Shown here piece after piece: positions 1 through 64,000 of a stretch of 64,000 nucleotides of DNA. The position numbers and the translations under genes are program-made. This DNA comes from Chloranthus sessilifolius. Lineage: Eukaryota; Streptophyta; Magnoliopsida; Chloranthales; Chloranthaceae. The notes under the pieces were generated by a model. It ran no database searches. It was given only the letters and a program-made list of their open reading frames with translations, and had not been told where the DNA came from. How positions within the stretch are numbered: position 1 is the first letter of the stretch; each line of letters begins with the position of its first letter. The stretch is from positions 37,213,810-37,277,809 of the forward strand of contig CM037593.1 of assembly GCA_021018995.1 (NCBI GenBank), written 5' to 3'.

Positions 1-41
1 GTCATTGCGGCAATTTATCAAACACGAAGAAGGTCGTAATA

Positions 42-43
<2 letters not shown>

Positions 44-89
<46 letters not shown>
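44..89. repeat. (AT)n / (T)n microsatellite
   Basis: A run of alternating A and T is followed directly by a pure T run. It is simple low-complexity DNA with no associated gene. Confidence 0.9.
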
Positions 90-690
90 CATGACATTGT
101 TAGAAAGGATACAGCAACGGACATATTTTTTGGGGATTGACTCTCCTCACCGTCATCCTTATGTTATGAAGCTCATTTTTGCTGCTCAATCCTATCAAAA
201 TCTGAAATCAACTAATTTCAAGCCCCCTGACATCCGTGTCAGTAAATTTTATAACTAAATTCAATTGATAAAAAAGGAGCTTTGCAAGTAATGATGCCTC
301 TGAACCCCATTTAACCCCATTTTTTTTTCAGGTGAGTAAGGGGCAAAGCCGCAAAGGCAAGATAAATGATAAAGGGGCAAAGGCAATTATAGAATCAACC
401 CATTTCATATTCCCAACATATATGATAAAAACAAAAACAAAAACAAAAAACACAAAAAAAAAATATGTAGAAAGGGTTAAGAGAAAGTGGGTACCCACTT
501 GGAATGAAACCCTAAGACAAATCATTTACAAGCGGGAGATATTGGAATGAAACCCTAAGACAAATCTCCATGAAACATAAAAGAAGCATAAAAGAAGCAA
601 ATAAGATCATAAGAAAATAGTATTTCACCTAAAACGATTTCCCCGGCAATCTGGTTCGTTCGCAGTTGAGATTCACAATCACCAAGGACG
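90..690. other. AT-rich flank, no gene recognised
   Basis: I see no conserved protein, splice-bounded exon or transposon end here. Open frames of 60-120 codons exist on both strands but are low-complexity or mirror each other and look like chance. Confidence 0.6.
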
Positions 691-775
691 AGCGAGATGA
701 GCAATCGAATCGCTCGAGCCATTGATCGAGCAAGATGAGCGATCGAATCTTTCAAGCCATTGATCGAACGAGATG
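691..775. repeat. 38-bp tandem duplication
   Basis: Two head-to-tail units of 38 bp, each containing GAGCAATCGAATC or GAGCGATCGAATC and ending in AGCCATTGATCGA, plus a partial third unit. Overlapping frames on both strands are by-products of the repeat. Confidence 0.75.
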
Positions 776-989
776 TGAGAGTGACATGAGTGACCAAGAT
801 GAGAGAGCTTGGACAGATTTGGGAAAAGAGATTAGAGAGCGAGAGAGGGAGAACTTTTTTGGTGTCATGAATGTTAAGATATGGGAGGGAGCGAAAAAAT
901 TTATCGCGTGTATCCAAAAAAATTGGGGGAGCAAATATTAGGGCGCGCGGGAATTAGATACATGTACTAGCGGTTTTATCAATACACCG

Positions 990-1085
990 CCGTTGTCTTA
1001 ATGGTTATAGTGGCAGCCATTTAATAAGCCCCACAAAGAGCGCATCCCTAATGCCCACTATTTTTGTAGTGAGTTTTTTACATGG
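990..1085. repeat. Small MITE-like or CACTA-like remnant
   Basis: The segment ends in the short palindrome CACTATTTTTGTAGTG near 1062, which resembles a CACTA-type terminus. No matching opposite end or target duplication was found, so this is a weak call. Confidence 0.25.
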
Positions 1086-1299
1086 AAAACCCAAAAGGAA
1101 AAAATCACGGGATCTATGAAAGATTCAAGATAACAAATCCATTACACAAAAGGTACTAAATGATGCAGACACACGTCCTATCAGACCCTTCCTATCTTCT
1201 ACGTTAGAATCCACTATGCATCCTCAAAGCTTCCAGATTTGTATGCCTTGCCTTCAACCACCGAGTCCACGATGATCCGTTTGTGTTAAGACAAGCCAC

Positions 1300-1580
1300 A
1301 ATAAATATGTAATAAATAATATGGTCACTATAAATATGTAATTAATTTATAATTTATTTATAAATATGTAATCTACATAAATTGGCAACTACGCATCACC
1401 TAATTAATGCATATTTTCGTTATATATTTATTGATTGATAATATGATGACTATAAATATGTAATTAATTTATAATTAATTTATAATTCCATTATGATAAC
1501 TCACAGTAGCATAAAAAGTAATTTATTTATCATTCCATTATGATAACTCATAGTAGCATAAAAAGAACGACTGTTTAAAA
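1300..1580. repeat. AT-rich direct repeats
   Basis: Two related blocks begin with ACTATAAATATGTAATTAAT. A second pair of about 43 bp shares CCATTATGATAACTCA and TAGCATAAAAAG. No gene is associated. Confidence 0.7.
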
Positions 1581-1721
1581 CAATAATTTATTTATAATTC
1601 CGAAATGAAACTAACTTATAAGTTATTAACTACTCTTAAAACCCAATTAGTTGTCTTTATTTTTTTCGCTCACTTGTTTCCTTCCCACACCAACAAACCC
1701 TAATCTTCGCCGAGCTCTCTA

Positions 1722-2262
1722 ATCATGGACCACAGATCGCCAACCACCGATTGTTGAACTAGTTCCAAATCACATATCGGTCAAATCTCCAGATTTTTCT
1801 GTTCATTTCATACAAATATCGGTGAGTTTGGGTTTAGATTGTAGCTTGGGTTTAGATTTTGGAGGTGGTGATTCAGCTCTGATCACAGATCGCCGATCAC
1901 CGATTGTTGAATTGGTTCCGAATCACAGATCAGTCAAATCTCCTGATTTTTTTGTTCCTTTCATACAAATATCTGTGAGTTTGGGTTTATATTGAACTAG
2001 TTCTGAATCACAGATCGGTCAAATCTCCAGATTTTTCTGTTCATTTCATACAAATATCGATCAATTTGGGTTTAGATTTTGGAGATGGAAAATCAGCTTT
2101 GATCACGGACCGCAGGTCGCCGACCATCGATTGTTGAACTGGTTTTGAATCACAGATCAATCAATATCCATATTTTTCTATTCATTTCATACAAATATTG
2201 GTGAGTTTGGATTTTGATTGCAGTTTGGGTTAAGATTTTGGAGGTGGTGAATTGGTTCCCAA
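1722..2262. repeat. Diverged tandem repeats of about 100-190 bp
   Basis: About four diverged copies follow one another. Each carries an ATCACAGATC block, then AAATCTCCAGATTTTTCTG or variants, then CATTTCATACAAATATC and a TGAGTTTGGGTTTAGATT tail. The preceding sequence, with CAACAAACCCTAATCTTC, looks like a plant 5' leader, so the repeat may have grown in a first intron or leader. That role is inference. Confidence 0.65.
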
Positions 2263-2323
2263 TCGCATATGTCTAGGGTTGGTTATTGGTGAGAATTCGA
2301 GTTTTTAGTATTTTTCATCAATC

Positions 2324-2482
2324 TTGCGAAGTTCCTTGGTTCCGATTTATTGGATTGGCTTGAAAATGATTTCGAGCACCAATTATGGGATTCGAGTGCC
2401 AAGGGACAAATCAGCAGCTAAAACAAAATCATCAGCTAGAGATCTGAAGGGAGGCGATCGTGGAGAGAGATCTGAGAGCAAT
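2324..2482 (+). other. Possible coding exon, unidentified
   Basis: An open stretch encodes a basic, serine/lysine-rich peptide including NYGIRVPRDKSAAKTKSSAR and is followed by a donor-like GTAAGAAC near 2483. It lies downstream of a leader-like region. I do not recognise the family, and short basic peptides like this are easily fortuitous. Confidence 0.25.
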
Positions 2483-3198
2483 GGTAAGAACAAATCTTCG
2501 AGTCAGATCGATTAATTTTCTATCGATCGATTTCCCAAAGTTTCCCTTTTCCTGATTGATTGAATTGTAAATTGGTATTTAGGCTTTCTCTATCGATTTC
2601 TCCATTGAGATTGATTTCTATGTTTTTGAATTAAGGATTTTGATTTTCGTTCTCCTTCTCATAGATATTGATTTTGAATTAAGGATTTTGATTTTAATTT
2701 ATTGTTTACGAATGTTACTGTTGGGAGATCTCAATAGCTCACTTTTGAAGACAATCGTCTAGACTAGATATCTGCGCGCTTAACTCTGGGCTAAGGGTGT
2801 TTTTGTTTGATCTTTATAGAGAAAAAATTATACACCTTCTGCACCGCTTTGAGTGTTTGTTTGGATCTTTCATTTTTTTTAGATTTGCTAATTTTATCTC
2901 CCCATAGAGCACATAACATAGAAAGATAAACAGAAAAGAAGAAAAAGTATTGCTATATAAAAAATGAAAAACAAGGGTATCTTTTTGCAATGAGGACAAC
3001 ATGTCAATCTTCATCCCTCATGCTAATGTGCATGACAATGAAATAAAGAGATATCAGAAACAAAATTAAACATGTGTGGATTGGATATTTATTGAATGGG
3101 AGATGCAATCATGGCATCAAAACTCGCCACTTTGGATGGGGTACTGTATTTGTTATACGTTAGGTTTTCTCATAATTTATTTTCTTTATCCTTCTAGG

Positions 3199-3561
3199 AT
3201 GCCACTGGCACTTTGAAAAAAGCTAGACTTCGATTTGCTCTTCCTTGATGGATCTGGTGAGCTCTCTGTCTAGGAAATTCAATTGTGTGGTCTGTATTCA
3301 TACTATAGGTGTCTAATTGTCTGAGTATCTTAAAAATTAGACCCTGTTTATCTGATTGGTGTATTTTTTTCATCTACTTCAGAATTCAAGCAAATACAAG
3401 CCTAGCAACCCTTGCAATTACCTCCAAAGCCTTCTCGGGAAAGAAATTGGAAGGGTAGCATAGTAGCACCATTTGCTGGGAACAACATGCTGGTTTTGTA
3501 TAAGTGTTCTAATCCTGATTCTAAAAGCATCCTATCATCAGAAGCTAACAAAAGCAAGTAT
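3199..3561 (+). other. Possible host exons interrupted by Copia-A
   Basis: A short segment at 3199-3256 sits between an acceptor-like TTCTAG and a donor-like GTGAG and could read ATGTLKKARLRFAL. A second segment, 3380-3561, continues across the Copia-A insertion to a donor-like GTGAG near 13226. Both contain stops in most frames. If real they are remnants of one host gene. I cannot name it. Confidence 0.2.
3557..3561. repeat. Copia-A target-site duplication (left)
   Basis: AGTAT directly precedes the left LTR and is repeated at 13179-13183 directly after the right LTR, as expected for a 5-bp LTR-retrotransposon target duplication. Confidence 0.9.
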
Positions 3562-4033
3562 TGATGGAATCTAAATGGATCTGACGATCCGACCATCCAA
3601 AATTAAGCCTAAAGATCTAGGCGCACGATCAATCAAAAACAATAAATTTATAACCTATAAATATGCGCACCTTGAGCGTTAGCCATCGATGGTTGGTTGC
3701 CGATCTTCAACGATGTTCTCGCGTTCAATGTCTCCTAGCACAATGGAGATGCTGTCGCCAATAGGGAGGATTGAATTCTGTCGAGCAATCGTTGGGACCA
3801 GGCACCCCTTATATTTATAGCTAAAGAGTCCTATCCCATTAAGGACTGAAATTACTAATTATAGTGTGATTAGAAATCACAATCATACCTTAACTGAAAG
3901 ACTCAACAATCAGTTGCCTATTCTCTTCAAACTCACCAGAATAGCAATTGTACATCTCAAGGTTGATCTTATACCATTCACTGGTCAACGGGTTTGACCA
4001 TAGTGATGGCCACCAAAATAGGAACTTCTAACA
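3562..4033 (-). repeat. Copia-A 3' LTR
   Basis: 472 bp, nearly identical to 12707-13178. In element orientation it starts TGTTAGAAGTTCC and ends TTCCATCA. A TATA-like CTATAAATATAAG lies at about 3808-3820 in minus orientation. Confidence 0.95.
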
Positions 4034-4046
4034 GTCTCCCACTTGG
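4034..4046 (-). other. Copia-A polypurine tract
   Basis: Read on the minus strand, a purine-rich AAGTGGGAGAC lies directly upstream of the 3' LTR, the expected plus-strand primer position. Confidence 0.85.
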
Positions 4047-4456
4047 CCAAACTATGTCAATAAACTCCGATAACCCAATGTTAGTTAACTTTCTTTGAAT
4101 GGTAAGTCACAATCAAGCTCAATCAAAGTCTTTATTATCAGTCCGGTCCAGTGAGAATTTCAACACAGAATCAATGTAGTCAATATATCATATCATCGAT
4201 ATATGACCGCTCATTAGTTACTGTATTGGAAATCAGCACCGACATGGATTCCAACTAGTATGATTTTACATAGATTGTAAGTTTACAAACTGAATGGTGA
4301 TTACATGTAAACTCAATCTAATATTGGTCATACTTTATTGCCATCTACTGGCACCATATGTTCCAAGGAGTTATTTGCATAAAAATGGAAAAGCAAATAA
4401 ATAAGTTTTATTTCTGAATCAATTAAATAAATGTATTCACTCGCATATATTCACTC

Positions 4457-7291
4457 TCAAAAGCTATCAAAATTATCCGTTAACCCCATGCGCGCAACAT
4501 GCTCCAAAAAGAGCGTGGGACATAAACCTTTAATGAGAGGGTCAGCCAACATGAGTGTCGTACTTATCTTTTCAACAGATACAATTTGATTCTGAACTTT
4601 CTCCCTTACAATAAGATATTTTATATCAATATATTTGGAACCCCCACTAATCTTGTTGTTATTGGAGATAGCAATCGTAGCGGAATTGTCACAAAAGATT
4701 CTCAGTGGCTTTGAAATAGTATCCACAACTCGAAGCCCTGAGAGAAAATTCCTTAACCATATCGCCTCACAGCTTGCCTCAAAACATGCAACGAATTCTG
4801 CTTCCATAGTGGACGAAGTAGTCAGTGTTTGTTTAACGCTCTTCCAAGATATAGGTCCACCTGCAAGCATAAAAATATAACTCGATGTGGACCTACAAGT
4901 GTCTTGACACCCAGCATAGTCAGCATCTGAATAACCAATAACTTCAAGGTTATTCGACCTTTTGTATGTGAGCATGTGTCCTTTAGTCCCTTGTAAATAG
5001 CGAAAAACCTTCTTAGCTGCTTTCCAATGATCCAAACCAGGATTACATTGGTAACTGCCAAGCATGCCAACTATATACGCTATATCTGGACAAGTACAGA
5101 CTTGTGCATACATGAGACTCCCAACTGCCGATGCATAGGGAATTGTCTCCATTTGTTTTCTCTCCAGATCGATCTTGGGACTCTGAAGTAGACTAAATTT
5201 ATCACCCTTAATGACAGGGGCAACGGTAGCGGAACAATTGTGCATGTTAAACCTTTTAAGAACTTTATCAATATAAGCTCTTTGAGACAATCCCAATATG
5301 CCACGGGCTCTATGTCGATGAATCTCAATTCCTATCACGTAGGAAGCTTCACCAAGATCTTTCATATCAAAACTCTTTGATAAAAAGTTCTTTGTCTCAT
5401 GTAACATGCGCAAATTACTACTCGCCAGTAAGATATTATCAACATACAAAACAAGGATGATAAACTTACTCCCACTGATTTTAAGATATATGCATTGATC
5501 CACAGTATTTTCTTTAAAACCAAAATTTGAAATGACTTCGTGAAATTTTAAGTATCATTGTCGAGATGCCTGCTTTAAACCATATAGAGACCTTTTGAGT
5601 CTACAAACTAAATGACTCTCCCCCTCAACCTGAAAACCTTCAGGTTGTGTCATAAAGACATCTTCATGCAAGTCGTCATTCAGAAAAGCAGTTTTAACAT
5701 CCATTTGATGCAATTCTAAGTCAAAATGAGCTACTAATGCCATGACTATCCGAAAAGATTCCTTTCTAGAGACAGGAGAAAATGTCTCTTTATAGTCTAT
5801 TCCCTCTTTTTGAGTGAAACCTTTCGCGATTAACCTAGCCTTGTATCTTTCTATATTACCTTTGGAGTCTTGCTTGGTTTTAAATACCCATTTACAGCCT
5901 ACAGGCTTAACTCCATTAGGTAACTCACAAAGATCCCAGACCGAGTTATGTTTCATTGATTCCAACTCATCTTTCATGGCTTCGAGCCATTGAGTGGATT
6001 TGTCGCTCTTCATGGCTTGGTTAAAGGAAACAGGATCTGATTCCTTTCCAAAATCAAACTCACTCTCATTGAGGTAAACTATATAGTCATCAGAAATGGC
6101 AGACTTCTTTGCTCTCTCTGATCTACGCAATGGTAGATCATTGGCAGTCGCCATGGGAGCAAGAGTCTCCTCAATGTGGGGTGTGTCAATAGGTATAGCC
6201 ACAGGTGTATTAACACTGGCTTGAATAACTGGTGTTGGTGCCACTTTTTCTTGGATAAAAGGGATAGGAATTATAACCCGATTCTCCTCAAAAGTGATTT
6301 TCCTAAGCTCTATACTCCCACTGATCTCACGATCCTCAATGAATTTTGCATGTCTAGTCTCAACAATCCGGGTACTATGAGTGGGGCAATAAAATCTGTA
6401 GCCTTTTGATCTATCAGGGTAACCAATGAAATGACAACTTATAGTTTTAGGGTCCAATTTTTCTAATTGTAGATTGTACACCTTTGCTTCAGCCAAACAG
6501 CCCCAAATGTGTAAATATCCTAAAGTCGGTTTTCTGCCTACCCATAGCTCATAAGGAGTTTTGGGAACTGCCTTACTAGGAACTCGATTTAGGATATGCA
6601 CCGCTATTTTCAAGGCTTCTCCCCACAAGAACGTAGGCAACGTAGAGTTGCATAACATGCTTCTCACCATATCCATAAGAGTACGATTTCGTCGCTCAGC
6701 TACACCGTTCTGTTCAGGTGTTCCTGGCATGGTGTATTGAGCGACAATGTCATTCTCCTGTAGATACAGGGCGAAGGGTCCTGGATTGCGACCTGTTTCA
6801 GAGTATCTACCATAGTACTCTCCGCCTCTATCAGATCTCACAATTTTAATCTTCTAATTGAGTAGTAACTCAACTTTGGCTTTATAGATTTTAAACATAT
6901 CCAGGGCCTCAGATTTCTCGTGAATGAGAAATATATAATCAAAACGAGAATAATCATCAGTGAAGGTAATAAAATACTTTTGACCACCAATAGCAGGAGT
7001 TAGAAACGGTCCATAAATATCAGTGTGGACTATTTTCAGCAAACTCGTGCTTCTGAGAGCCCCTTTCTTATTAGTCTTTGTGAGTTTCCCTTTAACGCAA
7101 TCAACATAAGTATTGAAATTAGAGAAATCGAGCACATCGATTATATCATCTTTAATTAACCTCTCCATTCTACCCTTAGATATATGGCCTAAACATTTAT
7201 GCCATAAAATAGAGGAGTTATCGATTGCTCATTTTCGTTTCTTACTTATTTTATCATTCACATGCATAGAAACTAAAGATTGGGCGTAAGA
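4457..7291 (-). pseudogene. Copia-A pol: integrase, RT and RNase H
   Basis: Polyprotein C-terminal part. GAG-pre-integrase WHKCLGHIS lies near 7195, the integrase core has [16 protein letters not shown] and [17 protein letters not shown] has [10 protein letters not shown] and [10 protein letters not shown], and RNase H has the final ADPLIKGL block. One frame runs throughout, interrupted by stops at 7229-7231, 6854-6856 and 5555-5557. Each fits a C-to-T or G-to-A transition. The RT box reads LYVDNILL rather than YVDD; the Asn codon is at 5435-5437, so polymerisation is expected to be lost. The frame is continuous with the gag block beyond the inserted solo LTR, whose 2491 bp plus 5-bp TSD is a multiple of three. 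Confidence 0.93.
7287..7291. repeat. Solo-LTR target-site duplication (left)
   Basis: TAAGA precedes the solo LTR and recurs at 9783-9787. Removing one copy and the LTR restores the Copia-A reading frame. Confidence 0.92.
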
Positions 7292-9782
7292 TGTAATAGC
7301 CCGAAAAATCACACAAAACTATGACCTCGGGATCCATGCCCGATCGGTCATAGGTTTGACCAATTAGGAGATCAACAGTCAGTATAAGGTGTGATGAACG
7401 GATGGGATGTAATAGACTGAGCGCCTATGAGGCGTATGATGGATGTGTGAAGTCACGTACACCTAGTGGGGTGCATGTACTCAACACATGAGCTAGAAGA
7501 GGAATAAATGGGTTTTAATGAACCCTAAAATCAATGCCTTGAGTTGTTGAAAGAGGAAAGAAGAGAGAGAGGAGTGAGAAAGGGAGGATTTAAGAGGAGT
7601 TATGGCAAGTGATTGGAAGAGAAGATTTGAGCATTCAACGCCGGATTCGACGGCGTGAATCCGCTAAATGAGGAGCTGGAAACCCTAGCTTTCCAACCAC
7701 TAGATCTAATCAAATAGAGATTTGATTGAGGTAAATTTCTTGTGAATTAAATGCATGAGTTATGGGTGAATTATTGTAGTTAGGAATAGTTAAAATTATA
7801 GATAAAAGGTTTAGAAAATAGAGGAAAAGAGATGGGAAAAAGATTGGGAAGAATAAAATGAATTTGACGTAATTTCGATTAATCGAAATCGAGATTCGAT
7901 TAATCAAATTCGCCAGAAGTTGAAAAGTCAAGGAACACGATTTCGATTAATTGAAATAAAGTTCGATTAATCGATTTTGGATTTCGATTAATCGATTTGG
8001 GAATCGATTAATCGATTTGGGTACTTCGATGGACCCGGAGAGGGGCTGGAGGATGAAAAGGGGGAAATCGACTAATCGAAATGGGGATTTCGATTAATCG
8101 ATTTTAGATTTCGATTAATCGATTTGGGATCGATTAATCGATTTGAGAACTCGATTACTCGATTTGAGAATCGACTTGCCAGTAAATTGATTAATCGAAA
8201 TGGGATTCGATTAATCGAATGGGAATCTCGATTAATCGATTTAGAATTGATTAATCGATATTGGATTTCGATTAATCGATTTTGGAAATCGATTAATCGA
8301 ATGAGATTCGATTAATCGAAATTGGAGTTCGATTAATCGACTGGGATACTTTTTGTAAGCTTTTGACTTGGACTTTAAGACTCTTGGGGGGTCTTGGAAC
8401 TATTCTTTTACATCCTTAGTGATGTGTTTCACATGTTATATGGTACCATAGGTGGTACGTGAGAACGAGTGCACAAGGAGCCACGTGGGACCTTGATGCA
8501 TTGATCAGCTAAAGACTTGAGGTAGGGAACACCCTGAACATGTACTTTATTTTACAAGAGCATGTATGTAGTGATATCAATTCAATTCAAATGTTTTACT
8601 ACTCAATGATTATGAAAAGTGTGTGTGTGTGACATTCATAAGAGAACTTAAATGAACCATCCCCAGGGGATGATGAAGTGAAGAAGTAAAGGCATCAGGT
8701 GTGATGCAAGTGAATGGATACATCCCAGGGATGTATCCATGATTGAATCATGCTTGATGAGGCCTAACTGATATAAGATAGCACAATTACACGGTGAATA
8801 ACTATATGTAAGGCACCGATATTTTTGTTATTTGAGGTTTGATAGGGTACCCCACCGACGTGGCGGGATAACCACGACTGACGCGGCAGGATATCCGTGA
8901 CCGATACGGCGGCTAATCCGTAGGCCAGTACGGAGGCTTATCCGTACAGAGTAAGCACACCCCAGGGGTGTTGATGAGATGTGAAACCACCCAATCCCGT
9001 GGGAAAGGGCTTGGGTACTATTAGTATTCAGGGAATACATTTAAAAGCCTATATAGATGACGATGAAGGGTATCTCGTCGGGGCTCGATGCTATATTGCT
9101 CGGGATTATTTAAGTTGAAGTTTAAGTTTTGCTTTAGGCCTTCTCGATCATTCATGATTAACTAAAAGACATGAGTAATCTACCAAGAATTGAAGTATTT
9201 TTAATCGCTTTTCATCAATAAATGCATAGACACATCATGCATGCATATCATAGAATACATGTGAGTTATATTTTATATGTTCAATTGTGTTCTTGCTCCT
9301 ATTGAGCTAGGATGTAGCTCACCCTATAGACTATACGTCAGGGTCCACTACTAGCACGAGGCTTGAGGAGGCCGACCCGTGAGTTGGACCTTGCGCGGCG
9401 AGGAGTTAGAGCCACCTCGAGGACTTCTTCTAGAGGACTCTGGATGCGACTTTGAGGAGTTTTAGTTGGAGATTGTACGGCTTGGTATGTCAAGCCTGGT
9501 TTTTGATTAAACCTTGTGTATATGGATATCAGAGTATTCTTTTGGGCGAACCATCCATGATGATGGTTATCATCGATGGTTCGGATCGGTTCTCCCTTCA
9601 TGCAGAGGCATGAGGGTAGAACTGTCTTTTGAGAAGTATTTCTATGTAGATTTAAATTCCGCAAGTTGTTCTTATTTATTTTATGCTTGATATACCAGTG
9701 TTCCGTGCATAGTTGAGGGGCACGGTCAAGATGATCGTGCTGATGGCACGGGTTTCGGGGTGCCGAAATCCGGGCTGTCACA
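7292..9782 (+). mobile_element. Gypsy-type solo LTR inside Copia-A
   Basis: A 2491-bp unit begins TGTAATAGCCCGAAAAA, ends GAAATCCGGGCTGTCACA and is flanked by TAAGA. Its ends match those of the 2.8-kb LTRs at 15129 and 21531, and it shares internal motifs with them, such as the GCTCACCC...TATACGTCA block near 9316. There is no internal region, PBS or second LTR here, so it is best read as a solo LTR left by LTR-LTR recombination. Confidence 0.92.
7866..8345. repeat. Palindromic TTAATCGATT array in solo LTR
   Basis: More than twenty close copies of TCGATTAATCGA occur with a 20-22-bp spacing, interrupted once near 8020-8060 by a non-repeat segment. Each unit is a self-complementary core with a variable GATTTTGGATT-like spacer. 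Open frames across it, such as 8124-8315, are repeat artefacts. Confidence 0.93.
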
Positions 9783-9787
9783 TAAGA

Positions 9788-11095
9788 TGAATCCAAGTTC
9801 AACTGATAAAGATTGCCCACTAATGAGCCACCACCCACAATATCGGAATTAAATAATAGAGTAAACATATTATGTCCAAATTTAAATTCAAAACCTAATG
9901 AATCCAATTTAGAAATTGAGATAAGGTTTTTAGTGATACTAGGAACATAAATAGTATCAACTAAATACAAAATGAAACCACTATCTAAAATGAGACGGAG
10001 AGTCCCAATGGCCTCCACGTTTGCTTCTACTCCATTTCCGAGTTTGATGGTACGTTCGCCTTTACTTAGCTTCCTGCTGGATCGAAATCCCTGAATTGAA
10101 TTACTTATGTGAATAGTTGTACCAGAATCTATCCACCAAGTATTGCGTGGAGCATCAACATAAAGTGATTCAAAACACACAAAAGCTAGGTCATTGCCTT
10201 TCTTAACTAGCCAATCTCTGTATTTCTGACAATTCTTCTTAATGTGTCCCTTCTTCTTACAGAAGTGACACTTGGTGCCAGAAGTAGATGAGCTAGCTTC
10301 TCCTGATTTGGTTTCTGGTGGAGGAGCTTTCACGTTCTTTCCTTTATATTGTCTCGATTTTCGCTTGAAATTTCGTTTCGATGGGCCAAGAGCGGCGTAA
10401 TGGGCACTTTCAGGTTTTTCAGCCCGAAGTCGTTCTTCTTCTTGGACACAGTGAATGATTAGCTCGTTCATCTTCCACTTCTCTTTCTGCGTGTTATAAT
10501 TGATCTTGAACGAGCCAAATTGTGCAGGAAGAGAAGTCATAATGAAGTGAACAAGATAACCCTCAGAAAAACCCATGTCCAGTTCTTTCAATTGAGTTGC
10601 CATGCCACTCATTTTCATAATGTGCTCCTGGACGCCGCTATGACCATCATATTTCATGGTTCCCATTTTAACAATTAGACTACTGGCAAGGGCTTTAGAA
10701 GTCCCTTGAAATTATTCCTTAATGGCTTGCATGTATTCCTTTGCAGTGTGTGAGTCAGGAATACCTCCCCGAATCGCATCAGCAATGGAACTCTTTATGA
10801 TCATGAGGCTCATACGATTTGATCTATCTCATTTTTCTAAATCCGTATGGTTCACTGCCAGATCCTCAGCCGAGGCATCAGCGGTGAGCACCTTGGGTTT
10901 ATCAGATCGTATAGCATAGTCAAGATCCATGCAGCCTAGAACAATTGTAACTTGTTCCTTCCATTTCTTATAATTTGATCCACTCAAAAGTTCAATTCCT
11001 CCAATCATACTGGTTATGATAGACGGGTTCAGTGCTGCACGATAATTAAGGGCTTTATTATTTCCACATACAATCGTAGTAACTATCAATCCCAC
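9788..11095 (-). pseudogene. Copia-A gag and protease
   Basis: N-terminal part of the polyprotein. The gag body includes GGIELLSGSNYKKWKEQV and MGTMKYDGHSGVQEHIMKM, followed by a basic stretch, a zinc knuckle CHFCKKKGHIKKNC (about 10230-10270) and an aspartic protease motif WWIDSGTTIHIS (about 10100-10140). In-frame stops lie at 10829-10831 (a Trp position) and 10712-10714 (a Gln position), both transition-type. The frame runs into the solo LTR at its right end, so codons read below 9788 are not retrotransposon protein. The start is uncertain; a Met at 11095 opens the frame. Confidence 0.9.
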
Positions 11096-11099
11096 AAGG

Positions 11100-12690
11100 T
11101 TATAATCATAATATATGACGCAATAGTTAAAATATGTTAAGAAATATAAAAATTAAAACCAATGTGGTTTTATTGAGAAACAATTTGTGTCATTATGAGC
11201 CTCCGTTGGGTCGAGCCATAACACACTAGTCGCTTCCTCAATCTATAATAATGATTGTGGTACAAATTGCGTCGTTATGACCCTCCGTTGGGTCGAGTCA
11301 CAACACGCTAGTAGTTGCCACACACACAAAATAATGAATAGTGAAACACAACCATCATATCACATTAAGTGATTCATCACCGTTGGGCAGAAGAATCCCT
11401 TATGTTGTGACGCCAACGTTCACTATACACTATCACGAAATTTATAATACGGTCTTGGATAAAATTAAACCTCACTATGAAAACCATGACACTAGGAAGG
11501 ATCATCACCGTTGGGCAGAAGAATCTTTCCAAGCCATGTTTTCAAATTAGGTTTGATAATATATTAGAAGATCACAAAACGTGTTATGAGGAGGTGTCAA
11601 AATTGATAATAAATGAGCATTATAATGTGTAAGTACCAGCCATGGTGATGGAACACAACCTCCACTACCCAATTCTAATGAATGATACTAAAAAAATTGA
11701 TTACACAATTAAAAAAAAAGAAAAAATAACATCAGGTCATGAAAATATCATAATAGAGAGCTCATTGTCAAAAATAGACCTCAAAAACAGATCCGAAATG
11801 TCCGAGATAGTCAAAATTCATATATAATATCCGAAAATCGGACCTATAAATAGCCCAGAAATTGCCCGAGAAGATTAAGAAATACAAAGGGCATAATGGG
11901 CCAAGTACCGGGCCGGGCCAGGGGACGAAGAGCCGAGTTAGCTATGGGCCCTGTGGATGGGCCCAGTGGGTCAGGTGGGCCAAATAGGCCAGCGGGTCAA
12001 GTGGGCCAAATAAGGCTAGGCAGGCCGAGCTGGGGCCAAAATAGGCCAGCCAGGCCATGTGGGCCAAGTAGGCCCAAGCGGGTCGGGTGGGCCATATAGG
12101 TCCAGCAGGTCGGGTGGGCCAAATAGGCCCAGACGGGTCAGGCGGGTCGGTCCAATAGCCAAAAAGCCGAGTGGGCTGGGGCCGGACCCGATCCGGTCCA
12201 AAATAACCCCCTTTGCACTGTTCATCTTCCCCAAACTTTTTTTTTTTTGTTGAAGTTGCAAGAGAGCAACAGCCAACCCATTAGGTGCTTACCCGCGCCC
12301 CCACCGGTGACCGGCGCCGACGGTCCGATGCACCGGCCGATTGGCCCCGGCGCCGGACGTCGGCCGGTGCCAGTTCGGTGGCCAAAAAAAAGGCCCCGCC
12401 GTCGACAAAAAAAAAACCAATTTTTTTTTTTTTTATTTGCAACAACAATTTCTTAGGGCTTACCAGCCCCAACCGGGACGGCGCCGACGGTGGGTCGCGG
12501 GTCAGTCGTCCCGCGACGTCGGCGGAAAAGCCCCTCAAGCAACCTCTCTTTTTTTTTTGTAAAATACGGTCATTTAAAAAGCCAAAGAATCGGGACCAAA
12601 TTTTTTTTTGTTTTTTTTTAATAAAACAGCCATTAAAAGAAAAAGAAAAAAAACTCATTTTAAAGCTTTGACCGATCATAACGCCAATCA
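11100..12690 (-). other. Copia-A 5' leader with internal repeats
   Basis: Untranslated leader between PBS and gag. It holds two copies of a block containing CCTCCGTTGGGTCGAG (about 11200 and 11282), an imperfect repeat with CACCGTTGGGCAGAAGAA (about 11380 and 11508), and GC-rich segments at 11896-12200 and 12281-12560. I see no convincing extra gene in it. Confidence 0.7.
11896..12200. repeat. GC-rich GGGCCAAATAGGCC minisatellite
   Basis: Roughly 26-30-bp units repeat, built on GTGGGCCAAATAGGCC with CAGCGGGTCAGG-like spacers. Base composition is far above its AT-rich surroundings. The frames on both strands, rich in Gly/Pro/Arg, reflect the repeat and not a gene. Confidence 0.85.
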
Positions 12691-12691
12691 T

Positions 12692-12704
12692 GGCTCTGAT
12701 ACCA
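12692..12704 (-). other. Copia-A primer-binding site (tRNA-Met)
   Basis: On the minus strand the sequence TGGTATCAGAGCC begins two bases inside the 5' LTR end. It is complementary to the 3' end of initiator tRNA-Met, the usual Copia primer. Confidence 0.93.
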
Positions 12705-12706
12705 AT

Positions 12707-13178
12707 TGATGGAATCTAAATGGATCTGACGATCCGACCATCCAAAATTAAGCCTAAAGATCTAGGCGCACGATCAATCAAAAATAATAAATTTATAACC
12801 TATAAATATGCGCACCTTGAGCGTTAGCCATCGATGGTTGGTTGCCGATCTTCAACGATGTTCTCGCGTTCAATGTCTCCTAGCACAATGGAGATACTAT
12901 CGCCAATAGGGAGGATTGAATTTTGTCGAGCAATCGTTGGGACCAGGCACCCCTTATATTTATAGTCAAAGAGTCCTATCCCATTAAGGACTAAAATTAC
13001 TAATTATAGTGTGATTAGAAATCACAATCATACCTTAACTGAAAGACTCAACAATCAGTTGCCTATTCTCTTCAAACTCACCAGAATAGCAATTGTACAT
13101 CTCAAGGTTGATCTTATACCATTCACTGGTCAACGGGTTTGACCATAGTGATGACCACCAAAATAGAAACTTTTAAGA
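12707..13178 (-). repeat. Copia-A 5' LTR
   Basis: 472 bp, matching 3562-4033. Its outer end reads TTAAGA on the plus strand where the other LTR has TAACA, a decayed terminal dinucleotide. Confidence 0.95.
12957..12965 (-). promoter_or_regulatory. TATA-like box of Copia-A 5' LTR
   Basis: The minus strand reads CTATAAATA in the middle of the 5' LTR, the expected position of the retrotransposon promoter. No transcript evidence is available. Confidence 0.55.
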
Positions 13179-13183
13179 AGTAT
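13179..13183. repeat. Copia-A target-site duplication (right)
   Basis: AGTAT, matching 3557-3561. Confidence 0.9.
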
Positions 13184-13590
13184 TTGTCCAAATTCTGCAC
13201 AATGAAATTCCAGTTCCTACGCCGGTGAGCTCAACGAAAACCTTCATTGCATTTGTTTATAATTTTATATAACCGTTTACTTGTATTCCAAATGTAAAGC
13301 ATCTCTTTTGACTTCCGTTTAAATTTCAGCTAATTATTAATACCTCAATGGTCATTGACATGTCCTAGCCAAGTCACAGCCTAGACTTGGAAAGTGGCTG
13401 AACTTTAGTGTAGGTCAATGGTTCAAGTCTCTTGTGGACTATAAGCAGATATTTCTTATGCTTAGGAAACAAAACCACTAACTGTTTCCAGTAATCGGAG
13501 TGAAAAACTACATACATATAACACATATAGTGTAGTAGTTTATGCTTTTTTTAATTCTACTTGCAGTCATTGTAACATTGGGTGATTGTT
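13184..13590. other. Host flank, no gene recognised
   Basis: Continuation of the sequence interrupted by Copia-A, with a donor-like CCGGTGAGCTC near 13223. A GGTTCAAGTC motif near 13420 resembles a pol III B box, but no tRNA cloverleaf forms around it. Confidence 0.5.
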
Positions 13591-13593
13591 TAA

Positions 13594-14482
13594 GGCTGTG
13601 TTTGGGATTGCTCTTTGGAGGCTAAGAGCAGCCCACTTAAAAGAGCAAATTTAAATTGCTCTTTTAAAGAGAACAAATTCAGCTCTTTCACTCTCCGAAA
13701 GAGCTAAGAGCATGATGCGGAAATTAGATCCGTATGTTGGAATCGTGGAAAAGTCGATAAGAAGAGGAGATCAAAGAGAAAGTGGACTTGTGAATGGGCT
13801 TTCAAACGGCACGTGAAAGAGTCGTCGTTATACGACGGATGTTCGTGGCTTCAAAACGGGTGTCCTTGGATTCTGAATAGACGTCAATGACATTCTGAAT
13901 GGGCATCAATGATTTACACACCATTCTATTTTGTGTACGTCGTCGAGGACGAACACCCGTGGTCATATGACGGACATCCATGAAAGTCGTCTGCAAATTG
14001 GTGGCTACACGAATTTTAGGCAAAAACTTATAATTTAGAGTTTTAATTAGTTTAGAACTTTCTTATTTTAGACTTTATGTTTAGTTAGGGTTTTCTTAGC
14101 CTATATAAAGGCATGTAAAGACTTTATTTGATAGTTAAACATGAATGAAAAATTAAGGTTGCTTTAATGAATGTTTCGTAGAAAACTTACGAAGAGTTAC
14201 ACCTTTGAGGAGTGATTCTTTAAAGCTATCATTGGTGCGAAACCGACAAGCCTCTTTGAAGCGAATCCGAAGATTTTTTATCTTATTCTTCTTTTAATTT
14301 TTTATTTAATTGAAGATTAAGAACCCTAACTCCTATTGTGTGAGATTTATGTTATTTTAGGGTTAGCGTGCGTTTTTCCTGCATCAAAGCACATACAACA
14401 AAATACAGTTTTATACTAAAGTGCTTTGCAGCATAGCAGAGAGCTGCTCTTTGCCTCCAAAGAGCAATCCCACACACAACCG
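13594..14482. mobile_element. Tourist-like MITE, split by a solo LTR
   Basis: Terminal inverted repeats of about 30-40 bp (GGCTGTGTTTGGGATTGC at left; its near complement GCAATCCCACACACAACC at right) are flanked by TAA on both sides (13591-13593 and 14483-14485), the TSD type of PIF/Harbinger MITEs. Without the insertion at 13713-14386 it is about 215 bp and folds on itself. The right end is offset by one base, so that boundary is approximate. Confidence 0.8.
13713..14386 (+). mobile_element. Solo LTR inside the MITE
   Basis: A 674-bp unit starts TGATGCGGAAATTAG and ends TTCCTGCATCA. It has a TATA-like CCTATATAAAGG near 14099-14110 and is flanked by GAGCA (13708-13712) and AAGCA (14387-14391), a 5-bp duplication with one change. 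Ends TGATGC...GCATCA with a mid-unit promoter fit an LTR. No second LTR or internal region is present. The family was not identified. Confidence 0.75.
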
Positions 14483-14485
14483 TAA

Positions 14486-15123
14486 CGTTTTCCCTATGCT
14501 CTCTTTCATAGTTCTAATTCAGCTAACCAACTCTGCTTTAATTGTTTGATTACTATGTTTATTAGTTTGCCTTTCCTCAAATACACCGTTGATGCTATTT
14601 CTCTAGTGACCACAATAGACAACATTTGGCAGTCACCCTACTAAAAAAGGCTCATGCTCATTGCCTCCCAAAGGTTCGCAACCTTCATAATGAACAGACA
14701 ATGAAGAATCAAATGATAACTACTGCATATGTAATAAAGGTATTTTATTACATATGAAAATGCTATTTAGAATGGAACTTTTGTTTTTTTGGTGATGCAG
14801 TGATTGAATAATCAATATTATTGTACAAGTTCATGCCCTTAGCCTTATTGTGTAAGTGCTTGATTACTCAAGATATAGTACTATTATAATTTGTTATTCA
14901 TGAATTAAGTGTTTGACTATAAAAGCTATAGTACTACTATAATTTATTTTATTTAATTTGTTATTCATGATGCATATCCGATATCAACTTGTGTTGGACT
15001 TCAATACAATGTGTTTACTTGTCATCTATGTCATGTAGTAATTTTTCCATTTGTTTGACACGTAGCTCTGCACTTATTTTGTACATGGGTCAATTGAAAG
15101 TAGACTCGCAAAGCCCATCCGCA
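14486..15123. other. AT-rich host flank, no gene seen
   Basis: Intron- or intergenic-like sequence between the MITE and the Gypsy-type element. No open frame, repeat or transposon end stands out apart from short AT-rich repeats around 14870-14960. Confidence 0.6.
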
Positions 15124-15128
15124 TATGT
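15124..15128. repeat. Gypsy element target-site duplication (left)
   Basis: TATGT, repeated at 24315-24319 after the right LTR. Confidence 0.92.
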
Positions 15129-15867
15129 TGTAACATCCCAAAAATTTAAACTTTGAATAGTGTGCCTCGAGATATGTGCCCGTCAGGTCACTAATTTTGA
15201 GCAGGTGAAAGTTAACTTGATGACTTAGATTGGATTAATTTTGGTGTGAAAAGTGCACACCTGTATAGTGTTAGATCATTTTATAGGATCTTATACACCT
15301 ATTGTGGCGTGTATGCGTTTTACACGTGAACCAGACTTTTAAGTATAAGAGAGGGAGGGGCTTCTTTTAGAAGCCATTTAGTTGAAAGGTTGAGGCTTTT
15401 GGTTTCTAGAGATAGAGAGGGAGAGGAGAGAAGAGAAAGAGCAAGAGGAAGAGATGGGCTTGGATGCATTATGTGCGAAGGATTAAAGAAGGTGTTCTAA
15501 TCCGTGTGAAATCCGAAACTCCAAGCTAAGAAGATCTAGCTTGTTGTGTGAAAGCTCGGATCGAAGAATCGATGAATATAGGAGGTTTGTACGAAGTGTG
15601 TGTGGATGATCACCTAACGATCGTGTCGAAATTGTGAAAATCGTGGGGCTTGGAAAGATCAAAAGGGGTTTGGAAACCCATTTGCTTGCTAGGAAGAGGA
15701 CGATTCGATCGGGGAGAAAATCGTTGGATTAAAGGTAAAATTTTTGATTTAAATTGTGATTTGTATGTAGATTAATCCTTAGTTAGATTATGAGTGAGAG
15801 ATTTGAAGAAAATGGGTTAAGATTTAAAGAAAAGTGAGTTAGAGATGCTTGACCCCGATTTAGGGTG

Positions 15868-16118
15868 AAATCTGATGAAACCGTTCGATCGAAATTAAAA
15901 ATCGATCGAACGATTTCGTCAAGAGTGAAATCTGAAGGTTTCTGGTCGGTTTGGAAACCGTTCGATCGGTTTTGAAAACCATTCGAACGAAATTAGAAAT
16001 CGTTCAATCTATTTTTAAAATCGTTTGAACCAAATTAGAAACCGTTCAATCGATTTTCAAAATCATTCAAACGAAATTAGAAACCGCTCGATCGATTTTA
16101 AATCGTTCGAACGATTTT
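15868..16118. repeat. TTCGATCGA/TTCGAACGA repeat in 5' LTR
   Basis: About four to five imperfect units of roughly 40 bp alternate ACCGTTCGATCGATTTT with a CGTTCGAACGAAATTAGAAA-like half. The corresponding block in the other LTR is at 22266-22506. Confidence 0.85.
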
Positions 16119-16876
16119 GACTAGGCTCGCTGATACTGCTTCCATATTTTGATCGTAACTTTTTATTTCGAACTCCGATTGATACAATTCTTATGGCGTT
16201 GGAAAGAGGATGACAAGATCTATAATTTTTGTATTTTGACAAACTCATAAATCTAAAGTTTTAAAGGTCAAAATTTAGGAGGAATGTTGCATCAAATTCT
16301 ATATTAGCATGAATTTGCCCGTTTCAACCTTGGTTTTGAGAAAATACTTAAATGTATATAAGTTATTAGTGAGTAGAGTTGATCTTTGATGCATCATTGT
16401 GTGCTTGTGATATAGATTGAGGCGGAAGGCCATTGAAAGGACCTTGCTTGGCTTCGCGCAACCTCAAGATTAAGGTAGGGGAAACTCGACCTAAATTTAT
16501 ATATTTGACTTGATTCATAGTATTAGATGTGTTTGCATGAATATGATGAGTTGATCAAAGTTGGATATATTAGAATTGGAGTCTTATGATTTAGAATATG
16601 AACTCGTGAAATCGTGATTATGCATGTGATAATGTTCGATTCTAGATAACCTTTGATATTGTTGAGCTTGACTCGTATTTTAAAAGTAAGATTTTGAGAT
16701 CGCTGGTGACACTTGTGAATCATTTTGATACCCTTGGAACAATGATTTACTCAACGACGCTTGAACTTTTGACATTTGCATTATGAATCCTTTGGATTCT
16801 TTGACTGCATCCCTTAGGTCGGTACGGCGGCCTATCCGTACACGCATTCATACATACGCTGCATATGCATCCCTTG

Positions 16877-17130
16877 GAACATCATTGCATCCCTTGGACA
16901 CTTTGAAATCATTGGACACTTTTGGACATCATTACATCCTTCGACACTTTGGAAACATTGAACACACTTTGGAAACATTGAACACCTTTGGACACCCTTG
17001 GACATCATTGCATCCCTTGGACACGTTGGAATCATTAGACACCTTTGGATACCATTGGACATCGTTGCATCCCTTGGACACTTTGGAAACATTGAACACC
17101 TTTGGAAACATTGAACACCCTTGGACACCC
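16877..17130. repeat. TTGGACAC minisatellite in 5' LTR
   Basis: Units of about 18-20 bp such as CTTTGGAATCATTGGACAC and ATCATTGCATCCCTTGGAC repeat for about 250 bp. The copy in the 3' LTR (23255-23545) differs in unit number, so the array has changed since insertion. Confidence 0.9.
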
Positions 17131-17825
17131 TTGTGTTGTTTGAGTTTGTGTTTGCAAATTCGACGTTATTTGGAATGTGTGTAAAATCTCGGATATTTTT
17201 GGATAAGTCTAATTATTTTAAGATTCTTTTCGATATGTGTACTTTTGGATGGAATATCATAGTAAAGTTAACTGTTTAAGGTTGAGTTTTGAAATAGAAG
17301 AAATTGATGAATGCTTTGAAAATTGTGTTTGACAAAAAAAAGGGAAATGATTAAGTTTTGGAAGCATAAATTAAATGATGGTTTTGACTCTTGATTCAAG
17401 CTATGTTTTCGAATGTTAAATGTGAATTTATGTTGTTTATCCTCTACTGAGCTTAGTTGTTAGCTCACCCCGATTATACGTCACAGGTGTAGGTTTGGGA
17501 GGACCCAGATTACATACTAAAAGAAGGGAGCTTCCACACAAGGATTTGTACTCTGTTCAGGGATCGTAGAATTGTGCTTTGTAGATTTGGTGAATTAAGT
17601 TTTGGTACATTCGTACTAGTGTACACCATTGTTAGGTGATGGTTGGTCATCACTGGTGTTTATTTAGTTTTTTTCTTAATGGATTTTAAATCTTGAGGTT
17701 TTAATTATGCCATATGTAATAATTGCTTTGATTTCCGTATATTTATGGATGCACCAAGTATTCTGTATCAGATTGTGGTCTACGATCTGGCAGTCCAGGT
17801 TTTCCAATTGGGTTTAAGATGAAAA

Positions 17826-17866
<41 letters not shown>

Positions 17867-17902
17867 AAAATTTTAGGTTGGGAAAATCTGGGCTGTTACA
17901 GT

Positions 17903-17915
17903 TGGTATCAGAGCC
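17903..17915 (+). other. Gypsy element primer-binding site (tRNA-Met)
   Basis: TGGTATCAGAGCC lies two bases after the LTR end, complementary to the 3' end of initiator tRNA-Met. Confidence 0.95.
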
Positions 17916-18246
17916 TAAGTATTAGGTCTTATTAGGACCCGAACGTGATGACATTAGATTATGTCAGAACTTAGGAGAGATTCAAAAGAGAGATTCACAA
18001 TCCCTATTTTGAATCCTTCTATTGATTCAGAGCCATGTCTCTGAATGACTTTAGGTTTTGTCCGATCCTAGGCGTTAAGTCTCCCATGGGACTGAGTGCC
18101 CTAGTCGTGGGTGCAGGAATATGGTCGTTGGTCTAAAGATATGATATTAGATTCTGTCAGAGAATAAGTTGTGGTATTTTAAGAGTTCTGTTCAAATATG
18201 TTGACTGGTTGTTAATTGAAATTATGTTTCATTGTAACAGATCATT

Positions 18247-19453
18247 ATGTCTGGTAGAGGTAGAGGTTGACCTAGAGGCGGTCGCAATAGAAATCTGAGT
18301 GAGGATGAGATCCCTGCGCGTTCTAGTAGAAATCAGAGACACCCGCCTGATGAGAGAGATAAGAGGAATGAAGCGACGGATAGGATGTCACAGGCTATGG
18401 AGGCTGTGGCCGCTACCATGGCCCAATAGACTCAGCAAACTGCACTATTGGCTGAGCAGACTGCACTACTGGCTGCCAATAACGTGATCCATCAGCAGCC
18501 ACCACCACCACCTCCACCAGCATTATTGCCTTCATCATTTGTGGACTTCAGGAGATTGAGACCTCCTAGTTTCTATGGGCAGACAGACTCTCTAGAAGCA
18601 GAAAAATGGTTGAATCAAATTGAGAAACTTCTACAAAGACTTCAGAGCACTGAAGACGAGAAGGTAGGCTGGGCCTCCTTCCAGCTTGAGGGAGATGCCG
18701 ATCCCTGGTGGAAATCGGTATTGAGAAGAAGGGAAATTGAAAACCCTCATCGTCTATGGACTTGGGCAGAGTTCATCAGAGAGTTTAATCGGGAATACTT
18801 TCCCAAACAGGTGAGAGTTCAGATGGGAAGAGACCTTGCAAATCTGCAGCAAGGAAGTATGTCGGTGGGAGAATATGGCGTGGAGTTTACACGCTTGTCA
18901 CAATTTGCACCTGAACTAGTATCCACAGAGATCATGAGGGCAGCCAAATTTGAGGAAGGTTTAAAGTCAAACGTTCATGAACGGGTATCGATTTTCGAGC
19001 TAGAGACCTATGCTGAGGTGATGGGAAAGGCAATTGTGGCCGAGAGAGATATAATCAATATCAAAGGCGGGATCAGCAGATCAAGGATAAGGCAAATCAA
19101 GAGCGATCAAGTACTTCTGGGCTGACAGACAAGAGACCAAAATTCTTGATGTCGGCACCACCTCAACCTACTCATACTACTTATTCAAGATCGTCCATGT
19201 CCACGCCTGCGGTGCCCCTTCGCCTTACAAATCCCACGATCGCTGGGGCATCGCGAGTACAATAAACTTCTCACACTTCCTCGTCCGCACCGAGTGAGTC
19301 ATGCTCAAGATGCGGGGGACGACATGCGGCAGAGAGATGTCGGTGGACTACGGGTGCTTGTTTCAATTATGGCCAAATGGGACATCAGATCCGGGACTGT
19401 ACTGAACCAAGGAAAGAAAGAGCAACTTTGGCATCTGTTCAAAGGCCCTAGGC
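18247..19453 (+). pseudogene. Gypsy gag polyprotein, decayed
   Basis: Starts MSGRGRG and runs through a proline-rich segment to a retrotrans_gag core containing FYGQTDSLEAEKWLNQIEKL, WWKSVLRRR and FNREYFPKQVR. It ends in a zinc knuckle CFNYGQMGHQIRDC (about 19354-19395). In-frame stops occur within the first 60 codons (a TGA after the Gly/Arg-rich start and a TAG at 18427-18429). A frameshift near 19045-19060 moves the frame before the knuckle, and another stop (CAA to TAA type) lies near 19263. No protease motif follows. Confidence 0.92.
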
Positions 19454-19924
19454 CCACTCTCACTGTTGACATTTTGTTTTGTTTTGTTACTTTTGTGGAC
19501 ATGATTTGTAATTCATGATTCACTTTTGATGCGTGATCACATAACCTTTGTCATGATGAACGAGTTAAGTCTTGGGATGTGTTTCCATGTTTTGTGGATA
19601 TTATCATCGTCTCATTGGTTGTGATAGATAGCTTATGACTTAGCTTTTGTGGTTGGGAGATGTATTTTTTCTAAACTTATGATATATTATGTAAGCTAAT
19701 TATTGTCAGTTTTATTAACATTTAGGGTTTTGGTTATGGAGATATAGCTATGATATGTGGGTTCGATGAGGTGGTTGATGAACACATCATGGGTATGTAT
19801 ACGAATATCTTTCTTAGCACCCTTTTTGATGAATCCGTTGTGGATAAAATCAGCTTATGTAATCATAGCTAAATTTTATAGTGCCTATGGTGGATATGCC
19901 GCGTGAGCTTTCACGTATGGTCAA

Positions 19925-20020
19925 TTTTCGAAAATAAAAAATTCCTTTAAGAGGAGGATATTGTGATAACCCTGGTTAGATGATGTTGAATTTTGATGAG
20001 GATACCTAGATGGGGTTGCC
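19925..20020 (+). repeat. PPT plus LTR-start-like junction 1
   Basis: TTTCGAAAATAAAAAATTCC, then purine-rich AAGAGGAGGATAT, then TGTGATAACC. The arrangement parallels the true PPT/LTR junction at 21497-21540. Confidence 0.6.
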
Positions 20021-20516
20021 AAGAGATAGCTGTGAACCTTGGATTGATTTCGAGACACATGGAATATTTCAAAATTTGATATTTTAACTTTTAGATGTTT
20101 ATAAATCTTTAAAATAGGTACCTTGGACGTGTGTCCTTTCAAACAATCGTGGCATGATTGCCACTGCTCGCTATTTTTGACGATTGGGGCATAATTGCCA
20201 CCAGGTGATGTGATTATATGTGTTGGTTGTGCTTTGAATATTTTCCTGTTTTGATATATATGTCATGGTGCTGATATGGCTTAGTTTAGTTGGGTGTTCT
20301 CTATGTTAAAGGTATTGTTCTGTTTTGGTATATGTGGGTGTTGTGATTGCCTCGTTGTACAGGTGATCCTATATCGTGATTGTTGTGACTGCTTTGTCAT
20401 GCAATTTTGTCGGTATTCTTTAATCAAACAGAATGCCTTTGCTAGTTCAATTAAAGTTTTTAGCGTATTGTGGCAACATGGATGTCAATTAGAATTGTAC
20501 AGGATATATGGGTTGT

Positions 20517-20705
20517 GTAGGATATGTGGTTTGAATTTATGTAGGATGTGTGGATTTGTAACTTGTGCAGGATATGTGATTTAAATTTATGCAGGATGTG
20601 TGGATTTGTAACTTGTGTAGGATATGTAGTTTGAATTTATGCAGGATGTGTGGATTTGTAACTTTTGCAGGATATGTGGTTTGAATTTCTGCATGATGTG
20701 TTGTT
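20517..20705. repeat. ~57-bp tandem repeat in Gypsy internal region
   Basis: Three to four units contain TTTATGCAGGATGTGTGG, ATTTGTAACTTGTG and CAGGATATGTGGTTTGAA. Small open frames across both strands, rich in Cys or His, are by-products. Confidence 0.88.
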
Positions 20706-20774
20706 GTGTTTGCGTCCATAGACGTGTTTTACTATATGTGTGGGTCTCCCATGCGGGGGAGATCCCTTGAGTGC

Positions 20775-21260
20775 AATTTTCGGGGATGAAAATTTCTAAG
20801 GAGGGGTGCATGTAACGTCTCAGAAATTTCAGACTTTAAATAATATATCGCGGGAAGCGTGCCCGACTGGTCACTTGTTGGACCAGGTAAACATTGACTT
20901 GTTTGCTTTAAGTTAGATAGGTCATATGACAAATGTAGAGTATGTACGTTATAAGAGTTAGTTTGATTGGGTCATATACATCTATCTAGGTGTGTATACT
21001 TTATACTCAAGTCATGAGTGAGTTATAAGGAGTTGGGAGGCTTTAATTCTCATTACATCATGTGTTGGTAGTTGAGAAGCTTAAGAGAAAGTGAATGAGA
21101 CTTGAACAAGCTTTGAATTATTATATTTAGCATAATTTCACGGTGAATAACTATATGTATTTCGCACAACTGATTTAAGTTTCGGAGAATACCCCACCAA
21201 GGCAGCGTGAGTTTGAGTCAATATAGAATGAAATTTTACTCATTTGAGTAGATTTTTGGA
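20775..21260 (+). repeat. Fragment of a related LTR (junction 2)
   Basis: TTCGGGGATGAAAATTTCTA and AGGAGGGGTGCA are followed by TGTAACGTCTCAGAAATTTC and GTGCCCGACTGGTCAC, which parallel the start of the solo LTR at 7292. Near 21135 TTCACGGTGAATAACTATATG and then ATACCCCACC match the solo LTR near 8790-8855. It is a truncated LTR from a sister family. Confidence 0.75.
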
Positions 21261-21517
21261 GGCGTGAGTTTTCAATGGGAAGAGGTATGGATTTTTATGC
21301 AAGTATGTATGTAGATGTATAGGCTATGGATGTATGTATGTGTGGAGGTGAATGTTACTCGTGGATACGTATATGTGTGTTCATATAGGATGTGAGTATC
21401 AGCACTATTGCTTTAAATGGTCTTCAGATTGAGATATAGACATCTTTCAATTGATGTATGATTAGGTTCAATCAACATGTTACTACTTACGACAATTTTC
21501 GAGGATGAAAATTTTAT

Positions 21518-21530
21518 AAGGTGGGAAGAA
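21518..21530 (+). other. Gypsy element polypurine tract
   Basis: Purine-rich AAGGTGGGAAGAA sits directly upstream of the right LTR. Confidence 0.85.
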
Positions 21531-24228
21531 TGTAACATCCCAAAAATTTAAGCTTTGAATAGTGTGCCCGTCAGGTCACTAATTTTGAGCAAGTGAAAGT
21601 CAACTTGATGACTTAGATTGGATTAATTTTGGTGTGAAAAGTGCACACCTGTATAGTGTTAGATCATTTTATAGGGTCTTATACACCTATTGTGGCGTGT
21701 ATGCGTTTTACACGTGAACCGGGCTTTTAAGTATAAGAGAGGGAGGGGCTTCTTTTAAAAGCCATTTGGTTGAAAGGTTGAGGCTTTAGGTTCCTAGAGA
21801 TAGAGAGGGAGAGGAGAGAAGAGAAAGAGCAAGAGGAAGAGGTGGGCTTGGATACATTGTGTGCGAAGGATTAAAGAAGGTATTCTAATCTGTGTGAAAT
21901 TCGGAACTCCAAGCTAAGAAGATCTAGCTTGTTGTGTGAAAGCTCGGATCGAAGAATCGATGGATATAGGAGGTTTGTACGAAGCGTGTGTGGATGATCA
22001 CCTAACGATCGTGTCAAAATTGTGAAAATCGTGGGGCTTGGAAAGATCAAAAGGGGTTTGGAAACCCATTTGCTTGCTAGGAAGAAGACGATCCGATCGG
22101 GGAGAAAATCGTTGGATTAAAGGTAAATTTTTTTATTTAAATTGTGATTTGTATGTAGATTAATCCTTAGTTAAATTATGAGTGAGAGATTTGAAGAAAA
22201 TGGGTTAAGATTTAAAGAAAAATGAGTTAGAGATGCTTGAACCCGATTTAGGATGAAATCTGATGAAACCGTTCGATCGAAATTAAAAATTGATCGAACG
22301 ATTTCGTCAAGAGTGAAATCTGAAGGTTTCTGGTCGGTTTGGAAACAGTTCGATCGGTTTTGAAAACCGTTCAAACAAAATTAGAAATCATTCAATCGAT
22401 TTTGAAAATTGTTCAAACGAAATTAGAAACCGTTCGATTGATTTTGAAAATCGTTCAAACGAAATTAGAAACCGTTCGATCGATTTTAAATCGTTCGAAC
22501 GATTTTGACTGGGCTCGCCGATACTGCTTCAGTATTTTGGCCGTAACCTTTTATCTCGAACTCCGATTGGCACGATTCTTGTGGCGTTGGAAAGAGGATG
22601 ACGAGCTCTACAACTTTTGTGTTTTAACAAACTCATGAATCTAAAGTTTTAAAGGTCAAAATTTAGGAAGAATGTTGCGTCAAATTCTATGTTAGCATGA
22701 ATTTGCCCGTTTCAACCTTGGTTTTGAGAAAATACTTAAATGTATATAAGTTATTAGTAAGTAAAGTTGATCTTTGATGCATCATTGTGTGCTTGTGATA
22801 TAGATTGAGGCGAAAGGCCATTGAAAGGACTTTGCTTGGCTTCGCGCAACCTCAAGATTAAGATAGGGGAAACTCGACCTAAATTTATATATTTGACTTG
22901 ATTCATAGTATTAGATGTGTTTGCATGAATATGATGAGTTGATCAAAGTTGGATATGTTAGAATTGGAGTCTTATGATTTGAAATATGAACTCGTGAAAT
23001 CGTGATTATGCATGTGATAATGTTCGATTCTAGATAACCTTTGATATTGTTGAGCTTGACTCGTGTCTTAAAAGTAAGATTTTAAGATCGCTGGTGACAC
23101 TCGTGAATCATTTTGATACCCTTGGAACGGTGATTTACTCAACGACGCTTGGACTTTTGACATTTGCATTATGAATCCTTTGGATTCTTTGACTGCATCC
23201 CTTAGGCCGGTACGGCGGCCTATCCGTACACGCATTCATACATACGCTGCATATGCATCCCTCGGAACATCATTACATCCCTTGGACATCATTGCATCCC
23301 TTGGACACTTTGGAATCATTGGACACCTTTGGACATCATTGGATCCTTGGACACTTTGGAAACATTGAACACACTTTAGAAACATTGAACACCCTTGCTG
23401 GAATCATTGAACACCTTTGGACACCCTTGGACATCATTGCATCCCTTGGACACTTTGGAATCATTGGACACCTTTGGATACCATTGGACATCGTTGCATC
23501 CCTTGGATACTTTGGAAACATTGAACACCCTTGGACACCCTTGTGTTGTTTGAGTTTGTGTTTGCAAATTCGACGTTATTTGGAATGTGTGTGAAATCTC
23601 GGATATTTTTGGATAAGTCTAATTGTTTTAAGATTCTTTTCGATGTGTACTTTTGGATGGAATATCATGGTAAAGTTAACTGTTTAAGGTTGAGTTTTGA
23701 AATAGAAGAAATTGATGAATGCTTTGAAAAATGTGTTTGAAATAAAAAAGAGGAATGATTAAGTTTTGGAAGCATAAATTAAATGATGGTTTTGACTCTT
23801 GATTCAAGCTATGTTTTCGAATGTTAAATGTGAATTTATGTTGTTTATCCTCCACTGAGCTTAGTTGTTAGCTCACCCTGACTATACGTCACATGTGTAG
23901 GTTTGTGAGGGCCCAGATTACATACGAAAAGAAGGGAGCTTCCGCACAAGGATTTGTACTCTGTTCAGGGATCTTAGAATTGTGCTTTGTAAATTTGGTG
24001 AGTTAAGTTTTGGTACATTCGTACTAGTGTACACCATTGTTAGGTGATGGTTGGTCATTACTGGTGTTTATTTTGTTTTGTTCTTAATGGATTTTAAATC
24101 TTGAGGTTTTAATTATGCAATATGTAATAATTACTTTGATTTCCGTATATTTATGGATGTGCCAAGTATTCTGTATCAGATTGTGGTCTACGATCTAACG
24201 GTCCGGGTTTTCCAATTGGGTTTAAGAT

Positions 24229-24280
<52 letters not shown>

Positions 24281-24314
24281 AAAATTTTAGGTTGGGAAAA
24301 TCCGGGCTGTCACA
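21531..24314 (+). repeat. Gypsy element 3' LTR (2784 bp)
   Basis: Starts TGTAACATCCCAAAAATTTA and ends AATCCGGGCTGTCACA. Compared with the 5' LTR it lacks the CTCGAGATATG piece near its start and differs in minisatellite unit number and in the AT run at about 24248-24278. Confidence 0.96.
23255..23545. repeat. TTGGACAC minisatellite in 3' LTR
   Basis: Counterpart of 16877-17130 with a different arrangement of the 18-20-bp units. Open frames across it on both strands are artefacts. Confidence 0.9.
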
Positions 24315-24319
24315 TATGT
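24315..24319. repeat. Gypsy element target-site duplication (right)
   Basis: TATGT, matching 15124-15128. Confidence 0.92.
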
Positions 24320-24578
24320 CATAAAGGCATGTTTGTTTTGAAATTTTAATTTTAGCCTATCTTTTTAGTTCAGTAGTTACCATTTCATTTTTTAAGGTCC
24401 ATTGGTGAGAATATTGTAATTATATGCAACACTCTTTTTTATCTTATTTATTAAATTTAGCACAAAATAAATTAGTGGTTGTGTTTATTTACTTAATTTT
24501 GTATCGTTTAGTGGCGGGTTCATATGAAAAGAGTATCTTCCTTTATAAGGCAAATGAATTTATTTATTTATTTTTCAG

Positions 24579-24676
24579 TTGGAACTATTGGCAGCCAAGA
24601 ACCTAATTGGTGGAAACTTAAATGGCACATCAGATCCTTATGCTATTATTACTTGTGGTGCACAAAAACAATTTAG
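24579..24676 (+). CDS. C2-domain exon, BAGP1/GRAM-type protein fragment
   Basis: A 98-bp exon bounded by an acceptor (TTTTTCAG) and a donor (GTGATT) encodes [20 protein letters not shown] followed by [13 protein letters not shown]. The [11 protein letters not shown] segment is the calcium-binding loop region of a C2 domain, and the wording closely resembles plant C2-GRAM proteins of the BAG-associated GRAM protein 1 type. C2 domains bind membrane phospholipid, often with calcium. I could not find the expected next exon with the MWGEEF-type motif, and an HSP90 remnant follows within 200 bp. It is therefore probably an isolated captured or relict exon, though distant exons of a real gene outside recognition range are possible. 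Confidence 0.7.
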
Positions 24677-24876
24677 GTGATTGCAATCATCTTCTTTTTG
24701 TTGGTTATTGGTCCTTTACAATTGTTCTATATCATTTGGTTATGGTGCTTAGAAATAAGGGGTCTAAGTCTCATTCCTATAACCCAATTTTTATTTTTAT
24801 TTTTCTTTTTGAGTTGATTGTAGGTAGAGGGAATGAGATTATGATCTCCACAAATGATTGGGAGAAAAAGATCACC

Positions 24877-25107
24877 AAAGAAGAATACTCTGCATTTTAC
24901 AAGAGCTCACTAATGATCTGGAGGAGCATTTGGTTATTCAACATTTCTCTTCAGTTCAGAGCCACATTCTGGTTTCTGATTGCATCAATGGACTCTCCCT
25001 GCCGTTTGGTAACTAGTGAGTAGTGCGGGTTGACAACCAACATGGAGAGTATCATCAAGGCGCAACCTCTACAAGACTAAAGCGTAGTTGAACACATGTC
25101 GAGCAGG
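24877..25107 (+). pseudogene. HSP90: HSP90 pseudogene fragment with internal deletion
   Basis: ITKEEYSAFYKS followed, after a one-base shift, by LTNDLEEHLVIQHFSS is the HSP90 middle domain ([26 protein letters not shown] in family members). It joins directly to VSDCI and, after another shift, MDSPCRLVTSE, then TTNMESIIKAQPLQD and EHMSSRKI. These match the C-terminal region (DSPCCLVTGEYGW, NMERIMKAQALRD, YMSSKK). Residues between the two parts are missing and two in-frame stops are present. With no introns it looks like a processed or captured fragment of a cytosolic chaperone gene. Confidence 0.85.
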
Positions 25108-25109
25108 AA

Positions 25110-25595
25110 GATAAATTTGTAAAGGACCTAAATTACACATTTGGCAACAAGAACTTGTCAAAGAGCTGAAATATATTAATTTTTACTCTCGAAGAGATGG
25201 GTAAGTGAAAAGAATGGACTTGGAACAGAAAAATGCTAGAATTTTGATGTGTGGATTGAGTTGATTTATTTATTTATTCCTAACTATACATAAAAAATCT
25301 CATTAGATATTGATTTGGCTAGTGAGTTAAAAGAACCATTTGTCATTCTCATATAATTGGTTTGTCGCCATAATATATTAACTGTATGATCTTTGAAGCA
25401 GGGATATTTGCATCTCTATGAGCAGCTATGACAAGCCAAAGAGACTTCAAAGAAAGCTGGTTGGGACCTCAAAACTAAATTGGCTACCACCATAGTTGTT
25501 GAAAAGGAGAATGCAAAAAAGGCTTAAAAAACAGAACTCATTAAAGCAATAGTAGCAGCTAAGAGCATGGAAGAGGCTACTAGATGTTAGAGTTA
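25110..25595 (+). pseudogene. Coiled-coil-like gene remnant, unidentified
   Basis: A segment near 25142-25203 reads WQQELVKELKYINFYSRRDG and ends at a donor-like GTAAGTG. After an acceptor-like AAGCAG near 25402 comes GYLHLYEQL, a stop, QAKETSKKAGWDLKTKLATT and further Lys/Glu/Ala-rich text with another stop. It looks like a two-exon remnant of a helical protein. I do not recognise the family. Confidence 0.35.
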
Positions 25596-26019
25596 GTGCG
25601 TTTCTTTTGGTCTTTAGGTCTTTTATATTGTAATTTTGTATTTCATTTCAGCTTATCTTTGATCCTTTAGCAACATGAAGTGAGGAATCTCTCTTTATTA
25701 ACCAGTGGGAGAAGTAGTGAGAAGTGTAGGAGAGGCTACCCAATCCGGGGATGTTGTAGTGGAAACTAAAGTTGAAATGGAATTATAAGTTACTTTTATG
25801 TAAGTCAGTTTTTGTATATCGAATAATGGAAACTATGGTTGAAGCTTGGCATGATATCGTTTTATGTATTAAATAACGGACAGTGCGGTTGAAGCTTGGT
25901 ATGCTATCCGAGATTTTAGCATTTTTGTATTATTATTTTTGTTTATTATTTATTTTTATTTGTAAGGTTATGGATGTGTACTGTCGGATAATCTGGTGTA
26001 TGAGGCAAAAAAAAAGTAT

Positions 26020-26249
26020 TAAAAAATAATATTTTAAAAAAATACATAAAAAATAACTATCCAAATTAGTCGTTCTTCTATGACCGTTAAGAGTTGTCGT
26101 TGTTTAAGTTCATAAACGACAGTCGTATAAGTAAAAAAAAAAATAGTACTTTTTTTTTTTACAGCTGTCTCCTTGCCTGTAAAAAACAGTCGTTTTCTTG
26201 AAAGTACGACCGGAATTGGCAAACGATTTGTTTGCTTTTTCATGTAGTG
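26020..26249 (-). mobile_element. CACTA-like terminus with subterminal repeats
   Basis: Read from its outer end on the minus strand, the sequence starts CACTACATGAAAAAGC and carries inverted copies of AACGACTGTC/GACAGTCGT about 40-130 bp inside. This is the layout of CACTA (En/Spm) ends. The opposite end was not found, so the element may be truncated or its other end lost. It borders the C2/HSP90 fragment patchwork. Confidence 0.45.
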
Positions 26250-26256
26250 GCCATAA

Positions 26257-27304
26257 GGGCCTATTTGGATAGGAAAAATGTGGTAAAACGTTATACCTAA
26301 ATTTAGTTGTTTGAGTATGTTTTAAGCGTGGTAAATAGATTACTCCTCTTTATCACAAAATTCCATAATAAATTACGACCCTCTCGAGAGTAGGCAAGAA
26401 ATGATGTTGTAATCTCTCTCTCTTATGCAATCTCTCTCTCTCACTATTCGCCTCTCTCTAGGATCTCTCTCTCTCTCTCTACGGATTTCTCTCTACTTCT
26501 CTCTCTCCGTATCTCTCTTTGCGCCTCTCTCTAAGATCTCTCTCTCACTCTACGCCTCTCTCTCTCTAGGATCTCTCTACGCATCTCTCTCTCTCCTGAT
26601 CTCTCTCCGTGCCTCTCTAGGATCTCTCTCTAAGATCTCTATCCGTCATGCCCGTGTTCTCTAATTTTTTAAATAATCTATAGGACATTTCTATTTACAA
26701 CTGAAGATTCGGTATTCACAACCAATGATCAACACTGTTGACTGCCTTGAATCAGACAATCAGAATCGTTTTTCATCCCAAACTTTTAAATAGTAGATCT
26801 ACAAATCATAGCCAACTTATCAAACGATCATATATTGATCCACATAGCACACATTTCAAAATAGTGATCGTAGTCATGGTGTACCATGAGAGGGTTCTTA
26901 TTCGATTTTGGAGATTTGTAAAACGTGGAATCAATATCAGACCGTTTGATAGTGGGACATGATCTCAAGATCTATTGTGTGAAGATTGGGACAAAAACAT
27001 GATCTGCATCATTTAATTCAAGACAATCAACAGTAATAATGGTAGAAACCATCTCATTTTCACTTCATTTTACTGTGTTTTCCAGGCTTGTATCTAAACA
27101 CTAGATTTTGAATATTCCTGCATTTCACAAATTCCTATCTTGCATTTCTCACAGACAAATTCTTATCCAAACAGTGATAAGTGTAGTAAAACATAGGATT
27201 CCTGCATATTACTGTATATTCCTGCAAGTTAAGAATATATGATAAAATGGAGTAAAAAATCAACAACTTTACTCCATTTTACCGGGTTCTATCTAAACAG
27301 GCCC
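26257..27304. mobile_element. Tourist/PIF-like non-autonomous transposon
   Basis: Left end GGGCCTATTTGGATAGGA and right end complement GGGCCTGTTTAGATAGAAC form terminal inverted repeats, flanked by TAA at 26254-26256 and 27305-27307. The 1048-bp interior has no transposase frame and contains a CT-rich microsatellite plus several TATTCCTGCA-type short repeats near the right end. Confidence 0.8.
26405..26655. repeat. CT-rich (TCTCTC)n microsatellite
   Basis: About 250 bp of TCTCTC broken by GGATCTCTCTC and ACGCCTCTCTC blocks. The plus-strand frame of Ser/Leu repeats is an artefact. Confidence 0.95.
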
Positions 27305-27307
27305 TAA

Positions 27308-28277
27308 GTAATTTCGGAAAAGAAAACTTTCTAGAAATGCCACTCCCTTAAACCCTTCTAGTGCCTAACCACAGTCACCAAGTCGGGTTAAGAGAATATG
27401 TGAGCAAGACAAAATTTCGGAAAAAGAATAGGAATATTGGGAAAAACATAAAAAGTTAAAAAATAAGACTGATTATTAAAGTCAACATCTTAAAAAATAT
27501 CATAAATTAATCGTGATTTAACCATAGTGACAAATTTCTTTTTCATCAACATTTCGGTTCATTTCGGATAAATTTCGAGAAAAAATCGAAAAATTTCGAG
27601 AAAATTTCGGGTAGTACAAAAAATATTAAATATAAATTCTATTTAAACTTCGTAAAAATTTTATTTATTATTTAAAAAATGACAAAAATTAGAAAAAAAT
27701 TATTAATTTCGTTAATTTCGCCTAAATTAATGAAATTGTAGCAATTTCAGAGAAATCATCAAAATTTCGCTGAAAAAGTTTCACCAAACCTTATTTCTGT
27801 AAATTTCGAAGAAATTTTGGAGAATTTTGTCACTATGGATTTAACCACAAAATTCGCAATTTTAAAATACAACGATTCTTTGAAGAACTCACAATTTTTT
27901 TGAGAAACAAAACCCTTTTAAAAGTCACAATTTTGGCTGAGTCTAGGGTTGTCAATGGGTAGGGTCGGGTGGGGCGAGAAAATTTTGGCTGCCCAATGGG
28001 AAAATGGTATATATCTGATCCAACTCAATGGTACACCAGACCCTACCCAATCCAACCAGATGTTGCACATGATCCTACCTGACCCGAAAACCCGATTGGA
28101 CCATATCTATTATATATAAAATATAAGGTTGGGTTGACCTGTTCGGACAGTTGGGTCAAATGTATCATACCCCCGATCTGACCCAACGGATTAAGTTATG
28201 TGACTGACCCATTAAAATATGAGGTCCACCCGACCTGTTGACAACCTTGGCTCAGCTTCTTTTATGGACAGTGTTAT
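27308..28277. other. Intergenic, no gene seen
   Basis: AT-rich with many degenerate AATTTCG(A/G)GAAAA repeats between about 27540 and 27830, then a stretch rich in GGGTCGGGT/ACCCGACC-like words (27950-28240). No transposon end or conserved protein is visible. Confidence 0.6.
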
Positions 28278-28395
28278 CTGGCAGGTAGGTTTTGTGCAGG
28301 CGACTGATGTGGCTGGACACAATTGGCTGCAAATACAGTGGGGCCCACAGCAGTTGCCTGCACTTTGCAGCTTGCACAAAACCTGCATGCCATTT
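28278..28395. repeat. Imperfect inverted repeat (hairpin)
   Basis: GCAGGTAGGTTTTGTGCAGGC is followed about 70 bp later by GCTTGCACAAAACCTGC, its near complement. Frames on both strands over this stretch mirror each other and are not genes. Confidence 0.5.
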
Positions 28396-28601
28396 GCAAT
28401 TTTCCTGTTCGGGTAATTTGTGCAGTGTGACCAACAAAATCGGTGCTTCCTCATATGATTGCCGCTGGAGTGCTGGAGTGAGCCGTTGGCAGGTCGGCCT
28501 GCGTAGGCAGCCCATTCGGTAGCCAATTAATCGCCTAGTGAACGAGCGTGTAAGATGGAAACATGAACTTTTTTTCCATTAAAAAGGCACCAAAATATAA
28601 A

Positions 28602-29158
28602 GGGAGCTAAAACTTGCACACAACATTCATACCATGTTAAAGTCAAAATCATGTAAATCATCTACTTGGAAGACCAGAAGCCAAAAATTGACACAAAAAC
28701 ACAATCTCTATCATCCGATTGAATACCGTCAAAGGCCATCATCTAATTCAATGATTGACTTTGACAAGTCATATGATAGAGATCATGTTTCATGACGATT
28801 TTTGTCCTTAAATATTTTTAAATCAGACAGCTTAGATGGTGTTCCACATCGCACAAATCCTAAAGCAAAGTCTTTATTTTTAGGGATAATTAGAGAAACA
28901 CGCCTCAAAAACAAACTTTTTAGCAAAAAAGACCTAAAACCGTGCTTTCACGATTTTGGAACTTCAGGAAACTGTAAAAGCACATTTTTTCTAATTTTTT
29001 GAAGTTCCAAAAGCCATGAAAGCCCCGTTTTTCTAAAACGTTTTAGGTCATGTCTTTTTAGTTAAAAAAATTGTTTTTGAAGCATTGTTTTCTAAAGTTC
29101 CCTTAGTTTTAACTATTTGCCACAGCAATACAAATCTCATTTGCAAGTTTTAGCTCCC
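28602..29158. mobile_element. Fold-back MITE, possibly Mutator-related
   Basis: Perfect 17-bp ends GGGAGCTAAAACTTGCA and complement are followed inwards by a long inverted repeat whose arms meet near 28985 (for example AAAAAGACCTAAAAC against GTTTTAGGTCATGTCTTTTT). Flanks are AAATATAAA (28593-28601) and AAATAGATA (29159-29167), a 9-bp repeat with two mismatches, the TSD length of MULEs. No coding capacity. Confidence 0.75.
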
Positions 29159-29287
29159 AAATAGATATCATGTGATGGTTTTAAATGCTCTGAATTTTAG
29201 CTTGCATTGCGTTATGCCAATTGGAAGATTTTAATGCCAATCGAATCGCGCGCGGCTCTTGAAGATCATATAGTTGATAGTGAAAAA

Positions 29288-29441
29288 TGTTAGTGTATTG
29301 CACAAAGATTGACAGAAAATAGACCGGAAAATTGCTTCAAGGCGCGATTAGATCGCTGTCTTTAAGACAATATTTGCCCCCTATATGCAACGGGATATCG
29401 GCAAATTCGCCTCCAGGATACAATGAAGCCTCGGTGAAGAA
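29288..29441 (-). repeat. Inverted LTR-end copy at Copia-B 5' terminus
   Basis: The reverse complement of 44059-44212, with only two mismatches noticed over 154 bp. At its inner edge GTGAAGAAT, a 7-bp loop and ATTCTTCAC form a perfect small hairpin (29434-29458). The second arm is the same LTR sequence in forward orientation, breaking off just before the gag start. Confidence 0.92.
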
Positions 29442-29462
29442 TGTGATTGATTCTTCACAGAG

Positions 29463-32400
29463 ATGATGGAACTCTCCAACACGAAGATCACGAAACTCGA
29501 GTGCTTTAATGGCACCAATTTTAAACGATGGCAATCAAAAGTACATTTTTTACTCACAATTTTGAAAGTCGCATACGTTCTCACTATGGACTCACCATCA
29601 TTGGAGAAAGAAGATGAAACGCTTGAAGAAGGTAGAATCCGTATGAAATGGGAAAGAGACAATTACACATGCAAAGGCTATATTCTCAACGCTCTTGCCG
29701 ATTCTCTTTTTGACGTCTATCAAATTTATAAAACTGCAAAGGAGATATGGGAGGCTCTTGAACGTAAGTACAAAGTAGAAGAGGCCGGCGTCTTTACTTA
29801 CTTAGTAAGTGAGTTATTTAATTTTAAGATGTATGATTCTAAACCTATTTTAGAGCAAGTGCACCAGATGCAGATTATCTTCAACAATCTTGTGACGGAA
29901 GGAAGCACAATAGACGAAGGTTTTCAAGTCTCTGCGGTTATTGCAAAATTACCGTTGGAATGGAAAGATTACCGTAAGAGTTTGAAACATACGAAGGAAG
30001 ATCGTACTATGGAGGAACTCTTGACTCATCTTCGCATAGAAGAAGAGGCTCGTCTACGTGACAAGGAAGAGGAGAAAACTGAACTCGTCTCCAATGCACA
30101 TATTGTTGAAGATGCATCCACATCAAAGAAGAAGAACAAAGGGAAGAACTTTAAACTGAAGCCGAATAAGAAGGATTTCAAGAGAGGACAATACAAGGAA
30201 AAAACAAAGATGGGTACTTATTTTTATTGTAATAAATCCGGCCATTTCAAACGTGATTGTCGAGAATTTTTGAAAAATAAAAATCAGGCAAATATTGTGG
30301 GTGAAGAAGATCTCGTTGCGGTGATCTCCGAAGTCAATATGGTAGATGGTGGAAATGAATGGTGGCTCGATTCTGGAGCTACTAGGCATGTTACTTCTGA
30401 TAGGAATAATTTTATATCTTATGAGGAGGCTCATGATGGACATGAATTGTTCATAGGAAATTCCACTACTGCCAAAGTGGTAGGTCAAGGCAAAGTTGTT
30501 CTACACTTTACTTCGAGAAAATCTGTTACCCTGAATGGTGTCCTTCATGTTCCTGAAATCTGAAAAATCTTGTATCGGCTTATATTCTGAACAAACATGG
30601 ATTCAATATTGTGATCGAATCCGATTCCATTGTACTTTCTAAGAAAGGGATGTTTGTAGGCAAGGGGTATGCCTCTTGTGGAATGTTTAAGTTCAATATC
30701 AATGAAAAATCTGCTTCTTCGGTTTATATGTGTGACTCAATTTATTTATGGCATAATAGATTAGGGAATTTAAATTTACGTTCTATGGATAATATGATTA
30801 AATTAGAACTTCTTCCTAAAATACATATAAATTATGGTAAAGATAGATGTAGCATATGCGTCCAATCTAAAATGACTAAAAAATCATTTAAAAGTGTTGA
30901 AAGACAATCTAAACTATTAGATTTAATTCATACTGATTTATGTAGTTTAAATAATATTACTACTAGAGGAGGGAAAAGATATTTCATCACTTTTATTGAT
31001 GATTGTTCTCGATTTACATATATTTTTCTTCTTCAATTAAAAGATGAAACATTTAGTAAATTTATCTCCTATAAGGCCTTAGTGGAAAATCAATTAGATT
31101 TTAAAATTAAGGCATTACGATCAGATAGGGGAGGTGAATACATGTCACATGAATTTTCTGAATTTTGTGACAAGTATGGAATTATTCATGAAGTCACCGC
31201 TCCATATTCTCCTCAATCAAATGGAATTGCCGAAAGGAAAAATCGGACTCTAGTAGAAATGGTAAATTCTATGTTAACAAATTCTGGTTTGAATTCAAAT
31301 TTATGGGGAGAAGCATTGCTTACTGCATGTTATATTTTAAATCGGATACCTTTTAAAAAATCTTCTAAAACTCCATATGAAATTTGGAAGAATAAACCTC
31401 CCAAATTACACTATTTAAAAGTATGGGGTTGTAGAGCATTAGTTAGGGTACCCGATTATAAACGTACAAAATTAGGTCCTAAAGCCATTGAATGTATTTT
31501 TGTGGGATATTCTATTAATAGTCCTATATACAGATTTTTAGTATGTGAGCATAATAATATTTTTGAAAATGATTCAATTTTTGAATCTAGAGATGCAGTA
31601 TTTTATGAGAATACTTTCTCTACTATTTCTAAACCTCTTGCATCCTCTAAATTAGATGAATCTTCTGATTCTCTTCACCTCTCTAGTAGTGAAGATGAAA
31701 AGATGGAACTTAGAAGAAGTAAGAGACCTAGGAAAGCCACCGATTTTGGGTCAGATTTCTATGTGTATCTTGTAGAAGGAACCAGAAATGAGAAAACTAA
31801 GAAAATGAAGTTTGTTTTTAATATCGATGAAGATCCTCAAACTTTTGATGAAGCTGTTAAGTCTATTGATTCTGCTTTTTGGAAAGAAGCTATAAATGAT
31901 GAAATGGATTCTATCATGTCCAATAATACTTGGGAATTAGTAGACTTACCACAGGGATCTAAACCTATAGGTTGTAAGTGGATATTTAAAAGAAAACTTA
32001 ATCCTAATGGCACTATAAACAAGTTTAAGGCTAGACTTGTTGCCAAAGGTTTTAGACAAAAGCATGGTATTGATTATTTTGATACCTATGCTCCAGTAGC
32101 TAGGATTTCTTCCATAAGGATCTTATTTGCTCTTGCTTCTATATATAAACTTCAAGTTCATCAAATGGATGTTAAGACTGCCTTTTTAAATGGTGAACTT
32201 GAAGATGAAGTATATATAGATCAACCAGAGGGTTTTATCATGCAAGGACATGAAAATAAAGTTTGTAAACTTATTAGGTCCCTATATGGTCTAAAACAGG
32301 CTCCTAAACAGTGGCATGAAAAATTTGATAGTATTATTTTATCATATGGATTCAAGATTAATGAATCAGATAAATGCATTTATAGTAAGATATCAAAGGG

Positions 32401-33332
32401 TAAAGGAATAATTATTTGTCTCTATGTGGATGACCTCTTAATTTTTGGTACAGACTTAGAAAGTATTATATATACAAAAAGTTTTTTGGCTTCAAAATTT
32501 GATATGAAAGACATGGGTGAAGCCGATGTAATTCTTGGAATAAAATTATTTAAGTAAGATAATAATATTATTTTATCTCAGTCACACTATATAGAAAAAG
32601 TGCTAAAGAAATTTAAACATAATGAAAAATTAGCACCAACACCTTTTGATCCAAGTATAAAATTAAAACCCAACGATAGTAGAAGTGTATCTCAATTAGA
32701 CTTTTCTAGAGTAATTGGTAGTTTGATGTATGCTACTCATTGCACTAGACCTGATATTGCTTATGCGGTAGGGAAATTAAGTAGATATACTAGTAATCCT
32801 AGTCATGAACATTGGAAAGCAATTAGTAGAATATTAAGTTATCTTAATAAAACTAAGGATTATGCTTTACATTATGTTGGTTATCCTACTGTACTTGAGG
32901 GATACACAGATGCTAGTTGGAACAATGATACAGATGAGTCAAGGTCTACTAGTGGATGGGTATTTACACTTGGAGGTGCCGCAGTTTCTTGGGGATCAAA
33001 GAAACAAACATGCATAACACATGCAACTATGGAATCAGAATTTATTGCTCTTGTGGCAGGGAGCAAGGAAGCAGAGTGGTTAAGGAATTTACTATTAGAA
33101 ATTCCTATTTGGCCAAAGCCTATGCCACAAATCTCTTTATTCTGTGATAGTGAAACTGCGCTATCTAAAGCTTATAGCAAAATTTATAATGGAAAGTCTA
33201 GACATATAAGTTTAAGACACAATTATGTTAGTCAATTACTCCGTGAAGGAGTAATTACTATCAATTTAATACGGACCTTTGCAAATTTAGCGGATCCATT
33301 TACAAAAGGTCTTGCAAGAGATGTAGTTATTA
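29463..33332 (+). pseudogene. Copia-B gag-pol polyprotein
   Basis: Gag begins MMELSNTKITKLECFNGTNF. The nucleocapsid knuckle reads YFYCNKSGHFKRDC, so the first Cys is Tyr. Protease is WWLDSGATRHVT (about 30360). A single-base deletion near 30558-30562 shifts frame. Then come GAG-pre-integrase (WHNRLGNLNLRS), integrase ([29 protein letters not shown]) and RT with [13 protein letters not shown] and an intact CLYVDDLLIF (about 32420). One TAA stop lies at 32555-32557, and RNase H (YTDASW, ATMESEFIAL, LADPFTKGLARDVV) follows. The frame is cut by Copia-C and resumes after it as IKTSEGMGLKPN. With one frameshift and one stop in about 1300 codons this is the best preserved pol in the window. Confidence 0.95.
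33328..33332. repeat. Copia-C target-site duplication (left)
   Basis: TATTA, repeated at 42547-42551. Removing Copia-C and one copy restores the Copia-B reading frame. Confidence 0.95.
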
Positions 33333-34005
33333 TGTAAGTTTGTTTGTCACAATCATGACTCAAAAACAGTATTGCTCCGTAAGAAAAGGGTTTTGCCAAG
33401 TAAGTAAGTAAGTAAGAAAAAGTTTTCTCGTTTTGGACCCACGGTCGTCCGTAGTGAACTTACGGACGTCCGTGATCACGGACGACCGTGAGTGATTCAC
33501 GGACGTCCGTGCCCTAAAAACTTATATATTTCGGACAGTTTGGGCAGTTTCAAAACTGATCCAAATATTTCGAGTTTAAATTTTTTCTGGTCCATTTTCA
33601 GTCATGGAGATTACCTACCATTCTTGTTTATATTCTTAGATCTCTTTGATGGTAAAGTGTTTATGTAAGGCTATTGTATAAGGCTTGTTTGAAACAAGTG
33701 AACCTTCGCAAGAAACGTAGGTTGATGGTAATGGTTACTATGGATAGTATGATGGAGAAAGGCTATTGTGTTTGGTGATTGGAGTGCTAGGGTATATCAT
33801 TCCAAATAAGCCTTTGTAAAGTTTTCTTTTATTATTCATAGTGAATTTTCTTTTGGATCTGAGATAGATCCGTGGTTTTACTGTGATGGGTTTTCCACGT
33901 TAAAAATGTCTTCGTACTTTATTTTGATTGTGTGATGATTGTGAGTAGACTTTAATTGATAAATATAATAGATAATATTTATAAATCGTAATTTTCCAAA
34001 TTTCA
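33333..34005 (+). repeat. Copia-C 5' LTR
   Basis: Starts TGTAAGTTTGTTTGTCAC and ends CCAAATTTCA. It contains an (AAGT)n run (33399-33416), a cluster of GGACGTCC palindromes (33439-33512) and a TATA-like CTTATATATTTCGG just after that cluster. Most differences from the other LTR are single-base indels. Confidence 0.95.
33439..33512. promoter_or_regulatory. GGACGTCC palindrome cluster in 5' LTR
   Basis: Four adjacent near-palindromes, two of them perfect ACGGACGTCCGT, lie just upstream of a TATA-like CTTATATATT. The ACGT core with GACGTC is the plant C-box bound by bZIP factors, so this is a plausible enhancer. Function is inference. A decayed counterpart is at 41982-42051. Confidence 0.6.
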
Positions 34006-34007
34006 AT

Positions 34008-34020
34008 TGGTATCGAGCAC
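34008..34020 (+). other. Copia-C primer-binding site (altered)
   Basis: TGGTATCGAGCAC follows the LTR by two bases. It matches the tRNA-Met complement TGGTATCAGAGC except for one missing A. Confidence 0.8.
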
Positions 34021-34053
34021 GGTCACTTGGTAAATTTTAACAAATTAAGTGTT

Positions 34054-35040
34054 ATGTCTAATTTGGGATATCACGATCTTAGAGAGAAGGTCGTCTTTGC
34101 TAGACCTCCTACGTTTGATGGCTCTAACTATCCTTACTGAAAGGCAAGGATGAGAGCATTTTTAAGTTCACTTGATCCTCACATTTGGTATTCTATTGAG
34201 GACGGATGGTCGCCACCAACTACGACCTCTGTTGTCGATAATATACCACATACTACTATTAAACCAAGATCTTTATGGACTGATCAGGAATATGATAATC
34301 TTGGTTATAATTCCAAGGCCCTAAATGCCTTATTTGGGCGATTCGCTACGAGTTTCGTCGAATAAGTACTAGCATCATAGCCAAAGATGCATGGAAAATT
34401 CTTGAAACCACGTATGAAGGAACTCCTCAAGTAAAGATTTCCAAACTTCAAATGCTCACTTCTCAATTTGAAAATCTTCGCATGGATGACGATGAAAAGT
34501 TTTCTGATTTCTATATTCGCTTAAATGATATTGTAAATGGCTCATTCAATTTAGGAGAACCTGTTTCTAATACTAAAATTGTGCGAAAAATTCTAAGGTC
34601 TCTACCTAAAAGATTGGATCAAAAGTTAATGCTATTGTTGAATCTAAAGATGTTGACAATCTAAATTTAGATGAACTCGTTGGGTCATTACAAACTTATG
34701 AATATGAAATTCAAGATAATCATGTCACCAAAAGTGTTGCATTTAAATCATCTAAGGTTGAATCTGACTCTAGCAGTGATTCTGATAATTCAGATGAACT
34801 TGCTTTATTTGTTAAAAATTTAAAAAATTTTATAAAAATAAGAAACAACCTTTTAAAAATTTGAAAGTAATGAAACTTTTAAATCATTTGAGAAGAAACC
34901 TAAAAGGACTCTCGACATTACTCAATGTTTTAAGTGTCATGGTTATGGACATTACGCTAATAAATGTCCTAGTAAGAAAATTGATAAAGGAAAATCCAAA
35001 GCCTTGATCGCTTCACATGAGATTGAAATATCAATGAGAC
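34054..35040 (+). pseudogene. Copia-C gag
   Basis: Starts MSNLGYHDLREKVVFARPP. The UBN2-type gag body includes RISTSIIAKDAWKILETTY and QMLTSQFENLRMDDDEKFSD, and a CCHC knuckle CFKCHGYGHYANKC lies near 34928-34970. There is a stop at 34138-34140 (a Trp-type TGA after SNYPY) and frameshifts near 34345, 34630 and 34830. Identification rests on fragments in three frames. Confidence 0.85.
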
Positions 35041-35828
35041 ATCTTCGATGAATCAATCTAGTTCTTATGGTTTTAGAGCTTTTATTGCTTCTATTGTAGA
35101 AACTAATACTTCTCATATTGAACGATTCTATTGCTTCAATCTCATCTTCTAATCAAATTGACGGTGATGTATTGGATATAACAAATGCCTATAGTGAACT
35201 TTATCAAGAATCAATACATCTAACTAAAGAAAAATCAAATTAATCAAAGAAGTGAAGGTTAAAAAATATTATAATAAATCTCCAAGAGAATATAAATTCT
35301 TTCACTCCAAAATTTATAGAACAAGAAAATAAAGTAAATTCCCTTATTGAAATAAATGCAAACCTAAAAGGGAACTTGATTTTATTTGAAAAATATTCAA
35401 ACATTTACAAGACTAATGAGAAAATGGAGAAATTACTGGTCGGTCAAAGAACAATGCATAAATCTGGTATTGGATATCATCATGTAGTAAATAAAATCTA
35501 AAACCTGATGTAAATCATGTTCCAAAATTTGTTAAAGAAATCAAATCTTCAAATACTAGACAAAAGGAAAATAATTTGATCTTCAAATACTAGATTTATT
35601 AATAAGAGAGTCCCAATCGCTACACTTGTGGATGGAAAGGGCATACTTATGTGTATTGTCCATTTTACTTTGATTACTCTCAATTCTATGTTCCTAATTT
35701 CCAAACTTTTAAGAAAAATAAAGTCATTTCATTGAGTAGTACACATAAATATAAAACAACCATGTGATTCAAAACAAATCAAATCTTAAATACAAACGTG
35801 TTTGGATTCGCAAATCTGATTTGATCAA

Positions 35829-38800
35829 GTGGCTCATATTTCACTAAAAGCAAGTGAATCATCTAAGTGGTTCCTTGATAGTGGATGCTCTAGGCACATG
35901 ACCGGTGAGAAATCATTCTTCTCTCATCTTAGCCCATGCTCGAAGGAAAAATGTGACTTTTCGGTAATGGAAGTTCTTGTAAAATTACTGGAAGAGGAAC
36001 AATTAATGCACCTGGATGTCCTAACCTAAAAGAAGTTCTTTATGTTGAAGGACTTAAGGCTAATCTCATTAGTATTAGTCATTTATGTGATGATGGAATG
36101 AATATTAATTTTTCAAAAAATTGTTCGTTGTTGATTCTAAAGACAAAATTGTTCTTCAAGGAATTAGATCTACCGATAAGCGTTACACTTTTGCGATCCT
36201 AATCAAAATAATTGTCTTATCTCTAAAACTAATGAGATCAACATCTGGCATCAGAGGCTTGGCCACATGAACAAACATGATCTTTACAAGTTAGCCTCTG
36301 ATCAACTTGTTAGAGGTTTACCTAAATTAAGTAAACCAGATGGATCTATTTGTAGTGCTTGTCAAATGGGTAAACAGACTCGCGTTCCGCACAAAAAAGT
36401 TAATATTCCTACTTCTTCTAGGATCCTTGAATTAATACATTTTGATCTAGTAGGTCCCATGAGAACAAGCAGTTTAGGAGGTAAGAAATATGTCCCTGTT
36501 ATTGTTGATGATTTTTCTAGATATACATGGGTTGCATTTCTTAGAGAAAAATCTCAAGCTTTTGATGAATTTATCATCATTTCTAAGAGAACTCAAATTG
36601 AAAAAAATCTTGCTATAGTTGAATTAAGTGATCATGGTAAAGAATTTGAAAATTCGCCTTTTGCAAAATATTGTGCTTCAAATGGAATAAAGCATGAATT
36701 TTCTGCTCCTCACACACCTCAACAAAATGGTGTTGTTGAAAGAAAAAATAGGGTTCTTCAAGAGATGGCTAGGGTTATGTTAAATGCTAATAATGTGGCT
36801 AAAAATCATGAGTCATATCATCGCTTGTTATATTTCTAATCGAGTATACCTTAGACCAAACACTACTAAAACACCATATGAAATATGGAATGCTAAAAAA
36901 CCTCAAGTTAGTTATTTTCGCATTTTCGGTAGTGCTTGTCACATTTTACGAGATCGTGAATATCTTAGTGAATTTGATGCTAGAACTGACTAGGGTATTA
37001 TTCTTGGTTACTCTTGAAGGAGCAGAGCGTATAGGGTTTTTAATTTGAGAACTCTTACGGTCATTGAATCAGTTAATGTAGTTGTAGAAGATCAAAATCA
37101 GACTCTCTGCTTTTAAATAGAGATATTGACGATGAAGTTTTATTGTTCCTAATAATCATGAAAATATTAGGCTAGAGAACACGAGTTTATCGTATGATAG
37201 TGAAAATTCTACACACAGCACATCTAATATCACTGATGATATTAGTGTAGATATTGCTCTCAACAATATCTCTGAGCATGAGGCTCGACATAGGCCTTCC
37301 TATGAGATATGAAAATCATCCACATCGCTATCATTGGTGATTTATCCACTCAATTACTCACTAGAAAAAATTTAGAAATTTGTCAAATCTTCTCTCTCAT
37401 GTTTGTTACACATCAAGTCTTGAACCAAAAATATTAAAGAAGCTCTTCTTGATGAGCATTGGAGTTCTTGCAATGCAAGAAGAGCTCACTCAATTCAAAA
37501 GAAATGATGTGTGGAACTTGTTTCTCGACCTTCAAACATTAGAATCATCGGTACAAAATGGATTTTAAAAATAAAACCAATGAAGAAGGTAAAATCATTA
37601 GAAACAAAGCAAGATTGGTGGCTCAAGGGTACACTCAAAGTTGAAGGTATTGATTTTCATGAAACATTTGCTCGAGCTAGACTTGAGTCTATTCGCATAA
37701 TCTTAGCAATGGCATGTCATCTAAAATTTAAATTATACCAAATGGATGTAAAGAGTGCTTTTTAAATGGTTTTTGGTGAGGAAGTATATGTAGAACAACC
37801 CAAAGGATTTGAAGATCCACATCATTCTCATGATGTATTTAAACTTAAAAAGCACTATATGGTTTGAAACAAGCACCTCGTGCTTGGTATGAGAGACTCA
37901 CAAAATATCTAATCACAAATGGTTTTAAACGTGGTAGTGTGGATAAAACATTATTTTGAAAGAAGAATCATCAAATTTAATCGTTGCTCAAATTTATGTT
38001 GATGACATTATTTTGGATCCACCTTAGACTTAAATGCTCATAAATTTCAAACTCTTATGAGCAATGAATTTGAAATGAGTTTATTACGTGAATTAAATTG
38101 CTTCTTAGGTCTTCAAATCAAACAATGTTCCATCGACATTTTCATTTCCCAATCCAAATATGCAAAAGAACTCGTAAAGAAATTTGGCTTGAATCAAGTA
38201 AACCCGCCTGCACCCCATGAGTACGTCGTTGAAATTGACAAAAGATGTAAATGGTAAAAATGTAGTGGATACACTTTATCGAAGCATGATAGGTAGTCTT
38301 CTATCTTATCGCTAGTAGACCGGATATTGCTTATGTGGGTATGTGCGCTAGATTTCAGCAGCCCAAAGGAATCTCACCTAACTATTCTTAAACGTATCAT
38401 TCGTTATGTTAACGGTACATTAGAGTTAGGTCTCGGTATCCCTACGATACCACATCTCACATCATTGGTTTTTCCGATTACGATTGGTAACTCGATGATC
38501 GTAAAAGCACAAGTGGTGGTTGTTTTACATCGGAAGCTGTCTAGTGTCGTGGCTCAAAGAAAAACAATCTTCCGCTTTTTTTATCCACTTCTTTGAAGCG
38601 AATATATTTCCCGGTAATGGGTGCACTCAATTATTATGGATGAAGCAAATGTTGTCGACTATGGGATTTCTCAAGGTGTAATGACCTTGTTACGTGATAA
38701 CACCGGCTATTTGTATTTACGAAAATCTGTACAACACTCTAGAACAAAACACATTGATATTCGACACCACTTCATACGTGATTTGGTGGAAGAAAATTAT

Positions 38801-38911
38801 ATACGGAGTACATACACACAATTACAATTAGCAGATATTTTTACAAAACCGTTGGATTTTGATCGATTTGAATTTCTTCGAAAATCCATTGGTTTATGCT
38901 TAATCGATTAA
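35829..38911 (+). pseudogene. Copia-C pol
   Basis: Protease WFLDSGCSRHMTG (about 35868), integrase with HHCC finger (ICSACQMGKQTR) and core FDLVGPMRTSSLGGKKY and PHTPQQNGVVERKNR (36360-36800), RT with WILKIKP, LYQMDVKSAF and an intact IYVDDII (about 37995), and RNase H ending TQLQLADIFTKPLDFDRF (38820-38911). The reading frame changes many times, mostly by single-base losses. Confidence 0.9.
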
Positions 38912-38914
38912 TCA

Positions 38915-39810
38915 TTATTTCTTCAATTGTATATATATATATATATGCATATATTTTTTTTTACATAGCTTTCATTTTATTTTGTATAATACGTTCTAAA
39001 TTTTCATTTGTCTACATTTGGTAAAATATTCTAAAAATGCATTTGTAATATCTTGAGTTGATTCGATTGGCTGATATTCTGTATCATCAAGGTAGGTTCT
39101 TATTATTGTTAGTATATAAAGGAATTTTTTTAAAATTAAATTGTCATTGCAACAATCTTATGTTTTGAGTATATGTTGAATTTTAGCTTTTTGGTTAAAA
39201 TAATGTTCATATTACGATCTCTCTTACACTTTGCCTTTTCAACTCGAGTTAATAAGCCCGTGGAGTATTCTATACTTAATGCCCTAAGTCAACTGAATTA
39301 GGAGTCATTGGCCTAACCCTCGCTATATGGGTTGAATAGAAAGCAAGTAAATTTCAGATTGAATATTAAATTTTTTTTTTACTCTACCTTGTAGCCTAAT
39401 TGACCTGAGCTAGTAAAATCGTTGGGATTTCTTAAAATCTATTGCCCTAAACTAACTAGTTGGGAGTCAATATTCTAACGCTCATTAAAAAGGTCTTTTT
39501 AGAAAGCTTAAAAAGGTTTGAGTATCATTTACTTAATGGAGAACATTTAAAAAATAAATAAATAAAAAAAATAAAAAAAAAAAGGTAAGTCTCAATATAA
39601 ATTCAATATATGTTGATGTTGCAATTACCGTTAATTTTTTTAAAAAAAAAAATCTTCCTTTATTAACTATGTAAGTCTCAAATTGATTTCTATGCGTTTT
39701 TAGGATATTTTAACTCTTACAAATGAAAGTTTTAAGTATTATAAAAATAAAAAAAAAAATAAAAAAAATAAAAAAAAAATTTTATCATGTTCCAAAATTT
39801 TTTTACTTTT
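38915..39810. other. Copia-C post-pol spacer, AT-rich
   Basis: No protein or repeat family recognised. It contains long A/T runs (39540-39590, 39740-39785). Confidence 0.65.
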
Positions 39811-39814
39811 TCTT

Positions 39815-40153
39815 CACGGACGTCCGAATAAATTCACGGACGTCCACAAATATGCTCCTTCACTGCCTCTACCCTCTCGGACGTCCGAACTAAGAGGCGC
39901 TCACTGCCATTTTTTATCACGGACGTCCGTGAGACACAACGGACGTCCGGAATACGAATCGTCTCAAAAAGTCAAACTGTCTTTTCGCCGTTACTTTAAC
40001 TGACAATTGTCATTAACTCACGGACGTCCGTGCATGTCAACACGGACGTCCGTCAATTCAATTTCCGAGGTAACAAATAAACGGTTGATTTTAAAATTCA
40101 CGGATATCTGGTACATCCACGGACGTCCGTCGAACCAGCACGGACGTCCGTCC
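39815..40153. repeat. Nine dispersed GGACGTCC palindromes
   Basis: Nine perfect GGACGTCC cores, most within CACGGACGTCCGT, are spread over 340 bp between pol and the downstream ORF, with one degenerate copy (CACGGATATCTGG). The same motif clusters in both LTRs. Confidence 0.9.
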
Positions 40154-40228
40154 AAATTTTTTTAAAAACCGCCATTTCGACCGCCTCTCTCATTTTTTTT
40201 CACTCAAAATTTTTTTTACTTTTATAAC

Positions 40229-41389
40229 ATGTCGCTCCATAGGAAAAATTCAAAAAAAGCTAAAGCTTCTTCCTCATCTTCATCGCCTGAACTTCAACGT
40301 TTTCCGTCTAAAAGTCATGAAGAACGATTTCAACGTCTTTTTATTACTCGAAATCTGATAGTTGAACGGGTGGTTCTTGAAAATTTTCTACGAGATCATG
40401 ATTTGTATGACATATTTGCGTCTAGAGGTTGGCTTCCACTTCTTTCTCTAACGGGATCCGCTTACACCGATGTAGTTCGGTGTTTTTATGCGAATCTCAT
40501 CAACGCCACGATTGTAGAGAATAGGACGGAGTGTTATGCAGTCACCTATGTTTATGGTAAGAAAATCTCTTTCTCTCCTTCAATTATTTACGAAATTTTA
40601 GGCATTCCGTTAAATGAAAATGGTTATAGGTATCCGTTGATGAAAGTCAAATTCAATCTCTGCTTAGTCCTTCAACCGCCTATGACCATAGCTGCCGCCT
40701 CAACTCAATTGGAGTTGCGGTGCATTATTCTTCTTTGAAAATCAAATTTCAATGGCTTCGCCACGTTCTGTTTGCTACTCTTACACCAAGAGCGGGCAAT
40801 AAAGATCAAGTGCGTTGGGGACATTATTTATCTAATGTTCTGTTAGACCGAAATCGTCCTTATGTGTGTCTTCTATTATTTTTGAATTCATCGTCACGCA
40901 TGAGGGATGATACCTCAAAATGTCTCTTCCATTTCCTCTACTTATTAGTAAGATTGTTGAGTCTCAAATGACTCTTCCTCCTTTTCGTACATCTAGAGCA
41001 ATGGCACCTTTAGGTGTTTTAAAGAAAATAGGCAAAAGAGTTATCCTAGATTTAGACGATGTTGAATTGCTCGATGAAACATCCGATGAGGATGAGCTCA
41101 AGATATTCCCGCCAACAAGACCCTCCTCAAGTCAGCCGATGCTCCTCCACCAGCTTCCTCCAGACGTTCCATGTCATTATTATGATCAACATTTTGATAG
41201 GATGCATCTTGAGATGCAACATATGCATTCAAATTCAACATTTATCTAATCGGTTGAAACAGATTTAATATCTATGGGGAGCAAATTTCTTCGCTCCAAA
41301 TGACCATGATTGACGGTTTTGAAGCAATGATGAATCGCTTCAATAGTGTTTTTCCTCCTCCAGGAGCACACTTCCCGCCTCCAGAATGA
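40229..41389 (+). pseudogene. Copia-C downstream ORF, plant transposon-protein domain
   Basis: Starts MSLHRKNSKKAKASSSSSSP. The body contains LYDIFASRGWLPLLSL, DVVRCFYANLINATI and YGKKISFSPSIIYEILGIP. The RGW...FYANL...GK-I-FSP-I---LG-P pattern resembles the putative plant transposon protein domain (PF20167), recurrent in ORFs beside plant retrotransposon genes. Two frameshifts (near 40730 and 40915) and another near 41245 separate it from a Pro-rich end (NRFNSVFPPPGAHFPPPE) at 41389. Reading through them gives about 385 codons. It sits where SIRE elements have an envelope-like ORF, but I see no signal peptide or membrane segment. Confidence 0.7.
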
Positions 41390-41866
41390 TGATTTCTTTG
41401 TTATAAAACTGTAGCTCTGTGGTTTAAGTTTTTTTTTGGTTTAATATTGTAATGAAAAAACTTCATCTGATGTACATGCTTTCCATATTATGTGAAGTTA
41501 TGTTTATCTATTAAATTACTTAAATATTTCATATGATGGAAATAATGCTTTTACATTTAAGTTTCACTTCAACATTTATCTTAAATTTACCCTTTGTCAC
41601 ATTATGATAAAAAGGGGGAGATGGTTTATTATATTTCACTTGTGTTATTAACGTGTTCTTTAGTTATTTGAACAGGTGAAGAGCTTCAATTCAAAGATCA
41701 ATGTAGTATATAGGTTTAAGGTTTCATTTTGACTTGGCAAATAGTTAGGGGGAGCAACTAGAGTTGTAATTTCTGCATTTACATTCTAGATTGATGTATA
41801 GGACTTGCAAGAGAATTGAATGTATTTTTTTATCGCCTTTGTAAAGCTTTTTATCATGACCGTGAC
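41390..41866. other. Copia-C 3' untranslated region
   Basis: AT-rich, without a coding frame. It includes an internal purine stretch AAAAAGGGGGAGATGG near 41610-41626 that resembles a second, upstream polypurine tract. Confidence 0.6.
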
Positions 41867-41877
41867 AAAGGGGAGAT
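41867..41877 (+). other. Copia-C polypurine tract
   Basis: AAAGGGGAGAT directly precedes the 3' LTR. Confidence 0.88.
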
Positions 41878-42546
41878 TGTAAGTTTGTTTGTCACAATCA
41901 TGACTCAAAAACAAGATGTTCGTAAGAAAAGGGTTTTGCCAAGTAAGTAAGTAAGTAAGAAAAGTTTTCTCGTTTGGATTCCACGGTCGTCTGTAGTGAA
42001 CTTACGGACGTTCAGGATCACGGACGACGTGAGTGATTCACGGACGTCTGCGTTCTAAAACTTATATATTTTGGACAATAGCGGGTTTCAAAACCGATCC
42101 AAATATTTCGAGTTTAAATTTTTTCCGTCCATTTTCAAATCATGGAGATTACCTACCATTCTTGTTTATATTCTTAGATCTCTTTGATGGTAAAGTGTTT
42201 ATGTAAGGCTATTGTATAAGGCTTGTTTGAAACAAGTGAACCTTCGCAAGAAACGTAGGTTGATGGTAATGGTTACTATGGATAGTATGATGGAGAAAGG
42301 CTATTGTGTTTGGTGATTGGAGTGCTAGGGTATATCATTCCAAATAAGCACTGTAAAGTTTTCTTTTATTATTCATAGTGAATTTTCTTTTGGATCTGAG
42401 ATAGATCCCGTGGTTTTTGCCTGTGATGGGTTTTCCACGTTAAAAATGTCTTGCGTACTTTATTTTGATTGTGTGATGATTGTGAGTAGACTTTAATTGA
42501 TAAATATAATAGATAATATTTATAAATCGTAATTTTCCAAATTTCA
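41878..42546 (+). repeat. Copia-C 3' LTR
   Basis: 669 bp, collinear with 33333-34005. It differs by many one-base losses and has a more decayed GGACGTCC cluster. Confidence 0.95.
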
Positions 42547-42551
42547 TATTA

Positions 42552-43226
42552 AAACATCAGAAGGGATGGGTTTAAAGCCTAATAGATTACATCACCTATG
42601 ATGGTAACCCGACCTATTTTCTAAAGTCCAGAAACTAAAGGTTCAATGGGAAAACAAATCATATGTAGTGATTGCACATTATTAAAAGTGCGAGTTTACA
42701 ACTCCAACCATCTCAAGTAATAATGTGGAACTTGTAACGTAAGGAAGAGGTTGAGGTATTTCTCTTAATCAGTCTATAACATATAATGTTGAAATGTCTA
42801 AGTTACAAGGGCATTTCTGATAGAACTGACCTATATGAGTTACGAAGTGTGGCCGCTTCGAAGAAAGATAAAGGCTTTTCTTAAATACAACTCATGAATA
42901 CCGGGGTATAAGCACAAGGCCATAAAACGTGCTGGCTGTTAAAATGAAATGAAACTTAGATTACTTATGTGTGTGATATATCCGGTTGATTATACAAGAA
43001 AATTAGTTCAAGAAATTAGATCACTAAAGTTCTTTATCAACTTTGATGTATTCTTACTAAGTGAAGGTTCAATTCATTAGGACACCTTCATTTATGCATA
43101 CAGTAGTCAAGAAATGCTCAAATTTCTTTGGTACATATATATACTATTTTTGGATATCAGATTTAAGAATGACTCTCAGTTTCTTTATTTCCAAAATAGG
43201 GGAGGATGGCTATTTATTTTATAAAT
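42552..43226 (+). other. Copia-B pol end and 3' untranslated region
   Basis: The first 50 bases complete Copia-B pol (KTSEGMGLKPN and a stop near 42592). The rest is non-coding up to the PPT, with a PPT-like AAATAGGGGAGGATGG at 43193-43208 preceding the true one. Confidence 0.8.
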
Positions 43227-43236
43227 AGGGGAGGAA
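43227..43236 (+). other. Copia-B polypurine tract
   Basis: AGGGGAGGAA abuts the 3' LTR. Confidence 0.88.
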
Positions 43237-44212
43237 TGTTAGATATTTACCAAATAAATATTTATTACTTTAATAATATTTATCTATTATTAATTTAATA
43301 ATATTTATTTATTTTTAAATGGTTCTTTAAAGTGATTGATTCCATATTAAAAGGATGCTTTTAACCTTCAAGTCAAAATTACTTAAATTTTGAATTAATA
43401 TTGGAGGGAAATTTTTCCCACCATAAGTTTAAAAGTGTTGTAAATGTTTTGTCCCACCTCACTATTTTACAAGAAAATTCATGGCTTATATATGGAAACT
43501 CACCTTCCATATTGTTTGGCTTAATAAGAAGAACACAGCTCATAGCGGTGGTTCGCCGCCGCGCACGCGCGCGCGTGTGCGATGTGCGAATGGCGCAATT
43601 GGCGCTTTTAAGGCGCACTTCGCACGACCGCATCGTCGCGAGGAGCGACCGGGCACGGATTGACTTCGCACGTGTGCACCACATGTGTGCATTAGGCAGT
43701 TTCCGACCGTTCAAGGAAACGGTCGGATTTCGGATTCGAACAAACAGTTACGATTTCGAATTCAGACAAATCAGTTGACCAAAAGATGTAACTGTTCGGA
43801 TGTGAACCGTTGGATCCTTGCAACCGTTGATCGGATCGATCAGGGCCCTCGATTGCAAGCAACCGACAGACACAACCGCCCCTGAAAAGGTGCTCCGAAA
43901 GTTATAAATAGAGGCCAGAGGAGGGATTCTAAACACTTGCAATTTTCGAATCTTACATCTGAGCCCTCAGAATTCGTGTGCAAACCAGAGCATTCTGCGT
44001 CTTCGTTTCGTTGGGTCGCACACTACAGTGCAACGTAGCGTAGTGTGTGACAGATCAGTTCTTCACCGAGGCTTCATTGTATCCTGGAGGCGAATTTGCC
44101 GATATCCCGTTGCATATAGGGGGGAAATATTGTCTTAAAGACAGCGATCTAATCGCGCCTTGAAGCAATTTTCCGGTCTATTTTTTGTCAATCTTTGTGC
44201 AATACACTAACA
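43237..44212 (+). repeat. Copia-B 3' LTR (976 bp)
   Basis: Starts TGTTAGATATTTACC and ends GTGCAATACACTAACA. TATAAATA at 43903-43910 is a good TATA box. GC-rich DNA with an alternating CG/TG stretch (43561-43581) lies about 330 bp upstream of it. Frames on both strands in this GC-rich part are not recognised and mirror one another. Confidence 0.9.
43903..43910 (+). promoter_or_regulatory. TATA box in Copia-B LTR
   Basis: TATAAATA followed about 30 bp later by CTAAACACTTGC, a plausible transcription start region. Inference from sequence only. Confidence 0.6.
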
Positions 44213-44403
44213 ATAAAGTCCCTTAGGGCTCCTTCGAGAGTTTTTTCTGCCTAGAATCTAAGATTTTATGCAAAATCTTAGTGAAGACTATGTTCGAGAG
44301 TTTTGGTTGGAAACCGAGAATCTGAAGCATTTCCGAGTGAAAGGGGCGTTTGAACGTGCAGATTAGCTCAGATTTGATGATGTTGAGTATACTTCACTTT
44401 TAC

Positions 44404-44453
44404 TCTCTCTCTCTCTCTAAAAACCCTTCTTTATATCTCTCTCTCTCTCTCTC
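44404..44453. repeat. (CT)n microsatellite
   Basis: Two CTCTCT runs separated by AAAAACCCTTCTTTATAT, just upstream of the short ORF at 44488. Such tracts are common in plant 5' leaders. Confidence 0.9.
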
Positions 44454-44487
44454 GAAAAACCCATCAAAATCCAATTCCATTTCAGCC

Positions 44488-44671
44488 ATGGCGATCTTAG
44501 AAAAGCTTTTGGCCTCTTCTCCTCTCCACCGCCCTCTTCTTTGTCGCCGTCGTCGTCTTCGGCCAGATTTTTCCATCGGAATCTGATGTCATCAGCGATA
44601 AAACCGGCGCCGATCTCATCAATTTTGCCGCAGGCCAGCCGGAAGAAGCTGATGGGCAGAAGTTGCAGTGA
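44488..44671 (+). pseudogene. Possible small membrane-protein ORF, frameshifted
   Basis: An ATG in good context (CAGCCATGGCG) follows a CT-rich leader-like tract. After about four codons a one-base shift would enter a frame encoding PLLLSTALFFVAVVVFGQIF, a convincing hydrophobic segment. An acidic tail ending GQPEEADGQKLQ and a stop at 44669-44671 follow. It looks like a short secreted or single-pass protein. I do not recognise a family; as sequenced, the ATG frame ends at 44586. Confidence 0.4.
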
Positions 44672-44759
44672 GAAGATTCGAACCCTCTCCTCCGTCTCTT
44701 CCTTCTGTTCATTTGGTAGTGAAATGAAATGTGATGTAAATGTAAATTTGGAGTAGAAA

Positions 44760-47018
44760 AATAATGTTTAATTACATTTCGGTTCTTCTACCATTTTGCG
44801 TTATTTATTTATTTTTCAGTAGGTGTTTAACAATACCACCATTGATTGCGCTCCCTCGGCCTCCCACAAAATCTTAATTTTAAATTGTGTAGATGTGATT
44901 AAATTAAAATAGGGATAAATGGCTCTTGAGTCTTGACTGACATTTAAACACCAAATGCCTTTTAAATGATCTTTCACTATTAAAATGTCATTTTTTATCT
45001 CACACCATTGAAGTGTGATTTATCATTGTGCCATGTGGCACACATCTATAATCAATCTAAATTTCGCAAGTGGCAATCTATTGTTGAAACTTGAAACATG
45101 CCTCAACCAAAGGATCATGCTTTTAAATGGATATAAACCATCCGATCAGTGAACGGTGAACTTTAATATTAGCCATCAAATTAAGTAAAACCGTTGGTAT
45201 TAGAGTGCACAGATCGGATGATTCGAGTCTCCCAAAAAGTGTGATATTTGGACCATAGATCTTTAATTGATGATGTATCTTTGATGGTAAGAATTTTCAA
45301 AATTATAAACCAATAAATGGTGTAAGATCGTTTAAAGACCATCTAATCAAAGTATTTTTGTGGGTCCAAGTCGTGAACTAACCACCATCTACAGGTTCTA
45401 TGAATTTCTAAATTGGATGGCTATGATTCTCCAAAATATCATGCCATGTAGGTGCATCGTACTGTGTTCTGTTTGGCTCTCTCTATGAGCTATGCCGACG
45501 GTATAAACCGCCGGGAACAATTTTTTGGCGATTTTAAATTTCTGCCATGAAAATTGTCTAACTCTAGTTACTAGAAAGATTGACCTTTTCTCGGCGGTTA
45601 CAATTGCCAGGAAAGGAAACTTATTGCCGACGGAATAAAACCACCGGGAACACCGTCGGGTATTAGTGGCAAATTTTAAAAGTAATGGCCATTAATTTAT
45701 TTAATTTTAGTTTTTATTTCATGCCTTTTTATTTTCAAGTAAATTGTTAAGGAGAATAAAAGCTTTGGTCTAATATCTTTTTAATTAATGCATTGTTCTT
45801 TTTTTTCTTTTTTTTTTTAATGTTTATGTCTTTTCAATTCAAATAAAATGGTAAGGGAAATGAGGTTTAAGCCAAATTTTTCATAAGTTGATGTAATTTC
45901 TTTACTTTATGTCATTTAATTTTTATTTTTTATTTTATGCACTTTATTTTTCTGATTCTAGCTAGTTAGAATGGAGATTCAAATTAAGAAAGTTGAGTTG
46001 AGAGAGAGATTAAGAAGAGGAAGATTGACACCTTTCTAAATCCGAACCTTTCATTTAATTCAATATGATCAAGAGCATAATGAAGACCATTGTGAGGATT
46101 GTGAATTGCTAAATTCATACATCGAAGTTAAGATGAACTCCTAACTTAATTTCTTATGTAATTTTAATTTGAATTTTTATGATCCATTATTTTAATGATC
46201 ATTTTCTATTTCAATACTTTTAATCCTATGAGGCTTTTTGTTATTTGATTTTCAAGTCAATTATAAAGATTATTAGTATGGTTAAGGACTTCCTCCTTTT
46301 TATACTAGATGGTTCGATAAAATTTCACTTTTCTATCAAGTAATTTAAGGAAGATTAGTATGATCGGATATGAGAATGATCGAAAACATCTCTGATTCAT
46401 TTAAGAGAAATAAGAAATTTTAGTAATAAAAATTTTTATCCGACTAAGAGAACTTTTAGATTTACGTGATGAGTTGTCAGAAAAAGAAGATTGCCTTTGT
46501 AGAATTTAAATATTTTTAATTGGATCAAGATTAGTGGCGTCTAGATTTTATATCTTAATTATTAATTCAATGATTAACAAAAAAAAGATTTTTGAAAGAG
46601 AGTTAGGTGTGGATTATAAACTTTGATATCATTTCTTAATAGAAATTTTCTCCAATTTATCTAATTTTTAATTTTATCTCTCGTCTACAAAGTTTTTATC
46701 TCCAAACATAAGATTTAGATATTTCAATTAATTAATTGGATTAGTTAAGTGGGATTTTAAAATTTAGTTTCCATAGACAATCTCTGAGGAATCGACACTC
46801 GCAATACTTACCCATTGTTATACATTAATTCGTATACTTGTGAGTTTTTAATTTGAATTCTGATAATTTTAGAAGTGTTTAATTGAGGTGATTTTTGGGT
46901 TTATTTTGTAACCGGAATTTGAACAACAAATGGTAGAGGAATAATGTTCCAGGTTATTGATTGTTTGGGCCGTATGGGAGGTTGATGGCACTAGGATGAT
47001 GGGGTCTTGTTGTAGGGA
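44760..47018. other. AT-rich intergenic DNA, no gene seen
   Basis: No conserved protein in any frame. Two direct repeats containing GCCGACGG and CCGGGAAC (45493-45518 and 45624-45651), with an intervening CTCGGCGGTTACAA, resemble subterminal repeats of a CACTA-type element. No CACTA terminus was found. Confidence 0.55.
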
Positions 47019-47023
47019 CAATG
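47019..47023. repeat. Copia-D target-site duplication (left)
   Basis: CAATG, repeated at 51864-51868. Confidence 0.88.
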
Positions 47024-47429
47024 TGTTAGAATTATAAGCTAGACCGACCCATTTGGCCCATTTTGTCTTTTGGGTCATTGGCCCATTTGCAATTATATTG
47101 GTCAATCTTGGAACTCTTTTTTATTATAGGAAATTGGTATATTTAATGTAATGTCTTGAGAATATGGAATATACTTTGAGAATGTAATTTTCTATCTTTT
47201 TCTAGGCTAGGTAGTTGCTTTGGAAGTGTATATTTATTCCCGATTTTGTATTGTGGGCTATTTTTATCACTCATGTATTTTCATTTTACAAGTCATATAA
47301 ATGAAATTTGAAAGGTTCTAAGTAGTATATCACTTTAGTCTTCATTTTTGGTATTTTTCTACACAAGAGAACAACTTTCTTCTCTTTAGAGTGTCATCTT
47401 CTTCCAATCCTAATTGGTGTAATCCAATA
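47024..47429 (+). repeat. Copia-D 5' LTR
   Basis: Starts TGTTAGAATTATAAGCTAG. The minus-strand frame crossing its edge is not a gene. Confidence 0.94.
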
Positions 47430-47432
47430 AAG

Positions 47433-47444
47433 TGGTATCAAAGC
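47433..47444 (+). other. Copia-D primer-binding site
   Basis: TGGTATCAAAGC follows the LTR, matching the tRNA-Met complement with one difference. Confidence 0.88.
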
Positions 47445-47453
47445 TTGAGATTC

Positions 47454-48310
47454 ATGACTTCCAAAATGTTACAACCTCAACTTCCTCGTTTTATCGGTAA
47501 GAACAACAATCAATGGAGTATTCAAATGAAGGTTTTATATGGGTCTCAAGATTTGTGAGATATTGCTGAGACCGGATATGTAGAACCGGAGGATCAAGCG
47601 GCTCTCACACAAGCTCAACTCAATGAGTTGAAAGAAAATCGTAAGACAAGAAGGCTTTGTTCTTCATCTATCAAGCTGTGGATGAAGTTATTTTTGAAAG
47701 AATTTCATCGGTGACATTGGCAAAGCAAGCATGGGATACTCTCAATATTTCATACAAAGGCGAAGATAAAGTCAAATTGGTGCGGCTCCAAACTCTTCGA
47801 AGTGAGTTTGATTCTATAAGAATGAAGGATTCGGAAGCAGTTGAAGATTTTTTCAATCGAGTAATTTCTCTCGTTAATCAATTAAGGATTAATGGTGAAA
47901 ATCTTCAAGATCAAAGAATTGTAGAAAAAATTCTTAGAAGTTTGACTCGTAAGTTTGAATATATTGTTGTTGCAATTGAAGAATCTAAGGATTTATCTAC
48001 TTTGTCTTTGGAAAGTTTGTTGGGATCGCTTCAATCCTATGAACTTCGTATGAAGCAATTTGATTCTTCTCCTTTAGAGCAAGCTTTTCAAACTCAAATT
48101 TCTTTTAAGAAAGTTCTAGAGGTGGAAGAGGAAGACATTCTAATCGCGGACGAGGAAGGCATAATGGAGGAAGATATCAAGCAAAAGAAAGAGATGAAGA
48201 TGAGTCATCTTCGCCATCAAGAGAAAGGGGAAGAGGAAGAGGCCGATCTTTTCTTTCTAATGTTCAATATTATCATTGTCAAAAATATAGTCACACCATA
48301 AAATTTTATA
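47454..48310 (+). pseudogene. Copia-D gag
   Basis: Starts MTSKMLQPQLPRFIGKNNNQ; a stop follows GSQDL at about 47556 (Trp-type TGA). A frameshift near 47645 leads into FERISSVTLAKQAWDTLNIS and the UBN2-type gag core. A second shift near 48115 leads to an Arg/Gly-rich stretch and a degenerate knuckle (YYHCQKYSHTIKFY) that has lost its first and last Cys. Confidence 0.88.
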
Positions 48311-51300
48311 GAAAAAGATTGGCGGAAGAAGAAAAAAATGAATCAAATTTTGTTCAAGAGAACAACCAAAGTAAGGAAGATGATACTCTCTTTCTTGCTT
48401 GCAATGTTCAAGAAGTTGCATTCAATGAAGATTGGTATCTTGATAGTGGTTGTAGTAACCACATGACGGGCAACAAAGGCGTATTTGTCACTTTGGATGA
48501 ATCTATTCAAAGTGAAGTAAGGACCGACGATGATAAACGACTTTCCGTAAAGGGAAGTGGTGATATTCTTGTTCAATCAAAGAAAGGCATCAAACGCATC
48601 TCAAATGTTTTCTATGTACCCGGCCTCAAGCACAATCTTCTAAGTGTTGGACAACTCCTTTTGAAAGGACATAATGTTTATTTCAAAGGAGATGTATGTG
48701 AAATCAAGAATATGAACAATGCTCTCATTGCCAAAGTAAAGATGACTCCAAACAAGATGTTTCCACTTAAGTTTCAAAATGAAGTTCTTCTTTGCTTCAA
48801 TTCTATCATCTAAGACAAATCATGGCTATGACATCTTTGGTATGGCCACTTGAGTTTTAGCTCGTTGATTCTCATGTGCAAAAATCACATGGTGAGAGAC
48901 ATGACAAATATAGATCGCAAAGATCAAGTTTGTGAAGGATGCGCACTCGGAAAGCATCAAAGAAATTCTTTTCCGGTTGAAAAAGCTTGGAGGGCATCAA
49001 ATCCTCTTGAGCTTGTTCATTTGGACTTATGCGGGCCTATGCACACCACTTCTATTGGCGGTAATTGTTATTTTCTCACTTTTATTGACGATTATAGTCG
49101 TAAATCTTGGGTTTATTTTCTCAAAGAAAAATCAGAGGTATTTAGCCACTTCAAAACATTTAAGGCCTTGGTTGAAAAGCAAAGTGATTTTATGTTGAAA
49201 ACTTTACGTACCGATCAAGGTGGTGAATATGTTTCTCATGATTTTAAGAATTTCTTAAAAGATAATGGCATTCAGCATCAATTAATCACTCGATACACAC
49301 CTTAAGAAAATGGAATTGCCGAAAGAAAAAATAGAACACTTATGGAATTGGCTAAAAGTATGTTAAAAGCCAAAGGGATGCCAAATATATTTTGGGTCGA
49401 AGCCGTTTCATGTGCCAACTATCTTTTGAATCGTGCCTTATCCAAAAGTGTTGAAGGCATGACACCACAAGAAGCATGGAATGGACACAAACCATGTGTT
49501 GCGCATTTAAGGATATTTGGTAGCATTGCATATTCTCATATGCCGGATGAAAGAAGAAAAAAATTGGATGATAAATCTGGAAAATGTATTCTTATTGGTT
49601 ATAGTGAAACTTCAAAGGCATACAAATTGTTTAATCCTATCACCGAGAAAACTATCATAAGTAGAGATGTAAAATTTAATGAAGAAGAAGCCTGGGATTG
49701 GGATTTCCAAGAAAAGACACAAAAGTCTATTTGTGTCAATGAAGAAGAATTGAAAGATGCTCAAAATTGTGAGCATGAAGATGATAGAACTTCCTCTCCA
49801 TCTTCATCTTCACCATCTTCATCATCATCATCATCATCAAGTTCTAATTCTCCTCCAAAGAAGACCAAAAGCATCAATGAAATTTATGAAGCATCAAGAA
49901 GACTTTTTGATGAAGATGAAATTAACTTTTTAATGAAGAAGCATCTCAAGAAGAAAAGTGAAATCATGCAATGAATCAAGAAATTGACTCCATCAAAAGA
50001 AATGAGACTTGGGAGTTAACAGAACTTCCAAATGGGCACAAATCCATTGGTGTGAAATTGATATATAAAACTAAGTTAAATACAAAAGGTGAAGTTGAAA
50101 GGCACAAAGCTCGGTTAGTGGTGAAAGGCTATAAGCAAAGACATGGCATAGACTTCAATGAAGTTTTTACTCCCGTTGCTCGGCTTGAGACTATTAGATT
50201 GGTCTTAGCATTGGCGGCTCAAAGAAATTGGAAGGTTTATCAAACGGATGTCAAATCAGCATTCTTAAATGAAATTCTTGAAGAAGTTTATGTTGATCAA
50301 CCTCCCGGGTATGTTGAAAAGGGTAAAGAGTACAAAGATTGTAGATTGAAGAAAACACTTTACGGTTTAAAGCAAGCACCAATGACATGGTATAGTCGTA
50401 TTGATGGGTACTTCATGAAGAATGGATTCAAAAGGTATCCTTTTGAACACTCTCTCTACATCAAAGAAAATACTCAAGGTGAGTTCTTAGTTGTTTATTC
50501 ATATGTTGATGATTTAATTTTTATCGGCAATAATTTAAGCATATGTGATGAATTTAAAAAATCCATGATACTTGAGTTTGAGATAATCGATATGGGTCTT
50601 CTACATTTCTTTCTTGGCATTGAAGTAAAGCAAAATGAAGATGAGATTTTATATCTCAAAAGAAGTATGCAAAAGATTTATTGAAAAAGTTTAGAATGGA
50701 AGATGCAAATCCTATTTACACTCCAATGGAGGTTGGTTTGAAACTTAGCAAAAATGATAATAAAAAAAGAGTTAATGAAACTCTTTACCGGAGTCTTGTT
50801 GGTAGCCTCATGTACTTGACCGCTACAAGACTGGATATTATGTTTGCGGTTAGCATGATTAGTCGTTTCATGAAATCACCTAGAAGAAGTCATTGGAATG
50901 CCGAAAAGAGAATTTTGCGATATGTATGTGGTATCATTAATGATGGTATACATTACCAAAGGGTTCAAAATTCGTGTTTGGTTGGATATTGTGATAGTGA
51001 TTGGGGTGGAAGTGTCGATGATGGCAAAAGCACTTTCGGTTACAATTTTAATATTAGTTCGGGTTCAATTTCATGGACTTCAAAGAAACAAGTTGTTGCT
51101 CTCTCTACAACCGAAGCGGAGTACATTTCATTAGCATTGGCCGTTTGTCAAACACTTTGGTTAAGATGGGTTTTAGAAGAACTTAAGCATTCATTAATTG
51201 ACGCTACAACTTTGTTTTGTGATAATCGTTAGCCATTGTACTGACCAAGAATCTCGCTTTTCACTACAAAAGTAAGCACATTCGAATTTAGTATCATTTC

Positions 51301-51432
51301 ATCCGTGACTTGATCAATGATGGTGAAATTGATGTGAAACCTTGAAAATCACAAGATCAAATAGCGAATATTTTTACAAAGGCATTGAAGAAAGAAACGT
51401 TTATCAAGATCAAAGAAAAGTTCGGCGTTTGA
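48311..51432 (+). pseudogene. Copia-D pol
   Basis: Protease WYLDSGCSNHMTG (about 48433), GAG-pre-integrase, integrase (VHLDLCGPMHTTSIGG, RTDQGGEYVS, ENGIAERKNRT), a Ser-rich linker encoded by TCATCATC repeats (49795-49855), RT with VYQTDVKSAFLN, YGLKQAP and an intact YSYVDDLIF (about 50498), and RNase H (GYCDSDWGG, STTEAEYISL, IANIFTKALKKETF) ending at 51430-51432. Stops at 48811-48813 and 49303-49305 (both CAA-to-TAA type) and in DKSWL-stop (near 48829). Frameshifts near 49970, 50680 and 51230. Confidence 0.93.
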
Positions 51433-51453
51433 TCGGTCTAGCTCAAGGGGGGC

Positions 51454-51863
51454 TGTTAGAATTATAAGCTAGACCGACCCATTTGGCCTATTTTGTCTTT
51501 TGGGTCATTGGCCCATTTGCAATTATATTGGTCAATCTTAGAACTCTTTTTTGTTATAGGAAATTGGTATATTTAATGTAGTGTCTTGAAAATATGGAAT
51601 ATACTTTGAGAATATAATTTTCTATCTTTTTTTAGGCTAGGTAGTTGCTTTGGAAGTGTATGTTTATATATTCCCGATTTTGTATTGTGGGCTATTTTTA
51701 TCACTCATGTATTTTCATTTTACAAGTCATATGAATGAAATTTGAAAGGTTCTAAGTAGTATATCACTTTAGTCTTCATTTTTGGTGTTTTTCTACACAA
51801 GAGAACAATTTTCTTCTCTTTAGAGTGTCATCTTCTTCCAATCCTAGTTGGTGTAATCCAACG
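51454..51863 (+). repeat. Copia-D 3' LTR
   Basis: 410 bp, matching 47024-47429 with few differences, including an extra TATA near 51665. Confidence 0.94.
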
Positions 51864-51899
51864 CAATGGGTGAATTTATTGTACTAAGAACTTTTGTGG

Positions 51900-52480
51900 G
51901 TGGAGTTGGGGAGTATATTGGTTGAACAGTTACGACGGGCACTTGAATTTCTTCACGATGTTGTAGCGCATGCTAACTAATAGATGAGCTCTCTTCAACA
52001 GTATGTAACTTGAACCAATAGGACATGTCTGTAAACGAAACAAGCTCCTCCTAAAATTCATAAGACGTATCGCGAGAATTTTTACATGGATATAACTTTG
52101 GGGACTACATCCCAAAAATATACATGGATATAACTTAGGGCAAAACTTATTTTCTCCATGATCACTTAGATATGTGGGCAAAACATTTGTCTTTGAATAC
52201 CACCTGCATTTTGATGCTCAATAAATGATGTAGAGGAGTCCTCACCGCCAGTCACATTCAAATATTTTAGCCTTTTTGTGAAATCGATTTTCTATTTAGT
52301 CAAATCCAAAAAATTTGTCTTCATATGACACAGGTCACTGAATAGCTGCAAGATCATCACAAATAGTTTTAAATTTGCGAATGAATTCATTACCTTTTCA
52401 AGGTAACTGCAATTGTCGTCTCAATTGCAATTCTCCATCCTTGGAGTCTTGAGCAAAGGTTTGCTCCAGACAATACGTGA
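51900..52480 (-). pseudogene. Decayed minus-strand Copia fragment
   Basis: On the minus strand a gag piece (FIRKFKTICDDLAAIQ, about 52390-52330) precedes a piece resembling the integrase C-terminal region (LSDHGENKFCPKLYPCIFLG, about 52170-52110). The order is right for Copia, but most of the polyprotein is missing, so this is an internally deleted relic. No LTRs were found. Confidence 0.6.
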
Positions 52481-52499
52481 AGTTTGAAATCTGACAACA

Positions 52500-53490
52500 G
52501 TGGAGGGGACTTCTTCTGTCATGGTTGCCATCAGCCATGACTTCAGCATTCGATCAAATTTCCTCCATTCAACGAACAAAGGGTTGATGGTGAGGATTGC
52601 CCGAGTTACATATAGCCCAAAGGCGATGTGGGACTATCATTCACACCCCCTCACATGTAACATGTCTCTCTACGTCCCTGTGGTACCTGCTCAAGGATTG
52701 CCCAAGTTATATATTACACAAGGCTTCCAGCCCACAGGCGATGTGGGACTATCCTTCACTGTTGTCCTCCATGAACTCTATTGGTTCTTGCATGGTGCCA
52801 TCAACAAAGCTTTCCAATCTTCTACTCCGATCAGAGATCACATCTGCATTTTCCAAATTGTGTAGTTGGTTGGAATAAGCTTGAAGGAAACATAGATTCC
52901 TATGGACAGGGACTGTGACTGAGAGGAAGATGAGTTGTCGTGTTGAGTGCCATAGAAACAAATTAAAGATAAGATAATTTGAAAAAAAAAAAAAACCCAA
53001 TATCTTAAAGCCCTAATACCATAAAGAAGAAGGATAAGAGACTTAAAATTAAATAACCATTCACCTCAGCATGTTGGATCAGCTACTATTATTTTTGTAT
53101 TTATAATATTTACATAAATTCCAAATCTTGAGGCTATCAGATACAGTACAAGAAGAAATCAAAATATTCAAAACACATGGGTAGTCCTTGTACACATATC
53201 CAACACCAATTTAAACTTGAAGAGATTGTTGCTAGAGTATTTTCAAGTTTGTTATTAGCGCCTGTTTATCTCCACAGAGGTTGTTTTCATATTCTCTTGG
53301 CTGATAATGTATATCTCCGACCTATGATGTGGTGGATAACATGGATGGGTCTGATGTGGGCTCTGAGGTGGAGCATCTACTGTGAACTGATTCTTATCAT
53401 ACCCAAGCTCTTAATAATATTTTCCTTGACGTTGACGTATGGGCAAGAAGATTTCGACTTCATGGTATGTATGGCTGCATATGGTATAGC
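52500..53490. other. No gene recognised; one local duplication
   Basis: Two related blocks (52588-52641 and 52695-52760) share GGATTGCCC, AAGTTA and GGCGATGTGGGACTATC. The plus-strand frame across them (52500-52865) reads the duplicated DNA and has no family resemblance. The remainder is AT-rich. Confidence 0.55.
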
Positions 53491-53491
53491 A

Positions 53492-53868
53492 CTCTGTTAG
53501 CCCCTGCCACCGCAAAGTTCACTTGCTTTAAGTGGTTCTCATTTTCTTTTCTAACTCCCCGCAGAAGAGGATTTACCCGCTCTAACAGCAACCTCCCTGC
53601 TCTCTACTAACTCCCTACCAGAGCAAATAAAATTTACTCCAGCAACGAGTGAGTAGAGAAGAGGGTAGAATTAATTATTGAATGAGTAAATCCCACATAA
53701 AATCTTGCTATACAAGGAGTTATCAAGGAGAAGGGGTACCTGCTAAAGAAAGTAACATGATGTTAGCAAAGAGGATGGGAACCTGCTAAAGCAAGTAGCA
53801 GGATGTCAGCAAAGAGGATAGGAACCTGCTAAAGCATTTGAACTCTACTATGGCAGGGGCTAACAGAG
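53492..53868. mobile_element. Small TIR element (MITE)
   Basis: Perfect 18-bp inverted ends: CTCTGTTAGCCCCTGCCA at 53492-53509 and its complement at 53851-53868. The 377-bp element has no coding capacity. Its right half holds about three units of a 40-bp direct repeat containing AGCAAAGAGGATGGGAACC and TGCTAAAGC. I could not see a clear target duplication, so the superfamily is open. Confidence 0.75.
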
Positions 53869-54204
53869 AACTATGTCATACGCAACCTATATATCTCTTG
53901 AAGTAAGGTAAACTTGGTGCCATGAAGATGTCGACTTTAAAGAATGGATCACACCGTTTGTATCAAGAATTTGAGGATTAAATATTTGGAGCTAATCCTA
54001 ATTACTATTAGCCTAACATCAGTTCACTCTCCAGAAGGTTCATCAGTTATGCGACGTCAACTTCATTTGCAACAAATGACTCCACGTCAGCTTTAGTTGT
54101 AACAACAAATAGATTCCCTTTCTTGAAGCCTCTATCACTGCAATATATATACAGATAATTCTTGTACTGAAATTTAAGAAAAGAGAGAGAAATAGAAAGA
54201 GAAA

Positions 54205-54330
54205 TTTACAGAATCGACCTTGTCAGATACACTTTTTTTGTCAAAGACCCTATATTTTCACCTTTATCCAAACCGACTAGCTTTTAGCTAAGCCACTTCC
54301 AGCTAATACAAAAAGTCTCAAATACCCCTT
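54205..54330. repeat. Diverged copy of the MULE left-end sequence
   Basis: Related in direct orientation to 54648-54780: both contain AAATTTAC, TCGACC, TGTCAGATACAC and TTTCACCTTTATCCAAACC in the same order. Confidence 0.75.
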
Positions 54331-55103
54331 ACAATTTTTATCGTTTTACATAGTTTAAAATTTGAAAATTTTGCATTTTTTTATATTTATGCGATATAAA
54401 GCTACATCTATGTCATCTAATTTGAAGGTTATAATATAAATATCGATGGTGCCAGTCGATATGACTCATTAAACGGTCAACATCGACTGATTAATGAGTC
54501 GATGCTGACTATAGAGATAAAAAATAGCAAATGAAAAGTAAAGAAAATAGTGACATTGCTAGTGAATTAAATGCCTTTGGCTTTATGTGGACGAAGACGT
54601 GCCATCATTGGTGTTATGGGTTTATTTGATGGGACGCTTCTTTTTTGGGAAATTTACCTGATCGACCCTGTCAGATACACCTTTTACGTCAGAAGCCCTA
54701 TAGTTTCACCTTTATCCAAACCAACCAGCTCCAAGCCTAGCCGACCCTAAGGAGAGTAAAAGGTCCAAATTACCCCCTTCTATGACTTCCTTTAACCAAC
54801 AAAGCATCCTCTTCTTTATTTTATCCTGCAAAAAAGTTAGAGGTGCAAAACCTTAGACGACGTCTCCTTCCTTAGTCTGATCTGCTCCGATCTGCTACTT
54901 CGAAGAAGAAAACAGAGGCTTGGGAGAAGAAGCCCCTGCATTTATCCATTGTGGCAAGAAGACCCTGCAGTTTGTCCTTGTGGCGCGAGGTATCCTACTT
55001 AAACCCCATTTTCAGTTTATTAGTGCCTCTTAATGATGCAGTATCTCCTATTCGTACAGTATAAGAAAGTCTGTATATCCTTGGATCGTTTTTTTTTTAA
55101 AAT

Positions 55104-55388
55104 ATAAATCGATTGCAAATACAATCGTCATCGACTCCATATAGAGTGATATCGACTTCATATAGATTCGATATCGATTGTATATAGAGTCGATAACGAT
55201 TATATATACAATCGATATCAATTGTATATATAATCGATATCAATTATATATATAATCATTATCGACTCTATATACAATCGATATCGACTCTATATATAGT
55301 CGTTATCGACTCTATATACAGTCGATATCGACTGTATATGTAGTCGTTATCGACTATATATACAATCGACGAAGATTTATAGTCGTCT
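55104..55388. repeat. 22-bp palindromic array 1 (upstream of mudrA)
   Basis: Units built on TCGATATCGA or TCGTTATCGA alternating with (C/G)TATATA(C/G) at a 22-bp period, ending 57 bp before the mudrA ATG. Confidence 0.95.
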
Positions 55389-55444
55389 TTTCTCTTTTGT
55401 TTCATCAGTCTTATGACCCCTTCCTTCTCATTCTTAAATAGACG

Positions 55445-58206
55445 ATGACGGACGTGAGGATTCCTCTTCTTTGTCACTATGATGGTCTTCTTGTAAATGA
55501 TGATGGCTTGTATGAAGGTGGCTGGCGGAGGCTTATTAACATTTCAACTGATATTTCTTATGAACAATTCATAAGGCTAATGTCTGCTGTCAGTTTTGCG
55601 AAGGTGGATGAAACAGTTTCCACAAAGTTTCATATGAAGATAGTGAATACACCTGTGGTTGCCGACATTTTGGACTCTGATGATTTGACCACGTTATTTA
55701 CGTTTTATAAATCTGCACCTTATTTACGTTTTATAAATCTGCGGTGGACGTTATAAAAGTATTGAACTGTCATCCTTCCCAGTCGAAGCTGAACAAGTAG
55801 ATATCGGCGAGACTGATTTTGTGACTCATTCATTTCAGCCATGTAAGTTTGAGGATGAAACTGTATACGATACCGTCCCGTTAGGCGATGAAGGTTATAT
55901 TGCAGCGAACGATGGCAAAGGGAAAGCAACTTTTGATTTAAACGATGCTCCGATTGAATCGTATGATGACCCAGTAAAATACATGCATGGGTCACAACAA
56001 TGTAGTCAATGGTTAGACTACACTTCAGAAAGGGTGGTGGATACCGACGATTTCAGTCATATCTTCTCCGGTGGATGGATAACTTGGTTTACTTAAGAAT
56101 TATGTTCTACCATACCATCGATGGGAATTACCAGAGAAACTCAACCCCATGTCCATACACATGAGCACCCCTTCGGTGAAGGGCCTAGCCAACCACGCCA
56201 TTATCCATTCGGTGAAGGATTCGGTCAATCACATCAGAACCCCTTTGGTGAAGGATCTAGTCAACCACCCGAGAACACCGCTAGTGAATGGCGTAGTCAT
56301 CCTCAAGCCACTAATGAAGATACCTTAGAAGAAGAATATGAAAGCGAACCGGATGGGTTTATCAAAGAGGATCCGAAAATTTTTGTGTGAGACATTGACA
56401 ATCCCCTAGTAGACGGAGATTACGAAATGTCAGAGACATCGGGAGACTCCTCGGATGAAGAGGTGGAAACTGAATATCGGAATTGGACGTTTAAAATTGG
56501 AGAGATCTTTCGAGACAAACAAACATTTCAAAGAGCATTGAAAGAGCACGCGGTAGAGAAAAACTTTCAAATTCGGCCTTTGAGGACCGCTAGTTATCGA
56601 GTGACAGTCGGATGCTACGAACCCGATTGTTCGTGGTGAATTTTTGCACCTAAATTGATGGGCTCGATTCTTTCCAAATCAAGACATTCAATAGTACTCA
56701 CACATGCAGAGCCGCTAAGATCGGACCGCACGATCACCGTAATGCAGCAATCTCCTTCGTAGCGAACTATATACAGGATAAACTTATGGAAGGATTTGAC
56801 TATACACCGGCGTCGATAATATTTGATATTGTAAAAGCTTATAATGTGCAAACCTCATATGCAAAGGCTTAGAGGGGAAAAGAACTTGCCCTTAATGATA
56901 TTAGAGGCAGTTGGGAAGGATAATTTATTGATCTACCGGCCTACGTGAAGGAGATAGAGAAGGTAGATCCTAATATACAAACATCCTTTCAACTTACGCT
57001 TGACGGTAAGTTTCAAAGATTTTTTTGGAGTTTTGACCCATGCATCGGAAGCTACCGCAATACACTTCGTCGCATATTACTTGTAGACGACACACACCTA
57101 CGAGGATGTTTCGAAAGGATCCTACTTATCGCCTTTACGCAAGACGATAATGGTCATATATTACCGTTAGCATTTGCCATGGTCGAGTTAGAAGAAGAGG
57201 ATACGTGGATGTGGTTTCTTGAACGGGTAGGTGCGTTCGTGATCGGTGGGTTTAACAAAGATTTCGTATTTATCACGGACAGGTCGAAGGGTTTAATAAA
57301 TGCGGTGAAACGTATCTTCCTTAACGCATATCACAACTACTGCATGCGGCATATGACACAAAATTTACAGCACAAGTATCTCAGGAACAATGTGAAGGGT
57401 CTATGGTGGTGCGCCACGCGTGCATATTCAAAAGAGAAATTTTATTATTTTATTAATGAAATGAAGAAAGATCCTACTGATCCTCGAACCGTAGAATATA
57501 TTTTAAAAATAGATCCGAAGCATTGGGCACGCGCACATATGGAAGGAAGGCAGTACGATTCCCTAACTACGAATATTGCCGAAAGCTTAAACAGCGTACT
57601 AAAGATAGCTCGAGAGAGACCAATTATCGACTTAATCAGAATTACTAGAGAGAAAGTCGCCGATCATTTTCAAAAACGCAGAGAAATATCTGAGAAATGG
57701 ACCACCCTCCTCTGCCCGAAAGCAGACGCGCACATGAAGAAGGTGTTGCAATGGGCCGATAGAAAGAGAGCTCAACCATACGGGCGCGATCAATTCCAAG
57801 TCAATTCTGAAAATTTCATTCATCACGTCGACTTGGAACACAAGACCTGCAGTTGCCATCGTTGGCACATTCATAGCTTGCCTTGCTCCCATGCCGTGGC
57901 GGCCATCAATCGAAGAAGTTACGACTATCATAACTTTTGTGAGAAATAGTTTTTCACCGCTTGCTTTAGACAAATATATGACGAGCAATAGGTTCCCACC
58001 CTAGATAAAAGTCAATGGGAGTTCCAAGCAGAGCAACTCCCTAAAATATGAAAGTGAGACCACCCTATTATTGCCGAAAGCAAGCTGGTAGTCCGAGGAA
58101 GAGAAGGATAAGGTCTAAGGGTGAGGTTAGGGCACTACAGTGTAGCAGGTGCAGTGAATATGGTCATAATCGCAGGAGCTGCACGGCAGTGGGACCGATG
58201 GATTGA
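55445..58206 (+). pseudogene. mudrA: mudrA-type MULE transposase
   Basis: Starts MTDVRIPLLCHYDG. After an acidic linker with three HPFGEG-like repeats (about 56160-56250) comes the MuDR N-terminal domain (FKIGEIFRDKQTFQRALKEH). The MULE DDE core follows with RILLVDDTHLRGCFER, FVFITDRSKGLINAV and TTNIAESLNSVLK. The SWIM finger is CSCHRWHIHSLPCSHAVAAI (about 57850-57910) and a CCHC knuckle CSRCSEYGHNRRSC lies at 58141-58182. Defects: a 26-bp tandem duplication near 55693-55742, frameshifts near 55757 and 56660, and stops at 56094, 56388, 56637 and 57947, several of CGA-to-TGA type. The 56945-57949 block is the longest intact piece. Confidence 0.93.
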
Positions 58207-58285
58207 CAGTGTATATTTTTAATAATAATAGATTGAATGTAAATGAGAAATTCAGAATCCATATTTTTTTACTGTAATATAGTCT

Positions 58286-58655
58286 TTACCGATTAATCAT
58301 AGAGTCATCATCGACTGTATACATAATCAATATCGACTCTATACAGAGTCGCCATCGACTATTTATAAAGTCGATATCGATTCATTTAAGAATCAGTATC
58401 AATCACTTATGTAGTCGATGACGACTCTATATAAAGTCGATAACGACTCTATATAGAGTCGTTATCGATTATGTATATAGTCGATGACGACTCTATATAT
58501 AGTCGATAGCGACTTAGCGACTCTATATAGAGTCATTATCGATTATGTATATAGTCGATGATGACTCTATATATATTCGATAGCGACTTCATACAGAGTC
58601 GTTACCGATTATTTATATAGTTGATGACGACTCTACATATAGTCGATAATGACTG
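58286..58655. repeat. 22-bp palindromic array 2 (between mudrA and Ulp1)
   Basis: Same family, about 17 units, with CGACTCTATATATAGTCGA-type units most regular between 58420 and 58600. It separates the two convergent 3' ends. Confidence 0.95.
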
Positions 58656-58768
58656 CGATTTCTACTTTTTAATCACAACTACATAAAAATGGTGCAATTA
58701 TATTCAAAAAAATAAATTAACAAAAAATATTTCATTTATATTTACAAAAATATTAAAATACAACCACA

Positions 58769-59291
58769 CTACTGTTGCGCCCCCTCCTTTTTGTCGTCCT
58801 TCACTAGTACTCCTCCGCCATCGCCTGTGTATGTAGCCAGTATATGGCCAATTTCTGTCATGATCCTATCTATATCTGATTGCGCAAAGTCAAATTTTTT
58901 CCCGATCATGAAGTACTCGACATACTTCACGACAAACACTCTATAATCACACGAGTTGGTCTGTCGGGGGAGGGCTTTGATCCGACAGTCACTAAATGAC
59001 CAAGGATAGTTCTTTGCGATCGGTGCAGTGGAGTCACCGTACGAATATAAAATCACGGGAAGGTATTGGGTCTATTTCAAAATAATAGAGAGGAGTGTTA
59101 GATATGCTAAGCTAACAATGATAAAATATATGCTAAGCAAAATATCTTACCAGTGCCTGCAATTGGGAGACATATCTTTCCTTGGAGGGCCTATTACATA
59201 TAGGATCGACGATCCGTATCGATCGTTCGACTACCTTCAAGATTGCAAGTGCTCAGTGTAGTAGTTGTTCTGAATGTATTGGCATAAATAT
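58769..59291 (-). pseudogene. Ulp1 protease exon (exon 6)
   Basis: Contains the C48 peptidase core: FMPIHSEQLLH, a stop, ALAILKVVERSIRIVDPI, RYVSQLQALVRYFA, then after a degenerate stretch NYPWSFSDCRIKALPRQ and VFVVKYVEYFMIGKKFDF. The catalytic Cys/Gly codons TGT GGA appear as TAT AGA at about 58946-58951, two G-to-A changes. Confidence 0.85.
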
Positions 59292-59699
59292 CTACAAAAA
59301 AGTAATATAATCTCAAAGGGTATGATAGAAAAATTATAAAGAATAATTATAAAGAGGATAAAAGCATACTACGCTGCATTCGTGAGCCCACAGATTCTGA
59401 AACTCATTGAAGAAGAAAGTTTTCGTCAGCTTCTTCCCTTCGGTCTGTTCTTGTCTATAGGCAGCCCACCGTTGAACTTGAACCTCGAACGATTGTTCGT
59501 ATAATTTTTCAGCAAGCAGGAACTTGTTGAAATCTCTCAGTTCATATCCCATGAACGTCAGCGCGGTAGGGTCCATAAGGAAGTTTTTGAGCTTTTTATC
59601 AGGATGAATTTTATCATCAATTACTTTCAAATGTCTCAGGTAGGCGCCCATAACCTGAAACCAATGCAGTTAGATTAAAATATGCAGTTAGAATTAAAT

Positions 59700-59935
59700 A
59701 CATAATCGTTATCGACTCTATAAGTCATCGATGTCGATGACTTAAGTCATCATTATCGACTCTCCAATGAATCGATATCGATGAGTTACAGAGTCGATAA
59801 CGATTACATAAGCCATCGTTATCGACTCTAAAAGCCGTCGATATTGATTAATTTGAGAGTCAATAATGATTATTTAAGTCATCGTCATCGACTCTATAAT
59901 GAATCGATATCGATTCTATTTCGAGTCGTCGACAG
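59700..59935. repeat. 22-bp palindromic array 3 (Ulp1 intron 4)
   Basis: Same TCGATATCGA/TCGTTATCGA family but with TAAGTCATCG and ACTCTATAATGAATCGA spacers, so this subfamily differs from arrays 1 and 2. It lies between acceptor (59655) and donor (60145). Confidence 0.92.
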
Positions 59936-60661
59936 TTTTAACTATTCTTGTTTTTGCCTACAGTATGTTAAACTTATAAAGTTATCTAGGTACTGCGTGG
60001 CCGCCAGACATCTAAAAGATTGCACCACCAGCTTATCCTTACCGACAGTGCTTACATAGTCGCTGCATAAATAATAGCCAACGTAACTAATCTTCACGAT
60101 AAATATATAATAATAAAGTTAAGGAATCAGGAAAGAATAACTTACTCGTCCTCCTTCAGAGGCTTGTTCCATATGTCTAGCATATATTTTTGCTCCGCTG
60201 TCAGCTTAGGTGGAAGCTCAGCAGGAGCATCTTCAGTCATAGACCCAGGACCAGCGGTAATGAGTGCCACTGGTCCAGGCTTAGCAGTTGTTCCTTCACT
60301 GGCCTTCTTGGTAGGCTTCTTTACAGCAGCTACCCTTAGTTGTGCCTTAGGTCCGACGGTAGTTACTTTGCTGAGTTTACCTTGCCTAGGTCTTAAGCGA
60401 GGCTCAGCTTGTTGGTGAGGCAATTGGGAAAAGGTTTCCTCTTCACCAGCAGGACCCTTATCAGTTTGAGTCTCAGGCTGCTCGTTAGCAACTGCCGTCA
60501 TCATCAATGGGAGGAGGGGGAACCTGATGCACAGGAGCTGATGGTTCCTTATCGACGACTGTGTCGCACACCTTCGATATCAGCTCCTCAATAGCCACAT
60601 CCTGTACATCGAAATAATGGTGCAAAATAAGAATTAATTTTTGGTCCCCATTTTTAAAAGT

Positions 60662-60925
60662 CCAAATCGATTTTAAATATAATCGTTATCGACTGCATAT
60701 ATAGTCGATATCGATTTTATATATGATCGTTATCGACTCTATTAACAATCGTTATTGATTGTATATAGAGTCGATATCGATTGTAAATATAATCGATATT
60801 GACTCTATATATAATCGATAACGATTGTATATATTATCGGTATCGACTCTATATACAGTCAATAACGATTGTGTATATAGTCGTTATCGTCTCTATATAC
60901 AATCAATATCGATTTATATTAACAA
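60662..60925. repeat. 22-bp palindromic array 4 (Ulp1 intron 3)
   Basis: About 11 units with ATATAATCGTTATCGACT and TATATAGTCGATATCGATT forms. It lies between donor GTATGT (60950) and acceptor (60602) and nearly fills the intron. Confidence 0.95.
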
Positions 60926-61573
60926 AACTGAACATGATTTTAATACATACCTTAGGTTTCGCCTCTAATAAAATTTCAAGGAGTTCTTTTATATTCGACT
61001 GGCCCTTTCTGACCAAAGAGTTGTAGTGATTTAACTTCTGCAACTCCGCATCCCTTGAATTCAGCCGCTCTTTGAAGGAGTTGCATAGTTTCTCTATAGA
61101 AGCACAACGTTTAGCCAGGGCCTTATTCTCTCCCTCCAAATCTCTCACTCTTTGGGTGAGCTCCATGTTCTCCAGTGTCAAATGGTTGACCCTCCTCAAC
61201 AAAGAATCATTGGAGGTGGACGGTTCAACTGGGTTATCTTTCGCTGCTAGGCTCTCCTTGGTGGCCCCCCTAGTTCTTGGCCGACCCTCTCCCACATGGA
61301 CAGGGCCCTTTTTCGAGGGGGGTTCTTCTTCTGATGTCGATGCGTCATCCCATTCTTCCTCTTCAATATTCTAGACCGGAATGTAATTTATTTTCTTCTT
61401 CGGCCGCATCTCTTCCACTGCTTTCTTGACCGGTTCTTTCCTCTTCCCCCCAACCTCCTTTTGAACCCGTAGATATTCTCTTAACACGGGTATCTCTAAT
61501 TCAAAGCCCTGAAGCACGAGGGGAGCGCAAACCTTTTGAAAGAAAAGAAAACATGGTAAATAACAGAATAAAA

Positions 61574-61842
61574 TGATCGTATATATAATAAATCATTCTC
61601 GATTATGTAAATAATCAGTACCGACTATTTAATAAATCATTATCGATTCGGTACTGAATGGCTATCGATTATTTAATGAATCGTTATCGACTACTTAGTA
61701 AGTCGTTATCGATTTCGAAATGAATCGCTATCGACTTACTAAGAAGTCGATACCGATTCTATACTTAGTCGCTATCGACTTCTTAAAAAGTCATTATCGA
61801 TTCTGTAATGAATAGTTATCGATTCTAGAATGAATCGGTAAG
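61574..61842. repeat. 22-bp palindromic array 5 (Ulp1 intron 2)
   Basis: Units read TCGTTATCGACTACTTAGTAAG, that is, the TATATA spacer is replaced by TACTTAGTA or TTAATGAA. It nearly fills the intron between 61873 and 61533. Confidence 0.9.
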
Positions 61843-62757
61843 TTGCTTTTTGAATTGGCAATAGACTTCATACCTTGCTGTCTAACATCTGTCCGTGAGT
61901 GTAACCTTTGATCCTTGACTGCGCCCTGTCCGACCATTTCAGCAGTTGTGGGAAAGGGTCCTCGAGGCCTAGCTGGGATGGCGATATATCGGGCAGGATC
62001 TCATAAGCCCACCATTGAAGTACACATATGCATCCATATGTGTTGTACGTCTTCAGGGCTTTATCCATCTCGACAGTCTTTCTATTCGTCGTTCCCTTCA
62101 TTATATACTCAATCAAGTCTTTGTAGACGTGCAGACCCCACAGAGTTCGGTTAAAGTTCTCCACATCATCAATGAGGTCGATGTGGTCTTCCGAAAGCTA
62201 ATGGTGGGACCCGAGGAAGAGAAATATGCACAGCACAAATACAAGGGACAACTTTACGAAGTCCTCATCACTTTTCGCTCTCCAAATTGCAGCATCTATA
62301 TGAGACCGGAGAATTTTTCCAGGAGGCGTTCCATGAAAGTATTTGTATCGAATGGTTTATTTTTTCGATGGTTTAACGGATGGGATATACTTTTCTGGGC
62401 CAATTACGGCAAGGCCCAGTATCAATGCAATGTCTATCTTCAGAATATAGACATCAGTCTTCCCAATTCGAAAGTGGTTTTTTTCAACCCAAAATGTCAA
62501 CATCGCATCCACCACATCGGAAAGAAATCACACACCCTTAGGCATTTGAAATATTCCACCAAAAATTGAATCTCTCAGCAACTTCTTCCGAGCTGGGGTA
62601 GCATTTTCGTAGAGATTCGAAATGGCATTGGGCGAACACTTGGCAACAGCTCGGTGTACAACCATCTTGACAGCCTTTTGAAATGAACTGTAATAAAAAA
62701 GAAATGACTGAGCCCCATACTAACAAGGATAGTTTAAATGTTGAATGAAATGTAATA

Positions 62758-63010
62758 TATAAAACCGATATCGATTACATATAGAGTCGATATCGATTAC
62801 ATATGTAATCGATATCGACCCTATCTGTAATCGATATCGACTCTAGATGTAATCGATATCGAGTCTATATATAATCAATATCGACTCTAGATGTAATCGA
62901 TATCGAGTCTAGATGTAATCGATATCGACTCCATAGTCGTCATCGATTACATATGAAATCGCCATCAACTATTTATACAGTCGGTATCGACTCAATATAA
63001 AGTCGCCATG
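62758..63010. repeat. 22-bp palindromic array 6 (Ulp1 intron 1)
   Basis: Highly regular units TCGATATCGATTACATATGT and TCGATATCGACTCTAGATGT. It begins about 70 bp upstream (minus orientation) of the exon 2 acceptor. Confidence 0.95.
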
Positions 63011-63289
63011 ATCCCAAAATATTTATTTACATTGAAAATATTTAATTTACTAACTCAAAAGATTTCATGAACTCGCCATTGAATCAAAATGTTTCATTTA
63101 CTTTCAAAAATTTTCAATTACATTCATAATATTTCATTTACAATTAAAAATAAAAATAAAATCTTGCAACAACGTCCTAAGAAAGATTCTTCGATAAAAG
63201 CGGTCCTCCGCTTCTAACCAAAATTTAGGAAGATGGATGAAGAACAGGTGGTGGATGGGGTAGAGAGGCAGGTGGTTTCGTCTTAAGTT

Positions 63290-63483
63290 TCTTTTTTTTC
63301 TTTTATTCTTTTCTTTTCTTCCTTCTTCTTTTTCTTTTCTTCCTTCGCCAAAATTTTTATTACTTCATCGTACTCGTCCCACAGGAACTACAGAGGATCT
63401 GGTTCTGATGGTGGTTGTGGGTCCCCCCATACAGGCTCGAACTTGATTGGGTTATAGTAGGTTTTTTCTTCGTCGTCTGACAT
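63290..63483 (-). pseudogene. Ulp1-like gene exon 1
   Basis: ATG at 63483; encodes MSDDEEKTYYNPIKFEPVWG, then an in-frame stop (CAG-to-TAG type) after PPSEPDPL, then a Lys/Glu-rich tail. An acidic MSDDEE start suits this family, but the donor site is not clear. Confidence 0.5.
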
Positions 63484-63761
63484 TGGAAAAAATATGGGCT
63501 GGTAGGGATGATAGGTTTGCTAAGGACGAACTAAACCTGTATTTAAAGCTCCTAGATGGTGGAATACGAATCGTTGTATTAAATTTTCTCATTCTTCCAA
63601 GCTTACTTGCCATAATGGTTTTACAAAAGGGTAGTTGGCAATAAATTGAACGTCGGCTGAGATAAATATAAAATCTCGTATGATTTATTATGGGTTATGG
63701 CATCGGGGGTAATAATTATAGGAAAATTAATTCATATGATGGGTATGAATTATATTCATAG

Positions 63762-63942
63762 AGAGTCGATATCGATTTTTTATAGAGTCGTCATCGACTA
63801 TTTAAATAGTCGATTACGACTATATATGTAATCGTTATCGACTCTACATGTAATCGATAGCGACTCAATATATAATCGGTAACAATTACATATAAGATCG
63901 ATATCGATTACATATAAGATCGATATCGATTACATATGGGAA
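63762..63942. repeat. 22-bp palindromic array 7 (upstream of Ulp1)
   Basis: Same family, on the upstream side of exon 1 and about 280 bp from its ATG. It mirrors array 1 upstream of mudrA. Confidence 0.93.
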
Positions 63943-64000
63943 AACCTTAAAAAATTATGTCAAAATGTGCACCAAAGAGAGGAGAAAAAAAAAATCTAAA

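Follow-up and report, generated by a model that had tools for sequence, protein, structure and literature searches.

The element and its two genes

The window, i.e. the whole 64-kb stretch of DNA analysed here, harbours a decayed KI-MULE copy; elements of this type are Mutator-like transposons that carry mudrA and, antisense to it, a Ulp1-fused gene. The mudrA-like transposase gene is on the plus strand (55445..58206) and is broken into open pieces in three frames. Pfam matches to DBD_Tnp_Mut (5.8e-8), MULE (5.5e-18) and SWIM (9.8e-9) fall on separate open pieces, and a CCHC-like knuckle was spotted by eye. Searches with a transposase piece returned one distant MULE protein (P0002, Sesamum) and an IS256 match in NCBIfam that is below cut-off.

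The Ulp1-like (KIU-like) gene on the minus strand (58769..62665) is broken as well and was described by Pfam matches and a seven-exon model: exon 1 (62665-61874, PMD-like), exon 2 (61532-60951, with weak coiled-coil matches), exon 3 (60601-60146), exon 4 (60062-59981, followed by intron 4, whose donor is uncertain), exon 5 (59654-59373), exon 6 (59291-59151) and exon 7 (59071-58769), where the gene ends with the Ulp1/C48 match. The C48 match (E 3.7e-10, minus strand) was obtained with exons 4-7 as query and falls in exons 6-7, and the PMD-like match (E 3e-7) is under Pfam's cut-off. Compared with PDB sequences, the Ulp1 part shows weak SENP/Ulp1 matches (best E 0.01), and a tyrosine is read where the aligned SENP5 has its D-C-G cysteine, which we take to be catalytic. 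Since the antisense gene is broken and this cysteine is replaced, the present copy could respond in trans only.

Exon 1 gave nothing against PDB sequences at E 10 and no match in NCBIfam, and its structure prediction, with a mean pLDDT of 37, was set aside. The joined antisense model had no protein-database homologue at E 0.001 among the best 7992 candidates by shared words that were scored, and a search with residues 40-300 gave none at E 10; the relation of this gene to KIU therefore rests on its domains and orientation. The KI-MULE layout proposed in the initial annotation is borne out by the Pfam matches, and the orientation agrees with that given in the available part of PMC2528002. The broken state of both genes had been missed there.

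KI-MULEs characteristically lack TIRs. A putative left terminal region was located at 54649..54730. The best inverted match to it within 63001-64000 is 9 bp long and the right end of the element lies beyond the window.

Motif arrays outside the exons

Seven arrays of a single dyad motif with a period of 22 bp occupy the non-coding parts of the element, and a path-finding script called 81 copies in them. The half-site reads approximately ATANARTCGWT and is mirrored in the second half of the unit. A1 (55119..55375, 12 units) is upstream of mudrA and A2 (58299..58656, 16 units) occupies the gap on which the two genes converge with their 3′ ends. A3 (59700..59919, 10 units), A4 (60655..60918, 12 units) and A5 (61587..61850, 12 units) are within introns 4, 2 and 1 of the antisense gene, respectively. 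A6 (62759..62996, 11 units) precedes the first exon of the model; a small ORF between 63.28 and 63.48 kb, which has no family match, decides whether this is the 5′ region or a further 5′ intron. A7 (63760..63935, 8 units) is found further upstream, close to the window end. Tandem Repeats Finder (TRF) recovered 22-bp arrays at all seven places (approximately 55119-55369, 58299-58654, 59705-59914, 60666-60919, 61586-61837, 62757-62935 and 63762-63937), some of them reported also as 44- or 66-bp units and the one at 59705-59914 chiefly so. Units follow each other at exactly 22 bp in 70 out of 74 cases, the rest being 18, 21, 26 and 26 bp. TRF, motif counts and unit calling hence agree with the seven arrays, the single motif family and the 22-bp register initially described.

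The sequence TCGWTATCGA has 48 strand-wise matches at 31 places (each palindrome is scored once per strand) against 0.27 expected in shuffles under identical counting, and a scan of the window placed every one of them inside 55168-63929. The unit matrix correlates with its own reverse complement at 0.98; the unit caller seeks a palindromic core, which by itself produces the conservation of the core and some of the symmetry, and the 12 flank positions of the unit are free of that bias. Successive half-sites point in alternating directions, one per 11 bp. The observed/expected CpG ratio is 3.0 in arrays versus 0.86 in exons. At core CpG positions 28 of 36 changes are transitions, which is compatible with methylated-CpG decay and equally with functional variants; we build no argument on them.

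In the window, matrix peaks of at least 12 bits are confined to the element and one related fragment: 76 of 78 are within arrays, and positions 54477 and 54499 account for the rest. Lowering the threshold to 8 bits gives 83 peaks, of which 5 fall outside arrays and zero in exons. Motif and matrix scans of the window found no further array outside the element. The related fragment (54201..54514) starts with an 82 bp repeat of the putative left end (54201-54282, 84% identity) and continues with the two motif copies, exactly 22 bp apart. A single match as strong as those in this fragment occurred in 10 of 60 shuffles, too commonly to be informative, and therefore only the pair is used as an argument: in none of 1000 shuffled versions of the first 55 kb did two 12-bit matches lie 22 bp apart. 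The fragment is either a duplication of the left end or a decayed relative that shares the motif.

Beyond the window, a three-core motif pattern was absent from the bacterial and archaeal genomes searched, and neither a two-core pattern nor the transposase piece had a match in viral contigs. Rfam returned nothing at the gathering threshold in the window. A coding role for the arrays was rejected because no listed open reading frame of at least 50 codons covers a whole array.

None of the 81 units is in an exon, even though exons make up 61% of the span (mudrA taken as one block), and the restriction to non-coding parts noted earlier is thereby confirmed. When arrays were placed at random, independently and with 10 bp of overlap allowed, all seven were exon-free in 0 of 20000 trials. 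In the seven-exon model the array-bearing introns 1, 2 and 4 measure 341, 349 and 326 bp and the array-free introns 3, 5 and 6 measure 83, 81 and 79 bp. Subtracting the arrays leaves 77, 85 and 106 bp, similar to the array-free introns, and stretches of 23-61 bp next to the splice sites are spared. The initial annotation had placed arrays in introns 1-4 and left only intron 5 without one; in the seven-exon model the array-free introns are three.

Spacers are closer within arrays (mean distance 6.1) than between them (7.1), a difference as extreme in 0 of 2000 label shuffles. Local amplification is supported, and array-specific spacer subtypes hold in part: A1 and A4 are as similar to each other as members of either, and A6 is near A7.

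Possible roles of the arrays

Arabidopsis VANC proteins strip DNA methylation from their own VANDAL MULEs, according to the consulted part of Hosaka et al. 2017 (PMC5735166). There, ChIP-seq and EMSA show VANC21 binding to a 9-bp motif tandemly repeated in VANDAL21 introns, intergenic and terminal non-coding regions, and VANC6 behaves likewise with a different motif. Excerpts of a review state that Ulp1-bearing VANC genes (KIU) work in the same way (PMC13317346), and it has been speculated that PMD taken up by MULEs serves TE anti-silencing (passages of PMC5418596). By analogy, and with the anatomy matching that of the VANC21/VANDAL21 system, we consider the arrays to be probably the target or docking sites of an anti-silencing system of VANC/KIU type, whose motif is dyad-symmetric and contains CpG. 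In its favour, besides the anatomy, are the PMD-like and C48 matches of the antisense gene, mudrA with MULE and SWIM, the exclusion from exons, the ordinary intron lengths once arrays are subtracted, the spared splice-site flanks, the separate conservation of the dyad halves and the CpG enrichment of arrays. Counting against this assignment are the palindromic motif (VANC21 motifs being in one orientation), the failure to detect DUF1985 and DUF287 or to find a database homologue of the antisense protein in the searches described, the broken antisense gene and the near-absence of VANC21/VANC6 motif spellings.

Under the docking-site model, the docking protein would come from intact family copies, and it would most likely be what their antisense gene encodes, a protein of VANC/KIU type. 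It would line the 5′ regions, the intergenic gap and the long introns in many adjacent copies and would strip DNA methylation and silencing marks at the arrays, keeping the genes of the element expressible, and the motif would restrict de-silencing to its own family. The arrays themselves may have grown by tandem duplication in 22/44/66-bp steps, sparing coding and splice signals. A more specific version, which we put forward only tentatively, takes the 11-bp half-sites, alternating about one helical turn apart, as the track on which a dimeric PMD/Ulp1 protein polymerises along one DNA face, senses methylation of its own sites and spreads over introns, 5′ regions and gap. The initial annotation had already listed a dimeric binding protein among its options, and the analysis supports it as a possibility.

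Alternatively, the intron and UTR palindromes could fold, be diced and feed RNA-directed DNA methylation (RdDM), the arrays thus acting in silencing rather than in escape from it. The two arrays out of seven that were folded are stable as RNA (A4, -107.9 kcal/mol, z -12.7 vs shuffles; A5, -77.8 kcal/mol, z -6.4), but any palindromic DNA site read as RNA folds similarly. RdDM targets overlap VANC targets in Arabidopsis, as the portion seen of PMC10398659 reports. Across the spacer, complementarity between neighbouring halves (540) exceeds the value obtained by redistributing the halves over all arrays (517, sd 8; 540 reached in 13 of 5000 shuffles), an excess that vanishes on re-dealing within arrays (537, sd 9; 1979 of 5000). 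Within units the dyad arms lack compensatory change: the 80 of 81 units used contain 564 complementary pairs where shuffles give 572 (sd 9), at or under the level expected of independent halves, and the common centres TCGTTATCGA and TCGATAACGA break the dyad. Halves that do not covary fit half-sites acting independently more readily than RNA stems under selection, and we regard a small-RNA source as unlikely.

It is similarly improbable that the arrays are subterminal-type sites helping MURA to find and pair the ends. A1 and perhaps A7 do sit towards the element ends, dyad sites suit a dimer, and MURA is listed with Spm TnpA among demethylating TE proteins in the part of PMC10706983 consulted; however, at least four of the seven arrays (A2-A5) are deep within the element, either intronic or intergenic, where end-recognition sites are unexpected.

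Nor do we give much credence to passive minisatellite growth, in which slippage or unequal exchange enlarged a short palindrome, without any function, wherever coding and splice constraint is absent. The 44/66-bp higher-order units and array-specific subtypes are in its favour and purifying selection alone would yield exon exclusion, but slippage alone does not seed one motif at seven separate places (three introns, the gap and three 5′ places), and TRF found other tandem repeats in the non-coding parts of the element to be few and short. Better conservation of the core than of the spacer is a weak argument here, because units were called by their core. The selfish intron satellite of the initial annotation is weakened by the arrays outside introns, in the 5′ regions and the intergenic gap.

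Comparison with known anti-silencing systems

The view in the initial annotation that satellites aimed at the introns of a transposon-borne gene are undescribed does not stand, as repeats of the VANC21 motif do just this in VANDAL21 (in the consulted part of PMC5735166). The array layout is that of the Arabidopsis landing sites, and the docking-site arrays proposed here therefore look like another instance of the kind, distinguished by a different motif. A transposon with a de-silencing protein and its own address label in the introns would be a clear escape from genome defence that spares the host general harm. Dyad sites that contain CpG and keep so strict a spacing would be useful for probing DNA recognition by such proteins and for asking whether site methylation governs binding, and one motif common to a MULE's gaps and its long introns offers a sequence signature for seeking further systems.

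From what is accessible of PMC5735166, VANDAL21 (Hiun) and VANDAL6 resemble the present element in having a short tandem-repeated motif in intron, intergenic and upstream non-coding DNA, mainly non-exonic, with local amplification and divergence of the repeats, and in encoding an extra non-transposase protein. The VANC21 motif described there (YAGTATTAY) is non-palindromic, has no internal CpG and forms one-way arrays, whereas here a CpG-containing dyad has alternating half-sites every 11 bp; a CpG-dyad code, if true, would differ from it. Six known VANC21/VANC6 motif spellings yielded a single 8-mer, found once. The same source names DUF1985 and DUF287 as VANC domains. Both went undetected in our antisense gene at E up to 10, in a decayed sequence and with HMMER filters that may lose weak matches, and a Ulp1 domain is present.

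KI-MULE/Kaonashi (KIU) elements share mudrA with an antisense Ulp1-domain gene, as described in the sections consulted of PMC2528002 and PMC13317346; here, in contrast, that gene is broken. PMD-bearing MULEs combine a SWIM transposase with a PMD-like domain encoded antisense to it (PMC6446971 table; PMC5418596), as does this one. The parts seen of these two sources make no mention of motif arrays, and in the present element PMD-like and Ulp1 domains share one gene model.

A decayed Mutator-like element with two opposed genes

A Mutator-like element occupies the final 9 kb of the window and adjoins retrotransposon-like sequence, the latter recognized from open reading frames (ORFs) judged by eye and from direct repeats resembling LTR pairs. 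The element's plus strand carries a mudrA-like gene in broken form; it has DBD_Tnp_Mut, MULE and SWIM domains, and its open frame is split into several pieces across three frames. A 26-bp tandem duplication (55690-55742) sits inside this gene at a point where the open frame changes, and a stretch of its coding sequence (56158-56268) has a 36-bp period, the peptide being repeated around FGEG-SQP. On the minus strand, splice signals and open frames gave a seven-exon model for a second gene, running from 62665 to 58769. Exon 1 has a PMD match that falls short of the Pfam cut-off (E 3e-7), and exon 2 returned only weak coiled-coil and bZIP-like matches, all below cut-offs. With exons 4-7 as query, a match to the Ulp1 C48 domain falls in exons 6-7 (E 4e-10). 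This antisense gene is broken: stops interrupt exon 1 (three), exon 2 (one) and exon 6 (one), and exon 3 contains a frame change. Its Ulp1 part has a tyrosine at the position of the D-C-G cysteine of the aligned SENP5, which we take to be the catalytic cysteine. No relatives of the antisense protein were found in the protein database, either among the best 7992 candidates for the joined model (E 0.001) or for residues 40-300 (E 10). Upstream of the Ulp1-like gene, a small minus-strand ORF (63283-63483) has an acidic start, a lysine-rich end and one internal stop; it has no Pfam match and may represent either a third gene or the exon 1 proposed in the initial annotation.

Other repeats lie elsewhere in the window. 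Another palindromic array, with 13 exact copies of TCGATTAATCGA at ~20-bp spacing, occupies 7875-8340 between ORFs resembling those of Copia retrotransposons, which are flanked by 472-bp direct repeats that are 97.9% identical (3560-4031 and 12705-13176). A 2.76-kb direct repeat with the look of an LTR pair (15172-17900 and 21559-24314, 93% identical) contains several internal tandem arrays in each copy, and the arms of a 154-bp inverted repeat (29288-29441 and 44059-44212, 98.7% identity) are ~14.6 kb apart.

Arrays of an alternating half-site and their placement

Seven arrays with a 22-bp period comprise 81 units (single motif copies) according to a custom unit caller, with unit spacing of exactly 22 bp in 70 of 74 cases. 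The consensus centre is TCGATATCGA and the unit matrix correlates at 0.98 with its own reverse complement; since the caller seeks a palindromic core, the share of the core in this symmetry is built in, whereas that of the flanks is not. Left and right half-sites have an almost identical profile (~ATANARTCGWT), so the array reads as an 11-bp half-site in alternating orientation. A search of the whole window found the exact core restricted to the element (48 strand-wise matches at 31 places versus 0.27 matches expected), and 76 of 78 matrix peaks of at least 12 bits fell inside arrays. CpG observed/expected is 3.0 in arrays versus 0.86 in exons of the same decayed element (55119-63935); an intact motif contributes two CpGs, most of which are still present in the arrays.

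Not one of the 81 units lies in an exon, while 61% of the span is exonic with mudrA taken as one block, and none of 20000 random placements (arrays placed independently, 10 bp overlap allowed) left all seven arrays clear of exons. Introns 1, 2 and 4 measure 341, 349 and 326 bp and are mostly array; stripped of it they come to 77, 85 and 106 bp (the intron 4 donor is uncertain in both figures), close to the 83, 81 and 79 bp of introns 3, 5 and 6, which have no array. The initial annotation had a single intron lacking an array, a count that our model raises to three. Clearance from intron ends is 23-61 bp on the donor side and 45-54 bp on the acceptor side. Array A6, upstream of the first modelled exon, may lie within a further 5′ intron, depending on the small ORF at 63.28-63.48 kb.

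Half-sites, stems and array history

Selection of the arrays as RNA stems, with the two arms of a unit pairing, is on balance argued against by our data. RNA of the two arrays folded, A4 (intron 2) and A5 (intron 1), does form long stems (z -12.7 and -6.4, respectively), but these are expected from any palindromic array. Selected pairing would make both arms of a unit change jointly, yet the arms do not covary: 80 of the 81 units gave 564 complementary pairs versus 572 (sd 9) with arms re-dealt among units. Re-dealing within arrays gave an expectation of 591 (sd 10), with 18 of 5000 shuffles as low as observed, a shortfall due to asymmetric centres such as TCGT/TCGA being common. Pairing across the spacer speaks the other way, since neighbouring units have complementary facing halves in 540 instances versus 517 (sd 8) in all-array shuffles (13 of 5000), but this excess is gone in within-array shuffles (537, sd 9; 1979 of 5000) and is thus explained by array-wide subtypes. 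On balance, these results favour a unit of two half-sites over a stem.

Unit differences are 6.1 within an array versus 7.1 between arrays (0 of 2000 shuffles as extreme), and 39.9 of the 81 units (ties shared) have their closest relative within their own array, versus 11.15 expected. A1, upstream of mudrA, and A4 are not separable from one another, and A6 is close to A7, which also lies upstream of the first modelled exon. Higher-order periods of 44 and 66 bp point to local tandem duplication of the arrays. Outside them, a fragment at 54201-54282 repeats the putative left end of the element with 84% identity, and ~200 bp beyond it two motif copies stand exactly 22 bp apart. Shuffling the first 55 kb 1000 times never produced such a pair, while a single match of equal strength is not unusual (10 of 60 shuffles). 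Found beside a left-end repeat, the pair suggests that the motif is a property of the element family and not of one copy only, although the fragment may alternatively have arisen by duplication of this element's own left end.

Comparison with KI-MULEs and the VANC system

The element shares with KI-MULEs the layout of mudrA plus an antisense Ulp1 gene, as given for these transposons in PMC2528002. An experimentally tested counterpart is VANDAL21 (PMC5735166), whose VANC21 protein binds YAGTATTAY. This motif is repeated in tandem in introns as well as in intergenic and terminal parts of VANDAL21, which loses DNA methylation when VANC21 is expressed; VANC6 has a different motif and a different target set. 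RdDM works on the same regions as VANC in the opposite direction (PMC10398659). A 2026 review (PMC13317346) equates Ulp1-domain VANC genes with KIU genes and, citing Sasaki et al. 2022, states that KIU-bearing elements also recognise non-coding motifs. The passages covered on VANC, Ulp1-MULEs, MULE-intron arrays, KI-MULEs and PMD, together with listings of papers citing Sasaki et al. 2022, yielded no palindromic 22-bp motif in a KI-MULE; a published description may nevertheless exist, Sasaki et al. 2022 itself being outside the literature covered.

By likeness to the VANC system, the arrays would be target sites for the product of the family's own antisense gene. A dyad-shaped site would suit a dimeric protein, and the antisense protein, whose exon-2 coiled-coil matches are weak, may dimerise. 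DUF1985 was not detected in the antisense gene (Pfam, E up to 10), so we regard the arrays and this gene as a pair that may work like the VANC system, and claim likeness in working but not proven membership.
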